Shown here piece after piece: positions 1 to 64,000 of a stretch of 64,000 bases of DNA. A model generated the notes under the pieces. The model saw only the letters and a list, made by a program, of their open reading frames with translations, was not told the DNA's origin and did no database searches. The DNA is from Paenisporosarcina antarctica (GTDB lineage Bacteria > Bacillota > Bacilli > Bacillales_A > Planococcaceae). The DNA is taken from assembly GCF_004367585.1 (NCBI RefSeq), contig NZ_CP038015.1, positions 1,556,001 through 1,620,000 on the forward strand, read 5' to 3'. Position 1 is the stretch's first letter. The number at the start of each line of letters is the position of its first letter. Both the position numbers and the translations under genes were made by a program.

Positions 1-32
1 ATAGACAGAATTATTTAATAGAGGTGAGCTAT

Positions 33-486
33 GTGAAAGTTGATAATACGCAAGAGAATTTGGAATGTTTAGGATGTACATTGGCGAATCAAGATTTAGT
101 AGTTCATGTGGTTTATGAAGATAAATTTGTTTGTTGCATTTTAGACCACGACCGAGGGACACATTTTAATATTACCTAAGAAACATTTTGGCGATTTAGA
201 TGAACTTGATTTAGAAACAGCGATTGCCATAATGGAAGCATCTCAACTACTTTCAATAGCTTTTAATAAAATATATAAACCCGAAGGTATAACCATATGT
301 CAAGATGGTGGTATATTATTTAATGATTTGTCTAATTACCATTTGCACGAGGTACCAAGGTATGAAAATCAATCTTTTGCTAGTTTTTACACAGAAGAAC
401 CTTGGAGTAATGAAGATATTAAAAACAAAATGCCAAGTACACGGGATGAATTAGTGAAAATTATCGGTGAGTTATTAGTACAATAG
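33..486 (+). pseudogene. HIT-family protein, frameshifted
   Basis: This was a HIT-superfamily (histidine triad) nucleotide hydrolase or transferase. A GTG start at 33 follows the site GAGGTGAG and opens a frame reading ENLECLGCTLAN, the usual CxxC opening of this subgroup, but it stops with TAA at 177-179. The rest (EGHILILPKKHFGDLDELD, then the C-terminal half to 486) continues in another frame. The break falls at the LDHDP-x-NEGH loop around 150-160, where family members carry two or three more residues, so a short deletion, about 8 bases, explains it. The YHLHEVPRY stretch keeps the HxH core of this subgroup's triad. An ATG at 232 could give an 84-residue C-terminal fragment, but it has no good ribosome binding site. 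A sequencing error cannot be excluded. Confidence 0.8.
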
Positions 487-507
487 TCAAAATAGAATAC
501 CAATTAA

Positions 508-550
508 AGAGTGAAAAAACACTGCCTTCCAGCGGTGTTTTTTTACTCTT
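508..550. terminator. Bidirectional rho-independent terminator
   Basis: The arm AAGAGTGAAAAAACACTGC pairs with GCGGTGTTTTTTTACTCTT around the loop CTTCCA. It is A-rich on the left and T-rich on the right, so it can act in both directions. It ends the HIT-family locus. Confidence 0.75.
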
Positions 551-809
551 TTCTAGCTGGATAATTGTAGTATTCCGATCTCCTCTTATCGCTAAACAAT
601 TGCTAATTCCTATGCTAACACAAGCTCTATTTGAGTAAATAGTTGATGTATAAATGTTAAAAGACCGCTAATTCAAATGCGAATTAACGGTTTATTTTGA
701 TGTTTAATTGTGTTGTGTACAGCGAACTGAACGGCTTACCAATGTTTTTATAGTCCCTTTTTATATGGTTTTAATGTCTTACATTCCGGTTATCAATTCG
801 GCATCTTTC
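551..809. other. Intergenic stretch with a second imperfect hairpin
   Basis: There is no credible gene between the HIT remnant and the end of yfkAB. An inverted repeat at 664-692 (ACCGCTAATTC / GAATTAACGGT, one mismatch) is followed by TTTATTTT and may be a weak terminator. Nothing else is recognisable. Confidence 0.4.
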
Positions 810-1925
810 TCATTTAACTGATCCACTTACAAATGTATGGTCTTTGTAGTACATGTTTTTCACTAATACGTTTGGACCAAGGCATTTTACAGCGGGACAA
901 TGGCAGTTCAGTTCTTTTGCAAGAGTCGAGTCTAGCCATAGATCGAATATGTTAGGTAAAGAATCACTTTTGAGATTGCCAAGTACAGGTGCGTCACCAA
1001 AATCAGTCACAATGACTTCTCCAGAGAAAATATTAATATTTAATCGTGAACGTCCATCTGGGTCATTTCGAACAGTTACATTCAATTCTTCTTTCAGTCT
1101 TTGTTGAAGTTTACGATCCTCAATGCTATCGCTACATGGATAAAATGGCAATGTGCCAAATAACATCCAGGTGTTCTTATCTCGGATATCCAATAAATGA
1201 TGAATAGCTTGTCGTGTTTCTTCTAGAGTCAAAGATGACAAACTGCTAGCAAAATCAGAGGGATACATAGGATGAATTTCGTGTCTTGCACATTTCATTT
1301 CTTCTACAACTTGACGATGTATATGCTCTAAGTAAGGTAAAGTCTTTTTATTTAACATGGTTTCTGCAGATACCATTACACCCGCTTCAGATAACATACG
1401 ACTATTTTCAATCATTCGCTTAAATAGTGTAGCGCGCTGCTCGTAGGATGGTTTTCTCTCCATTACTGCAAACCCTGTTTCCACAAACTCGTCCACCGTT
1501 CCCCAGTTATGTGAAATATGTAAAACATCTAAGTAAGGAGCAATCATCATATATCGCTTTGGATCAAGTGTTAAATTCGAGTTAATCTGTGTGCGTACCC
1601 CTCGCTCATGAGCGTATTTTAATAGAGGGAGAACATAATTCGTCATCGACTTTTTCGATAACATCGGTTCACCACCGGTTATGCTTAACGTTTGTAAATG
1701 TGGAATTTCATCTAGACGCTGGCGCAAAAGGTCAAAGGGTAATGCCTCTGGATCTTTCGTTTGTAATGTATAGCCAACTGCACAATGAGCACAACGCATA
1801 TTACAAAGTGTCGTTGTAGTGAACTCAATGTTCGAAAGAGTTAGCTTCCCGTGGATTTCCATATCTAGATAGGCTTCCCAAGGATCGTAGGATGAGGTAA
1901 GTCTCTGCATTGTTGTGTTCTTCAT
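810..1925 (-). CDS. yfkAB: Radical SAM/CxCxxxxC protein YfkAB
   Basis: This is a radical-SAM enzyme of unknown substrate that matches the Bacillus YfkAB family in length (371 residues) and motifs. The N-terminal part reads DPWEAYLDMEIHGKL, followed by the SAM/4Fe-4S motif CNMRCAHC and the ITGGEP strand that binds SAM. The C-terminus carries CHCPAVKC, the CxCxxxxC signature that names the family and presumably binds a second cluster. The open frame extends upstream to 2201, but the ATG at 1925 is preceded by AGAAAGGA at a good distance and gives the family length, so the longer N-terminus is rejected. The gene is divergent from the DCC-family gene. The family is recognised with confidence; the reaction is not known. 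Confidence 0.9.
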   Translation of the reverse strand: MKNTTMQRLTSSYDPWEAYLDMEIHGKLTLSNIEFTTTTLCNMRCAHCAVGYTLQTKDPEALPFDLLRQRLDEIPHLQTLSITGGEPMLSKKSMTNYVLPLLKYAHERGVRTQINSNLTLDPKRYMMIAPYLDVLHISHNWGTVDEFVETGFAVMERKPSYEQRATLFKRMIENSRMLSEAGVMVSAETMLNKKTLPYLEHIHRQVVEEMKCARHEIHPMYPSDFASSLSSLTLEETRQAIHHLLDIRDKNTWMLFGTLPFYPCSDSIEDRKLQQRLKEELNVTVRNDPDGRSRLNINIFSGEVIVTDFGDAPVLGNLKSDSLPNIFDLWLDSTLAKELNCHCPAVKCLGPNVLVKNMYYKDHTFVSGSVK

Positions 1926-2039
1926 TAAGTAAACATCCTTTCTAACATGAAACATTGTCCCATAACTACTTCTTATTGAAAACGTTAGATTGTAGATTTC
2001 AAACGAATTCAAGTAATATAAGAAGAAAAGGTGAATTTT

Positions 2040-2441
2040 ATGGAGTATACAAATCCAATTCTTTTCTACGATGGAAACTGTGGTTTTTGTCAACGTTCGG
2101 TACAATTTGTATTGCAACATGAACAAAGTGAAGTAATGTACTTTACTCCACTTCAAAGTGATCTTGCTACTCAAATTAAAAAAAAGTACCCGGAACTTCA
2201 AAAAAATGATTCAATTATCTTACTTAAGGGAAAAGAACTATTAGTAGAGTCTGATGCAGCTATAGCACTTGCATCCTATTTACGTGCACCGTACCATCTT
2301 TTGAAATACACAAAATTTGTACCGAAAGTGTTTCGCGACAGTGTATATAGGATTATTGCGAAGAATCGACACCGCTTGCTACGCAATAACGAATCGTGTT
2401 TAGTGCCGACGACCCACCAAAGGAAAAGATTTTTGAGTTAA
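2040..2441 (+). CDS. DCC-family thiol-disulfide oxidoreductase (YuxK-like)
   Basis: This is a small (133-residue) DUF393/DCC family protein, predicted to have a thioredoxin-like fold and thiol-disulfide activity. The motif YDGNCGFCQ near residues 10-18 supplies the DxxCxxC signature (D11, C14, C17). Later conserved parts include the F-x-PLQS strand and the basic C-terminal RNRHRLL segment typical of the family. ATG 2040 is chosen over GTG 2031 because GTG 2031 overlaps the ribosome binding site AAAAGGTG. The gene faces away from yfkAB and is followed 18 bp later by the DinB-fold gene, so the two may be cotranscribed. The physiological substrate is unknown. Confidence 0.85.
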   Translation: MEYTNPILFYDGNCGFCQRSVQFVLQHEQSEVMYFTPLQSDLATQIKKKYPELQKNDSIILLKGKELLVESDAAIALASYLRAPYHLLKYTKFVPKVFRDSVYRIIAKNRHRLLRNNESCLVPTTHQRKRFLS

Positions 2442-2459
2442 AGTATAGGGGGTATTTAG

Positions 2460-2948
2460 ATGTTTTTAGAAGACAATAATGCAATCCGAAAAGTGCTATT
2501 TCAGACAGTTGAAGGATTAACAGACGAACAGTTCAACAAAATCCCATCAAATGGAGGTTGGTCTGTAAAACAAATATTTGAACACCTCGTGCGAATGGAA
2601 ACAGTGATTGCGACAAATATCGCAAGAGAACTAAAAAATCCAGATAGCCCAAAGTCGATGAAAAAACCGATTGCACTTTCTACGAATCGTTTAATAAAAG
2701 TGAAAGCCCCAGGTTATACTGCACCAACCAAAGATTATAAAGTAAAAAAAGAAATGGAGAAAGAACTCCATGATACACGTCTATTCTTATTAGATGTCTA
2801 TGAATCAAGCACAAAAGATGTCTTTCTTAAAAAATCATTCAAACATCCCATTTTTGGTCAAGTGCCATTGATCCAATGGTTTCCCTTTGTCGGTCTACAT
2901 GAAAAAAGACATCTAAAACAATTAAAAAAAACAATCGAAATGTTGTAA
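2460..2948 (+). CDS. DinB-fold (DfsB/BstA-like) protein
   Basis: This 162-residue protein fits the DinB_2 four-helix bundle superfamily, which includes metal-dependent thiol S-transferases and damage-inducible proteins. Three histidines fall where the metal site is expected: H42 in the helix ending IFEHLVRME, and H147 and H151 in GLHEKRHLKQL. The N-terminal DEQFNKIPSNGGWSVKQ pattern is typical of the fold. The start is ATG 2460, seven bases after AGGGGG. It lies just downstream of the DCC-family thiol gene, which suggests a shared transcript and perhaps a thiol-related role (inference). No specific substrate can be assigned. Confidence 0.8.
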   Translation: MFLEDNNAIRKVLFQTVEGLTDEQFNKIPSNGGWSVKQIFEHLVRMETVIATNIARELKNPDSPKSMKKPIALSTNRLIKVKAPGYTAPTKDYKVKKEMEKELHDTRLFLLDVYESSTKDVFLKKSFKHPIFGQVPLIQWFPFVGLHEKRHLKQLKKTIEML

Positions 2949-3086
2949 GGTCATAACAAATACTTATCACAACCTATAATCTTTATGTAATTTACTTATA
3001 AACTAGACTGAGTTATGATTAGAAATGGAGAAAAGTCGCTAGCAATAGATGAGAGCCTTTTCATAAATTAAAAGGAGGAAATAGAC

Positions 3087-5795
3087 ATGGCAAAAAGTAA
3101 CTTGCACAATAGCCGCACTTCTTTCGAATTGAACGGTAAAACGTATAACTACTACCGTTTAGCAGCACTAGAAGAAGCAGGGGTAGCAAATGTTTCCAAA
3201 CTTCCTTATTCAATTAAAGTATTACTTGAGTCCGTATTGCGCCAACATGACGGATATGTTATCAAAGATGACCACGTAGAAAAATTGGCAAAATGGGGTA
3301 AGGACGTTGATCCTGAAGCGGAAGTTCCGTTTAAACCATCACGCGTTATCCTTCAAGATTTCACGGGTGTACCAGTAGTTGTTGATTTAGCAGCACTTCG
3401 TTCAGCAATGGCTGAAATGGGTGGAGACCCAGACAAAATCAACCCAGCAATACCGGTTGATTTAGTTATTGACCACTCTGTTCAAGTAGATAAATATGGT
3501 ACATCTGACTCACTTCGCGTTAACATGGAGTTAGAATTCGAACGTAATGCAGAACGTTACCAGTTCCTTAGCTGGGCTCAAAAAGCTTATGACAACTACC
3601 GTGCTGTTCCACCGGCAACGGGTATTGTTCACCAAGTTAACTTAGAGTACTTAGCAAACGTTGTTCATGCAGTAGAAAACGAAGATGGTTCATACGAAAC
3701 GTATCCAGACACATTAGTAGGTACTGACTCACATACAACAATGATTAATGGTATGGGTGTTCTTGGATGGGGCGTTGGCGGAATAGAAGCTGAAGCAGGT
3801 ATGCTTGGTCAGCCTTCATACTTCCCAATACCTGAAGTTATCGGTGTTAAACTAACAGGTGACCTTCCAAACGGAACAACAGCAACTGACTTAGCACTTA
3901 AAGTAACAGAAGTACTTCGTGCACAAGGCGTTGTTGGTAAATTTGTTGAGTTCTTCGGAGCTGGCGTAACAAAATTGCCACTTGCTGATCGTGCGACAAT
4001 TGCTAACATGGCACCTGAATACGGTGCAACTTGTGGTTTCTTCCCAGTTGATGAAGAAACACTTGCATACATGCGTTTAACAAGCCGTGATGAAGAGCAC
4101 ATCCAAGTAGTGAAAGAATATTTAACTGCAAACGGTATGTTCTTTACGGCCGATAATGAAGATCCAACATACACAAACGTTGTGGAACTTGATTTATCTA
4201 AAATTGAGCCAAACATGTCAGGACCTAAACGTCCACAAGATTTAATTCCTTTATCTCAAATGAAACTTGAGTTTAACAAAGCGGTTGTAGCTCCTCAAGG
4301 TAACCAAGGATTCGGTCTATCTAAAAAAGAATTCAAGAAATCTGCAACAATTACATTAGATGGCAAGGAAGTAACAATTCCTACAGGCGCTATTGGAATT
4401 GCAGCAATTACATCATGTACAAATACTTCTAATCCATTCGTTATGATCGGTGCGGGTCTTGTTGCGAAAAAAGCAGCAGAAAAAGGCTTACGTCCACCAG
4501 CATTTGTGAAAACTTCACTTGCTCCAGGTTCAAAAGTAGTAACAGGTTACTTACGTGACGCTGGACTTCTTGAACCACTAAGTGCTGTAGGATTTGACTT
4601 AGTTGGATATGGTTGTACGACTTGTATCGGTAACTCAGGTCCAATGCTTCCAGAAATCGAAAAAGGTATCATTGAAAACGATTTGCTAATTACTTCTGTC
4701 CTTTCAGGTAACCGTAACTTTGAAGGTCGAATTCACCCATTAGTGAAAGCAAACTACTTAGCTTCACCACCACTTGTTGTTGCATATGCACTAGCAGGTA
4801 CGGTAGATATTGATCTTCAAAATGAATCACTTGGGCAAGACCAAGCAGGAAATGATGTATTCTTTGCTGACATTTGGCCAACAACTGATGAAATCAAAGC
4901 AGTTATGCTTAAAACGGTTACACCTGAATTGTTCCGTAGTGAATATGCACGCGTATTTAATGAAAATGAGCGTTGGAATGCGATTGAAACATCAAACGAT
5001 GCATTGTATACATTTGATGAAGATTCAACGTATATTCAAAATCCTCCATACTTTGAAGGATTATCAATTGAGCCAAGCGATATTCAATCGTTAGCTGGAC
5101 TTCGTGTAGTTGCTAAATTTGGGGATTCAATTACAACTGACCATATTTCACCAGCTGGTGCAATTGGTAAAGATACACCTGCAGGTAAATACTTGCGTGA
5201 CCGCGGAGTAGAAGTACGTAACTTTAACTCATACGGCTCTCGTCGTGGTAGTCACGATGTAATGATGCGCGGTACATTTGCTAATATTCGTATTCGTAAC
5301 CAAATCGCATCAGGTACAGAAGGTGGATTCACAACTTACTGGCCAAACGGCGAAATTATGGCAATTTATGATGCTGCTATGAAATACCAAGAAGATGGTA
5401 CTGGCTTAGTTGTTTTAGCAGGTAAAGATTATGGTATGGGATCTTCACGTGACTGGGCAGCTAAAGGGACTAACTTACTAGGCATTAAAATAGTTCTTGC
5501 TGAAAGCTATGAACGTATTCACCGTTCGAACTTAGTAATGATGGGTGTTTTACCACTTCAATACATGGCAGGTCAAAGTGCAGAAACACTTGGCTTAACA
5601 GGGAAAGAAGAAATCAGCGTGAATATTGCTGAAGGAGTAAAACCTCGTGATATCTTAAAAGTTGTAGCTAAATATGCTGACGGTTCTGTAAAAGAATTCG
5701 ACGTTTTAGCACGATTTGACTCAGAAGTAGAAGTTGATTACTATCGTCATGGTGGTATCTTACCAATGGTATTACGTGACAAATTGAAAAACTAA
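3087..5795 (+). CDS. acnA: Aconitate hydratase A
   Basis: Aconitase (citB in Bacillus) interconverts citrate and isocitrate in the TCA cycle. At 902 residues it has the normal length of the bacterial AcnA/IRP1 type. The cluster-binding cysteines are visible: C444 in the TSCTNTSNP motif, and C510 and C513 in [12 protein letters not shown]. The substrate-binding SRDWAAKG loop lies in the swivel domain (about residues 785-795). The start ATG 3087 follows AAAGGAGGAAA at ideal spacing. Related IRP1-type aconitases, including Bacillus CitB, can also bind RNA when the cluster is lost. The gene stands alone and ends in two consecutive hairpins. In Bacillus the next gene is the yneN/yneP group; here a catabolic island is interposed. 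Confidence 0.98.
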
Positions 5796-5806
5796 AAATT
5801 TATGAG

Positions 5807-5834
5807 AAGACTGTCCTTATGGGCAGTCTTTTTT
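5807..5834 (+). terminator. acnA rho-independent terminator
   Basis: The hairpin AAGACTGTCC-TTAT-GGGCAGTCTT, with one G-U pair, is followed by TTTTTT. It starts 11 bp after the acnA stop codon. Confidence 0.9.
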
Positions 5835-5856
5835 TCGTAAAGGGATTGCTTATACG

Positions 5857-5897
5857 AAAAGGACGAGCGAAGTGACTGTCACTTCGCTCGTCCTTTT
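5857..5897. terminator. Second hairpin after acnA: 41-bp perfect palindrome
   Basis: The arm AAAAGGACGAGCGAAGTGAC is repeated as its exact reverse complement around a single T, giving a 20-bp perfect inverted repeat. Runs of A on the left and T on the right make it a strong bidirectional terminator. It sits between acnA and the regulator gene, at the boundary of the inserted island. Confidence 0.75.
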
Positions 5898-6060
5898 TGT
5901 TCTTGAACTTATAGTTCGATTCAAAGCGACTAGAAAACCAACTTACATAGTACGGATAGTACGGAAAGATACATGAAATAAAAAATAATTGTTTGTCGAT
6001 AGAAAAAAGGAGGGTGTATTAATTTTATCACTGAATTTTCAATCAAATTAAATATTGCTA

Positions 6061-6069
6061 TGATATAAT
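6061..6069 (+). promoter_or_regulatory. Extended -10 promoter of the SARP-type regulator gene
   Basis: TGATATAAT is a perfect extended -10 (TGnTATAAT) 36 bp before the regulator start. No good -35 is seen at 17 bp, which is compatible with extended -10 promoters or with an activator. Confidence 0.5.
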
Positions 6070-6104
6070 TTTGGTAAATAGTTTGTAAGAGAGGGAAATT
6101 TTAC

Positions 6105-9100
6105 ATGGACGTACCTTTACTGAAGTCAAAAATCGTTCCACCCGTAACCAGTGAAACGTATATGCGTAGGGCTTCTTTAACGCGCACATTTAAACAAATC
6201 TCTTCAAAAAAATGTGCGTTGATTTCAGGTGGAGCAGGATATGGAAAAAGTTCTGCTATTGCTCAATTTATCGCGGATAGTAGAATTAATTGTTCGTGGT
6301 ACACCGTGTCATCTGAAGATGATGATTTGGTTCCGTTTTTAAGATACTTAATCGGTAGCATTCAACGTATCGTTCCTAGTTTTGGGCAACAATTGCTGAA
6401 GGATTTGTCTATTCAACCTTCATTTACTAGTGATAAAGAATTAATAACTTGGCATGCATGGTTTGTAAGTGAGCTAGATCAAATCGCTGAACCTTTAGTA
6501 ATTGTCATTGATGATTATCATTTAATCGATCATGTTTTCTCTATCAATTTTATGGTGGAGAGAATTTTAGAACACTGTCCATCATATGTACATATTGTTT
6601 TGATTTCTCGATCAAAACCTAAATGGACACAGTTATTAAAGCTAAAAATGAATGGACAATTAGTAGAAGTGAATGAAAAAGACTTGGTTTTTACAGAAGA
6701 GGAAATAATTGTTTATTTTGAAGATTATTTTGATCGTCATTTAACAGAAAAAGAATCCAAGTACATTTCGGAAATTACAGAAGGTTGGGCAATTGCTATT
6801 CAATTAATGGCAGTTAAATCTGTAAGTGAAGATAGTAGTTTTAATATTTCTCTAAAACCAGCTATGGAAGATTTATTTCATTATTTGTCCGAAGAAGTAT
6901 TTACTAGATATAAAGAAGAAGAGCAAAGTTGGCTCATGCAATTTTCAGTTTTCCCGACATTTTCTCTGAAATTCATTCAGTTATTTTTTGGTAAGGAAGC
7001 TGTTCACTTCTTACAATCGTTCCGTAATCAACACGGCTTCATTCAACAATTAGGTGAAGGTTCGGTTTTTCGGTATCACGCATTATTTCAACAATATTTA
7101 ATTACTAAATGGAAACACACTAATCTAGTAGAATTTCAAAAGGCACATAAATTAGCTGCAGAACATTTTGAACAGAAAAGCGATTCTATTCGTTTAATTT
7201 ATCATGCACTTCAAAGTAAAGATGTTCATTTTATCACTCAAATTGTCTTGAAAGCTGTGCCTAAGTTATTAAAATTAGGGCAATTTGATTTAATTATAGA
7301 TAGTTTAAAAGAGATTCCTCAAAGTTATTTTGACGAGTATCCAGCACTTTATTACTTTGAAGGAGAAGCTAATCGGTATCTGGCATATTATGAAAAATCA
7401 AAACAAGCCTATCAAAAAAGTTTATTATTAGCTACAGCTAAAAAAGATGCTTTTTATACGAGTTATGCACATGCAGGGCTTGCGCATATCTATTTAGATA
7501 CGATTCAGCCAGGTTTAGCTGATCCGCATTTAGCGAATGCCATATCTTTTGCGAATCAAACGGATGCCATGTCACAGAAAGATATGAGCAATTTAAAGCG
7601 ACAATTTGCAGAAAACCTCGTGAATTTAGGAAAAACAAAAGAAGCAAAAGCTTTTATTGAAGATGAACAATTACCAGAGACTTTATTAATCAATGGTAAT
7701 TTAGATGCACGAATATTATTAAGGATGGGAAAATTATCTGACTCACTTCAATTATTAGAAAATCGCTTGAGAGAAGAAGATATGGTGCCAGACTCACATC
7801 GTGAAACGGCTGTTCTATTAGCTTTACTTAATGCAATGATAGGCAATCTTTCTCGGGCTAGTTACTATGCAACTAAAGGGATTGAAAGTGGAATCAGAGA
7901 AAAATCCAAATTTGTAGAAGCCGTTGGATTGATTAGAAAAGGTCATGCGGAAAGTATAGATCGACATCATTTTTTAGATTCTCCTGATTCTGAGCGTATG
8001 TACCTACAAGCAATCGAAAAAATGGATCAACTGAATGTATCAAGGGGAAAAGCAGAACCGTATTTAGGGTTAGCGCTTTTAAAAGCTAAACAAGGATTAC
8101 AATATGAAGCGTTGATTCTTGCAGAAAAGGGATTAATAGAAACTGAACGTGTTCAAGATGCCTGGTTATCTGCATTTATAAAAATTGGCATAACAATGAT
8201 TTATTGTACATTTCATCAGTATGATCAGGCGAGTAGCTATGCAAAACAAGCAAAAGTTGACTTTACTTTATGTGGAGATTCATTTGGTAAAATGGTTTCT
8301 TCGTTTTGGTTGAGTATTTGTGCATTTGAATTAGAAGACAAAGAACTATTTACACAAGAAATCAAACAGTTTGCTCATATACTTTTGGGAGAACAGTATA
8401 TATTTTTTATTGAAAAAATAACAATGTATGGACCGTTTGATATTCAACAATTCTACCCGCTAATTCAGTATGCGATGAAGAACTGTCCTGATAATGAAGA
8501 AATTCATCGCATAGGTCAACATTTACAAGTAGAGCAACATGTTATTTACCCGGGTTATACTTTACATGTTCAATTACTAGGTCCAATATCTATTTCTTTA
8601 GGTAGAGAGGAAGTAGAAGATCGTAAATGGCAACGTGAAAAAGCAAAAGATTTATTTGTATATTTATTTATCCATAAAAATAGATTTGTTCCAAAAGAGG
8701 AACTGGTGAGTGAACTATTTGGTGGTCAGGATGAAAAGACTGCTGTTCGAGATTTCAAGGTGGCACTTAATGCACTGTATAATGTACTCGAACCAAAAAG
8801 ATTTCCTCGTGCGGAATCTTATTTTATCATTCGTAAACAAACAATGTATCGAATTCATCCTAAAGCAGCAATCGTTAGTGATGTCGAAAAATTTCAACAG
8901 CTAGTTGCTCAAGGATTAGATGAACGAAATCCACAACTGGCTAGTGCATTATTAAAATCAGCTATAGCTTTGTATAGAGGAACTTATTATTTAAATCAAA
9001 ATGTTTACAATTGGTTTCAATTTGAGCAAGACCATTTTCACCAAATTTATTTACAAGTTATTGAAAAGTTAGCTCAGAATGCTACTAGACTCCAGCAATT

Positions 9101-9320
9101 CGAGCAAACCATTTACTGGGCTGAAAAATTAATAAAATTGGATTATACATGGGAAGAAGCATACCGTCTTTTAATGTACGCGTACTATCAAAAAAACAAT
9201 AGATCACAAGCGATTAAGTGGTATGAAAAATGTGTGCAAATGCTCTTAGAAGAGTATGAATTGAAACCCATGGAAACGACAGAACGAATGTTTGAACTGA
9301 TTGCTAATGGATATGCCTAA
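6105..9320 (+). CDS. STAND ATPase/TPR/SARP-type transcriptional activator
   Basis: This is a giant (1071-residue) regulator. Residues about 1-240 form a MalT-like STAND NTPase, with Walker A SGGAGYGKSS (residues 41-50), Walker B VIVIDDYH near 135-142 and the sensor VLISRSKP. Residues about 350-780 are helical, TPR-like repeats suited to sensing a ligand or partner. The C-terminal about 250 residues hold an OmpR-type winged helix (LLGPISISLGREEVEDRKW ... AVRDFKVALNALYNVL) and then a BTAD domain, the architecture of Streptomyces SARPs. The start ATG follows GAGAGGG. The gene has its own promoter and terminator and points into the liv-type operon, so it is inferred to activate that operon. The effector is unknown, possibly a CoA ester or the transported substrate. 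Confidence 0.88.
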   Translation: MDVPLLKSKIVPPVTSETYMRRASLTRTFKQISSKKCALISGGAGYGKSSAIAQFIADSRINCSWYTVSSEDDDLVPFLRYLIGSIQRIVPSFGQQLLKDLSIQPSFTSDKELITWHAWFVSELDQIAEPLVIVIDDYHLIDHVFSINFMVERILEHCPSYVHIVLISRSKPKWTQLLKLKMNGQLVEVNEKDLVFTEEEIIVYFEDYFDRHLTEKESKYISEITEGWAIAIQLMAVKSVSEDSSFNISLKPAMEDLFHYLSEEVFTRYKEEEQSWLMQFSVFPTFSLKFIQLFFGKEAVHFLQSFRNQHGFIQQLGEGSVFRYHALFQQYLITKWKHTNLVEFQKAHKLAAEHFEQKSDSIRLIYHALQSKDVHFITQIVLKAVPKLLKLGQFDLIIDSLKEIPQSYFDEYPALYYFEGEANRYLAYYEKSKQAYQKSLLLATAKKDAFYTSYAHAGLAHIYLDTIQPGLADPHLANAISFANQTDAMSQKDMSNLKRQFAENLVNLGKTKEAKAFIEDEQLPETLLINGNLDARILLRMGKLSDSLQLLENRLREEDMVPDSHRETAVLLALLNAMIGNLSRASYYATKGIESGIREKSKFVEAVGLIRKGHAESIDRHHFLDSPDSERMYLQAIEKMDQLNVSRGKAEPYLGLALLKAKQGLQYEALILAEKGLIETERVQDAWLSAFIKIGITMIYCTFHQYDQASSYAKQAKVDFTLCGDSFGKMVSSFWLSICAFELEDKELFTQEIKQFAHILLGEQYIFFIEKITMYGPFDIQQFYPLIQYAMKNCPDNEEIHRIGQHLQVEQHVIYPGYTLHVQLLGPISISLGREEVEDRKWQREKAKDLFVYLFIHKNRFVPKEELVSELFGGQDEKTAVRDFKVALNALYNVLEPKRFPRAESYFIIRKQTMYRIHPKAAIVSDVEKFQQLVAQGLDERNPQLASALLKSAIALYRGTYYLNQNVYNWFQFEQDHFHQIYLQVIEKLAQNATRLQQFEQTIYWAEKLIKLDYTWEEAYRLLMYAYYQKNNRSQAIKWYEKCVQMLLEEYELKPMETTERMFELIANGYA

Positions 9321-9352
9321 CCTGTTTCGAGTAAATCTCGATACAGGTATTT
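9321..9352 (+). terminator. Terminator of the regulator gene
   Basis: CCTGTTTCGAG-TAAAT-CTCGATACAGG forms an 11-bp stem with one mismatch, followed by TATTTTTATATTT. It starts immediately after the stop codon and separates the regulator from the transport operon. Confidence 0.8.
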
Positions 9353-9365
9353 TTATATTTCTAAA

Positions 9366-9399
9366 TTGTAACTCATTTGTAACTAAGGTTTTATATGAT
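9366..9399 (+). promoter_or_regulatory. Candidate SARP operator and -10 of the transport operon
   Basis: Two identical octamers TTGTAACT (9366-9373 and 9377-9384) repeat with an 11-bp period. The heptamer TTGTAAC of the second copy ends 10 bp before the -10-like TATGAT (9394-9399). SARP regulators are known to bind heptamer direct repeats of 11-bp period just upstream of the -10. The regulator encoded next door ends in a SARP domain, so this is its likely binding site (inference). Confidence 0.5.
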
Positions 9400-9410
9400 A
9401 AAAACGAAAC

Positions 9411-9426
9411 AAGTAATCGCTTACAA
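9411..9426 (+). promoter_or_regulatory. cre-like site (CcpA) downstream of the transport-operon -10
   Basis: AAGTAATCGCTTACAA matches the cre consensus TGWNANCGNTNWCA at 13 of 14 positions; the exception is A for the first T. It lies just after the -10, where CcpA would block transcription, implying glucose repression of the operon. Confidence 0.45.
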
Positions 9427-9452
9427 AAAGTACAAAGAGGAAGGGGATTTTC

Positions 9453-10694
9453 ATGAAAAGAAAGGCATGGTTTTTTCTGTTTTTAGCTTTCGTATTAATC
9501 ATTAGTTCTGCTTGTACAAACTCAGACACTACAGAGGACACCAAAGACAACGAAGGGAAGGTTCCAGTAAGCGGTACTGGGGAAGAAGGGGGCACTATTA
9601 AGATTGGCGTGTTAGCCTCTTTAACTGGAGCCTTAGAATCTTATGGTAAACAAACACAACGTGGTTTTGATTTAGGGATAGAATTCGCTACAGATGGAAC
9701 TATGGAAGTAGCAGGCAAAAAAATTGAAATTGTTTATGAAGACACTGAAACGAAACCAGAAGTAGCTGTTCAAAAAGCGACTAAGCTACTAGAAGACGAT
9801 GAAGTGGATTTTCTTGTAGGATCTTCTAGTTCTGGTGATACGTTAGCGGTCTTACCACTAGCAGAAGAATATGAAACAATTATGGTAGTTGAACCAGCAG
9901 TTGCTGACAGTATTACAGGAGCTGAATTTAACCCGTATATTTTCCGTACATCACGAAACTCATCACAGGATGCAGTTGCTGGAGCTGCGGCAATTGCAAA
10001 ATCAGGTGTTAAAATTGCAACGTTTGCACCTGACTATTCATTTGGTTTAGATGGAGTTGCAGCGTTTAAAAAAGCAGCAGAAAAATTAGGTGCTGAAATT
10101 GTTTTAGAAGAGTATGCAGACCCAGCGGCAACAGATTTCACCTCCAACTTACAAAAAGTGATTCAAGCAAAACCGGATTATTTGTTTGTCGTTTGGGCAG
10201 GAGCAAACTCACCTTGGAATCAAATAGCAGATTTAAAAATTCAAGAAAAAGGCATAAAAATTTCAACAGGTGCTCCTGATATCCCAGCTCTATCGACCAT
10301 GGAGCCTTTAGTTGGCATGGAAGGATTTTCTGTTTATTACCATACATTACCAGATAACAATGTGAATGATTGGTTAGTAGAAAAACATAAAGAAAAGTTT
10401 AACGGGGAAGTTCCCGACTTATTCACTCCAGGAGGAATGTCAGCTGCAATATCAATTATAGAAGCATTAAAGAAATCTGAAGGAAATGCAGATGGTAATG
10501 AATTAATCGGAATTATGGAAGGGATGTCTTTTGACACACCGAAAGGAACCATGACGTTCCGTGAAGATGATCATCAGGCTTTACAAACGTTGTACTCCAT
10601 TAAACTTGAAAAACAAGAAGGTATTGATTATCCCGTGCCGGTGTTAATTCGCGAATTATCACCGGAAGAAACAGAACCACCAATTCAAAATTAA
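9453..10694 (+). CDS. Branched-chain-amino-acid-type substrate-binding lipoprotein
   Basis: This is the extracellular solute receptor of a HAAT-family ABC importer (Peripla_BP_6/LivJ type, 413 residues). A signal peptide with basic MKRK and a hydrophobic core ends at the lipobox-like ISSAC (Cys21), followed by an acidic, Thr-rich linker. The mature domain starts IKIGVLASLTGALESYGKQ, the usual LivJ opening, and includes the KIATFAPDYSFGLDG region. Family members bind leucine-like amino acids, but many bind amides, aromatic acids or other organic acids. The neighbouring acyl-CoA ligase points to a carboxylic acid or ester here (inference). It is the first gene of an operon that runs to at least 17564. 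The start follows AGAGGAAGGGG. Confidence 0.9.
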   Translation: MKRKAWFFLFLAFVLIISSACTNSDTTEDTKDNEGKVPVSGTGEEGGTIKIGVLASLTGALESYGKQTQRGFDLGIEFATDGTMEVAGKKIEIVYEDTETKPEVAVQKATKLLEDDEVDFLVGSSSSGDTLAVLPLAEEYETIMVVEPAVADSITGAEFNPYIFRTSRNSSQDAVAGAAAIAKSGVKIATFAPDYSFGLDGVAAFKKAAEKLGAEIVLEEYADPAATDFTSNLQKVIQAKPDYLFVVWAGANSPWNQIADLKIQEKGIKISTGAPDIPALSTMEPLVGMEGFSVYYHTLPDNNVNDWLVEKHKEKFNGEVPDLFTPGGMSAAISIIEALKKSEGNADGNELIGIMEGMSFDTPKGTMTFREDDHQALQTLYSIKLEKQEGIDYPVPVLIRELSPEETEPPIQN

Positions 10695-10788
10695 ACTACT
10701 GAGACGGCCTGTTCATTCAGGTCTGTCTCTCTCCATGTGTGAGAACCAGTCTTGTGTATGGAGAGAGACAGAAGAAAGGATGAAACCC

Positions 10789-11562
10789 ATGACAACGATA
10801 TTAAAAACTGAAAACTTAACCATTCGTTTTGGTGGACATATAGCTGTAGATCACATAAATTTCGAAATGCCAGAAAATCAATTCAAATCAATTATTGGAC
10901 CAAATGGAGCTGGAAAGACCACTTTCTTTAATTTAATTAGTGGAGAATTAAAACCAACTGAAGGTAAAGTTTATTTTAAAGATGAAGATATGATCCGTTT
11001 TTCTTCTGTTGACCGCACGCGAAAAGGGTTGGGTCGTTCATTTCAAATTACGAATGTGTTCCCTAATTTAAGCGTGTTAGAAAATGTGCGTATAGCTGTA
11101 CAGTCCAAAGAAAAAATTCGCTACCAAATGATACGTCATATTTCAAAGTACACATCTCTTAGTCAAAAGGCTGAAGAGTTGCTAGGACTTGTTCGACTCT
11201 ATTCAAAAAAACATGTAATTGCAAGTCAATTATCTCATGGGGAAAAACGCAAACTTGAGATTGCGATGTTACTAGCTTTAGACACGGAAGTTTTATTGTT
11301 AGATGAACCGACAGCAGGGATGTCACTCGAAGAAGTTCCCGCAATATTGGAAGTCATTAGACGGATAAAGGAACAAGGAAATAAAACAATTCTATTGATT
11401 GAACACAAAATGGATATGATTTTAGATTTATCGGATTCCATTATGGTGCTGTTTAATGGCAAGGTTTTAGCAGACGGAACCCCGATAGAAATTATGCAAA
11501 ATGAAATGGTTCAAAATGCTTATTTAGGAGGATTATACGATGAGCACATTGCTAAAAGTTGA
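10789..11562 (+). CDS. HAAT-family ABC transporter ATPase (LivG-like)
   Basis: This is one of the two cytoplasmic ATPases of the importer (257 residues). Walker A is GPNGAGKTT (residues 37-45), the signature is LSHGEK near 148-153 and Walker B is VLLLDEPTAG near 168-177. The signature has H where LSGGE is usual, an otherwise conservative change. The long insert with LENVRIAVQ is typical of LivG. The frame is open from 10735, but only the ATG at 10789 has a well-spaced site (GAAAGGA), so the 18 extra residues are dropped. The gene overlaps the LivF-like gene by 23 bases, which suggests translational coupling. Confidence 0.9.
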   Translation: MTTILKTENLTIRFGGHIAVDHINFEMPENQFKSIIGPNGAGKTTFFNLISGELKPTEGKVYFKDEDMIRFSSVDRTRKGLGRSFQITNVFPNLSVLENVRIAVQSKEKIRYQMIRHISKYTSLSQKAEELLGLVRLYSKKHVIASQLSHGEKRKLEIAMLLALDTEVLLLDEPTAGMSLEEVPAILEVIRRIKEQGNKTILLIEHKMDMILDLSDSIMVLFNGKVLADGTPIEIMQNEMVQNAYLGGLYDEHIAKS

Positions 11563-12247
11563 GGACGTTCACACCTATATTGGACAATATCATATTTTGC
11601 AGGGGGTAAACTTTCAAGCAAATGAAGGAGAGGTCAGTGTATTACTTGGTCGTAATGGTGCAGGGAAAACAACCACACTTAAAACAATATTAGGTTTAAC
11701 ACCCGCTACCAAAGGACGTGTTGCCTTTAAGGGACAAGAGATTACAAAAAAACAAACTCACGTGATAGCAAACAATGGAATTGGCTATGTTCCAGAAGAT
11801 CAAGGCATTTTTGCCACATTGACAGTTGAAGAAAATATGAAAGTGGCTATGCGTACTGAAGATGAAAAAACTATAGGGAAGCAGGACTATGTATTAGATT
11901 TATTTCCAGATTTAAAAATATTTTGGAAAAAAGATGGTGGTCTATTATCAGGCGGACAAAAACAAATGTTAGCTATGGCACGCGCCTTTGTAGGAAACAA
12001 TCAACTTCTTTTAATAGATGAACCTTCAAAAGGGCTTGCACCTATTGTAATAGAAAAAGTGATGGAAGCCATTATTGACATGAAAAAACATACAACCATC
12101 GTATTGGTCGAACAAAATTTTATGATGGCAAGCCGAATTGGTGATACATATACACTCTTAGATGATGGTGAAACCGTCCAATCGGGATTGATGCAAGACT
12201 TAATACAAGATGAACAAATAAAGCGTAAATATTTAGGGATAGGATAA
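11540..12247 (+). CDS. HAAT-family ABC transporter ATPase (LivF-like)
   Basis: This is the second ATPase of the importer (235 residues, LivF length). Walker A is GRNGAGKTT (residues 37-45), then the GIGYVPEDQGIFATLTVEENM segment characteristic of LivF, the signature LSGGQKQ and Walker B LLLIDEPSKGLAP. The start ATG lies inside the 3' end of the LivG-like gene, 8 bases after TAGGAGG. It pairs with the LivG-like subunit to energise the two permeases that follow. Confidence 0.9.
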   Translation: MSTLLKVEDVHTYIGQYHILQGVNFQANEGEVSVLLGRNGAGKTTTLKTILGLTPATKGRVAFKGQEITKKQTHVIANNGIGYVPEDQGIFATLTVEENMKVAMRTEDEKTIGKQDYVLDLFPDLKIFWKKDGGLLSGGQKQMLAMARAFVGNNQLLLIDEPSKGLAPIVIEKVMEAIIDMKKHTTIVLVEQNFMMASRIGDTYTLLDDGETVQSGLMQDLIQDEQIKRKYLGIG

Positions 12248-12259
12248 GGAGGTACAGTA

Positions 12260-13120
12260 ATGGAACTACTCATGAATTTGACCATAAATGGGCTAGCCAC
12301 CGGTATGTTAATCTTCCTTTTAGCTGCCGGGTTAACGTTGATTTTTGGATTGATGGACGTACTTAACTTTGCACATGGTGGATTATTTGCATGGGGCGCA
12401 TTTTCTTCAGTTTGGTTTTATTCACTTACGGAAAGCTTTGTACTTGCTATTCTTGGCGCTATTCTAACGGGTATCATCCTGGGATTTATTACAGAAAAGC
12501 TAATTATCAAACCCGTATATGGCAATCACGTCCAACAAATATTAATCACATTAGGTTTTATGCTCGTGTTAACAGAAATGTTAAAAGTCGTTTTTGGTCC
12601 AAATCAAATTGCTGCCAAAACCCCAGCTTACTTTGCAGGTAGCTGGGAAATCGGGGACGTAATTATTATTAAATACCGTGTGTTCATTATCGTTGTAGGT
12701 TTCCTTGTGTTCGGTATTGTTCAATATATTTTAAAGAAAACGAAAGTTGGTTTAATCGTTCGTGCAGGTGTAATGAATAAGGAAATGGTTCAAACACTCG
12801 GTATTAATATAAATAATGTATTTCTATATGTATTTATTGCTGGAGCAGTATTGGCTTCTCTCGGTGGTGCTTTAATGGCACCATACTCAGGTGTAATATA
12901 CGCAGAAATGGGAATGGAATTTGCCATATTAGGATTCATTGTCGTCGTAATAGGAGGGATGGGAAGTTTTCCAGGATCCTTGCTAGCAGCAATTTTAGTG
13001 GGTTTAACAGGAAGCTATATGGCTTACTACGTTCCTTCCCTATCGTTAGCAGTAAACATGTTGATTATGGCGATTGTATTAATTTTCCGACCGCAAGGAT
13101 TATTTAGAGTAAAGGGGTGA
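12260..13120 (+). CDS. HAAT-family ABC permease (LivH-like)
   Basis: This is a membrane subunit of the importer (286 residues, about eight transmembrane segments). It opens with NGLATGMLIFLLAAGLTLIFGLMDVLNFAHGG, the LivH hallmark, and contains the cytoplasmic coupling loop around VGLIVRAGVMNKEMVQTLGIN. The C-terminal part reads GGMGSFPGSLLAAILVGL, also typical. The start follows AAGGAGG 13 bp after the LivF-like stop codon. It forms a heterodimer with the next gene product. Confidence 0.9.
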   Translation: MELLMNLTINGLATGMLIFLLAAGLTLIFGLMDVLNFAHGGLFAWGAFSSVWFYSLTESFVLAILGAILTGIILGFITEKLIIKPVYGNHVQQILITLGFMLVLTEMLKVVFGPNQIAAKTPAYFAGSWEIGDVIIIKYRVFIIVVGFLVFGIVQYILKKTKVGLIVRAGVMNKEMVQTLGININNVFLYVFIAGAVLASLGGALMAPYSGVIYAEMGMEFAILGFIVVVIGGMGSFPGSLLAAILVGLTGSYMAYYVPSLSLAVNMLIMAIVLIFRPQGLFRVKG

Positions 13121-13124
13121 AGAG

Positions 13125-14123
13125 ATGACTACAAAATATCAATGGAACAATATTTTCCTAACCATTATTGTCATTGTGTTGTTCATCTTCCCTTTTGTTA
13201 CAGACTCAAGGACTTGGACAATACTTTTAACACAAATTTTCATTTTTTCGATTCTAGCAATGAGTTATGACATTTTACTAGGATATACAGGTATTGTGTC
13301 ATTTGGTCACGCGATGTTTTTCGGAATTGGTGCGTATACCACAGGAGTAATGCTAGATCGCGTAGAGCCAACGATAGGTGTTTTTATTTTATCAATTGTC
13401 ACAGGCATGATCATTGCAGGCATTATTAGCTTTATTGTGGGTTTATTGACTTTACGCTTAAAGAGTCATTTTTACGCTATGTTAACACTTGCTCTATCAG
13501 GATTATTTTTAGTTCTTACTGAAAAATGGCGTAGTTTAACTTCAGGGAATGACGGTTTTACGTTCCGGGCACCAGAAGTTTTTAAAGATCGTGCGGTGTT
13601 CTATCTAGTCGTACTAGTGTGTTTAGTTGTGACCTATATTTTACTTAGACGATTTGTTCAATCCCCACTTGGTCACATATTAGTAGCAGTCCGTGAAAAT
13701 GAGCAACGAACAAAATCATTAGGTTTCAAAGTGCTACATTACAAAGTGATTGCATCAGTTGTGGCTGGTGTTGTGGCGAGTTTAGCAGGAGCACTCTATG
13801 CAATAAGTTTACGATTTGTAAATACCAGCGTCTTGACGATGGATATTACATTAGATGCCTTATTAATGACAATCATTGGCGGTGTTGGAACACTTATTGG
13901 ACCTATAATAGGCGCTGGGGTAATAGAGTTATCGCAACACTATTTGTCAGGACTTGCAAAAGAATATCCTATTTTTGAACGTTGGATTATTTTCTTTGGA
14001 ATTCTCTATATTTTAGTGGTAATTTTCTTTCCGGCAGGTATTGTCGGAACGATACGACAAGCTTATTATAAAAGAAAAAAACCACATGTAGTAGAAGGTC
14101 GATCTAACTCGGAGGATTTATAA
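13125..14123 (+). CDS. HAAT-family ABC permease (LivM-like)
   Basis: This is the second membrane subunit (332 residues). Hallmarks are LLGYTGIVSFGHAMFFGIGAY, the RLKSHFYAMLTLALSGLF stretch and the coupling loop QSPLGHILVAVRENEQRTKSLGF. It ends with a basic cytoplasmic tail after FFPAGIVGTIRQAYYK. Its stop codon overlaps the start of the KASIII-like gene (TAATG), tying transporter and enzymes into one transcript. A decayed second copy of its last about 60 codons is recognisable 3.5 kb downstream. Confidence 0.9.
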   Translation: MTTKYQWNNIFLTIIVIVLFIFPFVTDSRTWTILLTQIFIFSILAMSYDILLGYTGIVSFGHAMFFGIGAYTTGVMLDRVEPTIGVFILSIVTGMIIAGIISFIVGLLTLRLKSHFYAMLTLALSGLFLVLTEKWRSLTSGNDGFTFRAPEVFKDRAVFYLVVLVCLVVTYILLRRFVQSPLGHILVAVRENEQRTKSLGFKVLHYKVIASVVAGVVASLAGALYAISLRFVNTSVLTMDITLDALLMTIIGGVGTLIGPIIGAGVIELSQHYLSGLAKEYPIFERWIIFFGILYILVVIFFPAGIVGTIRQAYYKRKKPHVVEGRSNSEDL

Positions 14124-15127
14124 TGCATATTGGAATCGCTAGTACTGGTGTATATATCCCTTCACAATTCATGTCGGCGGAAGAAATTTCATCTTCTTCT
14201 GGAATACCATTACATGTTGTCAAGAACAAAATGGGGATCACAAAAAAAACCATTCCTGGACCTAATGATCATACTGTTCAAATGGCTATATGGGCAGCTC
14301 AAAATGCACTTGTAAGAGGTCGAATTGACCCGAAATCAATCGATTGTATCATTTATATTGGTGAAGAGCATAAAGAATACCCTTTATGGACTGCAGCAAT
14401 TAAAATTCAAGAAGAAATTGGTGCTTTTCACGCATGGGGTTTTGATGTTTCACTTAGATGTAGTACAACAATTTTAGCTTTGAAGTTAGCAAAAAGCTTA
14501 ATGTTATCTGATGATTCAATAGAGACAGTACTTTTAACAGGTGGTTATCGAAACGGAGATTTTATTGATTATTCAAATGAACGAACACGGTTCATGTTTA
14601 ATCTTGGTGCTGGTGGAGCTGCAATAGTTTTGAAAAAAAATCATGGTGAGAATATAGTTCTTGAATCAGACATTATGACAGATGGATCGTTTTCTGAAGA
14701 TGTTGTTGTTCCGGTAGGGGGCACAAAAACCCCATTAACAGGAGAGTTATTAGCTTCAGGTGCATATAAACTTGATGTTTTAGATCCTAATGGTATGAAA
14801 AAGCGATTGGAACTAAAATCTATGCAAAATTTTCTACAAGTTATTAGACATTCGTTGGTAAAGAGTGGGTTTTCAGAACCAGATATTTCATACCTAGCTA
14901 TACTTCACATGAAAAAATCAGCACATGACTTCGTATTACATGAACTTGGATTATTGGAAGATCAGTCAATATATTTACATGAATATGGACATATTGGCCA
15001 ACTAGATCAAATCATTTCTTTACATCTAGCAGAGCAAAATGGAAAACTTCAAAAAGGAGACATCGTTGTATTAGTTAGCGCGGGTATCGGTTATGCCTGG
15101 GGAGCTACAACAATAAATTGGGGATAA
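14123..15127 (+). CDS. 3-oxoacyl-ACP synthase III (FabH/thiolase-fold)-like enzyme
   Basis: This 334-residue thiolase-fold protein resembles FabH. The nucleophile is Cys113 in FDVSLRCSTT, where FabH has DLSAAC. The catalytic His is His262 in LAILHMKKSAHD. Where FabH has Asn in GNTSAAS, this protein has His290 in EYGHIGQL, so the triad reads Cys-His-His, as in KAS I/II, rather than Cys-His-Asn. The C-terminal GDIVVLVSAGIGYAWGATTI strand is FabH-like. Since it sits between an importer and an acyl-CoA ligase, a catabolic, thiolase-like or CoA-condensing role is more likely than lipid synthesis (inference). The start overlaps the LivM-like stop codon, after GGAGG. Confidence 0.82.
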   Translation: MHIGIASTGVYIPSQFMSAEEISSSSGIPLHVVKNKMGITKKTIPGPNDHTVQMAIWAAQNALVRGRIDPKSIDCIIYIGEEHKEYPLWTAAIKIQEEIGAFHAWGFDVSLRCSTTILALKLAKSLMLSDDSIETVLLTGGYRNGDFIDYSNERTRFMFNLGAGGAAIVLKKNHGENIVLESDIMTDGSFSEDVVVPVGGTKTPLTGELLASGAYKLDVLDPNGMKKRLELKSMQNFLQVIRHSLVKSGFSEPDISYLAILHMKKSAHDFVLHELGLLEDQSIYLHEYGHIGQLDQIISLHLAEQNGKLQKGDIVVLVSAGIGYAWGATTINWG

Positions 15128-15145
15128 AAATAGGGAGGAATTCAC

Positions 15146-16027
15146 ATGACGTTGCAAAAAGTGTTACTAAGTAACGGGGAAACTATTTCTTATCGTGAAC
15201 GGGATGGTGGAGAACAAGTGATTGTGCTCGTTCATGGAAATATGACATCTTCCAAGCACTGGGATATCTTGATTGATGAATTAGATTCGAAATACAAATT
15301 GTATGCACTCGACTTAAGAGGTTTTGGGGAATCGAGTTATCATACTCGTGTTCAAGGAATTGAAGACTTTGCTCATGACTTAAAAGGTTTTGTCGATGCT
15401 TTAGGACTTGATGCATTTCATTTAGTAGGCTGGTCAACTGGTGGTGCAGTTTGCATGCAATTTGTTGTTGAATATCCTGGTATGTGCAAAAAGCTTGTCC
15501 TTCTGGCATCAGCATCCACTCGAGGGTATCCATTCTATGGAACGAACGCAAATGGAACGCCCGACATGCAAAGACGTCTACAAACAATTGAAGAAGTTGA
15601 AAATGATGCAAAAACAAAAGCCATTCAATGGTTATATGATACAAACAATCGTGAGGGATTAAAATCGGTTTGGAATGCGTTAATTTATACACATAAACAA
15701 CCAGATGAAACAAAATATGAAGAATATGTAACGGATATGTTAACACAACGGAATTTGGCGGATGTTTATTATTCGTTGAATAGGTTTAATATAAGCGGCA
15801 TTCATAATGGATTAATTGAAGGGTCAAACAAAGCTAAAAATATATTAATACCGGTATTAGTTTTAAGAGGAGATCGGGATTTTGTGATTTCTCAACAAAT
15901 GACGCTCGAAATAGTTGAGGACCTTAGAAATGTTGCGACATATATTCCGTTAATAAATTCAGGTCATTCCCCACTTATTGACGATTTGTTACAACTAACA
16001 CAACAAATTGAAACGTTTTTAGGGTAG
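15146..16027 (+). CDS. Alpha/beta-fold hydrolase
   Basis: This 293-residue enzyme is probably a cytoplasmic esterase or lactonase (no signal peptide). The oxyanion-hole strand is LVHGNMTSSKHWD, the nucleophile elbow GWSTGG carries Ser97, the acid is D243 or D245 in LRGDRDFV, and the catalytic His is H274 in NSGHSPL. A helical cap lies between about residues 125 and 220. The start follows AGGGAGG, 19 bp after the KASIII-like gene. The substrate is unknown; hydrolysis of an imported ester to an acid that the next enzyme activates would fit (inference). Pieces of a second copy are seen just before the SDR gene. Confidence 0.85.
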   Translation: MTLQKVLLSNGETISYRERDGGEQVIVLVHGNMTSSKHWDILIDELDSKYKLYALDLRGFGESSYHTRVQGIEDFAHDLKGFVDALGLDAFHLVGWSTGGAVCMQFVVEYPGMCKKLVLLASASTRGYPFYGTNANGTPDMQRRLQTIEEVENDAKTKAIQWLYDTNNREGLKSVWNALIYTHKQPDETKYEEYVTDMLTQRNLADVYYSLNRFNISGIHNGLIEGSNKAKNILIPVLVLRGDRDFVISQQMTLEIVEDLRNVATYIPLINSGHSPLIDDLLQLTQQIETFLG

Positions 16028-16082
16028 TAGATTAAGTGGTAGATTATGGTTAAATGATGTGAAACAGGAAGGAGGGGAACCA

Positions 16083-17564
16083 ATGTATAACGATCAAACC
16101 TGGTTTTTAAAACGTGCAAAAATGGTCCCTTCTCACCTAGCGTGTATAGATATCAATAGTGGTCAGCAATGGACGTATGCTCAATTTACAAATTTAATTA
16201 AAGAATGGGTCCATCGGTTATCGCTTGAACAGTTGAAACAAGGTGACCGAGTTGCAATTCTTGCTAACAATCACCCAGAGTTACTCGCCATTTTATTCGC
16301 ATGTGGATTGAAAGGTTATATATACGTACCCTTAAATTTCCGTTTAAGTCTAATCGAACTGACAGAGATTCTTACTAATTGTGAACCAGCCATTCTAATT
16401 ACTGATTATTCTTATGAAGAGCTTATATACTCATTGCCTGTTAAAAAGATGCTAAACCGTGAAGTGCGACTAGAAGGGAAATCATTTATTAATGAGTCAA
16501 TTCAAGTGACATCTATTTCTGCTGATGAACCATGGATGATAATCTACACAGGAGGCACGACAGGTAAATCTAAAGGTGTACAACTTTCTTATAACAACGT
16601 AAATTGGAATGCAATGAATACCATTGTAAGCTGGGGGCTTTCTGATAGAGATTGCACGGTTACATATATGCCTTTATTTCATACCGGAGGTCTAAACGCA
16701 CTTTCAATCCCTATATTAATGGCGGGTGGCACAGTAGTCATTGGTGACCGATTCGATGGGAAGCAAGCGATAGAGGAAATAATTAAACGTAAAGCCACTA
16801 TTTCATTGTTTGTACCGACAATGTATCAAGTGATGACGCAAACAGAGACATTCAAAAATAGTGATTTTCCAAACGTAAAAGTTTTTTTATCTGGTGGTGC
16901 TCCATGTCCTTTTACTATATATGAACAATTTGAAAAAAAAGGATTACCCTTTAAAGAAGGCTATGGTCTTACGGAAGCGGGTCCTAATAATTTTGTGATT
17001 GATGTAGATGCTGTAAAGTTTAAGAAAGGTTCAGTAGGTAAGAATATGCAATTTGTAGATACGTTAATTGTTTCAGTAATGAATAAACCGACTGCTATTA
17101 ATGAGGTTGGTGAACTCTGGATTCGCGGTAAACATGTATTTACAGGTTATTGGCGAAATGAAAAGGAAACAGCCGATGTCATGAATGACGAGTGGTTAAA
17201 AACGGGAGATTTAGCAAAAATGGATGCTGAAGGCGACTATTATATTGTTGGAAGAAAGAAAGATATGATTGTGACGGGTGGAGAAAATGTGTATCCTCAA
17301 GAAATCGAGCATTGCTTAATCCAACATAGAATGATTAGAGAGGCAGCAGTTATTGGACTTCCTGATGAGAAATGGGGGGAAGTTGTTACTGCATTTATTT
17401 CTCTTACAGAACCTGCTTCGTATTCAGAAAAACAATTAATTGACCATTGTCGTCAGTATTTAGGTGGCTACAAAGTCCCGAAGGCATTTGTTATAGTAGA
17501 AGAATTACCTAAAACACATGTTGGAAAGATAGATAAAAAAAAATTGCTTTACTTAAAACCTTAG
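16083..17564 (+). CDS. AMP-dependent acyl-CoA ligase
   Basis: This class I adenylate-forming enzyme (493 residues) is expected to activate a carboxylic acid to its CoA thioester. The P-loop IYTGGTTGKSKG lies at residues 154-165, followed by GYGLTEAGPN, the hinge region GRKKDMIVTGGENVYPQE and the catalytic Lys482 in HVGKIDKKK. ATG 16083 is chosen because GGAAGGAGGGG lies just upstream; an upstream GTG at 16059 has no site. Specificity (fatty, aromatic or hydroxy acid) cannot be read by eye. It is the last intact gene before the decayed duplication. Confidence 0.9.
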   Translation: MYNDQTWFLKRAKMVPSHLACIDINSGQQWTYAQFTNLIKEWVHRLSLEQLKQGDRVAILANNHPELLAILFACGLKGYIYVPLNFRLSLIELTEILTNCEPAILITDYSYEELIYSLPVKKMLNREVRLEGKSFINESIQVTSISADEPWMIIYTGGTTGKSKGVQLSYNNVNWNAMNTIVSWGLSDRDCTVTYMPLFHTGGLNALSIPILMAGGTVVIGDRFDGKQAIEEIIKRKATISLFVPTMYQVMTQTETFKNSDFPNVKVFLSGGAPCPFTIYEQFEKKGLPFKEGYGLTEAGPNNFVIDVDAVKFKKGSVGKNMQFVDTLIVSVMNKPTAINEVGELWIRGKHVFTGYWRNEKETADVMNDEWLKTGDLAKMDAEGDYYIVGRKKDMIVTGGENVYPQEIEHCLIQHRMIREAAVIGLPDEKWGEVVTAFISLTEPASYSEKQLIDHCRQYLGGYKVPKAFVIVEELPKTHVGKIDKKKLLYLKP

Positions 17565-17589
17565 GTGGCAAGGCATTACTCAAGGTTTT
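17555..17589 (+). terminator. Weak hairpin at the end of the ligase gene
   Basis: AAAACCTT and AAGGTTTT pair across a 19-base loop and are followed by TTCAA. The stem overlaps the ligase stop codon. It is a weak terminator at best; the SDR gene may still be reached by read-through. Confidence 0.3.
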
Positions 17590-17634
17590 TCAATACAAAC
17601 TTCAAAATCATGGATTAAATGTATATTTTCTAAT

Positions 17635-18050
17635 GAATTATGGCAGATTGTACTTGGGGTAGTTTTTTTGCTAAGGAAGTATTCTCCATTTTTAGAAACT
17701 TAGCGTTAATATTTTCTCAATATTTAGTTTTCAGCACTAATTTCCTTTCCTTCGGGAATTTTTGGAACGATTCGATAAGCTTTTCATAAAATGAAGATAA
17801 TACGTGTGGTAGAAATGAACAATCAAATTGAGAGAAATACGATAATAATACCGTTACACAAAAGGAGACAATGTCTTATGAGTTAGGAAGACTATAGGTT
17901 ATGCTTAGTGAGCAATAGTAATTAATTGGGTTTATAAATACGAGTATTTATATGACGATAAACCAATTTCTTATCTTGAACGCTATGGTGTAGGCTGCTT
18001 AATGATGATTTATCACAGCTAACACATCGAATTGATGAATTATATATAGG
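17635..18050 (+). pseudogene. Decayed second copy of the livM-KAS-hydrolase junction
   Basis: This gene-free stretch is a fossil duplication. Bases 17731-17823 read LISFPSGIFGTIR-stop-AFHK, matching VIFFPAGIVGTIRQAYYK at the LivM-like C-terminus. Weaker similarity to the preceding LivM residues goes back to about 17635. Bases 17858-17940 align with the last about 80 bases of the KASIII-like gene (AAAGGAGACA, GGTTATGC and AATTGGG are shared). An ATGACG at 17952 corresponds to the hydrolase start, followed by PISYLERYG (compare TISYRERDG). Finally NDDLSQLTHRIDEL at 18001-18042 matches the hydrolase C-terminus IDDLLQLTQQIETF. The interiors of both enzyme genes are deleted, and stops and frame changes occur throughout. 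The copy abuts the SDR ribosome binding site. Confidence 0.75.
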
Positions 18051-18060
18051 GGGTCATTTT

Positions 18061-18801
18061 TTGCGTTTACAAAATCAAGTTGCCATTATTACCGGGAGTG
18101 CAAATGGCATTGGATATGCAGCGGTCGAACGTTTTGCAGAAGAGGGAGCTCAAGTCATTCTTGCTGATTATGATGAAGTAACGGGGACAGAAGCTGCTAA
18201 ACAGTTAAAAGAAAAAGGATATGACGTGACATTTATACACGTAAATGTAGCAGATCGGGAAAGTGTACAACAATTAATTGGTCAAACGGTTAAAACGTAT
18301 GGCGGTATTGATATTTTGGTCAATAATGCAGGTATTACAAGAGATGCAATGTTATCTAAAATGGACCCTGCTGATTTTCAGTTTGTATTAGATGTCAATG
18401 TAAACGGTGTCTTTAACTGTACACAAATTGTACTGCCACACTTAATTGAAAAAGGAAAAGGGAAAATTATTAATACTTCTTCCATAAGTGGTGTATATGG
18501 AAATGTAGGACAAACGAATTATGCTGCCTCAAAAGCTGCTGTGATTGGTATGACTAAGTCATGGGCAAAAGAGTTGGGTCGAAAAGGTATTAATGTTAAT
18601 GCAGTCGCCCCAGGATTTACCCGTACTTCAATGGTGGAAAAAATGCCTGATAAAGTTATTCAACAAATGACGTCAATCATCTCTTTGCAACGATTAGCTT
18701 TGCCAAAAGATATTGCAAATGCCTACTTATTTCTAGCATCATCAGAATCAGATTATGTGCATGGTCACGTCCTTCATGTTGACGGAGGAATAATGATGTA
18801 A
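18061..18801 (+). CDS. Short-chain dehydrogenase/reductase (FabG-like)
   Basis: This 246-residue classical SDR resembles 3-oxoacyl-ACP/CoA reductases. The cofactor motif is TGSANGIG (11-18), with NNAG near 88-91, and the catalytic Ser141, Tyr154 and Lys158 lie in the NTSSISG and NYAASK motifs. D36 at the end of beta-2 (LADYDE) suggests NAD(H) preference, as in dehydrogenation of 3-hydroxyacyl-CoA (inference). The start is TTG 18061, seven bases after AGGGGG; no ATG is nearby. It probably belonged to the transport operon but now sits behind a decayed duplication. Its own promoter is not obvious. Confidence 0.88.
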   Translation: MRLQNQVAIITGSANGIGYAAVERFAEEGAQVILADYDEVTGTEAAKQLKEKGYDVTFIHVNVADRESVQQLIGQTVKTYGGIDILVNNAGITRDAMLSKMDPADFQFVLDVNVNGVFNCTQIVLPHLIEKGKGKIINTSSISGVYGNVGQTNYAASKAAVIGMTKSWAKELGRKGINVNAVAPGFTRTSMVEKMPDKVIQQMTSIISLQRLALPKDIANAYLFLASSESDYVHGHVLHVDGGIMM

Positions 18802-19093
18802 GAAATGATGGCAGGAAGGGTACATTTGTATAATGGTCAATCTTCATTGTTAAATTGGACCTTCTCTCCAAAGCTATTTGTATAGCTAGTGATCGAAATG
18901 AACCTATGCTCAATTATCACATCTAATTGAAGATATGAATGAACTCCATACATACTCGATATATGCCAAAATTCTAACCCGAGTTGTTCTTCCACAAGAG
19001 ATAATATTCATTAATAAGCAACTACTCGTAGCTATAATTTCAAGAACTGCTTTTTCTTGTTCAATTTTGTATAATGGACGAGAGGTGAGCAAG
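18802..19093. other. Gene-free spacer before yneP
   Basis: There is no credible gene in these 292 bases. The frame at 18910-18954 reads AQLSHLIEDMNELH, faintly similar to the C-terminus of the alpha/beta hydrolase, so this may be another relic, but the match is too short to be sure. The frame open into yneP from 18935 has no ribosome binding site. Confidence 0.35.
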
Positions 19094-19519
19094 ATGTTTG
19101 TGAGTGAAAAAGAAATTGAAATACGATACGCTGAAACAGATCAAATGGGCGTTGTTTATCATGCCAACTATTTAGTATGGATGGAAATTGGCCGAACAAG
19201 TTTGATTGAAGACTTAGGATATACCTATGCTGGTTTAGAGCGAGAAGGATACTTATCTCCTGTTACGGATTTGACGATTCAATATAAAGCATCGATGAAA
19301 TATGGCCAGAAAGCTACCGTTCGAACTTGGGTAGAATCACATGGTAAACTTCGAACTACTTATGGCTATGAAATTCTTCACGCAGACGGAACTATAGCTG
19401 CGCTAGCTAAGTCTGAACATGTACTGGTAAAAAAAGATACATTTCGACCGGTGTCACTTAGAAAAGTGGATGCACAATGGGATGCTAAATATACTGAAAT
19501 TGCAAAGGTCAAAAGCTAA
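19094..19519 (+). CDS. yneP: Acyl-CoA thioesterase YneP (4HBT, YbgC type)
   Basis: This 141-residue hot-dog-fold thioesterase is of the YbgC/4-hydroxybenzoyl-CoA family. The catalytic stretch IRYAETDQMGVVYHANYLVW holds Asp16 and the usual VVYHANY helix start. The ATG at 19094 follows GAGAGGTGAG; the upstream extension from 18935 is rejected. In Bacillus the homologue follows citB (acnA) and precedes yneQ, as it would here without the inserted island. Its stop codon overlaps the yneQ start. It may therefore be old chromosomal content rather than part of the catabolic operon, although an acyl-CoA substrate would suit either. Confidence 0.9.
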   Translation: MFVSEKEIEIRYAETDQMGVVYHANYLVWMEIGRTSLIEDLGYTYAGLEREGYLSPVTDLTIQYKASMKYGQKATVRTWVESHGKLRTTYGYEILHADGTIAALAKSEHVLVKKDTFRPVSLRKVDAQWDAKYTEIAKVKS

Positions 19520-19821
19520 TGGCTTTTGGTCTAAAACGTCCAGAACTGCTATCATGGAAAGAAGCTGTCAGCAGAGGGGATATTGCTTTTCTCACTCATT
19601 ACTGGTTAGATGAACGTTTCCCAGGTTGTAAAACGGTTACGAAAGTAGGTTGTTCCGATATTGACCGACTGATTAAGTGGGGAGCTCAATACGGCTTAAA
19701 ACCTGAGTGGATCGATTATAAAAAAGAATATCCACACTTTGATTTATTCGGACATCATCAAGAAACTATTTTGCTTAAAGAAGGCATGCTAGACCAATTA
19801 CAACGTTTCACACATAAATAA
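19519..19821 (+). CDS. yneQ: Conserved hypothetical protein YneQ
   Basis: This 100-residue protein matches Bacillus YneQ by position and size. Seen features are an N-terminal LSWKEAVSRGDIAFLTHYWLDERFPGCKTVTK block and a C-terminal acidic/aromatic segment; there is no signal peptide or membrane segment. Its function is unknown. It overlaps the yneP stop by one base (TAATG), so the two are translated from one message. The stop codon is the first base of the terminator stem shared with convergent yneR. Confidence 0.82.
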   Translation: MAFGLKRPELLSWKEAVSRGDIAFLTHYWLDERFPGCKTVTKVGCSDIDRLIKWGAQYGLKPEWIDYKKEYPHFDLFGHHQETILLKEGMLDQLQRFTHK

Positions 19822-19856
19822 AATCCACTATGAGTAAACACTCATAGTGGATTTTA
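19819..19856. terminator. Bidirectional terminator between yneQ and yneR
   Basis: A perfect 17-bp stem (TAAAATCCACTATGAGT and its reverse complement) surrounds the loop AAAC between convergent genes. A and T tracts flank both sides. Confidence 0.9.
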
Positions 19857-19859
19857 TCT

Positions 19860-20150
19860 TTATTTCTTATATGAATAGGTAAGTTCTTTTAATTCTTTGT
19901 CAACGTTTACGTGTAAATCATGATGATCAAAATACCATTCATCTCGACTTTCAATATAGAAATGAATGTTATCTTCTTCATACTCAACTGAAGGATCCAT
20001 TGGTTGTTCTTTGGTTACACCTAATGAAAAAGCATCATGCAAAGAACTTGAACCACCGTAGCGAGCATAAAAATGAATATATTCTCCAGATTTCGTTTCC
20101 ATTTCTTCTTTAAACCAGGTCATTGCTTCTTTTGATATGACAATTTTCAT
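19860..20150 (-). CDS. yneR: HesB/IscA-fold protein YneR
   Basis: This 96-residue protein belongs to the HesB/YadR/YfhF branch of the IscA fold, as Bacillus YneR. It contains no cysteine at all, so it cannot act as a typical A-type Fe-S carrier. The motif FYARYGGSSSLHDAFSLG replaces the usual cysteine-bearing loop. ATG 20150 is chosen because AAAGGGTG lies 8 bases upstream; the in-frame ATG 20168 overlaps that site. It lies downstream of plsY on the same strand. Function unknown. Confidence 0.85.
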   Translation of the reverse strand: MKIVISKEAMTWFKEEMETKSGEYIHFYARYGGSSSLHDAFSLGVTKEQPMDPSVEYEEDNIHFYIESRDEWYFDHHDLHVNVDKELKELTYSYKK

Positions 20151-20185
20151 TTTTACACACCCTTTCATAGTCTACACGTATTATA

Positions 20186-20791
20186 TTATAGCCACTTTAC
20201 TTTTGGCTCGGTTCCTGCCTTTATTCGTACAATATTTGCTCGATGGCGATATAATACAAATGATGTTAACAAAATAATAACCACTAATAATGGGATATCA
20301 ATTTTATAAAAAACGTTGTATAGGGTGGTATAAACTAAACCAATAATACCAAGAACCATTGACGTAAATGATACCATTTTCGATAGTTTCAAAACGATAA
20401 AAAAAGACACGAGCATAAGGATGAATATCGGCCAGTGATACGCTAAAAGAACGCCACCAGAAGTCGCTACAGCTTTACCACCCTTAAAGTTAGCGAAAAT
20501 CGGATACATATGACCTACAACTGCTACTACACCTAAGATGAGCGGGTGTATGTCTGTAACTGAGAAGAAAGGAATGAGCGGTAACAAAGTAGCTGCCGTT
20601 CCTTTTAAAATGTCCAAAATGGAAACAATTAATCCAGCTTTAACACCTAATGTTCTAAATGTATTTGTTGCGCCTAAATTTCCACTGCCATGTTTTCGGA
20701 TATCTGTTTTGTAAAAAATTTTTCCAATCCATAAAGCAGAAGGAATAGATCCTAGCAAATAAGCTAGTAATAAGATAATTACAATGTTCAT
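20186..20791 (-). CDS. plsY: Acyl-phosphate:glycerol-3-phosphate acyltransferase PlsY
   Basis: PlsY is a membrane enzyme that transfers an acyl group from acyl-phosphate to sn-glycerol-3-phosphate, the first step of phospholipid synthesis in Gram-positives. At 201 residues with about five transmembrane segments it has normal size. The three signature motifs are seen: [11 protein letters not shown] ... [18 protein letters not shown], then [23 protein letters not shown], and a later conserved Gly-rich/LYRHR segment. The start follows AAAGGAGC. The divergent plsY/parE arrangement is conserved in Bacillales. Confidence 0.96.
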
Positions 20792-20938
20792 AGAGTGCTC
20801 CTTTTAATTACGTTATACTTCTTGATATGTACAACCTAGTTTATCACTTGTCACATCACGTCACAACCAACTTCAACGCTTACCAAGAACTTTCATTAAC
20901 CTAAGTAAATTACGTGAAAATCATGTATTAAAGCATGA

Positions 20939-25422
<4,484 letters not shown>

Positions 25423-25468
25423 AAGGATACAACGGGGGAGTCAGTGTAGCTTCCCTTTGTTATAAATA

Positions 25469-26698
25469 GTGAAAAATATGTGGAGAAATCGTAATGTATG
25501 GATTATTTTAATAGGCGAATTGATTGCAGGTCTTGGATTATGGACGGGAATCATCGGAAATTTGGAGTTTATGCAAGAACGAATTCCATCAGATTTCTTA
25601 AAAGCAGTTATTATGGCAATTGGTTTATTAGCAGGTATTTTAGTTGGACCACTTGCTGGAAAAGTAATTGATCAATCGAAGAAAAAGACCGTCCTCTTAA
25701 TATCTGGATTTGGTCGAATGATTAGTGTTTGCTTTATGTTAATTGCCATTGGCACGGGATCAATATGGTGGATGGTTGCATTTATGATTAGTATCCAACT
25801 ATCAGCAGCCTTTTATTTTCCAGCGCTACAAGCAACCATTCCTTTAGTTGTTAAAGATGCTCAATTGCTTCAAATGAATGGTTGGCATATGAACGTAGCG
25901 ACGATGGCTCGAGTCATTGGAACAGCGCTTGCGGGTGTAGTATTGGTGTATTGGTCATTAGAATCGCTTTATTTCATGTCAATCTTTGCTTATGGTGGTT
26001 TGCTGATCTTTACATTTATGCTACGTATAGATGAGGAAGAGGGAACAGAGGCACTAGTAAAAGTTTCTGCACCTGGTAAAGGCGGATTTATGGAAGTTTT
26101 TCCAATATTAAAGTCATACCCAGCTGTCATGATGACGTTAGTAATGACGTTAATTCCTTTATTATTTATCGGATCATTTAACTTGTTAGTTATTAACATT
26201 AGTGAATTGCAGGATTCAGCATCGATAAAGGGAACCATTTACGCTGCTGAAGGTATTGCGTTTATGATTGGTACGATTGTTGTGAAATATATCGCAAAAA
26301 AATGGAGCACAGGCACAATTTTATTCTTTTTTGCATTTGTCATTGGTTTTGCAGAGTTAATCTTAATATTTGCAGCTAATCCATTATTGTCGGTAACAGC
26401 ATTTGCCGTGTTTGGTTTCGCAGTTGGTTGTTTTTTCCCAACTGCGATGACGATTTTCCAGAAGCAAATGCCAAGAGCATTCCATGGAAGATTTTTCTCA
26501 TTCCGAAATATGTTGGAGCGAGTAATTTTCCAAGTCGTTTTGTTAGCAACAGGAGCATTATTAGATTTAATTGGCTTACAATGGATGGTCGTCGTATTTG
26601 GTGTTATAAGTTTATCATTAACAACCATTTTCTTAATTCAAATGAAGCAACGTAACATAAAATTAGATACAAATGATAAAACCGCTGAAATAGCATAA
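25469..26698 (+). CDS. Major facilitator superfamily transporter
   Basis: This is a 409-residue protein with about twelve transmembrane segments, resembling drug/H+ antiporter-type MFS exporters. The loop after the second helix reads GPLAGKVIDQSKKKTVLL, the MFS motif A, and the second half carries a weaker counterpart. The GTG at 25469 is taken as start, with an in-frame ATG at 25478 as alternative; neither has a strong ribosome binding site. It lies 46 bp after parC and may share its transcript. The substrate is unknown. Confidence 0.82.
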   Translation: MKNMWRNRNVWIILIGELIAGLGLWTGIIGNLEFMQERIPSDFLKAVIMAIGLLAGILVGPLAGKVIDQSKKKTVLLISGFGRMISVCFMLIAIGTGSIWWMVAFMISIQLSAAFYFPALQATIPLVVKDAQLLQMNGWHMNVATMARVIGTALAGVVLVYWSLESLYFMSIFAYGGLLIFTFMLRIDEEEGTEALVKVSAPGKGGFMEVFPILKSYPAVMMTLVMTLIPLLFIGSFNLLVINISELQDSASIKGTIYAAEGIAFMIGTIVVKYIAKKWSTGTILFFFAFVIGFAELILIFAANPLLSVTAFAVFGFAVGCFFPTAMTIFQKQMPRAFHGRFFSFRNMLERVIFQVVLLATGALLDLIGLQWMVVVFGVISLSLTTIFLIQMKQRNIKLDTNDKTAEIA

Positions 26699-26711
26699 TT
26701 TCAGCGGTTTT
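26678..26711 (+). terminator. Terminator of the parE-parC-MFS unit
   Basis: A perfect 14-bp stem AAAACCGCTGAAAT with loop AGCATA runs into a T tract. The MFS stop codon lies inside the hairpin. Confidence 0.9.
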
Positions 26712-26813
26712 TCTATTTTGTCTCACTGTTTCAAGTATACTTGTTTAATGAGATGCAACTTCCTATAATTTATATTATGACCGGGGCGTTTCTTAAATTG
26801 ACTAACAGCCTGC

Positions 26814-27185
26814 TTACTCCAACCTATATCTATAACTCATGTCCTTACTTTGTTTTATATCAATGTGTTGGATACTATATTCAATTACATCATTAATATA
26901 TAAATTATGGTTTTTTGCAAACGCTTTAAGTTGAATTAATAATTCTTTATCATAAGTTGTTTTGTATTGAATTCGATCATTAGGTCTCATATGTTTATTG
27001 AATGTGATTTTTCCATCGGCTAAAACTACTTTCAATCCACTTTCAATTAAATAATTAATATGTGTATCATTATCTGCTGCTAATTTTTTTAAGGACTCAA
27101 TAACAGATTTACTAATATTCGTTCTGAATTTAACTCTAGATTCATCGGTCATATGAATAAGTTTGCCATTTAATAATTTCCACAT
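26814..27185 (-). CDS. Small protein with two ribbon-helix-helix-like repeats
   Basis: The family is not confidently recognised. The 123 residues contain two similar units: RVKFRTNISKSVIESLKKLA ... INYLIESGL and, about 50 residues on, RIQYKTTYDKELLIQLKAFA ... INDVIEYSI. Each has a short strand followed by two helices, as in ribbon-helix-helix DNA-binding proteins, so a single chain could supply the RHH pair that normally needs a dimer (inference). The start ATG 27185 follows TAGGAG. It lies just downstream of another putative DNA-binding miniprotein on the same strand. Confidence 0.6.
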   Translation of the reverse strand: MWKLLNGKLIHMTDESRVKFRTNISKSVIESLKKLAADNDTHINYLIESGLKVVLADGKITFNKHMRPNDRIQYKTTYDKELLIQLKAFAKNHNLYINDVIEYSIQHIDIKQSKDMSYRYRLE

Positions 27186-27222
27186 AATTAAATTCTCCTA
27201 ACTTCTCTGACTATCATTATCA

Positions 27223-27444
<222 letters not shown>

Positions 27445-27700
27445 TTATCTTGATTATACAAACAAATGTTCTTTTTGTCCAATATTTACCATGAGATAAA
27501 AAGATTTTTTATATAATTTACTACTGCTATATTCACAATCTATATGTGGAAAATAATTTAATTCATTAAATTAAACTCTTGATTGAATATAAAAGACAAA
27601 AAGAAACGTTATTAAACCAGTAACCTTTCTATTGTCATCTCAATGCAATTATCTTTTTCTGTAAACCGATTTTCACTTCTAGTTTACTTCATAAATTATT

Positions 27701-30700
27701 CTATATCTTCAATATTGACCGAATGTCATCTTCAGTAAGTGTTGATGAAACTTTTCCCTCGGAATCGAATACTTCTTCAATTAGAAGTCTCTTTTTATCT
27801 TGAAGTTCATTCATTTTTTCTTCAATTGTTCCTCGAGCAACAAGCTTTATTACGTGTACAACATTTGTCTGTCCAATGCGATGGGCACGATCAGCTGCTT
27901 GTTCCTCGACTGCAGGATTCCACCAATTATCATATAGGATTACCGTATCAGCACCCGTTAAATTTAGTCCGGTGCCTCCTGCTTTCAAGGAAATGAGGAA
28001 TAGATCACGCTCACCATCATTAAATTGATTGCAGATGTCCACCCGTTCCTTTGATGGAGTTTTTCCATCAAGATAGAAATATGGGTGCCCTTGAATCGCC
28101 AGTTCCCTTCCTATTAGCTCAAGCATTTTAGTGAATTGGGAGAAAATCAACACTCTTCTCCCTGCGATTTGAGATTCCTCTACAATTTGAAATAACTGTT
28201 CAAATTTCGCTGAGCTTCCTGTATATCCATCTACAAATAATGCTGGATGACAACAAATCTGCCGTAACCGAGTCAACCCAGCCAGAATTTTAATGCGATT
28301 TTTTCTAATACCATCTTTATCCAGGTGCTTCAACGTATCATGACGTAGTTTCGCTAAATAGGCAGCGTATAGCTTTTTTTGATCAGGTAGCAACTCGATT
28401 GATTCTATGGATTCGATTTTATCTGGAAGCTCTGAAAGTACATCCTCTTTTAAACGGCGTAGTAAAAATGGTCGAATCCGCCGGGCAATTGTTTCCTTAG
28501 AAAGGTTACTATATTCCTTTAACCCCATAAATAATTCAGGAAAAACAACATGGAAAATTGACCACAATTCTTCAAGTGAATTTTCCACAGGTGTTCCAGT
28601 TAAAGCGAAGCGATAATCTGCCTGTATCTTCTTTACAACTCGTGCTGTTTGTGTCCAATGATTTTTAAATGATTGTGCCTCATCAAAAAACACAGTGTGA
28701 AAAGTTTGTTTTTCAAACCACATTATATCTCTGCGTAACAAAGGGTAGGAGATAATAACAACATCGACTTCCATTGCAATCTTTAACTTGTTAGTCCTTT
28801 CTGTTTTATTACCATCAATGACAACAGCTTGTATATTTGGAGCGAATTTTGTGAATTCATTAAGCCAGTTATATGTCAATGATGATGGGCAAACAACAAG
28901 GACTGGAAAATTCTTTATTTGGGTTTCTTTAAGCTCAGACTGAATAAATGCTATACTTTGTAGCGTTTTCCCCAGCCCCATATCATCCGCAAGAATTCCT
29001 CCAAAACCATAGCTCGACAGTGTTTTCATCCATTTATAACCAATCTTTTGATAGTCTCGCAATATAGACTCAAGACTATTCGGTACCTGAAACTCCAAAC
29101 TACCTGGATTTCGGATGTTTTCTAAGAATTTCTTGAACGACTCCTCTAAGGTGAACGATTGTTCATCAACAGAATTAAATAGTTGAAGTCCCTTGACTAT
29201 TGGTAAATATAAGCCTTCTTCCAGATTTTCATTTTGGACTGGTGATGCATTTAGAAAGCGCCTAATTTCTTCGAATTCCCTTGTTTCTAATGAGAGTAAT
29301 GAACCATTTCGCAAACGATAATACTTCCGTTTTTCTTCTAAAGCCAATAGAATATCACGTATATGCTTGTCAGGAATTCCATCCATTTCAAATTTGAATT
29401 CAAGCCAATTAGTGCGCTCTGTTTGCACCTTTACCCTAATCCGTGGACGAGCATTTTCTCTGAAAATCCGATTTCTTACTGCAGTAGTTGCGTATATTTC
29501 TACAAGATTTTGTATTTGGGGGATGACGTGATACAAAAACGAATACTCCAACTCTTCATTATGTAAAAAATACCCACCGTCCGTCTTGATAAACAAGCTA
29601 TCTTCTATCATCTGAAGGATTACATTTTCCTTCTCTACTTCCCTAATAATCATGGGATCCATCAAAAGTTGCCGACTTTCAAAAGGGTCAATGATAATAT
29701 TTCCATATTGAAACTCTAAACCGGCAAGCAATCGATTTTTCACACGGTCCAAGTATAGTTTGGCAATTAAAGGTGAACTCTTATCAAAATTTTTCGAGAT
29801 AGCTACAGGCAGTTGAACATCTCCTAGTTTCTGCAATCCTGGAACTACTTTTTCTAGAAAAATGTCTATTTGCTCAAAAGGTATTAAAATACTATTCGAC
29901 CCTGAAGTATCGAGCATCTTTTTCAGGTCTGCTAGACGGTTAACGTCCTCACTTTTCATCTGTATCACTTTTCCCTCAGAGAGGACAGAGCTATATGAAT
30001 TCAATACAACTAATTGATCTATTCCATTACTCCTCAGTTCATAGGCGGAGTTCTCTGCTTCAGAAATGTCAAAATGTATAGAAAGTCGTTCGTTTGATAC
30101 GTGAATACCATCATATATTATTCCGTCATATTCGAGCTTAAGAACTGGTGCTTTCTTAAGTATCGGCAAAAGCCTTACCCAGGAAGACGGAGGAATCAGT
30201 AATATATGGTTATCCCTCATAATATTCGATTCATCGGGCCATTCATTTATGTACAGCTGTTCATCGTTAACTATTTGTATGAGTTGCTGAACCACAGCAT
30301 CTGATTCATTTTGAATGCAATGAGTGCTCTGGTCATACGTGAATGAAATGGATAGCAAAATAGGAATTCCTGCATTCACTTTTTCCAAAAAGTCACGAAT
30401 ATTTGCAATATGTGTTGAACCAATCTTAATTTCTATTCCGAACATGAATTGTCCTTCATTTATACAGACGGGTTTACATGTAAACTCTACATCAACGGCT
30501 TGCCTTTTCTCAAAGTAAAGTTGGTGATTACTTGATCGTTTAGGCTGATTATTGAAAAGGGTTAACAAACCCTCTGTGAGTGCTTGAGTTTTTAACGCTT
30601 TCGAGTGTTGTTCACTAATATCAATAGGCATTGTTCCTTGAAGCTGATGTTCGTGAATTAACAATAAAACTGCCGCAATATGCTGACAATTCTTTTGAAA

Positions 30701-30922
30701 GGAAGCAAGCTTAGGGCAGCTACATTTTGTGAGAATTCCCCCGTTAGAGTCCTTTTTAATGTTGACGTAGAAGTCTTCCAATCCTGCCACTATTGCATCA
30801 CAATGGTCAGAACTGTACGTTTTAAATGTCACATTATTAGTACGATAAAAAGAGTCCCCTTTTTTAAAGGAGACTATTCCGCACATTTCTTTAATGATTT
30901 TTTGATTAATTTTTATATTCAA
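27701..30922 (-). CDS. SWIM zinc-finger SNF2 family helicase
   Basis: This is a 1073-residue DNA-dependent ATPase of the SNF2/RapA group. An N-terminal SWIM finger (C67, C69, C79, H81 in TKCSCPKLASFQKNCQHI) is followed by the bacterial SNF2-associated region (about 150-600). The motor has GGILADDMGLGKT (about residue 650), FFDEAQ, LTGTPVENSLEELWSIF and, in the second lobe, LKAGGTGLNL and ADRAHRIGQT. The TTG start follows AAGGTG at 8 bases and gives the usual N-terminus. Such proteins remodel nucleoprotein complexes or RNA polymerase; the specific role here is unknown. It is monocistronic and flanked by long AT-rich spacers. Confidence 0.9.
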   Translation of the reverse strand: MNIKINQKIIKEMCGIVSFKKGDSFYRTNNVTFKTYSSDHCDAIVAGLEDFYVNIKKDSNGGILTKCSCPKLASFQKNCQHIAAVLLLIHEHQLQGTMPIDISEQHSKALKTQALTEGLLTLFNNQPKRSSNHQLYFEKRQAVDVEFTCKPVCINEGQFMFGIEIKIGSTHIANIRDFLEKVNAGIPILLSISFTYDQSTHCIQNESDAVVQQLIQIVNDEQLYINEWPDESNIMRDNHILLIPPSSWVRLLPILKKAPVLKLEYDGIIYDGIHVSNERLSIHFDISEAENSAYELRSNGIDQLVVLNSYSSVLSEGKVIQMKSEDVNRLADLKKMLDTSGSNSILIPFEQIDIFLEKVVPGLQKLGDVQLPVAISKNFDKSSPLIAKLYLDRVKNRLLAGLEFQYGNIIIDPFESRQLLMDPMIIREVEKENVILQMIEDSLFIKTDGGYFLHNEELEYSFLYHVIPQIQNLVEIYATTAVRNRIFRENARPRIRVKVQTERTNWLEFKFEMDGIPDKHIRDILLALEEKRKYYRLRNGSLLSLETREFEEIRRFLNASPVQNENLEEGLYLPIVKGLQLFNSVDEQSFTLEESFKKFLENIRNPGSLEFQVPNSLESILRDYQKIGYKWMKTLSSYGFGGILADDMGLGKTLQSIAFIQSELKETQIKNFPVLVVCPSSLTYNWLNEFTKFAPNIQAVVIDGNKTERTNKLKIAMEVDVVIISYPLLRRDIMWFEKQTFHTVFFDEAQSFKNHWTQTARVVKKIQADYRFALTGTPVENSLEELWSIFHVVFPELFMGLKEYSNLSKETIARRIRPFLLRRLKEDVLSELPDKIESIESIELLPDQKKLYAAYLAKLRHDTLKHLDKDGIRKNRIKILAGLTRLRQICCHPALFVDGYTGSSAKFEQLFQIVEESQIAGRRVLIFSQFTKMLELIGRELAIQGHPYFYLDGKTPSKERVDICNQFNDGERDLFLISLKAGGTGLNLTGADTVILYDNWWNPAVEEQAADRAHRIGQTNVVHVIKLVARGTIEEKMNELQDKKRLLIEEVFDSEGKVSSTLTEDDIRSILKI

Positions 30923-31367
30923 ATGCCGTGCACCTTCTTAAGGATATTTCGCTTCTGTTACCAATGGCTATTTATGTGGAATTTTCATGTTTTAATTAGG
31001 TGGATTTATAGTTCAGACTCAGACAATCATTAAATCTTTATCACAATTGTATCATATAGGGTTTCTAATTTAATGAGATATAGATAATCAGTATATAGTC
31101 TTTTTAACAAAAATTTAGGATTAAATTACTTGATAAACTTAGTGTATTTCTATATCCACTTCCCCTTTTTTTACTTCTGTTTGTCTATTTGCAATTCTTT
31201 TAATTCATTTGCAAATTGGTTTGAAGATTCTTGTAATTTGTAAAACTCGTAGGATTGTTCTACTTTAAATTATTACTCACCTATCTTCCCCACTTATCCA
31301 GCCAATCCCCTATTAAAAATCCATCTCTAACTCAAGTGAGAGTTTAAGAGATGGATTTATATAAATC
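30923..31367. other. AT-rich spacer with a gene-tail relic
   Basis: This stretch lies between the helicase start and the fruA terminator. On the minus strand, 31269-31171 reads a 32-codon coiled-coil-like tail (VEQSYEFYKLQ ... ELKELQIDKQK) ending in TAA. It is preceded in frame by two stops and lacks a start, so it looks like the end of a lost gene. No other gene is seen. Confidence 0.4.
31316..31359 (-). terminator. Terminator of the fru operon
   Basis: AAATCCATCTCT...AACTC pairs with GAGTTTAAGAGATGGATTT, with a two-base bulge. It lies just after the fruA stop codon on the minus strand. Confidence 0.8.
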
Positions 31368-33284
31368 TTATTCGATTATTTTCTTTTTCAATAATCCAGC
31401 CATTACTGCGGTAACTATTGAACCAGCAATGATTGCCAATGCATAAAGCATAACTTTAGCGATTCCCCCGTCAACAAGTCCCATGACGAATATTCCTCCG
31501 TGAGGAGCACGAAGACCAATATCAAACAACATAACGAGACCACCAGCCAAAGCTGCTCCAGTTACTGCTGAAGGAATGACACGTGCAGGGTCTGCTGCTG
31601 CGAATGGAATAACACCTTCTGTGATAAAGCATGCCCCTAGGACATAAGCCGTTTTCCCGGCTTCTCTTTCTGGCTTAGTGAAACGGTTTTTGAATAATGT
31701 CGTCGCTAACGCCAATCCAAGTGGCGGTACCATACCTGCTGCCATAACTGTTGCGATATACGTGAAGTTTTCTGCATCGAGCATCGCAATGCCGAATGTA
31801 TAAGCAGCTTTATTTATTGGCCCACCCATATCGATCGCCATCATTCCGCCTAAAATCAACCCTACGAGTACAGCGTTTGTCCCACCTAATCCTTCTAAAA
31901 ATGAAGATATTCCTGTATACACTTTTGTTAACTGTGGATTCACAAGCATCATAATTATCCCGGTAATCGCAATACTAAATAGTGGGAAAAATAATACGGG
32001 TTTCAAACCTTCAAGAGATTCTGGTAATTTCGAGAACATTTTCTTAACAAACAGCGTGACATAACCTGCAAGGAAACCAGCGATAATACCACCAAGGAAA
32101 CCAGATCCTCCGCTAGCCCCTTCTACACCTGTTACTGTTATTGCGATTAATCCACCAATCATACCCGGTGCAAAACCTGGTCGATCCGCGATACTGCTAG
32201 CAATAAACCCAGCCAATACTGGTACCATAAGGAAGAATGCTTTAGCCCCGCCGATTGTGCCTAGCATCGCTGCAAATGCATTGTATTCTGGACTGTCAGG
32301 GTCACCGGATTCTATTCCCCAGAAGAATGAAATGGCGATTAATATCCCACCACCTACCACAAATGGCAACATGTTAGAAACACCATTCATTAAGTGTTTA
32401 TAAAACCCATTGCTCGATTCTTTTCCAGTCGTTTCTTCTTTCGATGAGTCGTGCTGGTAAATTGGTGCGTCATTTGTGATAGCACGATTTAATAAGTTAT
32501 CAGTCTCGTAAATTGCTTTACCAACTTTGACTTGAATGACAGGTTTACCATTGAAACGTGACATTTCTACTTTCGTATCTGCAGCAACGATGATGGCATC
32601 GGCTTCTGCGATATCTGCGTCAGTCAAGCGATTCTTCACTCCACTTGAGCCGTTTGTTTCTACTTTGAGTGAAATCCCTAATTCTTTTGCTCGTTCTTTC
32701 AGCTTTTCAGCAGCCATGTAAGTATGCGCAATCCCTGTTGGACATGCGGTAACGGCTAGAATTTTCTTAGAAGATTTTACAGCATCATGTGTTTGTTCTG
32801 CTCCTAAGTCTTCTTCAGGTCCATCCACTTCCGTTTCCTTATCGGTTACAGCTCTTAATACTTCGTCAATTGATTTTGCTTCAAGTATTTTCTGTCTGAA
32901 ATTAGAATCCATCAAGAAAGTAGCTAATCTTGAAAGAGCTTCGAGATGGTCATTATTTGCGCCTTCACTTGCCGCAATCATGAAAAACAGATGCGCTGGT
33001 TGACCATCAAGTGATTCATAGTCAAGACCAGTATGGGATCTCCCAAACGCGATGGCAGGTGCTTTTACAGCTGAAGATTTCGCATGAGGAATCGCAATAC
33101 CGTCACCAATGCCAGTGGTACTCTGTTCTTCACGTGCTAATATGTCTCTCGTAAACGCTTTTTTATCTTTCAGCTTGCCTGCTTTGTCTAGTTTGCCAAT
33201 TAACTCAGTCAACACATCTTGTTTGGAACCTGCTTGTAGATCCAAAATAATCGTTTCTTCTGTCAGTAATTGTGTAATTTTCAT
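31368..33284 (-). CDS. fruA: Fructose-specific PTS enzyme IIABC
   Basis: This membrane permease imports fructose and phosphorylates it to fructose-1-phosphate. Its 638 residues hold three domains: EIIA (1-150, phospho-His67 in GIAIPHAK), EIIB (about 172-270, phospho-Cys181 in VTACPTGIAHTYMAAE) and EIIC (about 290-638, about nine transmembrane segments with GGPINKAAYTFG). Domain order A-B-C is standard for Bacillus FruA. It overlaps fruK by four bases and is last in the fruR-fruK-fruA operon. Phosphate comes from HPr encoded by the divergent ptsH. Confidence 0.95.
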   Translation of the reverse strand: MKITQLLTEETIILDLQAGSKQDVLTELIGKLDKAGKLKDKKAFTRDILAREEQSTTGIGDGIAIPHAKSSAVKAPAIAFGRSHTGLDYESLDGQPAHLFFMIAASEGANNDHLEALSRLATFLMDSNFRQKILEAKSIDEVLRAVTDKETEVDGPEEDLGAEQTHDAVKSSKKILAVTACPTGIAHTYMAAEKLKERAKELGISLKVETNGSSGVKNRLTDADIAEADAIIVAADTKVEMSRFNGKPVIQVKVGKAIYETDNLLNRAITNDAPIYQHDSSKEETTGKESSNGFYKHLMNGVSNMLPFVVGGGILIAISFFWGIESGDPDSPEYNAFAAMLGTIGGAKAFFLMVPVLAGFIASSIADRPGFAPGMIGGLIAITVTGVEGASGGSGFLGGIIAGFLAGYVTLFVKKMFSKLPESLEGLKPVLFFPLFSIAITGIIMMLVNPQLTKVYTGISSFLEGLGGTNAVLVGLILGGMMAIDMGGPINKAAYTFGIAMLDAENFTYIATVMAAGMVPPLGLALATTLFKNRFTKPEREAGKTAYVLGACFITEGVIPFAAADPARVIPSAVTGAALAGGLVMLFDIGLRAPHGGIFVMGLVDGGIAKVMLYALAIIAGSIVTAVMAGLLKKKIIE

Positions 33285-34213
33285 CTTGTCACATCCTCTT
33301 CATGTAATGGGTGTAGTTGTACTTGATCTAACAGTGCTTCAACATCACTTTTTTCACATAAATCTGAGCGGAAAGCGGTGGCACTTCCACTTGCTACACC
33401 ATATCGGAATGCCTTTTCTGCATCTTTTTCTTTTGTATAGGATGCGATAAATCCAGATATGACTGAATCTCCAGAACCCACGGTGTTTACAACTTTTCCT
33501 TTCGGTGCTTCTGCGGAAAGAATATGGTCTTTTGTGACGAGAAGTGCCCCTTCTTTTCCCATCGAGACAATAACATGTTGAACACCTTGATGCACTAGTT
33601 TTTTTGCATAATGGCAGGCTTCCTGTTTATTAGAAATGATCGTTTCGAATAATTCACCTAGCTCATGTTCGTTCGGTTTGATTAAAAATGGCTGTGTGTT
33701 TACCAAATCTTTAAGTGCAGGTCCGGATGTATCAAGTACAAAATGAACACCTTCGTCACGGCAAATTGAAGCAATTTTCATAAAAAACGTTTGCGGAATC
33801 GACTCTGGTAGACTACCAGCAAGGACAAACCAATCTCCTTTTTTTAATATTCTGATTTTTTCTATTAATAGATATTGTTGATGTGTATTGATCACTGGAC
33901 CAGGGCCGTTCAATTCTGTTTCTTCTTGCGCTTTAATCTTCACATTGATTCGTGTAATCTCTTCAGTCTCTATAAAGTCAGTTTCAATACCTTCGTTCAC
34001 TAGAAACTGTTCAATATAGTTTCCTGTAAACCCACCTGTAAATCCGAGTGCAACGCTATTGACATCAAGACGTTTTAACACTCGTGATACATTGATCCCT
34101 TTACCTCCTGGATAGTAATAAACTTCATCTGAACGATTGAGTGTAGCTGTATGAAATTCGGGTAAATATGTGGTGTAGTCAATTGATGGTGTAATGGTGC
34201 ATGTATAAATCAT
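33281..34213 (-). CDS. fruK: 1-phosphofructokinase
   Basis: This enzyme phosphorylates fructose-1-phosphate to fructose-1,6-bisphosphate. It is a PfkB/ribokinase-fold enzyme of 310 residues. The N-terminal signature YYPGGKGINVSRVLKRL and the C-terminal VNTVGSGDSVISGF, with the catalytic Asp in GSGDS, are both present. The 4-base overlaps with fruR upstream and fruA downstream show tight translational coupling. Confidence 0.95.
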   Translation of the reverse strand: MIYTCTITPSIDYTTYLPEFHTATLNRSDEVYYYPGGKGINVSRVLKRLDVNSVALGFTGGFTGNYIEQFLVNEGIETDFIETEEITRINVKIKAQEETELNGPGPVINTHQQYLLIEKIRILKKGDWFVLAGSLPESIPQTFFMKIASICRDEGVHFVLDTSGPALKDLVNTQPFLIKPNEHELGELFETIISNKQEACHYAKKLVHQGVQHVIVSMGKEGALLVTKDHILSAEAPKGKVVNTVGSGDSVISGFIASYTKEKDAEKAFRYGVASGSATAFRSDLCEKSDVEALLDQVQLHPLHEEDVTR

Positions 34214-34962
34214 CTCTTCTCCACCTTTACAGTAGTATTATTCTGTAATGATTCAATGGCTTCCTGTGGGAGGTTATCTACAAGTAAAACAGCCTCTTCT
34301 AAATCAAGAATTTTAGTGAAACTTACTTTTTCATATTTCGTGTGATCTGTAACCACATACGTTTGTCTAGCAAGTGAACTCGCTAGTTTCTTTACTGAAG
34401 CCTCTTCAGGATCTGGTGTTGTATATCCATAGCTCACATGAAAACCATTTACACCAAGAAAACATTTATCAAATCGATAGTTTTGTAATGCTTGAATGGT
34501 TTGTGAGCCAACAAGCGCTGCCGTTCTAGACTTGATTAAGCCACCGGTCAAATACGTTGTAATTCCGTATTCATTTAGTGAATCAATATGTGTGAGTCCG
34601 TTGGTAACAACGACTACATTTTTGTCTTTCAAATGAGGAATCATTTGAAATGTGGTACTACCAGCATCAAGAAAAATGCAATCTCCTTCTTGGATGAACG
34701 AAGCGGCAAACTTAGCTAAGCGTTTCTTTTCTTGAAGGTTTTTGGTAGACTTATCTAAGATGCTGGGTTCTAATAAATTCCGCTCTGTTAACATGGCCCC
34801 ACCGAAGACTCGTTCTAACTTGTTTTGATTTTCTAGCTCAGTTAAATCTCTTCTTATCGTAGACTCTGAAGCACCAGTAGCGTCTACAATATCTTGCATT
34901 TTTATTGTTTGTTTATCATCTAATAAGCTTATTATCATGTCATGCCGTTCATTTGTTAACAC
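34210..34962 (-). CDS. fruR: DeoR-family fructose operon repressor
   Basis: This 250-residue DeoR-type regulator has an N-terminal helix-turn-helix (about 20-55, ATGASESTIRRDLTELE). The sugar-phosphate-sensing C-terminal domain shows FLDAGSTTFQM, VVTNG and CFLGVNGF. It is expected to repress fru until fructose-1-phosphate accumulates. The start is GTG 34962, a few bases after GAAGGTG; the open frame continues to 35022 without a site. It is first in the operon and autoregulated if the direct repeats upstream are its operator. Confidence 0.92.
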   Translation of the reverse strand: MLTNERHDMIISLLDDKQTIKMQDIVDATGASESTIRRDLTELENQNKLERVFGGAMLTERNLLEPSILDKSTKNLQEKKRLAKFAASFIQEGDCIFLDAGSTTFQMIPHLKDKNVVVVTNGLTHIDSLNEYGITTYLTGGLIKSRTAALVGSQTIQALQNYRFDKCFLGVNGFHVSYGYTTPDPEEASVKKLASSLARQTYVVTDHTKYEKVSFTKILDLEEAVLLVDNLPQEAIESLQNNTTVKVEKR

Positions 34963-34993
34963 CTTGGCACCTTCTTTATTTGTTATTAAATAG

Positions 34994-35022
34994 ATAATAC
35001 TTGAAATCGCTTTCAAAATCAA
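34994..35022 (-). promoter_or_regulatory. fru operon promoter
   Basis: On the minus strand, -35 TTGATT (35022-35017) and -10 TATTAT (34999-34994) are separated by exactly 17 bp, about 30 bp before the fruR start codon. Confidence 0.65.
35001..35016. promoter_or_regulatory. cre box (CcpA site) in the fru promoter
   Basis: TTGAAATCGCTTTCAA fits TGWNANCGNTNWCA at all 14 positions and is nearly palindromic. It occupies the -35/-10 spacer, so CcpA with HPr-Ser46-P would exclude polymerase. Confidence 0.65.
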
Positions 35023-35050
35023 TCATAATCAATCATAAGCAGTCACAATC
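35019..35050. promoter_or_regulatory. 10-bp direct repeats, probable FruR operator
   Basis: Three tandem units AATCATAATC, AATCATAAGC and AGTCACAATC (35021-35050), with a partial unit before them, overlap the fru -35. DeoR-family repressors commonly bind such spaced direct repeats. The site lies between fruR and ptsH and could affect both. Confidence 0.5.
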
Positions 35051-35105
35051 ATTCAAAAAATATTGGTTGTCATGCACGGAACACCAAATTAGAGGAGGAA
35101 TTTCA

Positions 35106-35372
35106 ATGATTGAAAAACAATATAACATCACATCAGCAGAAGGTATTCATGCTCGTCCAGCAGCAGTTTTAGTGGGGGCTCTTGCTCCATTTAAATCGGA
35201 TATTACACTTGAGTGGAATGATAAAAAAGTTAATTTAAAATCAATATTAGGTGTCATGTCTCTTGGCGTTTCATCTGGTGCAAGTATTAACATAGCGGCT
35301 AACGGAGAAGATGAAGAACAAGCAATGGCGAAAGTATCAGAGATTATGGAAACACAAGGACTTGGGAACTAA
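35106..35372 (+). CDS. ptsH: Phosphocarrier protein HPr
   Basis: HPr is the general PTS phosphocarrier (88 residues). The catalytic His15 lies in GIHARPA. The regulatory Ser46 in [12 protein letters not shown] is the target of HPr kinase in Gram-positives and makes HPr the corepressor of CcpA. The start ATG 35106 follows AGAGGAGG; the open frame back to 35001 crosses the operator repeats and is rejected. Its stop overlaps the ptsI start. It is divergent from the fructose operon. Confidence 0.96.
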
Positions 35373-37090
35373 TGACTCAAAAATTATCCGGAATTGCAGC
35401 GTCAAATGGAATTGCCATTGCCAAAGCTTTCAGACTTGAAAATCCGGAATTAATTGTTAAAAAAACGTCTATTTCAAATATTAATGCGGAGCTTGCTCGC
35501 TTTGACTCAGCTATGGCTCAGTCTAAATCAGAACTTGAAACAATTAAAGCGCAAACGGCTCAACAAATGAATGATGAAGAAGCCGCTATTTTCAGTGCTC
35601 ATCTTCTTGTGTTAAGTGATCCAGAATTACTTGGACCCATCACCGATAAAATCAAGTCAGAAAATGTGAATGCAGAGTTCGCCTTACAGGAGACGGCTAA
35701 TATGTTCATCGGATTATTTGAATCGATGGACAATGAATATATGAAGGAACGTGCAGCGGACATCCGTGACGTGACTAAACGTGTATTAGCACATCTATTA
35801 GGTGTATCCATTCAAAGTCCTAGCATGATTAAAGATGAAGTGATTATCATTGCAGAAGATTTGACTCCTTCAGATACTGTTCAGTTGAATCCTCATTTTG
35901 TAAAAGGCTTCATAACAGATATCGGTGGACGCACATCACATTCTGCCATCCTAGCACGGACACTTGAAATCCCTGCTGTTGTTGGAGCAAAAACCGTTAT
36001 GTCTACTATTCAAAACGGCATGATTGTGATTGTTGATGGACTAGACGGCGACATCATCGTCAATCCAGATACGGAGACAATTGCTCGTTATAAGGAGAAA
36101 AAAGCAAGCTACGAATTACAAAAATCCGAATGGGCAACGCTTAAAAACGAAGCTACTATAACTTCTGACGGTCATCATGTGGAACTAGGTGCCAATATTG
36201 GTACGCCTAAAGATGTCGTGGGTGTTCTTGAACACGGTGGTGAAGCAATCGGTTTGTACCGTACTGAATTTCTTTATATGGGGCGTAATCAGTTCCCTAC
36301 TGAAGAGGAGCAATTTGAGGCTTATTCATCCGTGCTTAAACAAATGGACGACAAACCGACAGTTGTTCGTACACTTGATATTGGTGGCGACAAAGAACTT
36401 TCCTATTTACAATTACCGAAAGAAATGAATCCATTTTTAGGTTTACGTGCTATTCGTCTTTGTTTAGAAATGGAAGATATGTTCAGAACGCAACTTCGGG
36501 CATTGCTGCGTGCTAGTGTCCATGGAAATTTGAAGATTATGTTCCCGATGATTGCAACACTTGAAGAATTCAGACAAGCAAAAACGCTTTTCCTTGAAGA
36601 AAAAGCGAAGCTTAAAGAAGAGCATATTGAAGTGAGTAACACGATTGAAGTCGGAATCATGGTTGAAATTCCTTCAACAGCAGTCATGGCAGATATCTTT
36701 GCTAAAGAAGTAGACTTTTTCTCAATTGGCACGAACGATTTGATTCAGTATACAATGGCTGCTGATCGCATGAATGAACGTGTTTCCTACCTTTACCAAC
36801 CGTTTAACCCTGCTATCCTTCGCCTCGTGAAAAACGTCATTGACGCTTCGCACAAGGAAGGTAAATGGACAGGTATGTGTGGTGAAATGGCAGGAGATGA
36901 AATAGCTATCCCTATCCTTCTAGGGCTCGGACTAGATGAGTTTTCAATGAGCGCGTCTTCTATCTTGAAAGCCCGCTCGCAAATTAAAAAACTATCTAAA
37001 GTGGAAATGGAAAGTCATACTGATGCCATACTCTCTTTATCTACCTCAGATGAAGTAGAGTCGTATGTTAGAGCTTTAACAACAAAATAA
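35372..37090 (+). CDS. ptsI: PTS enzyme I
   Basis: Enzyme I (phosphoenolpyruvate-protein phosphotransferase) transfers phosphate from PEP to HPr. It has the standard 572 residues. The phosphorylated His190 lies in [13 protein letters not shown]. The PEP-binding barrel shows [24 protein letters not shown] and the catalytic Cys in [11 protein letters not shown]. It is translated from a start overlapping the ptsH stop and ends in a strong terminator. Confidence 0.97.
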
Positions 37091-37100
37091 TGTAACTGAT

Positions 37101-37140
37101 AAAAAGGCATGTAGATTCATAATTGAATCTACATGCCTTT
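37101..37140. terminator. ptsI terminator, also usable by moaA
   Basis: A perfect 18-bp stem AAAAGGCATGTAGATTCA with loop TAAT has T tracts on both strands. It lies between ptsI and the end of the molybdenum-cofactor operon. Confidence 0.9.
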
Positions 37141-37204
37141 TATTTTTGATTCTTATTTCTGAATGATACAAGAGTTCAGTAATTCTTTCTCAAAACACTA
37201 ACGA

Positions 37205-38221
37205 TTATCCACCGATATAGGACATGCCGATTTTCTTGCGGCTTCTTGAGGTTTGTTCAGTGCGCTCATCTGAGTAGCGGTCAGTACGTTGCACCCATAC
37301 GCTGCTAATTGCATCTAACAGCTCTTCATCGTCTAAGTCGCTTCGGAGCAGTTTTCTGAGATCAAAGCCTTCAGTCGCAAACAAGCATGTATAGAACTTT
37401 CCATCTGACGACAACCGTGCACGAGTGCAAGATGAACAGAACGATTCCGATACCGAAGTGATAAAACCAACCTGTGCATGGCTATCTTTGTAGCGGTACC
37501 GCTTTGCAACTTCTCCGAAATAATCCTTGTCTACGGGTTCCAGGTCGTAAACAGACAGAAGACGTTCGTGAATTTCCTTTTTTGTAACGACTTTTTTAAA
37601 ACTCCATCCATTATCGTTACCAACATCCATGAATTCAATGAAACGAAGCGTAATCCCTCGTTCTTTGAAATAAGCAGCCATGGGAAGAATTTCACAATCG
37701 TTCACACCTTTTTGGACGACCATGTTCACTTTGATTTCAAACCCTACCTCTATCGCATGATCAATTTGTTTTAAAATATGCAAAGGGCTGACTCCCCGTC
37801 CGTTCAGTTTACCGAACAGCTCTGGATCGAGGGCATCCAAGCTTATGTTCAGTCTCCGTAAGCCGGCATTATATAGAGGCTGTGCTTGTTGTCCAAGCAA
37901 TACACCGTTTGTTGTCAGCCCAATATCTTCCACTCCATCAACCGATAAGATTTTCTCCACAAGTTCTGGAAGACCGCGTCGCATAAGTGGCTCTCCACCG
38001 GTTAACCGGATTTTCTTGACTCCCAGTGAAACAAACAGCTTTGTCAGCCGATGTATCTCCTCAAATGACAGCAAATCTTGTTTTGGCAAAAATACATATT
38101 CATCGCCGAAAACCTCTTTTGGCATACAATACGAACAACGGAAATTGCACTTGTCCGTTACAGAAATTCGTAAATCACGAATGGGTCTTCTAAGCTGGTC
38201 TTGTAGCGGATAGTCAGTCAT
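37205..38221 (-). CDS. moaA: GTP 3',8-cyclase MoaA
   Basis: MoaA is the radical-SAM enzyme that begins molybdopterin synthesis from GTP together with MoaC. It is 338 residues long. The N-terminal cluster motif is CNFRCSYC (C25, C29, C32). The C-terminal second cluster uses [20 protein letters not shown]. The chain ends in GG, needed for activity in known MoaA. It is the last gene of the moeA-mobB-moaE-moaD-mobA-moaA operon. The start follows GGGAGGGGG. Confidence 0.96.
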
Positions 38222-38246
38222 GTTTATCCCCCTCCCTTCCTTCCTA

Positions 38247-38807
38247 CTAATCAGTTGTGTTAATGTTTCTGAAAATAGTTTTATCGAAATTAATTAGCTC
38301 TGAATCCACCCATTTGGTCTCTACTTTATCTAAAAACTTCATCACACTTAGTTGTTTATTTAGGACTTCTCGCTTCAAGTCCTTTTTCACATGATGATTC
38401 CAAATACTGAACAACGGAATGTATTCTACGCTTGTTGTTCTTACAGCGGTCACATCATTTGTCCCTTCAGCCAATTGGATAAGTTCTGAAGTTTCTTTTT
38501 GTCCGATAAACGGCATATCACACGGCAACACGAGATATTGAACGGCAGGACGCTCGGTCATTGCTGTATAAATACCTGCGAGTGGACCGAGCCCTGAAAT
38601 TGATGGAAGATCGATAATCACATCTAATTCCTTCGGAAAACGAGGAACCAGTTCTTCCCTTGTAACGATGACAACGTGATTACAGACAGCGTCTAGTGCA
38701 CGACGCACGTGTTCGTAAAAGAACTTGTCATTTATACAGGCAAAAGCTTTTGGAGAACCAAAGCGCCGTGACATCCCCCCGGCGAGCAAGATTCCGACTG
38801 TCTCCAT
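38247..38807 (-). CDS. mobA: Molybdenum cofactor guanylyltransferase MobA
   Basis: MobA adds GMP to Mo-molybdopterin, giving the bis-MGD cofactor that NarG needs. Its 186 residues form a nucleotidyltransferase fold with [15 protein letters not shown] at the N-terminus, a metal/GTP-binding D in LPCDMPFIG and a conserved IPLFSIW segment. Its start overlaps the moaD stop codon (TAATG). Confidence 0.93.
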
Positions 38808-39040
38808 TAGCCGCCACTTACTGGTGGGATAAATGCTACCACGTCGCCACTTTCGATGATGTCTGACGGCATTGCATATTCTTCGTTTACTGCAATTCGC
38901 ACAGAGCTATTTCGGATGCCAGGGTATTTCTCGTCGGCCCATTTCCACAAGTCTTCCACAGTTTGATTTGAAAAATAGACGCTCTCTTTTGGAATTCCTG
39001 TCAGAACTCGAATTCCAGCAAAATAATGCAATTCAATCAT
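38807..39040 (-). CDS. moaD: Molybdopterin synthase sulfur-carrier subunit MoaD
   Basis: MoaD is a ubiquitin-fold sulfur carrier of 77 residues. Its C-terminal PPVSGG provides the Gly-Gly tail that is adenylated by the MoeB-like enzyme and thiocarboxylated. It overlaps moaE by four bases and mobA by one. The start follows AAGGAGG. Confidence 0.94.
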   Translation of the reverse strand: MIELHYFAGIRVLTGIPKESVYFSNQTVEDLWKWADEKYPGIRNSSVRIAVNEEYAMPSDIIESGDVVAFIPPVSGG

Positions 39041-39477
39041 AAGATTTCCTCCTTAGGCTTTTTCTTCTGATCACCTATCCACTCTTCGCCGTCTTCCCAA
39101 ATTTCCTTTTTCCATATCGGAACAATTTCCTTAATGCGCTCGATAGCATATTCGTTTGCTTCATATGCAGTTTTGCGGTGTGGTGAAGAAACAGCTATTA
39201 CAACAGCAATGTCACTGATCTGTAGCTCCCCGATTCGGTGAGCAATCGCAACACTTGTCCCCTCCCACTTGTCTTCGATTTCTCGCCCGATTTCTGCTAG
39301 CTTTTTCTCAGCCATTGGAACATATGCCTCGTACGCAAGATAAAGTGTCCGTACACCTTTCGTCCATTCGCGTACATGGCCGGTGAAAAGTGTTACTGCG
39401 CCAGCTTCCGGTCTCAGTACATAATCGGAGTACAGTTGCGGGTTAATTGGTTCGGTTACCACTTCAAATGCTTTCAT
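39037..39477 (-). CDS. moaE: Molybdopterin synthase catalytic subunit MoaE
   Basis: MoaE (146 residues) inserts the dithiolene sulfurs from MoaD into precursor Z. Family features include the GAVTLFTGHVREW strand, the YLAYEAYVPMAEKKL segment, AIAHRIGEL and the HRKTAYEANEYAIERIKEIVPIWKKE helix with the catalytic lysines. ATG 39477 is preferred to GTG 39486 because TAGGTG lies 6 bases before it and covers the GTG. It overlaps the mobB 3' end. Confidence 0.94.
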   Translation of the reverse strand: MKAFEVVTEPINPQLYSDYVLRPEAGAVTLFTGHVREWTKGVRTLYLAYEAYVPMAEKKLAEIGREIEDKWEGTSVAIAHRIGELQISDIAVVIAVSSPHRKTAYEANEYAIERIKEIVPIWKKEIWEDGEEWIGDQKKKPKEEIL

Positions 39478-39985
39478 TTGTTTCACCTACCATCCATTTA
39501 GCAAACCACTTATATATATCATCCAAACGACTTCGCTCTAAGGTATTAAATCCTTTAAGTTCCAAGCATTCATGAACGATGACCAGAACGATGTTGTCGA
39601 GGTCCTGCAATGTTTCCCAATCTTGTTGTGATCGAACAAGTACAACCTTATCAAACGCAGCTTTTTTAAATCCTTCGATAAGTACGATGTCCGGTTTTGA
39701 TTGGCACGACAGTTCGATTAGCTCATCTAGATTACCTGTGTTGTTTTGCATATGTATCTGTACAACACCTTCGCCATATGCAAGGGAACTTTGTGCGCCA
39801 TGATTAAAAAATTGCATGCTGTCCGTTTCTACAGGAGGTAATTCAAGTGCACCACCGTGGCCATGATGTTTAATGGTAGAGATCGTTTTTCCATTGTTCT
39901 GCGCTAAGTCAAGAAACCCTGTGATTAACGTTGTTTTTCCACTGTTCTTAAAACCGACCACTTGTAACACTTTTACAGTAACCAT
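39464..39985 (-). CDS. mobB: Molybdopterin-guanine dinucleotide accessory GTPase MobB
   Basis: MobB is a small (173-residue) P-loop GTPase that assists MobA. The Walker A motif is VGFKNSGKTTLI near the N-terminus, followed by IKHHGHGG, the conserved DSMQFFNHGA and IVLIEGFKK segments. It overlaps moeA upstream and moaE downstream by about 13 bases each. The start follows GGAACCGG. Confidence 0.92.
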   Translation of the reverse strand: MVTVKVLQVVGFKNSGKTTLITGFLDLAQNNGKTISTIKHHGHGGALELPPVETDSMQFFNHGAQSSLAYGEGVVQIHMQNNTGNLDELIELSCQSKPDIVLIEGFKKAAFDKVVLVRSQQDWETLQDLDNIVLVIVHECLELKGFNTLERSRLDDIYKWFAKWMVGETNESI

Positions 39986-41214
39986 TTTCCGGTTCCTTCC
40001 TCTACACCAAGAAGTAGCACGTCGACTTTGTCGCCTACTGTGAATCCTCTTGAGCCTCCGGGGAGGACAATGAGAGCATTGCCTCTAGCGATGGAAGATA
40101 CTGCGTTTGATTTATTGAATCCTGCGGGTCGTATAGTTACTCCATCATATACAGCCCGGATAAACCTGCTGAACGGATTTGCTTTTGTGAAATCCTCCGC
40201 AAGAACTGCTGTTGTATGTGGCAAGTATATTTTATCGGCACCCATCATTTTCAGTAGAGCAGGTCGTACGAACAATTCGAATCCGGTAAAACAAGCTGAA
40301 GGATTGCCAGAAAGTCCGAATAGATATCGCCCGTTTGCCACCGCTACTGTCGTCACACTTCCAGGACGCATTGCGACTTTATTAAATAGTACTTTCGCTC
40401 CCAAACGTTCATAAATGGCAGGCAGAAAGTCAAAATCTCCTACTGAAACACCGCCTGTTGTGATCAAGCAATCTGTTTCTTTCTCGGCTCTTTTCACCAT
40501 TTCTAAGCTTGATTCAAGATTATCTGGAGACAACCCATACATTTTGAAGCAGATGCCCATTCGCGCTAGTTGTGCTGCAATCATCGGCCCGTTACTATTA
40601 CGTATTTTGCCTGGAGCAAGTTGTTCGCTGACATCCAATAGTTCTGTCCCTGTTGATAGGATTCCGACAACTGGTTGTTTTGCTACTCGGACCTTGTCGT
40701 AACCAAACGTAGCAAGTAGTGCCACGGTTCCAGGATGAATCAAGCTTCCGACTTCGATGATTTCTTCCCCTTCCTTCACGTCCTCACCTTGTAAAGATAC
40801 ATTTTCAAGCGTATCAAATGGCTTACGAATGGTAAAGGAATCACCTAATTCTATGGTCTGTTCAAACATGACAATGGCATCTGCACCAGATGGAAGAGGT
40901 GCTCCTGTCATGATTCGAACTGCTTCATTTTTGGTTAGGGTTTTACTTGACACTATTCCCGCTCCTATATGATCAATGACACTGAATTCGATTCGGTTGT
41001 CACCTGTGGCACCAGCAGTATCTACTGACCGAATGGCAAACCCATCATACGGGGAACGATCAAAATGAGGCACATCATGTTGCGCTATGATGGGTTCTAT
41101 AAGAATTCGTCCAAAGCTTTCAAAAAGACCCACTGTTTCTTCTCCTAGCGTTTGCGCATGGTCAATTACACGTTCAATCGCTTCTGCTACAGATATGGGT
41201 TTACGCTGTTTCAT
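39973..41214 (-). CDS. moeA: Molybdopterin molybdenumtransferase MoeA
   Basis: MoeA inserts molybdate into adenylated molybdopterin. Motifs of the family are visible: [55 protein letters not shown], the [12 protein letters not shown] loop and [18 protein letters not shown]. The start is taken as ATG 41214, 11 bases from AAGGAG, with TTG 41217 possible; the upstream GTG 41226 lies on the ribosome binding site. It is first in the operon and divergent from moaC, sharing a 66-bp promoter region. Confidence 0.94.
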
Positions 41215-41280
41215 CAACGTCCTCACTCCTTAGTCAATCATGATATACTGAAATTATTCAAATTGGAAAGGATGGTTCAC

Positions 41281-41769
41281 TTGTCTGAACTCACTCATTT
41301 TAACGAGCAAGGTCGTGCAAAAATGGTAGATGTGTCTGAAAAACATGACACGGTCCGAACCGCACGAGCAAAAACATCAATTCTATTAAACGAAGCTATT
41401 TACCACCAGATTAAAGAAGGGAGCAATAAAAAAGGAGATGTCTTTGCTGTTGCACAAGTTGCTGGCATCATGTCTGCAAAAAATACGGCTCAAATCATTC
41501 CGATGTGTCATCCGCTAGCACTTAGCGGGGTCGATATTAAATTTGAATGGAATGTCGACGAAGAAGCGTCACATTACGAAGTGATTTTGTACGCGGTTGT
41601 TAAAACGAAAGGTCCTACTGGCGTGGAAATGGAAGCCCTCACTGCCGCCTCCGCTGCCGCCCTCACAATTTACGATATGTGTAAAGCCTCTGGTAAAGAA
41701 ATGGTGATTGGTCCTACTATGCTGCTTGAAAAAACAGGCGGAAAATCTGGAGATTACATTCGAAGCTGA
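41281..41769 (+). CDS. moaC: Cyclic pyranopterin monophosphate synthase MoaC
   Basis: MoaC converts the MoaA product into cyclic pyranopterin monophosphate. Its 162 residues include the N-terminal [30 protein letters not shown] with active-site residues, and [27 protein letters not shown] 41281 is chosen because AAAGGA lies 8 bases before it, and the protein then begins like other MoaC proteins. The upstream ATG at 41272 overlaps the site. Its 3' end overlaps convergent moaB by 16 bases. Confidence 0.94.
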
Positions 41770-42269
41770 CCGTGCTTCGTTAGCTCAAATACAATATGCC
41801 GGATTTCCGGTAAAATGAGTCTCTCCATTGCAAGCTTCACTGCCCCGCGGGAACCAGGTAGGACAAATATTGCTTTATTTGATGCCACTCCTGCTCCTGC
41901 TCGGCTAAGAAGTGCTTTTGTTCCGACATCTTCCGTAAAGCTTAAATAACGGAATAACTCTCCAAATCCAGACATCTCTTTTTCAAAGAATGGCTGAACA
42001 GCCTCAAGCGTAACATCGCGCTTTGCAATCCCGGTTCCACCCGTCGTAATAATGGCATCCACCTTTTCATTCTTAAGCCACATTGATAAAATTTCTCCAA
42101 TACTTTCAGAGTCGTCTTTCTTCACTTCATATGCCACTACTTCTAGTTCGTAATCTAGTGCAAGTTGATGGACAAGTGCACCACTTTGGTCGGTGTGCTT
42201 CGTCCTTGTATCACTAACAGTTAAAACAGCGATACGAATCTGTCTATCTAATTGAAATGATTGCGACAT
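41754..42269 (-). CDS. moaB: Molybdopterin adenylyltransferase MoaB/MogA
   Basis: This enzyme adenylates molybdopterin so that MoeA can insert molybdenum. It has 171 residues of the MogA/MoaB fold: [17 protein letters not shown], the [13 protein letters not shown] loop and the C-terminal [21 protein letters not shown]. The start follows GAGGAAGG. It is cotranscribed behind the MoeB-like gene and convergent with moaC, with overlapping 3' ends. Confidence 0.93.
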
Positions 42270-42290
42270 TTAGGTACCTTCCTCTCGTAT

Positions 42291-43310
42291 TTAACCGAAC
42301 AACTGATGATACAACTTCCGGCCTTCCGAAACATTTCGGATACCATGGATGAGAAGACGACCATTTCCGAACAGTACCATACGGTGATCAAAGATAAATA
42401 ACTCGACAAAATAAGGTGTACGCTTCACAGGAACTTGCATGTGTCTGCCAATTGTTTCTGCGTGATCTAAGGAAATTGGACGTTGTGGATCAGGCAGTAC
42501 TTGTACCGCATCTCGTCCGCACAGAACAGCATAGGAAGTGCTTTTTGACGAATGTAGTGACGGGAATGTCGGCTGAACACCACATGTTTCACAGTGCTCA
42601 TTTTGAATGCGGGAAATGCCGATATCCAACTGTGTATTTTCCCATAAGTTGAAGTGATGCACTTTTTTACGCATAGCTTCCCTGTTACCGCTTAACCACT
42701 TCATTGCCTCCGCACATTGCAAGGCAGCTGTGATCTGTACAGCAGGCGAAATAATACCTGCTGTGTCACACGTTTCATTGGTAGCGGGAAGGACAGGAAT
42801 TAAGCAACGAAAGCAAGCCGATTCACCAGGTACGAACGGAAAGATAACCCCTGAGCTTCCAACGCACGCGCCGTAAATCCAAGGTACTCTATGTTTCACG
42901 GCTGCATCATTTATTAACAGTCGTGTTTCAAAGTTATCAGTTGCGTCCATAATGAGTGTGCTAACGGCTGCAAGATTTTCGATGAGTTGTGCATCTAGAG
43001 TATCAAGATATGTGTATAACTGAACGTTATTACGTATTGCTTTCAGGCGTTTTTCTGCAGCAATCACTTTTGGTAACATGCTTGTTGCGTCGTCTTCTGT
43101 AAACAGTTGCTGTCTCTGTAAATTTGAAAGTTCTACATAATCACGGTCGACTAGGTGAATCTCACCAATACCGGCCCGAACTAGTGTTTCAACGATGGCG
43201 GAACCAAGGGCACCACAGCCTATCACAGTTACAATAGCGGTCTCTATTTGCTTTTGTCCTTTATTACCTATGGGTTTGAATAATGTTTGTCTTGAATAGC
43301 GTTCATCCAC
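42291..43310 (-). CDS. moeB: MoeB/ThiF-type sulfur-carrier adenylyltransferase
   Basis: This E1-like enzyme activates the C-terminal Gly of MoaD (and perhaps ThiS) with ATP. The nucleotide loop is GCGALGSA (31-38), then RDYVELSNLQRQQLF and MDATDNFETRLLIND. Two CxxC pairs (CFRC and CETC) bind zinc. At 339 residues it is longer than E. coli MoeB; the extra C-terminal part after the second CxxC has no rhodanese motif. GTG 43310 follows GGAAGGTG. MoeB is favoured by its place among Moco genes. Confidence 0.88.
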   Translation of the reverse strand: MDERYSRQTLFKPIGNKGQKQIETAIVTVIGCGALGSAIVETLVRAGIGEIHLVDRDYVELSNLQRQQLFTEDDATSMLPKVIAAEKRLKAIRNNVQLYTYLDTLDAQLIENLAAVSTLIMDATDNFETRLLINDAAVKHRVPWIYGACVGSSGVIFPFVPGESACFRCLIPVLPATNETCDTAGIISPAVQITAALQCAEAMKWLSGNREAMRKKVHHFNLWENTQLDIGISRIQNEHCETCGVQPTFPSLHSSKSTSYAVLCGRDAVQVLPDPQRPISLDHAETIGRHMQVPVKRTPYFVELFIFDHRMVLFGNGRLLIHGIRNVSEGRKLYHQLFG

Positions 43311-43316
43311 TGAAAG

Positions 43317-44861
43317 TCACACCTTCCAATTAACTTGAGGGCTCTCGGTTAATTCCGACATTCTTTTTGTATGCTGTGTGGTGATGTCAGTGAATGTACC
43401 GACGTAACGGACATGTTCTCCCGAATCATCTTTTACCGTACTGATGTTCAGCCATTGCAGATACTCTTCGCCACTCTTTTTCTTATTCCAGATTTCCCCT
43501 TGCCACATGCCATGTTTTTCAATGTCTTTCCACATACCGTGATAAAAGTCATTTGATTGTCTTTCAGATTTCATCATGCTAGGATTCTGACCAATAACAT
43601 CGTCTTCATGAAAGCCGGTTAGTTTAGTAAAAGCTGGATTGACCTTTTTGATCATTCCGTTAACATTTGTCACTAAAATACCTTGACCGGTAGAATTAAA
43701 GACCTCGGAATCAAGTGTAAGACGGTCCTGATAATACATCCATACAACGAGTACTAGACTTGCCAAAGCTACTTGAGAAAGTAGCATAAAACCAATTGAA
43801 TATTGACCGGTAATAGAGTAGATTACTGATAACAAAAGCGGTGGAAAGAACCCACCGAGTCCACCCATCATTGAAACAATTCCATTGACGATTCCAGCCT
43901 GTTTGTTGAAATAGAATGGTACTAGCTTAAAGATGACACCATTTCCAATTCCTGCGCTGACCGCAATTGCCAAACTGCCGACTGTATATAGACCGATAGA
44001 TGGAGAGAATGCTAGAATAATTGCTGCAATAGTGTAAACGAGAAATGTTCCCATTAACAGTAATAACGGCTGTAGTTTATCCCCAAGCCAACCACCGACT
44101 GGACGAAGGAATGTGGCAACTGCAATGAAACCCGCAGTTCTCATACCTGCATCCACTTTCTCCAATCCGAAATTCGTCACAAGGAAGCTGGGTAGATAGA
44201 TTGTAAATGCGACAAATGAGCCGAAGGTAATGAAATAAAATAGCGAGAAAAACCATAGTTTTTCATTTTTGTAGACACCTTTAATCTGTTCAAAAATTGG
44301 TGTTTTGACTTTTGTTTCATGTCGATCGCCAAAAAAGAAATTTAAGGCAACGAACACGAGCAAGAGAATTAAATATAACTTTACTGTTGCTGACCAGCCA
44401 ATTTGAGTTGCGACTAGTGGCGCAGAAAAAGTCGTAATGGCTGTACCAATATTACCTACTCCATAAATCCCATTGACAAGTCCATGCTTTTCTTTTGGAT
44501 AATATTTCGGCAGTGAGGTTACCCCGACAGAGAACACAGCTCCACCAATTCCTAGGAACAAACCACCAATAATTAGATCCATTACCGAGGAAGCCTCACT
44601 TATGAAAAATACTGGGAACAATAGGAGAATAAAACTGATTAGAAAAATAACACGTGCACCAAATACATTTGCATAATAACCGAGCGGAATTCTTAAAATC
44701 GAGCCAAGTATGACCGGAATTGCTGTCAAGATTGCCAATCTTTCCGGTGGAATAGCGATGTCTTCACTTATAAATGGCATAAGCGATGAAATGATAACCC
44801 ACACCATAAATCCTACAACTAAGTTCAACGTTTGAAGCGTCAACTGTACCTTCTTAATCAT
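43317..44861 (-). CDS. narK: NarK-type nitrate/nitrite transporter with C-terminal PAS domain
   Basis: Residues 1-378 form an MFS nitrate/nitrite porter. Arg57 (ILRIPLG) and Arg253 (FLRPVGGWLGDK) match the substrate arginines, and the nitrate signatures are SVGVTSLPKYYPKEKHGLVNGIYGVGNIG and AGIGNGVIFKLVPFYF. Residues about 385-497 are a PAS domain plus PAC motif (VFNSTGQGILVTNVNGMIKKVNPAF ... YVGTFTDITTQ), fused in frame with no intervening stop. NarK proteins normally end after the last helix (about 390-400 residues), so a sensory tail is unusual. No kinase or cyclase domain follows. The start follows AAAAAGGTGAGG, behind its own NreC-like boxes. Confidence 0.9.
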   Translation of the reverse strand: MIKKVQLTLQTLNLVVGFMVWVIISSLMPFISEDIAIPPERLAILTAIPVILGSILRIPLGYYANVFGARVIFLISFILLLFPVFFISEASSVMDLIIGGLFLGIGGAVFSVGVTSLPKYYPKEKHGLVNGIYGVGNIGTAITTFSAPLVATQIGWSATVKLYLILLLVFVALNFFFGDRHETKVKTPIFEQIKGVYKNEKLWFFSLFYFITFGSFVAFTIYLPSFLVTNFGLEKVDAGMRTAGFIAVATFLRPVGGWLGDKLQPLLLLMGTFLVYTIAAIILAFSPSIGLYTVGSLAIAVSAGIGNGVIFKLVPFYFNKQAGIVNGIVSMMGGLGGFFPPLLLSVIYSITGQYSIGFMLLSQVALASLVLVVWMYYQDRLTLDSEVFNSTGQGILVTNVNGMIKKVNPAFTKLTGFHEDDVIGQNPSMMKSERQSNDFYHGMWKDIEKHGMWQGEIWNKKKSGEEYLQWLNISTVKDDSGEHVRYVGTFTDITTQHTKRMSELTESPQVNWKV

Positions 44862-44921
44862 CTACCTCACCTTTTTCACGTGTTTTTCATTACAAATAAT
44901 TAAAATTGATTCCTTGTCTTT

Positions 44922-44984
44922 ATTGTATCTTGTTGAACTATTCTTTTTAATAAGGGAGTCCCCTCACGTTGAAAAGGGAATCCC
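44922..44984 (-). promoter_or_regulatory. narK promoter with two NreC-type boxes
   Basis: AGGG-AGTC-CCCT (44953-44964) matches the core of the staphylococcal NreC palindrome TAGGG-N4-CCCTA. A second, shorter palindrome GGGAATCCC lies at 44976-44984. On the minus strand a -10-like TACAAT (44927-44922) is 25 bp from the first core, the same gap seen at narG and ric. Confidence 0.6.
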
Positions 44985-44990
44985 TTAAAA

Positions 44991-45020
44991 TAAAAAAAAC
45001 CACTTCACAAGGAAGCAGTT
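44991..45020 (-). terminator. Terminator after the hemerythrin gene
   Basis: On the minus strand AACTGCTTC pairs with GAAGTGGTT (two G-U pairs) around CTTGT and runs into eight Ts. It ends the transcript coming from nreC and the hemerythrin gene, so narK depends on its own promoter. Confidence 0.7.
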
Positions 45021-45029
45021 GGAATTATC

Positions 45030-45557
45030 TTATGTGATAAGCGTATTCAGTTTTACAAATAATTCATCTTGATCTACCGCTTTCATAAGCTTTTCTGCCA
45101 TTGGAAATAATACCGTTTCTTCTTTCACAAAATGGACAGTAAGTACCTCAAATGCTTCACCTGCATTTCCAGCTACTGTTCTGATATCCTCAAGTGAAAA
45201 CAAATCGATATTGCCTCTTGTATGGTGGAAGAAATGTCCGATGTAGCCGTCGATTTCTTGATGTTCTTCTTGAATTCCAACGAGTGGTCCTTGTTCAAAA
45301 CCGATATAGGTACCCAAGGCAGGAAAGAAATGCTCTTCTTCTTTATCCGTATGGTTCTTTAACGGTTCGACGAATTGAAATAAAAGTTGACGAAGTTGTT
45401 TCAATTTTTCACGGCCGACTTCAAGACTCATTCCATCCTTCTCGAACTCTAGGACAATAGCATGCCATTCTTCCATTAGGTACGACAAATACTTGTGCTC
45501 GTTTTCGAGGAGCCGCATACCAGGCTCTGTAAATCGCAGTAATGCTTGTTCAGCCAT
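45030..45557 (-). CDS. Hemerythrin domain protein
   Basis: This 175-residue four-helix protein is predicted to bind a di-iron centre. Candidate ligands are H21 in ENEHKYL, the HTDKEEEHFFPAL motif, EEHQEIDGYIGHF and the terminal HFVKEETVLFPMAE. Such proteins near nar genes are thought to sense or scavenge oxygen or nitric oxide (inference). The gene lies 25 bp after nreC in the same direction and ends in a terminator. The start follows AGGGAGGG. Confidence 0.85.
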   Translation of the reverse strand: MAEQALLRFTEPGMRLLENEHKYLSYLMEEWHAIVLEFEKDGMSLEVGREKLKQLRQLLFQFVEPLKNHTDKEEEHFFPALGTYIGFEQGPLVGIQEEHQEIDGYIGHFFHHTRGNIDLFSLEDIRTVAGNAGEAFEVLTVHFVKEETVLFPMAEKLMKAVDQDELFVKLNTLIT

Positions 45558-45581
45558 GGGGAAATCCCTCCCTGTTATTAT

Positions 45582-46232
45582 TTAAAAATTCAATAATTTT
45601 TTCTTCAGTGCGTATTCAACCAATTCCGGCCGGCTCTTGAGGTTCAGTTTTCCCATAATTTTCGCTTTATGAGCTTCAACCGTTTTAACAGAAATAAAAA
45701 GTAATTGAGCAATTTCCTTGTTTCCATAACCTTTAGCAATCAATGGCAAAACTTCAATTTCACGCTTGGACAGCAATTCAAATGGATCCGACTGCTTAAT
45801 CTTCTGATCCTTGTTGACGAATTCACGTACGAGGGATGTCGCCATTTTGGGGTGTATGTAAGTACCCCCAGTATGAATCGTTCGGATTGCAAGTATTAAT
45901 TCCTCATCTGGCGCATTTTTAAGCATATAGCCGGAAGCGCCGTTTTTCAATACGTAAAACAAATACTCTTCATCATCGTGCATCGTCAGAATTAAAATTT
46001 TCGTATTAGGGAAATCTTCTTTAATCTTGCCAGTGGCAATTAATCCACTTTCCCCTGGCGGCATACTAAGGTCTAAAATTAGAATGTCGGGTTGGTGTTT
46101 TGCTACCATCCGATATGCTTCAATGCCATCTGAGGCCAAGGCAATCACTTCCATGTCTTCTTGAAAGTTTAGAATCATCGAAAATCCACTACGTACAATC
46201 GCATGATCATCAGCTATGACAATATTTATCAT
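45582..46232 (-). CDS. nreC: NreC nitrate/oxygen response regulator
   Basis: This is a NarL/LuxR-type response regulator (216 residues). The receiver domain has the acidic pair in IADDH and the phospho-acceptor Asp54 in LILDLSMP. The C-terminal LuxR HTH reads [39 protein letters not shown]. It sits directly after nreB, as in Staphylococcus, where NreC-P activates nar, nir and narT promoters without oxygen. Matching palindromes occur at several promoters in this window. The start follows GAAGGAAGG. Confidence 0.93.
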
Positions 46233-46236
46233 TAGT

Positions 46237-47304
46237 TCATCCTTCCTTCCGCAAATCTCCCACAGGCACGTTCAAACGCACCGTTGTTCCTTTGCCTATA
46301 CCCGATGATACTTCAAAATCTCCATTCATAATTTCTGAACGTTCACTCATACCAAATAGGCCAAGTCCTGTTCCTATAGGTTTATCCAAAAGATTAAAAC
46401 CAATTCCTTCGTCTTGCACAATCAAATGAAGAGTATTCCCTTTTTCAAAAAGAAACACTTTAACGACTTCCACTTGAGCATATTTAATAGCGTTGAGCAT
46501 TGCTTCCTGGCAGACTCTATAAATGACCGTCTCAATTTCACTTCCATACCGCTTTTTTGAGATGTCAGATTTAAAATCTACAAGTAAGCCGTAACTTTGT
46601 TGAATTCGCTTAAAATGCGAGCGAAATGCTGCTTCTAATCCCAAATCGTCAAGTGCAGCTGGACGAAGTTCCACCGACAAATTACGAATATCATCTAGAA
46701 GCCTTGTCATTGTTGCTTCGGTTTGTTTTATTTTATTTAGTATTTCCTCTTTAGAAGACATGTATTTAGTTACACGAATGTCGACTAAAGCACTTAGCAA
46801 CTCTTGAGCTACGCCATCATGCAATTCGCGAGAAATTCTTTTTCGCTCATTTTCCTGAGCTTCTATTACGTGCTTCATCATAGTGTTTTGAGATAGTCTT
46901 TCTTGAGTCTTAAATTGCTTTGTCATGTTTCTGAGCATAAAGACACGAACGTCGTTTTCTGCATCAATCGTATGAAAAGTGGCCGTGTAAGGTATAACCC
47001 CTGCATCCCTCGTCTCCAAATATACTTGGAAAGAAGAAAAATCATCAGGCTGAGAACTACTAAGATAACAATTAATGCAAGTATGAAGATTGGTGTCGCT
47101 CGTGTAACCTCTACAAGACTGACAGAGTGCTCGTTTGGCTCCTTGCAAGAGTTGTGTCAGTACTTCAGGATCGACAATTTTTTCAGCTGCGGGATTTATT
47201 GCGATAGCAGTTCCTTTCGGATCAAAAAAGAAAATGGCTTCTGTGCTATTTTCAAACAATTTCATCATTAAGGAATTTAACTGACCATTCTTTGAAGATA
47301 TCAA
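46237..47304 (-). CDS. nreB: NreB oxygen-sensing histidine kinase
   Basis: This is a soluble 355-residue sensor kinase. The N-terminal PAS domain carries C61, C64, C76 and C79 in the spacing CX2CX11CX2C, the [4Fe-4S] oxygen-sensing motif of Staphylococcus NreB. A HisKA_3 domain follows, with phospho-His162 in [11 protein letters not shown], then an HATPase_c domain ([16 protein letters not shown]). Loss of the cluster in oxygen should switch the kinase off. The TTG start overlaps the nreA stop codon (TTGA), with GGAAGGA about 12 bases away. Confidence 0.93.
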
Positions 47305-47762
47305 TTTAGCATCAATTCCTTCCTACCATCCAGTTTCCCAATTCCCTTCACTGACATTTCAAGCATGCACTGCAATAAATCTTCCGTCATCCGGAGATCT
47401 TCACGAAAGCCTCCAAGAAGCACACCTGCTACACGACCGTCATGCCATAGCGGTAAAGCACCGATACTTTTCAGTTTTTCAAGTGTCAAAATCGGATAAT
47501 TAAACAAATTATCTTTTTCCAAAAAATCGGAAATTGACGACATCAGAAGTGGTTTGCCAGTCTTGAAGACAAGACCTGCAACTCCTCGCCCTGATTGGAG
47601 TACAATTTGTTTAAAGCGATTATTAAGATTCCCTGATGCATACTTCCATTTTAGTTCATATTGATTCTCCGCGGTTTCAACTAGCGCTAATGCTATAATA
47701 TCGCAACCAGTTGCTAAGCGGATACGTTCAATTTCTGTTTGATAGTCCGCTTTATTTGTCAT
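47301..47762 (-). CDS. nreA: NreA nitrate-binding GAF protein
   Basis: NreA (153 residues) is a GAF-fold nitrate receptor that restrains NreB until nitrate binds. Family features include the ATGCDIIALALVE strand, WKYASGNLNNRFKQIVLQSGRGVAGLVFKTGKPL and the IGALPLWHDGRVAGVLLGGFR block. ATG 47762 follows TAGGAG at 8 bases; the frame open to 47858 runs through a hairpin and is rejected. It precedes nreB with a 4-base overlap. A terminator-like hairpin separates it from narI. Confidence 0.92.
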   Translation of the reverse strand: MTNKADYQTEIERIRLATGCDIIALALVETAENQYELKWKYASGNLNNRFKQIVLQSGRGVAGLVFKTGKPLLMSSISDFLEKDNLFNYPILTLEKLKSIGALPLWHDGRVAGVLLGGFREDLRMTEDLLQCMLEMSVKGIGKLDGRKELMLN

Positions 47763-47782
47763 ATTAATGTCTCCTATTAAAA

Positions 47783-47808
47783 AGAAAAGAGGTAAATACC
47801 TCTTTTCT
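47783..47808 (-). terminator. Terminator/attenuator between narI and nreA
   Basis: AGAAAAGAGGTA and its exact reverse complement form a 12-bp perfect inverted repeat with a two-base centre. On the minus strand it is followed by TTTTTAA, right before the nreA ribosome binding site. It would reduce read-through from narGHJI into nreABC. Confidence 0.75.
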
Positions 47809-47811
47809 AAT

Positions 47812-48492
47812 TTAGTTTGTTTTATGTTTCCTGTATAGGATATAACTTCTACCGACATAAATCAATGGAACGCTCCAGACATGTACGAGTCGTGTAAATG
47901 GCCAAAGTGCAAAAATAGCAAAACCAGCAAGTACATGAATTTTAAATGACATTGGGACCCCAGACATTAACGCAGGATCTGGACGTAGAAAGAACAAATC
48001 ACGGAACCAAACCGAAATCGAAGAACGATAATCGAATTCAGGCTGTACAACATTTGTTACAAGTGTAGCGTACATTCCCATAATGACGATGAATAGAAGC
48101 AAGGAATTAACAATTAGATCAGAAGCTGAGCTTAACATCCGGACGCTTCGTATCGTAAAACGTCTAAATGTCAGGATAATCATTCCTAGAAGGGTCATAA
48201 AGCCGAAAAATCCGCCAACATAAATGGCCCCGATGTGATAAAGATGATCATTAACGCCGACTGCATGCATCCACGATTTCGGGATTCCAAGTCCCGAAAC
48301 ATGGCCCAAAATAACTGGGATAATACCTAGATGAAAGAGAATACTGCCAATCATCAATTGTTTCTTTTCAATAAATTCACTCGATTTTGCTGTCCAGTGG
48401 AACTGGTCTGTCCGGTATCTATATATATGACCGAAAATAAATATAGCCATACAAATGTAAGGGAAAATAACCCATAAGAATTGATCAACCAT
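47812..48492 (-). CDS. narI: Respiratory nitrate reductase gamma subunit
   Basis: NarI is the membrane cytochrome b that takes electrons from menaquinol (226 residues, five transmembrane helices). Haem-ligand histidines are expected in FHLGIIPVILGHVSGL and in the C-terminal KIHVLAGFAIFALWPFTRLVHVWS. It overlaps narJ by eight bases. It anchors NarGH on the cytoplasmic face of the membrane. Confidence 0.95.
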   Translation of the reverse strand: MVDQFLWVIFPYICMAIFIFGHIYRYRTDQFHWTAKSSEFIEKKQLMIGSILFHLGIIPVILGHVSGLGIPKSWMHAVGVNDHLYHIGAIYVGGFFGFMTLLGMIILTFRRFTIRSVRMLSSASDLIVNSLLLFIVIMGMYATLVTNVVQPEFDYRSSISVWFRDLFFLRPDPALMSGVPMSFKIHVLAGFAIFALWPFTRLVHVWSVPLIYVGRSYILYRKHKTN

Positions 48493-49057
48493 GTTGGGCT
48501 GGAGCCCCCCGTTCTATACAAACTTTAAATGTTTCCCGCAGTCCCTTCACGAGATGAAAGTAAGGACTTTCTTGTTTTTTTAGTGAATCCAATAAATGAT
48601 AGGTTCCATCCTCAAGAACGGCAATCAACATCCCAAAACTTTCAGGTGCTCGCGGATCTCCAATCCATTCTGCCGCATACAGAAACTCACACATAAGTGG
48701 AAGAAAATCCGATAACTCCTCCTCTGGCATTTCCAGACCGAACATCTCATACATGACTTTTAATTTAGCAAGCATTTGACCACGCTCTTTAGCGTCTTCA
48801 AATTTGAAGTATGTCATGAACAATGTACAATCTTTTTGGAAATCAAAGGTTTCAGTATACAGTTCTTTAATATCATCCAGATTTGAATTTTGAAATAAAG
48901 AAAAATACATTTTCACGTGTTCATAAGCTGGATGGGTCGAATCAAAAGTATCTTCAATAAGTGACGGGTGAAAGTTTAACTTTTTGGGATAAGAAAGCTG
49001 ATGGGAAAAAAAACCGAATGAATTCTTATAATCATATAATTTTTCTAGATTAATCAC
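48485..49057 (-). CDS. narJ: Nitrate reductase assembly chaperone NarJ
   Basis: NarJ is a system-specific chaperone for insertion of the molybdenum cofactor into NarG. The 190-residue helical protein has the TorD/NarJ-type segments YEMFGLEMPEEELSDFLPLMCEFL and GDPRAPESFGMLIAVLEDGTYHL. GTG 49057 is chosen because CGGAGG lies 7 bases upstream, overlapping the narH stop; an in-frame ATG at 49087 would lie upstream of that site. It overlaps narI downstream. Confidence 0.92.
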   Translation of the reverse strand: MINLEKLYDYKNSFGFFSHQLSYPKKLNFHPSLIEDTFDSTHPAYEHVKMYFSLFQNSNLDDIKELYTETFDFQKDCTLFMTYFKFEDAKERGQMLAKLKVMYEMFGLEMPEEELSDFLPLMCEFLYAAEWIGDPRAPESFGMLIAVLEDGTYHLLDSLKKQESPYFHLVKGLRETFKVCIERGAPAQHG

Positions 49058-50639
49058 GCCATATACCTCCGTAGAAATTTTCTTCATATATTTCTTTGCC
49101 TGTTTTCATTGCTGTTCCAGTTAGGCTTTGGCTCGGACTCGGACTCGCTGGCCCACAGCCATCACATGATCCTCCTGTATCTCCACCCATTCCTCCCATT
49201 TCATAACCTTCTGATCCTTGTGCACGGTAAGGATTATTTTGTCCTTCTTTATGTGATGTAGGAATGACGAACCGATCATTGTATTTAGCAATGGCAAGTA
49301 GGCGGTACATTTGTTCTGTTTGATGGGCTGTCATACCGATACGCTCCAAACGGCTATTATCAAATTCTTTACCTGAAGATAATGCACGCATGTAAGACCG
49401 CATCATCGCCATTCGTTGGAGAGATTTCTTGACAGTTTCTGTGTCCCCAGCCGTCAGCATGTTTGCAAGATACTGGATAGGTGTGCGCATTTCTTCAATC
49501 GCCGGGAAAATCATATCCGGATTTTTGATTGAATCTTTCCCTTCAAAATAGTTCATAATTGGGCTTAGAGGCGGCACATACCACACCATCGGCAACGTAC
49601 GGTACTCAGGATGGAGCGGAAACGCCAATTGATGCTCAATCGCAAGTTTATATACTGGCGAGTTTTGTGCGGCTTCGATCCAATCTTCCGAAATGCCATC
49701 TTTTTTTGCTTGCTTAATCATTTCAGGATCATTTGGGTTTATGAATATGTCGCATTGCGCTTTGTAAAGATCCTTTTCATTTGGAGTGGAAGCTGCTTCT
49801 AAGACGCGGTCTGCATCGTATAAGAGAACGCCGAGATAACGGATACGTCCAGTACACGTTTCAGAGCAAACCGTTGGTAATCCCGCTTCTACGCGTGGAA
49901 AGCAGAACGTGCATTTTTCAGCTTTATTTGTCTGCCAGTTGAAGTAGACTTTTTTGTAAGGACATCCAGTCATACAATAGCGCCATCCTCTACAAGCTTC
50001 CTGATCAACAAGCACGATTCCATCTTCGTCTCGTTTATACATTGCCCCTGAAGGACATGATGCTACACAGCTCGGATTAAGACAATGTTCACAAAGCCTT
50101 GGTAGATAGATCATGAACGACTGCTCAAAGTTGAATTTGATTTCTTCTTCGATTTTTTGAATGTTTGGATCAAGCGGCCCCGTTATATGTGCTCCGGCTA
50201 AATCATCTTCCCAGTTTGGACCCCATTCGAGGTCCATTTTTTTGCCGGTTATGACGGAATGAGCTCGTGCAACAGGTGAATGATCTAGCTCCCCTGCATT
50301 CGTTAAATGTTCGTAATTGTATGTCCATGGTTCATAGTAATCTTTCATTTCTGGCATATCTGGGTTGTAGAAAATTTTACCGAGTGCCACTTTGGACAAT
50401 TTATTACCTGATTTAAGTTCCAGTTTTCCTTTACGAAGTTGCCATCCACCTTTGTAAAGCTCTTGATCTTCCCATCTCTTTGGATAGCCAATACCGGGTT
50501 TGGTCTCTACATTGTTGAACCACATGTATTCTGCACCTTTACGATTCGTCCAAGTAGTTTTACACGTTACGCTACAAGTATGGCAACCAATGCATTTATC
50601 CAAATTCATAACCATTGCAATTTGCGCTTTAATTTTCAA
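49050..50639 (-). CDS. narH: Respiratory nitrate reductase beta subunit
   Basis: NarH carries the four Fe-S clusters that pass electrons from NarI to NarG (529 residues). Cysteine groups are clear: CIGCHTCSVTCK, LCEHCLNPSCVASCPSGAMY, DQEACRGWRYCMTGCPYKKVYFNW and KCTFCFPRVEAGLPTVCSETC. The W in the third group (CRGWRYC) is the usual feature of the 3Fe-4S site. The TTG start follows AAGGAGG and overlaps the narG end by 11 bases. The Gly/Ser-rich tail (MGGDTGGSCDGCG) extends beyond the E. coli type. Confidence 0.96.
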   Translation of the reverse strand: MKIKAQIAMVMNLDKCIGCHTCSVTCKTTWTNRKGAEYMWFNNVETKPGIGYPKRWEDQELYKGGWQLRKGKLELKSGNKLSKVALGKIFYNPDMPEMKDYYEPWTYNYEHLTNAGELDHSPVARAHSVITGKKMDLEWGPNWEDDLAGAHITGPLDPNIQKIEEEIKFNFEQSFMIYLPRLCEHCLNPSCVASCPSGAMYKRDEDGIVLVDQEACRGWRYCMTGCPYKKVYFNWQTNKAEKCTFCFPRVEAGLPTVCSETCTGRIRYLGVLLYDADRVLEAASTPNEKDLYKAQCDIFINPNDPEMIKQAKKDGISEDWIEAAQNSPVYKLAIEHQLAFPLHPEYRTLPMVWYVPPLSPIMNYFEGKDSIKNPDMIFPAIEEMRTPIQYLANMLTAGDTETVKKSLQRMAMMRSYMRALSSGKEFDNSRLERIGMTAHQTEQMYRLLAIAKYNDRFVIPTSHKEGQNNPYRAQGSEGYEMGGMGGDTGGSCDGCGPASPSPSQSLTGTAMKTGKEIYEENFYGGIWRD

Positions 50640-53600
50640 GCCAGTTAACCTCCTTCATTTTCCGAACGGCTACGTATTCATCACGCTGGTTCCCAATCGG
50701 TCCATAGTAATTGAATCCGTAACTTAGTTGGGCATAGCCTCCAACCATTTGTGTCGGTTTAAGATGGATACGGGTAGGGGCGTTATGACTGCCTCCTCGT
50801 GTATCAGTAATCTCTGACCCTGGTACGTTAATGTGTTTGTCTTGAGCATGGTACATGAACATTGTCCCTCTTGGCATGCGATGGCTAACAACTGCACGGG
50901 CTGTAACAACACCGTTCCTGTTATATACTTCCAACCAGTCATTATCATCGATATTGTGTGCATCTGCGTCTTCATTGTTAAGCCAAACAGTTGGACCACC
51001 ACGGAATAATGTCAACATATGTTGATTATCTTGGTAAGTAGAGTGAATGTTCCACTTGCCATGTGGTGTTAAGTATCGCAACACTAGTGAGTCCATTCCG
51101 CCCTTCACTTTCTTATCATTCGGACCGAAAACCATTGGTGGTAATGTAGGTTTATAAATAGGTAAAGCTTCGCCAAACTGTAGGAAGATTTCATGATCAA
51201 TATAGAAATGCTGTCTTCCTGTTAATGTCCGGAATGGGACGAGACGTTCAATATTTGTTGTAAACGGTGAGTAGCGACGTCCTAACTTATTTGAACCGCT
51301 AAATACCGGTGTTGGAATGACTTCACGCGGCTGTACTGTGATGCTTTCAAAGGTGATTTTCTCTGCTGCTCGGTCTGCAGAAATATCTTTCAGTTCAACA
51401 CCTGTATCTTTTTCAGCTGATGCATATGCTTTTTGAGATACTCGACCGTTAGTCGCAGAAGATAAATTTAAAATAGCATCCGCTACTTGACGTGCTGTCT
51501 GAATTTTAGGTAAGCCGTTTTTGATTGTTTCATCATAAAATGTTCCGTTAATCTTTTTAAGCTCTTCATATTCTTCTGCTACTGAGAAACTGACACCATG
51601 TGCACCAGTTTTCCCGGTAGCCAAATTTGGTCCAAGCGTAATAAACTTGTCATAAATTTGTGTATAATCCCGCTCTACAATGCTAAAGTTCGGCATTGTT
51701 TTACCTGGGATAGCTTCGATTTCCCCTTTTGTCCAGTCTTTTACGAGTCCCATCGGCTGAGAAATTTCGCTCACAGTATCATGCGCGAGCGGTGTAGTGA
51801 CTAAATCTTTGTAAACACCTGGAAGATGTGTTTTCGACATTTCTGAGAATTTTTCTGCCAGTTTTTTATAAATGTCCCAATCAGAGCGAGATTCCCATAA
51901 TGGATTAACCGCTGGATTGAACGGATGAACAAATGGATGCATATCTGTTGAAGACAAGTCAGTTTTTTCATACCAAGTTGCAGCTGGTAAGACAATATCC
52001 GCATAGATGGGTGTAGATGTCATACGGAAATCAATGGCAACCATGAGATCGAGCTTCCCTTCAACATCCTCACGCCAAACGATTTCTTCCGGTTTGTCTT
52101 CCACATTTGGTGTGGCAAGAAGGCCGTCAGATGCCCCGAGTAAGTGCTTCATGAAATACTCTTGGCCTTTTGCTGAACTTGAAATTAAATTCGAGCGCCA
52201 AATAAAGAGTGTACGCGGGAAGTTTTCAGGTGCACCAGGGTCTTCGACAGAAAATTTAGCTTTGCGTGATTTAACTTGTTCAACTGTATGTTTGATAATT
52301 TCTTCATTTGAATGTTTGCCTAGCTTCGCAGCTTCTTCAGCAAACAATAAGCTGTTTTTATCGAACTGAGGATAGGAAGGTAACCAACCGAGACGCGCTG
52401 CCAGCACATTATAATCAGCTGGATGCTGATAACGCACATCACCTCCAAGTGGTGATTTCAGTGAATCAACCCCACTTTCCTCATATCTCCATTGTTCAGT
52501 CGCAAAGTAAAAGAACGATGTAGCATTTTGCAGACGTGGTGGACCTTGCCAGTCTTTAGCGAAAGCAATTGTCGACCACCCCTCAATTGGGCGGCATTTT
52601 TCTTGTCCAACGTAATGTGCCCAGCCCCCACCATTAACACCTTGTGAAGCAGTCAGCATAACCAAGTTTAAAATCGATCGATAAATAGTGTCACTATTAA
52701 ACCAATGGTTAATTCCAGCCCCCATGATAATCATTGAACGTCCGCCTGTATCGATGGCATTCTGAGCAAATTCACGCGCTATCTGAACAACGATTGATGC
52801 TTTTACACTCGTCACTTTTTCTTGCCAAGCGGGAGTGTAATGTGAGTTCTCATCATAATAATCCTTTGCATTATACGGGCTGTCGATTCTAGCAATCCCA
52901 TATTGGCTCATCATAAGGTCGTAAACTGTAGCTACAATGCGTTCAGAACCATCAGCAAGTGTTATTTTCTTCACCGGAATAATTCGTTTAAATATACCGT
53001 TTCCTGCATTATCGAAATATGGGAAAACGATTTCTACCCATTCTTCACCATGTCCTTCCACGCTGAGTGCTGGTTTGACTTGTGTTCCGTCTTCACGTTC
53101 AAGAATCAAGTTCCATTTCTTATCTTCTTCCCAACGTTGCCCCATAGTGCCATTCGGAATCATCATTTCATCTACTACCTCGTCGAAAATGACTGGCTTC
53201 CATTCTGCATGTTGAGAAGTGTCACCTAAATCACTCGCACGAAGGAAACGACCGCCTTTTAACGTATCTTCATGTGGGTCGAGCAGAATCATAAATGGCA
53301 TATCAGTATATTGTTTTGCATAATTGATGAACATTGGCTCTTGCCGTTCCTTATAAAATTCATCCAAGATTACATGAGTCATAGCTTGTGCTAATGCGGC
53401 ATCAGTTCCAGGATGAGGAGCAAGCCAGTTATCAGCAAATTTAACATTTTCCGCAAAATCCGGTGCTACTGAAACGACTTTAGTTCCTTTATAACGAACT
53501 TCGGTCATGAAATGTGCATCTGGTGTACGCGTCATCGGTACATTCGATCCCCACATAATTAAATATCCGGCATTGTACCAATCTGAAGATTCAGGAACGT

Positions 53601-54303
53601 CCGTTTGCTCTCCCCATATTTGTGGAGAAGCAGGTGGAAGATCAGCATACCAGTCATAAAAACTCAGCATTTGTCCTCCCAAAAGTGAGATGAAACGAGC
53701 TCCTGAAGCGTAGCTGACCATTGACATTGCTGGAATAGGTGTGAAACCTGCAATACGATCTGGTCCGAACTTTTGAATTGTGTAAATCAATTGAGCGGCA
53801 ATAAGTTGTAATGCGTCTTCCCAGTCAACACGGACATGTCCACCTTTTCCGCGGGCTGACTTGTAAAACTGGGCTTTTTCTGGATCTTCTACGATACTTG
53901 CCCAAGCTTCTACGGGATTTGGGTTAGATTTCAGAGCCGCTTTCCATAAGCGCCATAATTTCCCACGCATGTATGGGTATTTGACACGTAAAGGACTGTA
54001 TTCGTACCAAGAAAATGTTGCCCCCCGTGGACATCCGCGCGGTTCAAACTCTGGCATATCCGGTCCACATGAAGGGTAATCGATCTGTTGGTTTTCCCAA
54101 GTGATGATTCCGTTTTTCACAAAGACTTTCCAACTGCATGAACCTGTACAGTTTACGCCATGAGTCGTGCGGACCACTTTATCATGTGACCAACGCTGGC
54201 GGTACATATTCTCCCAATCTCTACTTTTCTCTTCTAGGATTGACCAGTTGCCTGAATAGCTTTCTATCGGTTTAAAAAAATTGAGACTAAATTTTTTCTT
54301 CAT
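50629..54303 (-). CDS. narG: Respiratory nitrate reductase alpha subunit
   Basis: NarG is the molybdenum (bis-MGD) catalytic subunit that reduces nitrate to nitrite inside the cell. It has 1224 residues from the chosen start. The FS0 cluster ligands His48, Cys52, Cys56 and Cys91 follow the E. coli pattern (HGVNCTGSC ... RGCPRGA). The Asp-ligand region with DVPESSDWYNAGYLIMWGSNVPMTRTPDAHF is conserved. There is no Tat signal, as expected for a cytoplasmic-facing enzyme. ATG 54303 is 11 bases from AAGGAG; the in-frame GTG 54315 overlaps that site. First gene of narGHJI. Confidence 0.97.
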   Translation of the reverse strand: MKKKFSLNFFKPIESYSGNWSILEEKSRDWENMYRQRWSHDKVVRTTHGVNCTGSCSWKVFVKNGIITWENQQIDYPSCGPDMPEFEPRGCPRGATFSWYEYSPLRVKYPYMRGKLWRLWKAALKSNPNPVEAWASIVEDPEKAQFYKSARGKGGHVRVDWEDALQLIAAQLIYTIQKFGPDRIAGFTPIPAMSMVSYASGARFISLLGGQMLSFYDWYADLPPASPQIWGEQTDVPESSDWYNAGYLIMWGSNVPMTRTPDAHFMTEVRYKGTKVVSVAPDFAENVKFADNWLAPHPGTDAALAQAMTHVILDEFYKERQEPMFINYAKQYTDMPFMILLDPHEDTLKGGRFLRASDLGDTSQHAEWKPVIFDEVVDEMMIPNGTMGQRWEEDKKWNLILEREDGTQVKPALSVEGHGEEWVEIVFPYFDNAGNGIFKRIIPVKKITLADGSERIVATVYDLMMSQYGIARIDSPYNAKDYYDENSHYTPAWQEKVTSVKASIVVQIAREFAQNAIDTGGRSMIIMGAGINHWFNSDTIYRSILNLVMLTASQGVNGGGWAHYVGQEKCRPIEGWSTIAFAKDWQGPPRLQNATSFFYFATEQWRYEESGVDSLKSPLGGDVRYQHPADYNVLAARLGWLPSYPQFDKNSLLFAEEAAKLGKHSNEEIIKHTVEQVKSRKAKFSVEDPGAPENFPRTLFIWRSNLISSSAKGQEYFMKHLLGASDGLLATPNVEDKPEEIVWREDVEGKLDLMVAIDFRMTSTPIYADIVLPAATWYEKTDLSSTDMHPFVHPFNPAVNPLWESRSDWDIYKKLAEKFSEMSKTHLPGVYKDLVTTPLAHDTVSEISQPMGLVKDWTKGEIEAIPGKTMPNFSIVERDYTQIYDKFITLGPNLATGKTGAHGVSFSVAEEYEELKKINGTFYDETIKNGLPKIQTARQVADAILNLSSATNGRVSQKAYASAEKDTGVELKDISADRAAEKITFESITVQPREVIPTPVFSGSNKLGRRYSPFTTNIERLVPFRTLTGRQHFYIDHEIFLQFGEALPIYKPTLPPMVFGPNDKKVKGGMDSLVLRYLTPHGKWNIHSTYQDNQHMLTLFRGGPTVWLNNEDADAHNIDDNDWLEVYNRNGVVTARAVVSHRMPRGTMFMYHAQDKHINVPGSEITDTRGGSHNAPTRIHLKPTQMVGGYAQLSYGFNYYGPIGNQRDEYVAVRKMKEVNWLEN

Positions 54304-54371
54304 CTTTACTATCACTCCTTTTCAAAATGAAAGACATTAAGGGTAATAACTTAAATCATTCGTATAGATTC

Positions 54372-54415
54372 ATTATGAAAGCCACTTCATCTAGTTCCCA
54401 TTAGGGAATGTCCTA
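54372..54415 (-). promoter_or_regulatory. narG promoter with NreC-type box
   Basis: TAGGG-AATG-TCCTA (54402-54415) matches TAGGG-N4-CCCTA at 9 of 10 fixed positions. On the minus strand a -10-like CATAAT (54377-54372) is 25 bp from the AGGG...TCCT core. No strong -35 is seen, as expected for an activated promoter. Confidence 0.65.
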
Positions 54416-54454
54416 TTGAACTACTGAAATTCCCTTGTTCCTTAATAAAATATA

Positions 54455-54487
54455 AAAAGCTTCCCATTATTTATTAGGGAAGCTTAC
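54455..54487 (-). terminator. Terminator of the mod operon
   Basis: On the minus strand AAGCTTCCC pairs exactly with GGGAAGCTT across TAATAAATAAT and continues into TTTATATTTT. The modC stop codon lies in the left arm. Confidence 0.75.
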
Positions 54488-55122
54488 GGTTGCAACTGTT
54501 CTGTCATCCTACCTTTTTCGATTCGAATACAACGTTTTGCGAGTTTTTGCGCATCGTCTATTCGATGTGTCACGAAAATGACAGGAATGCTCCACAGGTC
54601 GTGTATCCGCAACAGTTCATATTGGCAGCGACTTCTTGTTTCATCATCAAGTGCTGAAAAGGGTTCATCCAATAGTAGTAAATCTGGTTTGGCAGCAAGT
54701 GCTCGTGCAAGTGCCACTCGTTGCTTTTCACCACCCGAAATCTGGTGAGGATATTTTGATAAGAGCATGGAAATGTCGAGAATTTTTGTCAGTTCGCTTA
54801 TATGCGTTATATCATCGTTTCGTGATGTACCATATAGAATGTTTTGTTCAACAGAAAGATGAGGAAACAGTGCATAATCTTGAAACAAATAACCGACTCT
54901 TCGCTTTTGTATTTTTAAAGGTTTTTTACTTTCCTTATAAAAATCCGTGCCATGCAGGGATATCCCCCCTGCATCTGGTTGCATAATCCCAGCGATGCAA
55001 TTGAGTAAGGTTGTTTTTCCTGATCCCGATGATCCGACAACTGCTACTATTTCTTTCCCCATCTGAAACTGCATGTGCAATTCAAACTGCTCCAATTGTT
55101 TGCGGAAATCCACATTCAACAT
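54484..55122 (-). CDS. modC: Molybdate ABC transporter ATPase (ModC-like)
   Basis: This ATPase (212 residues) energises molybdate import. Walker A is GSSGSGKTT, with LFQDYALFPHLSVEQN, the signature ISGGEKQRVALARAL and Walker B LLLLDEPFSALD. It is shorter than E. coli ModC because the molybdate-sensing C-terminal domain is absent. ATG 55122 follows GGAAGGGAG; the frame open to 55221 overlaps modB and lacks a site there. Assignment to molybdate rests on modA/modB next to it and the Moco genes nearby. Confidence 0.9.
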   Translation of the reverse strand: MLNVDFRKQLEQFELHMQFQMGKEIVAVVGSSGSGKTTLLNCIAGIMQPDAGGISLHGTDFYKESKKPLKIQKRRVGYLFQDYALFPHLSVEQNILYGTSRNDDITHISELTKILDISMLLSKYPHQISGGEKQRVALARALAAKPDLLLLDEPFSALDDETRSRCQYELLRIHDLWSIPVIFVTHRIDDAQKLAKRCIRIEKGRMTEQLQP

Positions 55123-55127
55123 CCCCG

Positions 55128-55811
55128 TCACTCCCTTCCAATACGGTTCGTATTTTTTTTTCGCCAGTAATTCACCCATGTTATGGCCGTGACACCTACT
55201 GATGAAATTACGATGACCCAAAAAACGGCTTTCTCCATCTCGCCCGCTTCATATGCAAAGTAAATGGCGAGTGGAATCGTTTCCGTTACTCCAGGAATGT
55301 AACCTGCGATCATAAGAGTTGCTCCAAATTCACCAATGCCTCGAGCAAAGGATAGAATCAAGCCCGCCAGTATACCCGACCAGGCAAGCGGGAACGTGAT
55401 GGTCCGAAAAATATGCCACTCTGAAACTCCCATGGTCCGAGCCACGTTTTCCCAACGAGGATCTACTTTTTCAAAAGCAGCCATCACACTCTGATACATA
55501 AGTGGAAGTGACACAACAAATGAAGCGATTGCAGCACCAATCCATGAAAATACGATTTGAATGCCAAATATATCCTCAAGCAGTATACCGAAGGGTCCAT
55601 TCATGCCAAATAACACAATAAGTCCGAAACCAATAACAGTCGGGGGCAACACAAGTGGCAAGAGAATAAATGCGTCTATGGCACTTTTTCCGAAAAACTC
55701 GTGTCGGCTCATGAAGCGAGCTAGAATGAGGCTTGTGAAAAATACAAGAGTTGTTGAAACCGTTGCTACTTTCAGCGACAAGAAAAGGGGCGATAAATCG
55801 TAAGCAATCAT
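55128..55811 (-). CDS. modB: Molybdate ABC transporter permease
   Basis: ModB is the membrane subunit (227 residues, about five or six transmembrane helices). It contains the family block LILPLVLPPTVIGFGL in slightly varied form (AFILLPLVLPPTVIGFGL) and the coupling loop ARTMGVSEWHIFRTITFPLAWSGI. The start follows AAAGGGGG. It lies 5 bp before modC and 3 bp after modA in the same direction. Confidence 0.93.
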   Translation of the reverse strand: MIAYDLSPLFLSLKVATVSTTLVFFTSLILARFMSRHEFFGKSAIDAFILLPLVLPPTVIGFGLIVLFGMNGPFGILLEDIFGIQIVFSWIGAAIASFVVSLPLMYQSVMAAFEKVDPRWENVARTMGVSEWHIFRTITFPLAWSGILAGLILSFARGIGEFGATLMIAGYIPGVTETIPLAIYFAYEAGEMEKAVFWVIVISSVGVTAITWVNYWRKKNTNRIGRE

Positions 55812-55814
55812 GAA

Positions 55815-56576
55815 TTATCCCCCTTTAACCTTAGTGAACCCGTATTGTTCAAGAATTTTCTGGCCTTCTTTTCCTGTTAAAAACGTCAAAAATGCTTCTG
55901 CAACTTCTCTGTTTTGGGATTCTTCAGCTATGCCTGCTGGATAAATAATTGGGTGCTGAGCTTCAGGCAGTTCGCTGATAATTTTGATGTTTTGCGATAC
56001 CTTGGTATCAGAAAAATAGATAACGCCAAGCCCTGCATTGCCACTCTCGATATATGTAAGCACTTGGCGTGCATCTTTGGCATAAATCATTTTCCCTTTC
56101 AATGCTCCCCACAACTCAAGACTGTCGAGTGCTTGTTTTGTATATTCACCAAGTGGAACGCTTTTCGGTTCACCGATTGCGATGGTTTCATGAGTAGACA
56201 TCAACAACTGAGAAAAGTCATTACTTTCTGCGTGATTTAATGAAGCGAGAACGAGCCGGTTTTCTGCAAAAGGCATGACAGTTTCTTTTATAATCAACCC
56301 TTCATCAGCCAGTATATCCATATCTTTTAGGCTCGCTGACAGAAACACATCTGCAGGTGCTCCTTGATGAATTTGGCTTCTTAATTTTCCTGATGAAGCA
56401 AAGTTGAACATCAATTTAGTGTTCGGTTGTACTTTGCCGAATTCAATTTCTATAGCTAACATGGCTTCTTTGAGACTAGAGGCAGTTGAAATGACAAGTT
56501 CACTGTCACTATCTGTAGACGGTTTCCCACAAGCTACGAGTACGACTAACATCAATAAGAGAATCATATTTTTCAT
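55815..56576 (-). CDS. modA: Molybdate-binding lipoprotein
   Basis: ModA is the extracellular molybdate receptor (253 residues). A signal peptide with a lipobox LVVLVACG precedes the mature chain. The domain begins LVISTASSLKEAMLAIEIEFGK and has FASSGKLRSQIHQGAPADVFLSA, the ModA oxyanion-binding signatures. ATG 56576 follows AAGGAG at 6 bases; the frame open to 56597 has no site. First gene of modABC. Confidence 0.93.
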   Translation of the reverse strand: MKNMILLLMLVVLVACGKPSTDSDSELVISTASSLKEAMLAIEIEFGKVQPNTKLMFNFASSGKLRSQIHQGAPADVFLSASLKDMDILADEGLIIKETVMPFAENRLVLASLNHAESNDFSQLLMSTHETIAIGEPKSVPLGEYTKQALDSLELWGALKGKMIYAKDARQVLTYIESGNAGLGVIYFSDTKVSQNIKIISELPEAQHPIIYPAGIAEESQNREVAEAFLTFLTGKEGQKILEQYGFTKVKGG

Positions 56577-56650
56577 ACATATCTCCTTGGTCATCAAATG
56601 TAATGAATCGCAATTCAGTCAATACACTCGACTAAAAAGCGACTCCTATT

Positions 56651-57082
56651 TTATATAGTCTGTCTTACAAGATCAAAAAGAACGTTATTCTCAAGGTGTA
56701 TATGATGTAATGTATCTGCTTCAAGATCCGCTAGGCGTTTTAATACGAGTCGGTGCGTCCCGCACGCTTCTTCAGGCGGTTGAAAGCTATTTGTAATTTC
56801 ATTCAGTTCCTTGAATAAGTTCCCTGCATTTTCATGCTCGTCTTCAAGCTCTGTCAAATGAGGTTTTAACAAGTTTGCAGTATCGGAAGATGGATTTAGG
56901 AAAAATTCTATTATTAACGGAAAGACGTTATTGTCTTCATCATCTGTATGTTCAAGTAATTCTCTTTTCAAATGTTTAAAGATTTCGTTGACTCTGATGA
57001 TATGGGGGAAACGCTCTCCATGGACCTTTACGAGCTTCGTGACGTATGGAGTGAGTGCTGGAAGTTCTTCACGTAGTTTCAC
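56651..57082 (-). CDS. RIC/ScdA C-terminal part: hemerythrin domain, cut off by an in-frame stop
   Basis: This is the hemerythrin-like part of an iron-sulfur repair protein (RIC; ScdA in Staphylococcus, YtfE in E. coli). From KLREELPALTPYVTKLVKVHGERFP to PPEEACGTHRLVLKRLADLEADTLHHIHLENNVLFDLV it follows ScdA closely. It continues in the same frame as the N-terminal part, after an in-frame TAA at 57091-57089. The only start is GTG 57082, with no good ribosome binding site. That start lies after the Tyr-His pair, so the first iron-ligand His would be missing. Either reinitiation gives a second chain, or the gene is inactivated. Confidence 0.8.
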   Translation of the reverse strand: MKLREELPALTPYVTKLVKVHGERFPHIIRVNEIFKHLKRELLEHTDDEDNNVFPLIIEFFLNPSSDTANLLKPHLTELEDEHENAGNLFKELNEITNSFQPPEEACGTHRLVLKRLADLEADTLHHIHLENNVLFDLVRQTI

Positions 57083-57088
57083 ATGATA

Positions 57089-57346
57089 TTATTCTTGAAT
57101 ATGGGCAATCAGTTCCACAGGCTCCAGTGAAGACGGTATTTTTCTATCATGTTGGGCTTGTTTTTTTTCTGCTTCGAGGACTTGTGCCAGTACCTCTTCG
57201 ACGTCGAGTCCGCGTTCTTTTACTGCTTGATGTAAGGGGATTTTCCCGCCGCAACAGAAATCAATGCGTAATTCACGAAACAAATCGCCGGCTTTTGGAA
57301 CATCTTTTACAATATTGGAAACCGTTGTATCTATAGTTAAACTCAT
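57089..57346 (-). CDS. scdA: RIC/ScdA N-terminal part (DUF542/ScdA_N domain)
   Basis: This 85-residue product is the ScdA_N domain of the di-iron repair protein that restores Fe-S centres after nitric-oxide or oxidative damage. The hallmark DLFRELRIDFCCGGKIPLHQA carries the adjacent cysteines. The chain ends IAHIQE at a TAA, where ScdA proteins continue without interruption into the hemerythrin domain. ATG 57346 (or 57349) follows AGGAGG; upstream codons to 57379 are rejected. An NreC-type box lies upstream, so control by nitrate and oxygen is likely. Confidence 0.82.
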   Translation of the reverse strand: MSLTIDTTVSNIVKDVPKAGDLFRELRIDFCCGGKIPLHQAVKERGLDVEEVLAQVLEAEKKQAQHDRKIPSSLEPVELIAHIQE

Positions 57347-57384
57347 CATATATACCTCCTGTGAGTAATTTTTATTCAATTAGA

Positions 57385-57427
57385 ATACTAAATGGTTTGA
57401 CCGTTTCATCCAATCAGGGACTTCCCT
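57385..57427 (-). promoter_or_regulatory. ric/scdA promoter with NreC-type box
   Basis: AGGG-ACTT-CCCT (57416-57427) is a perfect core palindrome. On the minus strand a -10-like TAGTAT (57390-57385) is 25 bp away, the same geometry as narG and narK. Confidence 0.6.
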
Positions 57428-57437
57428 CTATCACTTG

Positions 57438-57484
57438 CGGGAATGTCCTAAGAGAGAAATTCTTCTGATTTCCTGTGATATACT
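57438..57484 (+). promoter_or_regulatory. Hemerythrin/SEC-C promoter with NreC-type half-conserved box
   Basis: GGGAATGTCCTA (57439-57450) is identical over 12 bases to the narG box. On the plus strand TATACT (57479-57484) is a likely -10, 29 bp from the box. The divergent ric box lies 10 bp away, so one region may serve both directions. Confidence 0.5.
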
Positions 57485-57523
57485 AAAAAAAATTGAATGA
57501 TAGAAAGAAAGGATGTTAGAAAC

Positions 57524-57949
57524 ATGTCTGGACCATCTTTACGACAAAAACATGCTCACCACGCGATTCATCAAGGAGGGCTATCGGGTGCCATTACAAA
57601 AACCGATGAAATGGAAGAGTTGTTAGCAGCAAAAGAATTTGAAGTGGCACGTCAAGCTGCAGATCACTTACTTGAATATTGGGAAACACGGATTCTTAGT
57701 CATGCTGACGCTGAAGAAGAAGACTTTTATAAAGAAGTGGTAGAGCAGAATCCCGATCTCTCAGAGGTTGTAGTAAAACTAACACGTGATCATGACCTAT
57801 TGCGAATTATTGCAACAGATATCAAACAAATGCTCAATGATGCTGGCCTCACTCTTGAAGTAGTGCAGCAATTCCACGCTCTTCTAGTGATTAATGCTAT
57901 ACATAGTCGAGATGAGGAACGGCTTTTACTCGGGGAACCAACGATATGA
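57524..57949 (+). CDS. Small hemerythrin-like protein
   Basis: This 141-residue helical protein has spaced histidines and acidic residues like a hemerythrin bundle: KHAHHAIHQGG, HLLEYWETRILSHADAEEEDFY, LTRDHDLLRII and NAIHSRDEERLL. The family is not certain. The ATG at 57524 follows AAAGGA at 10 bases; the upstream ATG 57497 has no site. It is divergent from ric and shares its NreC-box region, suggesting a role in nitric-oxide or nitrate metabolism (inference). Its end overlaps the SEC-C gene (ATGA), so the two products are translationally coupled. Confidence 0.72.
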   Translation: MSGPSLRQKHAHHAIHQGGLSGAITKTDEMEELLAAKEFEVARQAADHLLEYWETRILSHADAEEEDFYKEVVEQNPDLSEVVVKLTRDHDLLRIIATDIKQMLNDAGLTLEVVQQFHALLVINAIHSRDEERLLLGEPTI

Positions 57950-59808
57950 CAAAACTTCATGGAGAAAAATTCGATATGATTGGACGCAATAGCCCCTGCT
58001 CTTGTCAAAGCGGAAAAAAACACAAAAATTGTTGCGGTAAAAACGAAGGCGCCGATCGGCTGAACGATGAACTTGATCAAGCAATGCAAAAAGTGTTGCA
58101 AGATTTCTTTGAAAATAATCCGCGTCCTTCCGAACAAAAGGCATTACTCGCTTGGAAAGACAAAAACGAGGATCTTCTTGTACCGCTTTACGGCAAAGAA
58201 AAATCAGGCAGTATTATCGGTGATGTCTATTTCTTCCTTGAACGTGTAGATATTTGGAATTCATTTATCAATAGAAAAATTCTTAAAGAAGAACGTCACC
58301 AGATTCGAAAAATTCTTGAAGGATGGGTAAATCCCGTTTTTCTAGTGGGGAAAATTCTTTCTGTGACTAATTATCAAGCACAAATACAAGATTTGTTATC
58401 GGAAAACGTACTTTATATAGATGTTAATGAATCGTTTCCAGTTGAATCTGGAAATGTAGCTATCGGCTTTTACTTACCGGATATACGCCACTCGGATCGA
58501 TTGATGGTACTAAATAGTGTGACTGTGGCTGTAGAAGTACAAGAAGAAACCATTCAGAAATTAAGAGATATGTACGGTTCTTCAGAAATTGATACGGTAC
58601 AAGGATTTTACAGAGAAAACATCATTACGTTATATCAACTTTTTAGCAATGGCCTGAGCGCTAGTAACAATGTATCAAGTGAAGTACTTGAAACGGTGAA
58701 TGCACTCGAGCAATTTTTGATTGAGGAAGATTTGAAGAGTGACGATTTAATTGAAGGTTTCTTTCATTATCTCGAACTCCAGCCTAACGTGCCAAAAGCG
58801 GCAATTGCAGGTGCCGTTCAGTTTGGGATCGACTATAAACTTCTTGAATTTGAATGGAGTAAAGAGAAAATCGTTGATTACTTTGCAGTGGATTCAACTG
58901 AAATCAATCTGTTTGCAGAAAATCTACGTGCGTTTTACAGTGAAGCATCAACCCATGAAGATGAAAAAGAAGCAACCTATGCTTTTGAAGTGGGAACTGA
59001 TCCGAAAACAAATGAATATCAGAACTGGCAGCTACTTATGCATCTGAAAAATTTAACGATTACAAGTGATACTGTGTTGAAACGCCATATGGATTATTAC
59101 CATGGTGAACCATATGTGCCCAAATCTAAAACTGAAAAAGCACAGCTCCTTGCATATGAGGCATATGCAAATAAAGAGGATAGCGAGCGAGCTGAAAAAG
59201 CACAAGGAGTACACCAGCTCAATTCCCGAATTGTGGATGAGTATTTACTAGCTGCTGATGCTGAATCTAACAACAATGATCGTGAGAAATTATTAAAACA
59301 AGCAATTGCTAGCGGGAAAGTAGATTTCGAACCAGAAATGGATGTAGCTTGGCTTTATGTTCCGAACCGTCCCTATTTACGTGCCCTTTTTCTACTCGGC
59401 ATTCATTATTGGAAACAAGGTCGTTTTGAAGAAGCTTTTAATGAATTTTACAGGTTGCTACAACTGAATCCTGGTGATCATCAAGGTGTACGTTATTTGG
59501 CGATGTCCACGTTAATAGCACTTGAAAGATTAGATGAAGCGGTTAGCATTATCAATCACTATGAAGACCAGCAAACAGATAATGCATTTTATGCTTGGTT
59601 TAAATGGCTGATTCAATTGAAGAAGACGAACTTGCTTTCAACTGTAACGCAGGTAGCTTTTTTAGAAGCAGTTGATAAAAACCCCTATGTTAAGAAACAT
59701 GTGGAAAAGCGCCCTAAAGCTATTCCATATCCAAAGTCGATCATTCTCTCTCCACGCTCACCGGAAGAGGCAAGACTAATTTGGACATTTTTAGAACCTG
59801 GTTTTTAA
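57946..59808 (+). CDS. SEC-C zinc-motif protein with TPR-like C-terminus
   Basis: This 620-residue cytoplasmic protein has no recognised enzyme domain. The N-terminal SEC-C motif GRNSPCSCQSGKKHKNCCG (C18, C20, C29, C30) binds zinc, as in the SecA C-terminus. The middle is helical and acidic. At about residues 475-560, two TPR-like units occur (ALFLLGIHYWKQGRFEEAFNEFYRLLQLNPGD and the next repeat). Similar proteins are common in Bacillales with unknown function; a protein-binding or chaperone role is plausible. Four-base overlap with the hemerythrin gene is striking, because it couples a metal-binding adaptor to an NreC-controlled unit. Confidence 0.8.
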   Translation: MTKLHGEKFDMIGRNSPCSCQSGKKHKNCCGKNEGADRLNDELDQAMQKVLQDFFENNPRPSEQKALLAWKDKNEDLLVPLYGKEKSGSIIGDVYFFLERVDIWNSFINRKILKEERHQIRKILEGWVNPVFLVGKILSVTNYQAQIQDLLSENVLYIDVNESFPVESGNVAIGFYLPDIRHSDRLMVLNSVTVAVEVQEETIQKLRDMYGSSEIDTVQGFYRENIITLYQLFSNGLSASNNVSSEVLETVNALEQFLIEEDLKSDDLIEGFFHYLELQPNVPKAAIAGAVQFGIDYKLLEFEWSKEKIVDYFAVDSTEINLFAENLRAFYSEASTHEDEKEATYAFEVGTDPKTNEYQNWQLLMHLKNLTITSDTVLKRHMDYYHGEPYVPKSKTEKAQLLAYEAYANKEDSERAEKAQGVHQLNSRIVDEYLLAADAESNNNDREKLLKQAIASGKVDFEPEMDVAWLYVPNRPYLRALFLLGIHYWKQGRFEEAFNEFYRLLQLNPGDHQGVRYLAMSTLIALERLDEAVSIINHYEDQQTDNAFYAWFKWLIQLKKTNLLSTVTQVAFLEAVDKNPYVKKHVEKRPKAIPYPKSIILSPRSPEEARLIWTFLEPGF

Positions 59809-59922
59809 ACTTGGAATCTACCATAGAACCTATTTTCTATTTCTTATAACTGTCGAAATATTATGATTAAAATGATAAACTTTAATTGTTAATGAATCAT
59901 AAAAACAAGGGAGTGAAGTACC

Positions 59923-60345
59923 ATAGCTATTGAAATATATATGAACTTTAATGGGAATTGTCGAGAAGCGGTAGAATATTACACAGAGGTATTTAAAACA
60001 GAAGAACCAAAAATTATGACATTTGGTGAAATGCCGCCGAGTGAAGAGTATCCCCTTCCGGAAGAAGCTAAAAATCTAATTATGCACACTCGTTTAAATA
60101 TGTGTGGGAGTGTTGTTATGTTTTCTGATATATTCCCTGGTATGACTTTTGTTCAGGGTACTAACATCACTCTTGCAATCGTTAGTGAAGACTTAGGTGA
60201 GATTAAGTCATTATTTAATCAATTAAAAGTAGACGGAACAGTTGGTATGGAGCTTCAAGAAACATTTTGGAGCAAATGTTACGGAAGTGTCAAAGATAAG
60301 TTTGGGATTGAATGGCAATTTAACTACGGAACTGGCGAAATGTAA
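59923..60345 (+). CDS. VOC (glyoxalase/PhnB-like) family protein
   Basis: This protein of about 140 residues belongs to the PhnB/YjdN branch of the vicinal oxygen chelate superfamily: MNFNGNCREAVEYYTEVFKTEEP, HTRLNMCGSVVMFSDIFPG and the C-terminal KFGIEWQFNYG. The ribosome binding site GGGAGTG lies 7 bases before ATA 59923. Homologues begin at that codon with the AIEIYMNFNG sequence, so the start appears to be AUA. The internal ATG 59941 is the fallback but has no ribosome binding site. Function within the family is unassigned. Confidence 0.8.
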   Translation: MAIEIYMNFNGNCREAVEYYTEVFKTEEPKIMTFGEMPPSEEYPLPEEAKNLIMHTRLNMCGSVVMFSDIFPGMTFVQGTNITLAIVSEDLGEIKSLFNQLKVDGTVGMELQETFWSKCYGSVKDKFGIEWQFNYGTGEM

Positions 60346-60397
60346 GTACATGTTCAACTGATAAAGTCTATCTAATGAATACACATATGAATATAGA

Positions 60398-60434
60398 AAA
60401 AACCCGTTGAAAATTACCTTTTCAACGGGTTTTT
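60398..60434. terminator. Bidirectional terminator after the VOC gene
   Basis: AAAAACCCGTTGAAAA pairs exactly with TTTTCAACGGGTTTTT around TTACC, between convergent genes. Confidence 0.9.
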
Positions 60435-60444
60435 CATATAATAT

Positions 60445-60879
60445 TTATACTCGATTGTTGTCAGCTTTCCAGTTTACAATGGCTTTCTTAATCTCATTTG
60501 GCTTAAGATTTTCTTTCACTGCACGTTCACTAAGAGTTGGAAACTCCTTTTCATCAGCAAAACGTAAGGCAATGATTTGTCCATTGCTGAGATTTGGATC
60601 TAATAATTTTCCTGTTAAAACAAAATGACGTAAATTCTCTTCCGCTCGGATAGCTCGATCTTGGATTTTCATTGAATATAATCTGACAAGGATTGCAGTA
60701 ATACTGATGCTCGCGACCATCAGTAAAAGTAAGATAGATTGCAAAACATTGTCTTCTGAATTAATTGAGCGAACCAAATTGATAATAGAAACGATCAATG
60801 TCCCAAGTAGTAGACTTAATAAAACATAATGATAAAGCGGGTGCAACCGTACATGTGTTTTATAATCTTGTGATTTCAT
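60445..60879 (-). CDS. DUF6526-like small membrane protein
   Basis: This 144-residue protein has two transmembrane helices (about 18-37 and 48-66), then a cytoplasmic tail with the IQDRAIRAEENLRHFVLTGKLLDPNLSNGQIIALRFADEKEFPTL block seen in the DUF6526 family. Function is unknown. The start follows AGAAGGAG. It lies 33 bp after the ABC-2 permease gene on the same strand and may be its third cistron. Confidence 0.8.
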   Translation of the reverse strand: MKSQDYKTHVRLHPLYHYVLLSLLLGTLIVSIINLVRSINSEDNVLQSILLLLMVASISITAILVRLYSMKIQDRAIRAEENLRHFVLTGKLLDPNLSNGQIIALRFADEKEFPTLSERAVKENLKPNEIKKAIVNWKADNNRV

Positions 60880-60912
60880 AAAAGACTCCTTCTAATCCTA
60901 TTTTATTCATGT

Positions 60913-62010
60913 CTATTCCCATTTAAATGTGTAACTTGCTACTATGAATGCTCCAACAAGCCAACACCCCAATATTAGTGCATTTGAACCAAGATCCATA
61001 AAAGGTGTTCCTACATTCATTGTTTCACGCAAAGCATGACTTAAATGAGAAATCGGTAAAACGTTCACAATCGGTTGAAGGTAATCTGGCATATCACGGA
61101 TAGGGAAAAATACGCCCCCTAAGAACAACATAGGAAAAGATAAAAAAGCAGCTATTGGTGAAGCACTTTCAGGTGTTTTTGCAATTCCAGCAATGATAAA
61201 TCCAATCGCCATAAAGGCAAGTGTTCCTAAAATAACAAAGGTAATTAAACTTAACCAGGATCCATTTACACTAATTCCGAAAATTAGGTTGGCCACAGCT
61301 AATACGATAAGTGCCTGCATTCCATTTAACATTAATCTCGCAGTAATTTGTGCGGCGATAAATGTGGAAGCTTTTAATGTAGTCCCTTGCATTCTTCTTA
61401 AAATGCCGCGCTCTCTCCAAGCGGCAATCTGCCCTGCTACTCCGTTCATATTGTTACTCATGATCATCATTGCCAGAATACCTGGTACTAAGAAATCAAT
61501 ATATTTCAAATCCAACGCTTCAACTCCGCGTGAATCGGTTACAATGCTTGGTGTGTAATTCGCTTCTTCCTTACTAATCCCATCAACAACACTACTAACT
61601 ATTGTTAAGCCCACTTGTGAAATGGCAAGATTAGTTTCATTGTAATAGACTGGGAGCTCAAAAGACTCAGTGTTTTCTTTCTCCTTCATCATTTCTTCGT
61701 AACCTTTTGGGATGATTACAACTAGTTGAAGATCTCCTTTTTTCACTCGATCTAGAGCATTCTCTTCGCTAATGCTTGATTCAAGTCGAATGGCTTCATT
61801 GGTGCTAAGTACTTTAGAGAATTCTTTTGACTGTGTCGTTTGATCTTGATCCACTACACCAATAGAGACAGATATGCCATTTCCATTTCCTAAAAAAGTG
61901 CCAAGCATCACCATTAGAAATATCGGGAATGCGAGTGTCCAAAATAAAACTTGGCGATTTCGAAGGAATATACGTAGCTGGGATAGAGTTAATTGCCAAT
62001 ATGCCTTCAT
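60913..62010 (-). CDS. ABC-2 type exporter permease
   Basis: This is a 365-residue membrane protein of the ABC-2 (DrrB/YhaP-like) type. One N-terminal helix is followed by a large extracellular domain (about 45-165), then five helices (LVPGILAMMIMSNNMNGVAG onward) and LSFPMLFLGGVFFPIRDMPDYLQP, the ABC-2 signature region. It overlaps the ATPase gene by four bases. Its substrate is not identifiable; drug, lipid or peptide export is usual for the family. Confidence 0.88.
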   Translation of the reverse strand: MKAYWQLTLSQLRIFLRNRQVLFWTLAFPIFLMVMLGTFLGNGNGISVSIGVVDQDQTTQSKEFSKVLSTNEAIRLESSISEENALDRVKKGDLQLVVIIPKGYEEMMKEKENTESFELPVYYNETNLAISQVGLTIVSSVVDGISKEEANYTPSIVTDSRGVEALDLKYIDFLVPGILAMMIMSNNMNGVAGQIAAWRERGILRRMQGTTLKASTFIAAQITARLMLNGMQALIVLAVANLIFGISVNGSWLSLITFVILGTLAFMAIGFIIAGIAKTPESASPIAAFLSFPMLFLGGVFFPIRDMPDYLQPIVNVLPISHLSHALRETMNVGTPFMDLGSNALILGCWLVGAFIVASYTFKWE

Positions 62011-62939
62011 TCTTCTCTCAGACTCCTTCCTGTCATATGAATAAAGACGTCTTCTAACGTGGATGTTCTAGTTTGAAGGTCCGTCAATTTCAAATTTTTT
62101 AAGGAAGTCAATTGTATTAAACTAATCAATGTCACCTGAAGATCGTCGGTGTACAGAACATATGTATCCTTACGATTGCCTACTTGTTTCACTCCATTAA
62201 GCGATTCAAGCTCATCCTTCAGAAACTCGCCTTCAAATTGAAATTCTACCGCACTATCAGACTCTAAACTTTTAACGAGTCCTGAAGGGGTGTCTAAAGC
62301 AATGAGATTGCCTTGATCCATGATGGCAATTCGGTCACAAAGAACATGAGCTTCATCCATATAATGTGTGGTTAATACTGTGGTCTTACCTTTTGCTTTT
62401 AATTTTAAGACAATATCCCATAGCGTTCGTCTAGCCTGAGGATCGAGACCAGTCGTAGGTTCATCCAAGAAAAGTATCCAAGGATCATGAACTAGAGCAA
62501 GCGCAATCGCCAAACGTTGTTTCTGACCACCCGAAAGAGTCTTGATTCGACTCTTGGCTTTCTCTGTTAAACTCATTTCCTCAATTAAATCAGGAATTGA
62601 TACGTTTTTTTGATAAAAACTTGCATACAAGCGAAGGATTTCTTCAACAGTAAGCAGTTCGAATAATGTTGTAGATTGTAGTTGAATTCCAATTACTTCT
62701 TTGACTTTCTTTAAGTCTCGTGAAATATCAAATCCACCGATTATTGCTGTTCCACCATCAGGTTTTCGCAGGCCCACCATCATTTCTAACGTTGTCGACT
62801 TTCCCGCTCCATTTGGTCCAAGTAAACCAAATATTTCACCTTTTTTCACAGAAAAGCCAATCCCATTAACAGCTGTAAAGCTACCGTATTTCTTTACAAG
62901 ATTTTTTACTTCAATCATTGTTTCTTCCTGATTTTTCAT
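62007..62939 (-). CDS. ABC exporter ATP-binding protein
   Basis: This 310-residue ATPase resembles the DrrA/CcmA group. Walker A is GPNGAGKST, then the signature LSGGQKQRLAIALALV, Walker B ILFLDEPTTGLD and the H-loop TTHYMDEA. The C-terminal about 90 residues form the extra domain typical of the group. ATG 62939 is chosen because CAGGAG lies 8 bases upstream. It forms an exporter with the overlapping permease gene. A short palindrome TATTCT-N7-AGAATA at 62979-62997 just upstream might be an operator. Confidence 0.9.
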   Translation of the reverse strand: MKNQEETMIEVKNLVKKYGSFTAVNGIGFSVKKGEIFGLLGPNGAGKSTTLEMMVGLRKPDGGTAIIGGFDISRDLKKVKEVIGIQLQSTTLFELLTVEEILRLYASFYQKNVSIPDLIEEMSLTEKAKSRIKTLSGGQKQRLAIALALVHDPWILFLDEPTTGLDPQARRTLWDIVLKLKAKGKTTVLTTHYMDEAHVLCDRIAIMDQGNLIALDTPSGLVKSLESDSAVEFQFEGEFLKDELESLNGVKQVGNRKDTYVLYTDDLQVTLISLIQLTSLKNLKLTDLQTRTSTLEDVFIHMTGRSLREE

Positions 62940-63272
62940 TGTCCACACTCCTGCTATGTCTATAATAATATACTATTCTATTCTCAAAATAAGAATATAT
63001 CTATCTTGAATCTTCTTTTTATCAATTGAAAAACTCATCGTAAAATAAAAAGTATATCAGTCTTAAGTAATTGTTAGGGTTTTAGAGCTCCTCTCTACGA
63101 GAAGAAAAGAGAAGAGAAATTAATAGTGTTACTTCTTTCAGTAAACTAAGATTGTAGCGAACCTACTAACATTCTTACTTATCTAATATATTTACTTTTA
63201 TAAAAAAACAGAATATTCACCTTTATATATTATATCATTATGCTATAATATTCCAAAAGAGGAGGAATGACA
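62940..63272. other. Divergent intergenic region
   Basis: This gene-free stretch lies between the ABC exporter and the thioesterase. It is very AT-rich from 63180. An extended -10 TGCTATAAT at 63241-63249 serves the thioesterase gene, and the inverted repeat TATTCT/AGAATA at 62979-62997 lies on the exporter side. No RNA gene or riboswitch is recognised. Confidence 0.5.
63241..63249 (+). promoter_or_regulatory. Extended -10 of the thioesterase gene
   Basis: TGCTATAAT (TGnTATAAT) lies 23 bp before the GTG start codon. No clear -35 is visible, so the transcript leader would be very short. Confidence 0.5.
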
Positions 63273-63773
63273 GTGGAGAAGGTTGAACAGGTTGAGCAGG
63301 TGTTAAGAGCAATTCAAGATGATTATCCAGATGATTTTGCATGGTGCTATGGGTGTGGTCAATTAAATGAAAATGGTCATCATTTTCGGACAGGTTGGCA
63401 AGGTGAAAATACAATAACTATTTACAATCCATCACCAGATCATATCGCACTTCCTGGCTTTGTTTATGGAGGCGTGGTTGCATCACTAATTGATTGTCAT
63501 GGGACAGGTTCAGCGGCATTAATGTTACATCGCAAAAACGGACATGAAGTAGGAGATGATGCGGAGCCTCCTCGTTTTGTGACAGCTTCTTTAAAAGTAG
63601 AGTTTAAAAAGCCGACTCCACATGGCGTGCCGTTAAAAGCAATTGGAACTGTACATGAAATACACCCGAAAAAGTGGAAAGTAGATGTAGAAGTCTTTGC
63701 TAATGATATTCTTTGTGCTACTGGAGAAGTTATGGCTGTAGTAATGCCAAGCACTTTTACAAAAAAAGAGTAG
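63273..63773 (+). CDS. PaaI-type hot-dog thioesterase
   Basis: This 166-residue protein belongs to the PaaI/4HBT thioesterase superfamily. The N-terminus reads FAWCYGCGQLNENGHHFR, a CxxCG opening typical of this subgroup. The hot-dog helix has LPGFVYGGVVASLIDCHGTGSAALML, and a later strand carries RFVTASLKVEFKKPTPHG. GTG 63273 is chosen because AGAGGAGG is 7 bases away, whereas ATG 63267 touches that site. The CoA substrate is unknown. It stands alone, with its own promoter and terminator. Confidence 0.87.
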   Translation: MEKVEQVEQVLRAIQDDYPDDFAWCYGCGQLNENGHHFRTGWQGENTITIYNPSPDHIALPGFVYGGVVASLIDCHGTGSAALMLHRKNGHEVGDDAEPPRFVTASLKVEFKKPTPHGVPLKAIGTVHEIHPKKWKVDVEVFANDILCATGEVMAVVMPSTFTKKE

Positions 63774-63794
63774 ACTCTTAATAAGTAAGGAACT

Positions 63795-63833
63795 ATAACC
63801 AGTACAGAAGTATCATAATTCTGTACTGGTTAT
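63795..63833. terminator. Terminator of the thioesterase gene
   Basis: A perfect 15-bp stem ATAACCAGTACAGAA pairs with TTCTGTACTGGTTAT and is followed by TTCTT. Confidence 0.85.
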
Positions 63834-63962
63834 TTCTTATGTAAGTAACAAATAGAAGCTAATAATCATCCAGTATATATACGGATAGTTGATTTTTTCG
63901 ATAGATAATATTTAGAACTGGTCATAATTAAGCTGAATTTATCGTTTAGTAGTTTATTTAAT

Positions 63963-63990
63963 TTGAAAGTAATTTTCAATATGTTATAAT
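63963..63990 (+). promoter_or_regulatory. Sigma-A-like promoter at the window edge
   Basis: TTGAAA (63963-63968) and TATAAT (63985-63990) are 16 bp apart and point out of the window. The gene served is not included. Confidence 0.65.
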
Positions 63991-64000
63991 AATACTTAGA

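Follow-up and report, generated by a model that had tools for sequence, protein, structure and literature searches.

A SARP-domain regulator, a recurrent promoter box and a Liv-type import operon suggest scavenging of external PHB in Bacillales

All ten open reading frames of the initial annotation were recovered in place on the plus strand of the window, the 64-kb stretch of Paenisporosarcina antarctica DNA analysed here, in the order regulator–SBP–LivGFHM–KAS–hydrolase–ligase–SDR (Table 1). Pfam and NCBIfam matches assigned them to a MalT-like NTPase with a C-terminal BTAD domain, Peripla_BP_6, two ABC ATPases, two BPD_transp_2 permeases, a KASIII-type protein (NF005308), an alpha/beta hydrolase, an AMP-binding ligase and an SDR, which bears out the gene content described earlier, including the absence of both an acyl-CoA dehydrogenase and an enoyl hydratase from the ten. 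The neighbours tested were an aconitase gene upstream and a 4HBT thioesterase gene downstream, and in relatives both flank the site in other arrangements. The thioesterase (18935) was rejected as a member of the pathway because it and the next gene precede the regulator, beside the aconitase gene, in loci L061 and L086. Promoter and terminator scans gave results no better than shuffles.

Table 1. Genes and predicted sites of the locus, in positions of the window.
Feature	Position	Strand	Basis
Regulator, 1071 aa: MalT-like STAND NTPase, helical middle, C-terminal winged helix and BTAD (SARP domain)	6105..9320	+	Pfam/NCBIfam, structure search
Candidate SARP box TGTAACT-N4-TGTAACT, direct repeat, 11-bp register	9367..9384	+	Pattern scan, conserved in family loci
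Putative -10 hexamer TATGAT, 9 nt after box	9394..9399	+	Spacing conserved
cre-like (CcpA) site, 1 mismatch to the consensus used	9411..9426	.	Consensus scan
SBP, Peripla_BP_6, LivK/HAAT type; N-terminus lipoprotein-like by eye	9453..10694	+	Pfam
LivG-type ATPase	10735..11562	+	Pfam/NCBIfam
LivF-type ATPase	11540..12247	+	Pfam/NCBIfam
LivH-type permease	12260..13120	+	Pfam/NCBIfam
LivM-type permease	13125..14123	+	Pfam/NCBIfam
KASIII-fold enzyme, family NF005308 (PRK06840), active-site Cys113-His262-His290	14123..15127	+	516 bits, cut-off 315
PhaZ-like intracellular scl-PHA depolymerase / oligomer hydrolase; no signal peptide by eye	15146..16027	+	NF050089
Acyl-CoA ligase (AMP-binding)	16059..17564	+	Pfam/NCBIfam
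Non-coding gap with decayed pieces	17565..18060	+	blastn
FabG/PhaB-like SDR; Asp36, Tyr154, Lys158	18061..18801	+	Pfam/NCBIfam

SARP-type regulators are known mainly from antibiotic-making bacteria and actinomycetes. The initial annotation described the regulator as a STAND/TPR/SARP protein. The MalT model matches residues 5-416 with 214 bits, short of the 537 set as its cut-off, and BTAD (PF03704) scores 74 bits against a cut-off of 22; TPR had no Pfam match and is attached to the helical middle by analogy with MalT only. The best structure matches of the AlphaFold model of the C-terminus (pLDDT 92.5) were AfsR (8k60/8hvr) and EmbR (2ff4/2fez), which together made up the top six and aligned over nearly the whole 255-residue piece. 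This model places an OmpR-type winged helix directly before BTAD; at the sequence level Pfam Trans_reg_C matched only in locus L153, under its cut-off (20.6 vs 26.2), and when the C-terminus was searched by sequence against the PDB, TPR proteins were the only matches. Since the SARP domain is C-terminal, and not N-terminal as in AfsR, we call the protein a SARP-domain activator rather than an AfsR-type regulator.

The gene set is widely conserved. Among family loci centred on KAS, 86 of the 92 others contain the complete set of ten, presence being judged from summed tblastn bits (one of the 86, G190, has the regulator in pieces only), and so do 69 of 80 named loci. In 42 of the 80, KAS DNA is identical to that of a family locus; the 38 remaining named Bacillales loci include 32 with the complete set. 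The set is thus conserved far beyond chance. The enzymes are co-conserved with the transporter in other Bacillales, so that one of the two outcomes named earlier as refuting did not occur; as to the other, none of the homologous operons encountered carried an assigned role in amino-acid uptake.

Upstream of the SBP gene lies a candidate SARP box, which is the single exact match in the window (at up to three mismatches there are 10 matches vs 8.3 expected by chance). With up to two mismatches it was present at this position in all 89 measured family loci, each with TANNNT exactly 9 nt downstream, and a box precedes SBP in 75 of the 76 named loci with an SBP, a set drawn from the 80 that share 42 loci with the family; the exception is L262, in which the accessible 169 bp ahead of SBP lack a box. 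In excerpts of a study of AfsR (PMC10936776), repeats lie 11 or 22 bp apart with 8 bp between the 3' repeat and the -10, and the predicted promoter layout here, with 11-bp repeats and 9 nt to TANNNT, matches this SARP-promoter geometry. A cre-like site within two mismatches was found in 75 of 89 loci, compared with 25 of 1780 shuffles. Autoregulation through the TGTAACT box is not supported, as a box with up to two mismatches stood upstream of the regulator in only 1 of 83 loci. Two operons (L209 and L265) retain the box, with no regulator gene within the stretch fetched.

Across the 261 genomes of the family set, 69 of the 93 that carry the operon have the exact box, compared with 1 of the 168 that do not (Fisher p 4e-41, with phylogeny not corrected; since the genomes are related, such counts are not independent events), and it is found at 76 places in total compared with 5 for a reversed control pattern. 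The one box-bearing non-carrier, G127, has the arrangement regulator-box-PhaZ-SDR-ligase without KAS and the transporter. The conserved box, its TANNNT spacing, this carrier-linked distribution and the AfsR/EmbR-like fold strongly support the earlier proposal that a SARP controls a catabolic operon.

The box also leads outside the operon. Of the 85 exact boxes in the named loci, 62 stand before SBP and 23 before the ligase gene, and five Psychrobacillus-genus genomes carry additional exact boxes in front of Esterase_PHB proteins. With at most one mismatch, the box is found ahead of 10 of the 11 secreted-type PHB depolymerases (PF10503) from five genera, the one without it being that of Lysinibacillus odysseyi (L166), and it is absent from six other PF10503 matches scanned. 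In Alkalihalobacterium elongatum (L243) the gene for a secreted-type PHB depolymerase sits inside the operon. Strong PF10503 depolymerases are present in only 6 of the 261 family genomes, with no match in the organism's own, so that scavenging, or depolymerases of another kind, would have to serve most of the carriers. One box, in G055 (L152), adjoins nrdE, the sole exception among the exact boxes placed; it may be due to chance or is without explanation.

The five-gene HAAT architecture of the importer is that of the LivKGFHM branched-chain amino acid system; here, however, none of the five proteins reached a curated Liv or urea-transporter cut-off among the matches listed (e.g., 193 vs 362 bits for the LivG model), and the importer is embedded with PHB-type genes. 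The nearest solved relatives of the SBP, 3n0x and 3nnd, carry only a general name, and 3-hydroxybutyrate is a putative ligand of the SBP. We dropped amino-acid import as the main reading on the strength of the box, which connects the operon with PHB depolymerases.

The hydrolase scores 442 bits against the intracellular scl-PHA depolymerase model NF050089 (cut-off 300), its nearest solved chains are those of a poly(3-hydroxybutyrate) depolymerase (8ynv/8ynw), and its triad Ser97-Asp245-His274 is unchanged in all 92 family and all 80 named loci (overlapping sets). An intracellular PHB depolymerase of Bacillus, PhaZ, is said to have been described by Tseng in 2006; the hydrolase resembles this enzyme in its above-cut-off family match and intact triad, but sits in an import operon mostly without a PHA synthase.

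The Cys-His-His residues of KAS are likewise identical in 92/92 family and 80/80 named loci (overlapping; 130 distinct sequences in all), in place of the Cys-His-Asn triad of FabH / KASIII, whose fold it resembles. Strong Thiolase_N matches number eight in the organism's own genome, and the G127 arrangement shows that a KAS-less variant exists. The ligase probably starts at 16083, as relatives open with MY. The SDR keeps Asp36, Tyr154 and Lys158 in all sequences compared, and we take Asp36 to indicate the NAD type. Its gene follows that of the ligase in the window, compared with the order KAS-PhaZ-SDR-LIG in relatives, and the gap between the two holds pieces with blastn identity of 80% over 93 bp to relatives' sequence directly before KAS and of 73% over 81 bp to window 15052-15132, the 3' end of KAS; the gap may be what remains of a tandem duplication through which the SDR gene came to lie behind the ligase gene.

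We consider it likely (roughly three chances in four) that the operon forms a SARP regulon by which external PHB is scavenged, entering as 3-hydroxybutyrate or oligomers of it by way of the Liv-type importer. Secreted PF10503 depolymerases, a bacterium's own in some relatives and those of other organisms elsewhere, would release 3-hydroxybutyrate and oligomers, both to be taken up by the ABC importer; the PhaZ-like hydrolase would cut oligomers in the cytosol, the ligase would form (R)-3-hydroxybutyryl-CoA, the SDR would oxidize it with NAD to acetoacetyl-CoA, and a housekeeping thiolase or the KAS-like enzyme would yield acetyl-CoA. The STAND-SARP regulator, its activity controlled by nucleotide and an inducer, would bind the TGTAACT repeats next to the -10 and activate the promoter, which CcpA probably represses through the cre site. 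The steps proposed in the initial annotation, in which a 3-hydroxy acid or its ester is imported, hydrolysed, activated with CoA and oxidized by the SDR, fit the depolymerase family of the hydrolase, the box common to secreted-type PHB depolymerases, the depolymerase gene inside one operon and the three SDR residues, with 3-hydroxybutyrate or PHB oligomers as the substrate we propose. A bolder version, in which an activator with a C-terminal SARP domain governs both a secreted PHB depolymerase and an ABC importer that would be the first for 3-hydroxybutyrate oligomers, and a Cys-His-His KASIII-fold enzyme runs backwards as a degradative thiolase, is put forward only tentatively. The need for oligomer import would be weaker where depolymerases yield DP1, as does the extracellular enzyme of Bacillus sp. 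NRRL B-14911, which releases monomers according to the part available of a review table (Ma 2011, cited there); this enzyme (63 kDa in that table) is like those considered here in being extracellular, from a Bacillus and of similar size.

The same operon could instead degrade the cell's own granules, with the transporter recovering leaked 3-hydroxybutyrate. The family name of the hydrolase and a TIGR01836 PHA synthase match in the organism's own genome (G000:C1:1752868) are consistent with this, as are reports, in the available part of PMC4908106, that deletions of phaC and phaZ altered PHB content in B. thuringiensis. Nevertheless, a PHA synthase above cut-off is found in 13 of 93 genomes with the operon and 25 of 168 without it (Fisher p = 1), so the hydrolase lacks the co-occurrence that a granule enzyme should show. 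This argues against the cell's own granules as the main target and is the reason we set this reading aside as the main one; since the box also joins the operon to secreted-type depolymerases, we regard it as unlikely.

Liv/HAAT importers serve many ligands, and the importer might carry another carboxylate (a branched-chain, aromatic or hydroxy acid), the PHB link being a side role of a broader regulon. More distant solved relatives of the SBP, 4ey3 and 4f06, are presumably aromatic-acid binders, and mini-clusters exist in which the same kind of SBP accompanies a ligase, MaoC and KAS without PhaZ. This reading is quite improbable, however, given that the exact boxes placed precede SBP, ligase, PhaZ or PHB depolymerase genes, with the nrdE case as the one exception. 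OmpR-type regulators also use 11-bp direct repeats, and the two operons that keep the box with no regulator gene nearby would suit a site of a housekeeping, PhoP-like regulator rather than of the neighbouring SARP. Such a site would be expected at many genes and in non-carriers, but the box is nearly absent from the latter, and the one non-carrier that has it also has the regulator; moreover, the organism's own genome holds one exact box (the sole match, when read one base earlier) and three one-mismatch boxes, compared with five for the reversed control. We therefore consider this explanation very improbable.

The known systems closest to the proposed regulon include two kinds of activator. 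AfsR, the large SARP of Streptomyces coelicolor, shares the SARP fold (TM about 0.83), an NTPase module and 11-bp direct repeats just upstream of the -10, as far as excerpts of PMC10936776 describe it, but carries its SARP domain at the N-terminus, whereas the domain here is C-terminal, with a MalT-like N-terminus, catabolic targets and a Bacillales host. MalT-type STAND activators share the N-terminal NTPase (here below the model cut-off) and suggest by analogy an inducer-gated catabolic activator, but have a LuxR-type DNA-binding module in place of the SARP domain. Among the literature matches listed, a weak sample of mostly open-access coverage, no paper described a PHB regulon under SARP control or uptake of 3-hydroxybutyrate oligomers by an ABC importer; the portions of reviews available mention product assimilation or use and name no transporter, the word 'transporter' occurring 0 times in their main texts. 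For an operon of many Bacillales that would otherwise pass for an amino-acid transport system, our analysis suggests the probable substrate, the regulator and a DNA box, and it offers a candidate for the import of PHB oligomers. It would extend SARP-type activation, through a short box, from actinomycete antibiotic control into catabolism, and it predicts how these bacteria may sense and take up the breakdown products of a bioplastic.

Of 261 genomes of the family Planococcaceae, 93 (the carriers) score above the cut-off of NF005308, to which the operon KAS belongs; the window genome (3.97 Mb, two contigs) is one of them. In all, 99 regions were fetched, comprising 92 first-copy and seven second-copy loci, with the second copy of G190 lying inside its first-copy region. 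In the window all ten operon ORFs are real, and their Pfam and NCBIfam assignments confirm the gene content that the initial annotation gave for this import and acyl-CoA operon. Its proposed search for the same gene set in other Bacillales recovered all ten genes, by summed tblastn bits, in 86 of 92 first-copy family loci; one of the 86 (L133, from G190) has the regulator merely in pieces and an SDR that runs past the region edge, and in L077 the regulator and SDR each match as two pieces. The regulator is absent from all six incomplete family loci and the SBP also from three of them; a contig end cuts five of these regions, and L101, at full length, has no regulator. In addition, 80 named loci were kept from 245 relatives found by contig scan: 42 match a family locus exactly in their KAS DNA, and the other 38 represent genera including Rossellomorea, Cytobacillus, Neobacillus, Mesobacillus, Fredinandcohnia, Alkalihalobacillus and Heyndrickxia. 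The complete set occurs in 69 of the 80 and in 32 of the 38; among loci with full-length flanks, no regulator is present in L209 and L265 and no SDR in L220, and L228 (20,136 bases) lacks both. The ten genes stay together while flanking genes vary between genera, and most Lysinibacillus loci have one to a few genes between regulator and SBP.

Gene order is KAS-PhaZ-SDR-LIG in relatives and KAS-PhaZ-LIG-gap-SDR in the window. Decayed KAS-region pieces within the gap are as expected after tandem duplication with partial loss, and from this sequence evidence the gap is a probable scar of such an event.

Coordinates of the intergenic feature in the window
Feature	Position	Content
LIG-SDR gap	17565-18060	decayed pieces similar to the KAS 3' end and to sequence immediately preceding KAS

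Between the regulator and SBP genes of the window lies the direct repeat TGTAACT-N4-TGTAACT (the box), followed after 9 nt by TATGAT. In SARP promoters, according to PMC10936776, direct repeats are spaced by 11 or 22 bp and 8 bp separate the 3' repeat from the -10 element. Over 89 upstream regions (the 93 genomes minus three with the SBP outside the stretch and G190, grouped with the mini-clusters described below), the box has no mismatch in 69, one in 14 and two in six, and in all 89 it is followed by TANNNT at a spacing of exactly 9 nt; neither mononucleotide shuffles nor repeats at seven other spacings gave such matches (heptamer read one base earlier). A cre-like site (≤2 mismatches) follows the box in 75 of 89 regions versus 25 of 1780 shuffles. 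Among the named loci, four lack an SBP and 75 of the remaining 76 have a box at ≤2 mismatches, with none in the 169 bp available before the SBP of L262. No box was found in the LIG-SDR gap of the window or before its LIG (best 6 and 5 mismatches). L209 and L265 (same genome as L101) have an intact box and no regulator gene in the fetched stretch; the regulator of these operons may lie elsewhere in the genome. In L133 the SBP has no box and a TetR mini-cluster lies immediately upstream; the regulator and its box were apparently lost jointly.

Genome-wide, the exact pattern TGTAACTNNTTTGTAACT occurs at 76 places in 70 of 261 family genomes, versus five for the reversed control, and in 69 of 93 carriers versus one of 168 non-carriers. 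When places away from the operon were fetched and read, the 76 resolved by position into 69 at the operon, five before esterase genes in Psychrobacillus (g13), one at nrdE in G055 and one in the sole non-carrier, G127 (L153), where the arrangement is regulator-box-PhaZ-SDR-LIG, a minimal form of the regulon that has neither KAS nor transporter. The exact box adjoining the ribonucleotide reductase gene nrdE in G055, a Lysinibacillus (L152:4240), is either chance or an additional target. In the 37 Bacillales genomes reached through the named loci, TGTAACTNNNNTGTAACT occurs at 55 places in 34 genomes (control, three); 30 were read, with 15 before LIG, 14 before SBP and one before a PHB depolymerase. 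All 85 exact boxes in the 80 named loci precede SBP (62) or LIG (23). The box is almost private to this system.

The regulator matches the MalT model at its N-terminus, below cut-off, and BTAD at its C-terminus. An AlphaFold model of its last 255 residues (pLDDT 92.5) has as its six best PDB matches chains of AfsR (8k60, 8hvr) and EmbR (2ff4, 2fez), at TM about 0.83. PMC10936776, where it treats AfsR, describes inhibition of the SARP domain by NOD and TPR that ATP binding can relieve; in contrast to AfsR, the window regulator carries its SARP domain at the opposite, C-terminal end and is therefore not AfsR-type by architecture.

The function of KAS is the weakest link of our reading. Its structure model is FabH-like, and all 92 family and all 80 named loci (two overlapping sets with 130 distinct KAS sequences) keep Cys113-His262-His290, whereas FabH aligns Asn with the third position. 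The window genome has eight strong Thiolase_N matches, so KAS need not be the thiolase. Second-copy loci L133-L138 (e.g., L134:5742-10540) hold a paralogous TetR-ligase-MaoC-KAS-SBP mini-cluster without permeases, which in G190 is fused to the main operon on its upstream side; in five (L133, L134, L135, L136 and L138) the best box match has 5-6 mismatches. L232 and L250-L252 carry a ligase-KAS pair in the interval from regulator to SBP; two Ureibacillus genomes, G233 and G243 (L139, L140), have such a pair without an SBP. Ser occupies the Cys113 column in five aligned mini-cluster-type KAS copies, and the KAS of L139 has Ser there. Since KAS accompanies LIG and mostly SBP in mini-clusters, and is missing together with the transporter in G127, there are hints that its role is tied to the imported compound. 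SDR Asp36, Tyr154 and Lys158 are kept in 90 of 90 family and 76 of 76 named copies (short or missing copies left out), and we take Asp36 to indicate the NAD type.

The most telling of the ten assignments is that of the alpha/beta hydrolase, PhaZ, which scores 442 bits against a cut-off of 300 with NF050089 (intracellular short-chain-length polyhydroxyalkanoate depolymerase). Its closest solved chains, 8ynv and 8ynw, are named poly(3-hydroxybutyrate) depolymerase, and its Ser97-Asp245-His274 triad is unchanged across all 92 family and all 80 named loci, two sets that overlap. A role at intracellular granules is argued against by PHA synthase (TIGR01836 above cut-off), which lacks association with carriers (38 of 261 genomes: 13 of 93 carriers, 25 of 168 non-carriers; Fisher p = 1). 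One PHA synthase is present in the window genome, so the operon may have a double role there.

Scavenging of external polymer is favored by the targets of the additional boxes. The five in Psychrobacillus precede Esterase_PHB proteins of 586-623 residues (PF10503, 124-131 bits, cut-off 23); these also carry CHB_HEX_C_1 and Fn3_assoc domains and, by eye, a signal-peptide-like N-terminus. Of the 261 family genomes, 11 have a PF10503 match over the cut-off, and only six, each a carrier (Fisher p 0.0018), reach at least 127 bits; for the remaining five the match itself scores 20-25 bits. The 37 further genomes add five strong proteins of 587-687 residues, two of 347 residues (G269) and one weak match (G287). 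Before the 11 strong depolymerase genes, the box has no mismatch in six and one in four and is absent from one (L166, L. odysseyi); at ≤1 mismatch it was absent from 3000 random 400-bp sequences of 37% GC, and six other scanned PF10503 matches (L168-L170, L271-L273) had no box at ≤3 mismatches. In Alkalihalobacterium elongatum (L243) the operon itself contains the depolymerase gene, flanked by SDR and LIG, and near-boxes precede SBP (1 mismatch), depolymerase (1) and LIG (2). These arrangements indicate that the regulon extends to the polymer. The table of one review lists monomers as released by the Bacillus sp. NRRL B-14911 enzyme, which counts against an emphasis on oligomers. The route of import, hydrolysis, CoA activation and oxidation put forward in the initial annotation is largely borne out. 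Regulator binding, the ligand and each reaction are inferred, and the analysis adds to the route a likely substrate, a putative site for the regulator and a regulon.
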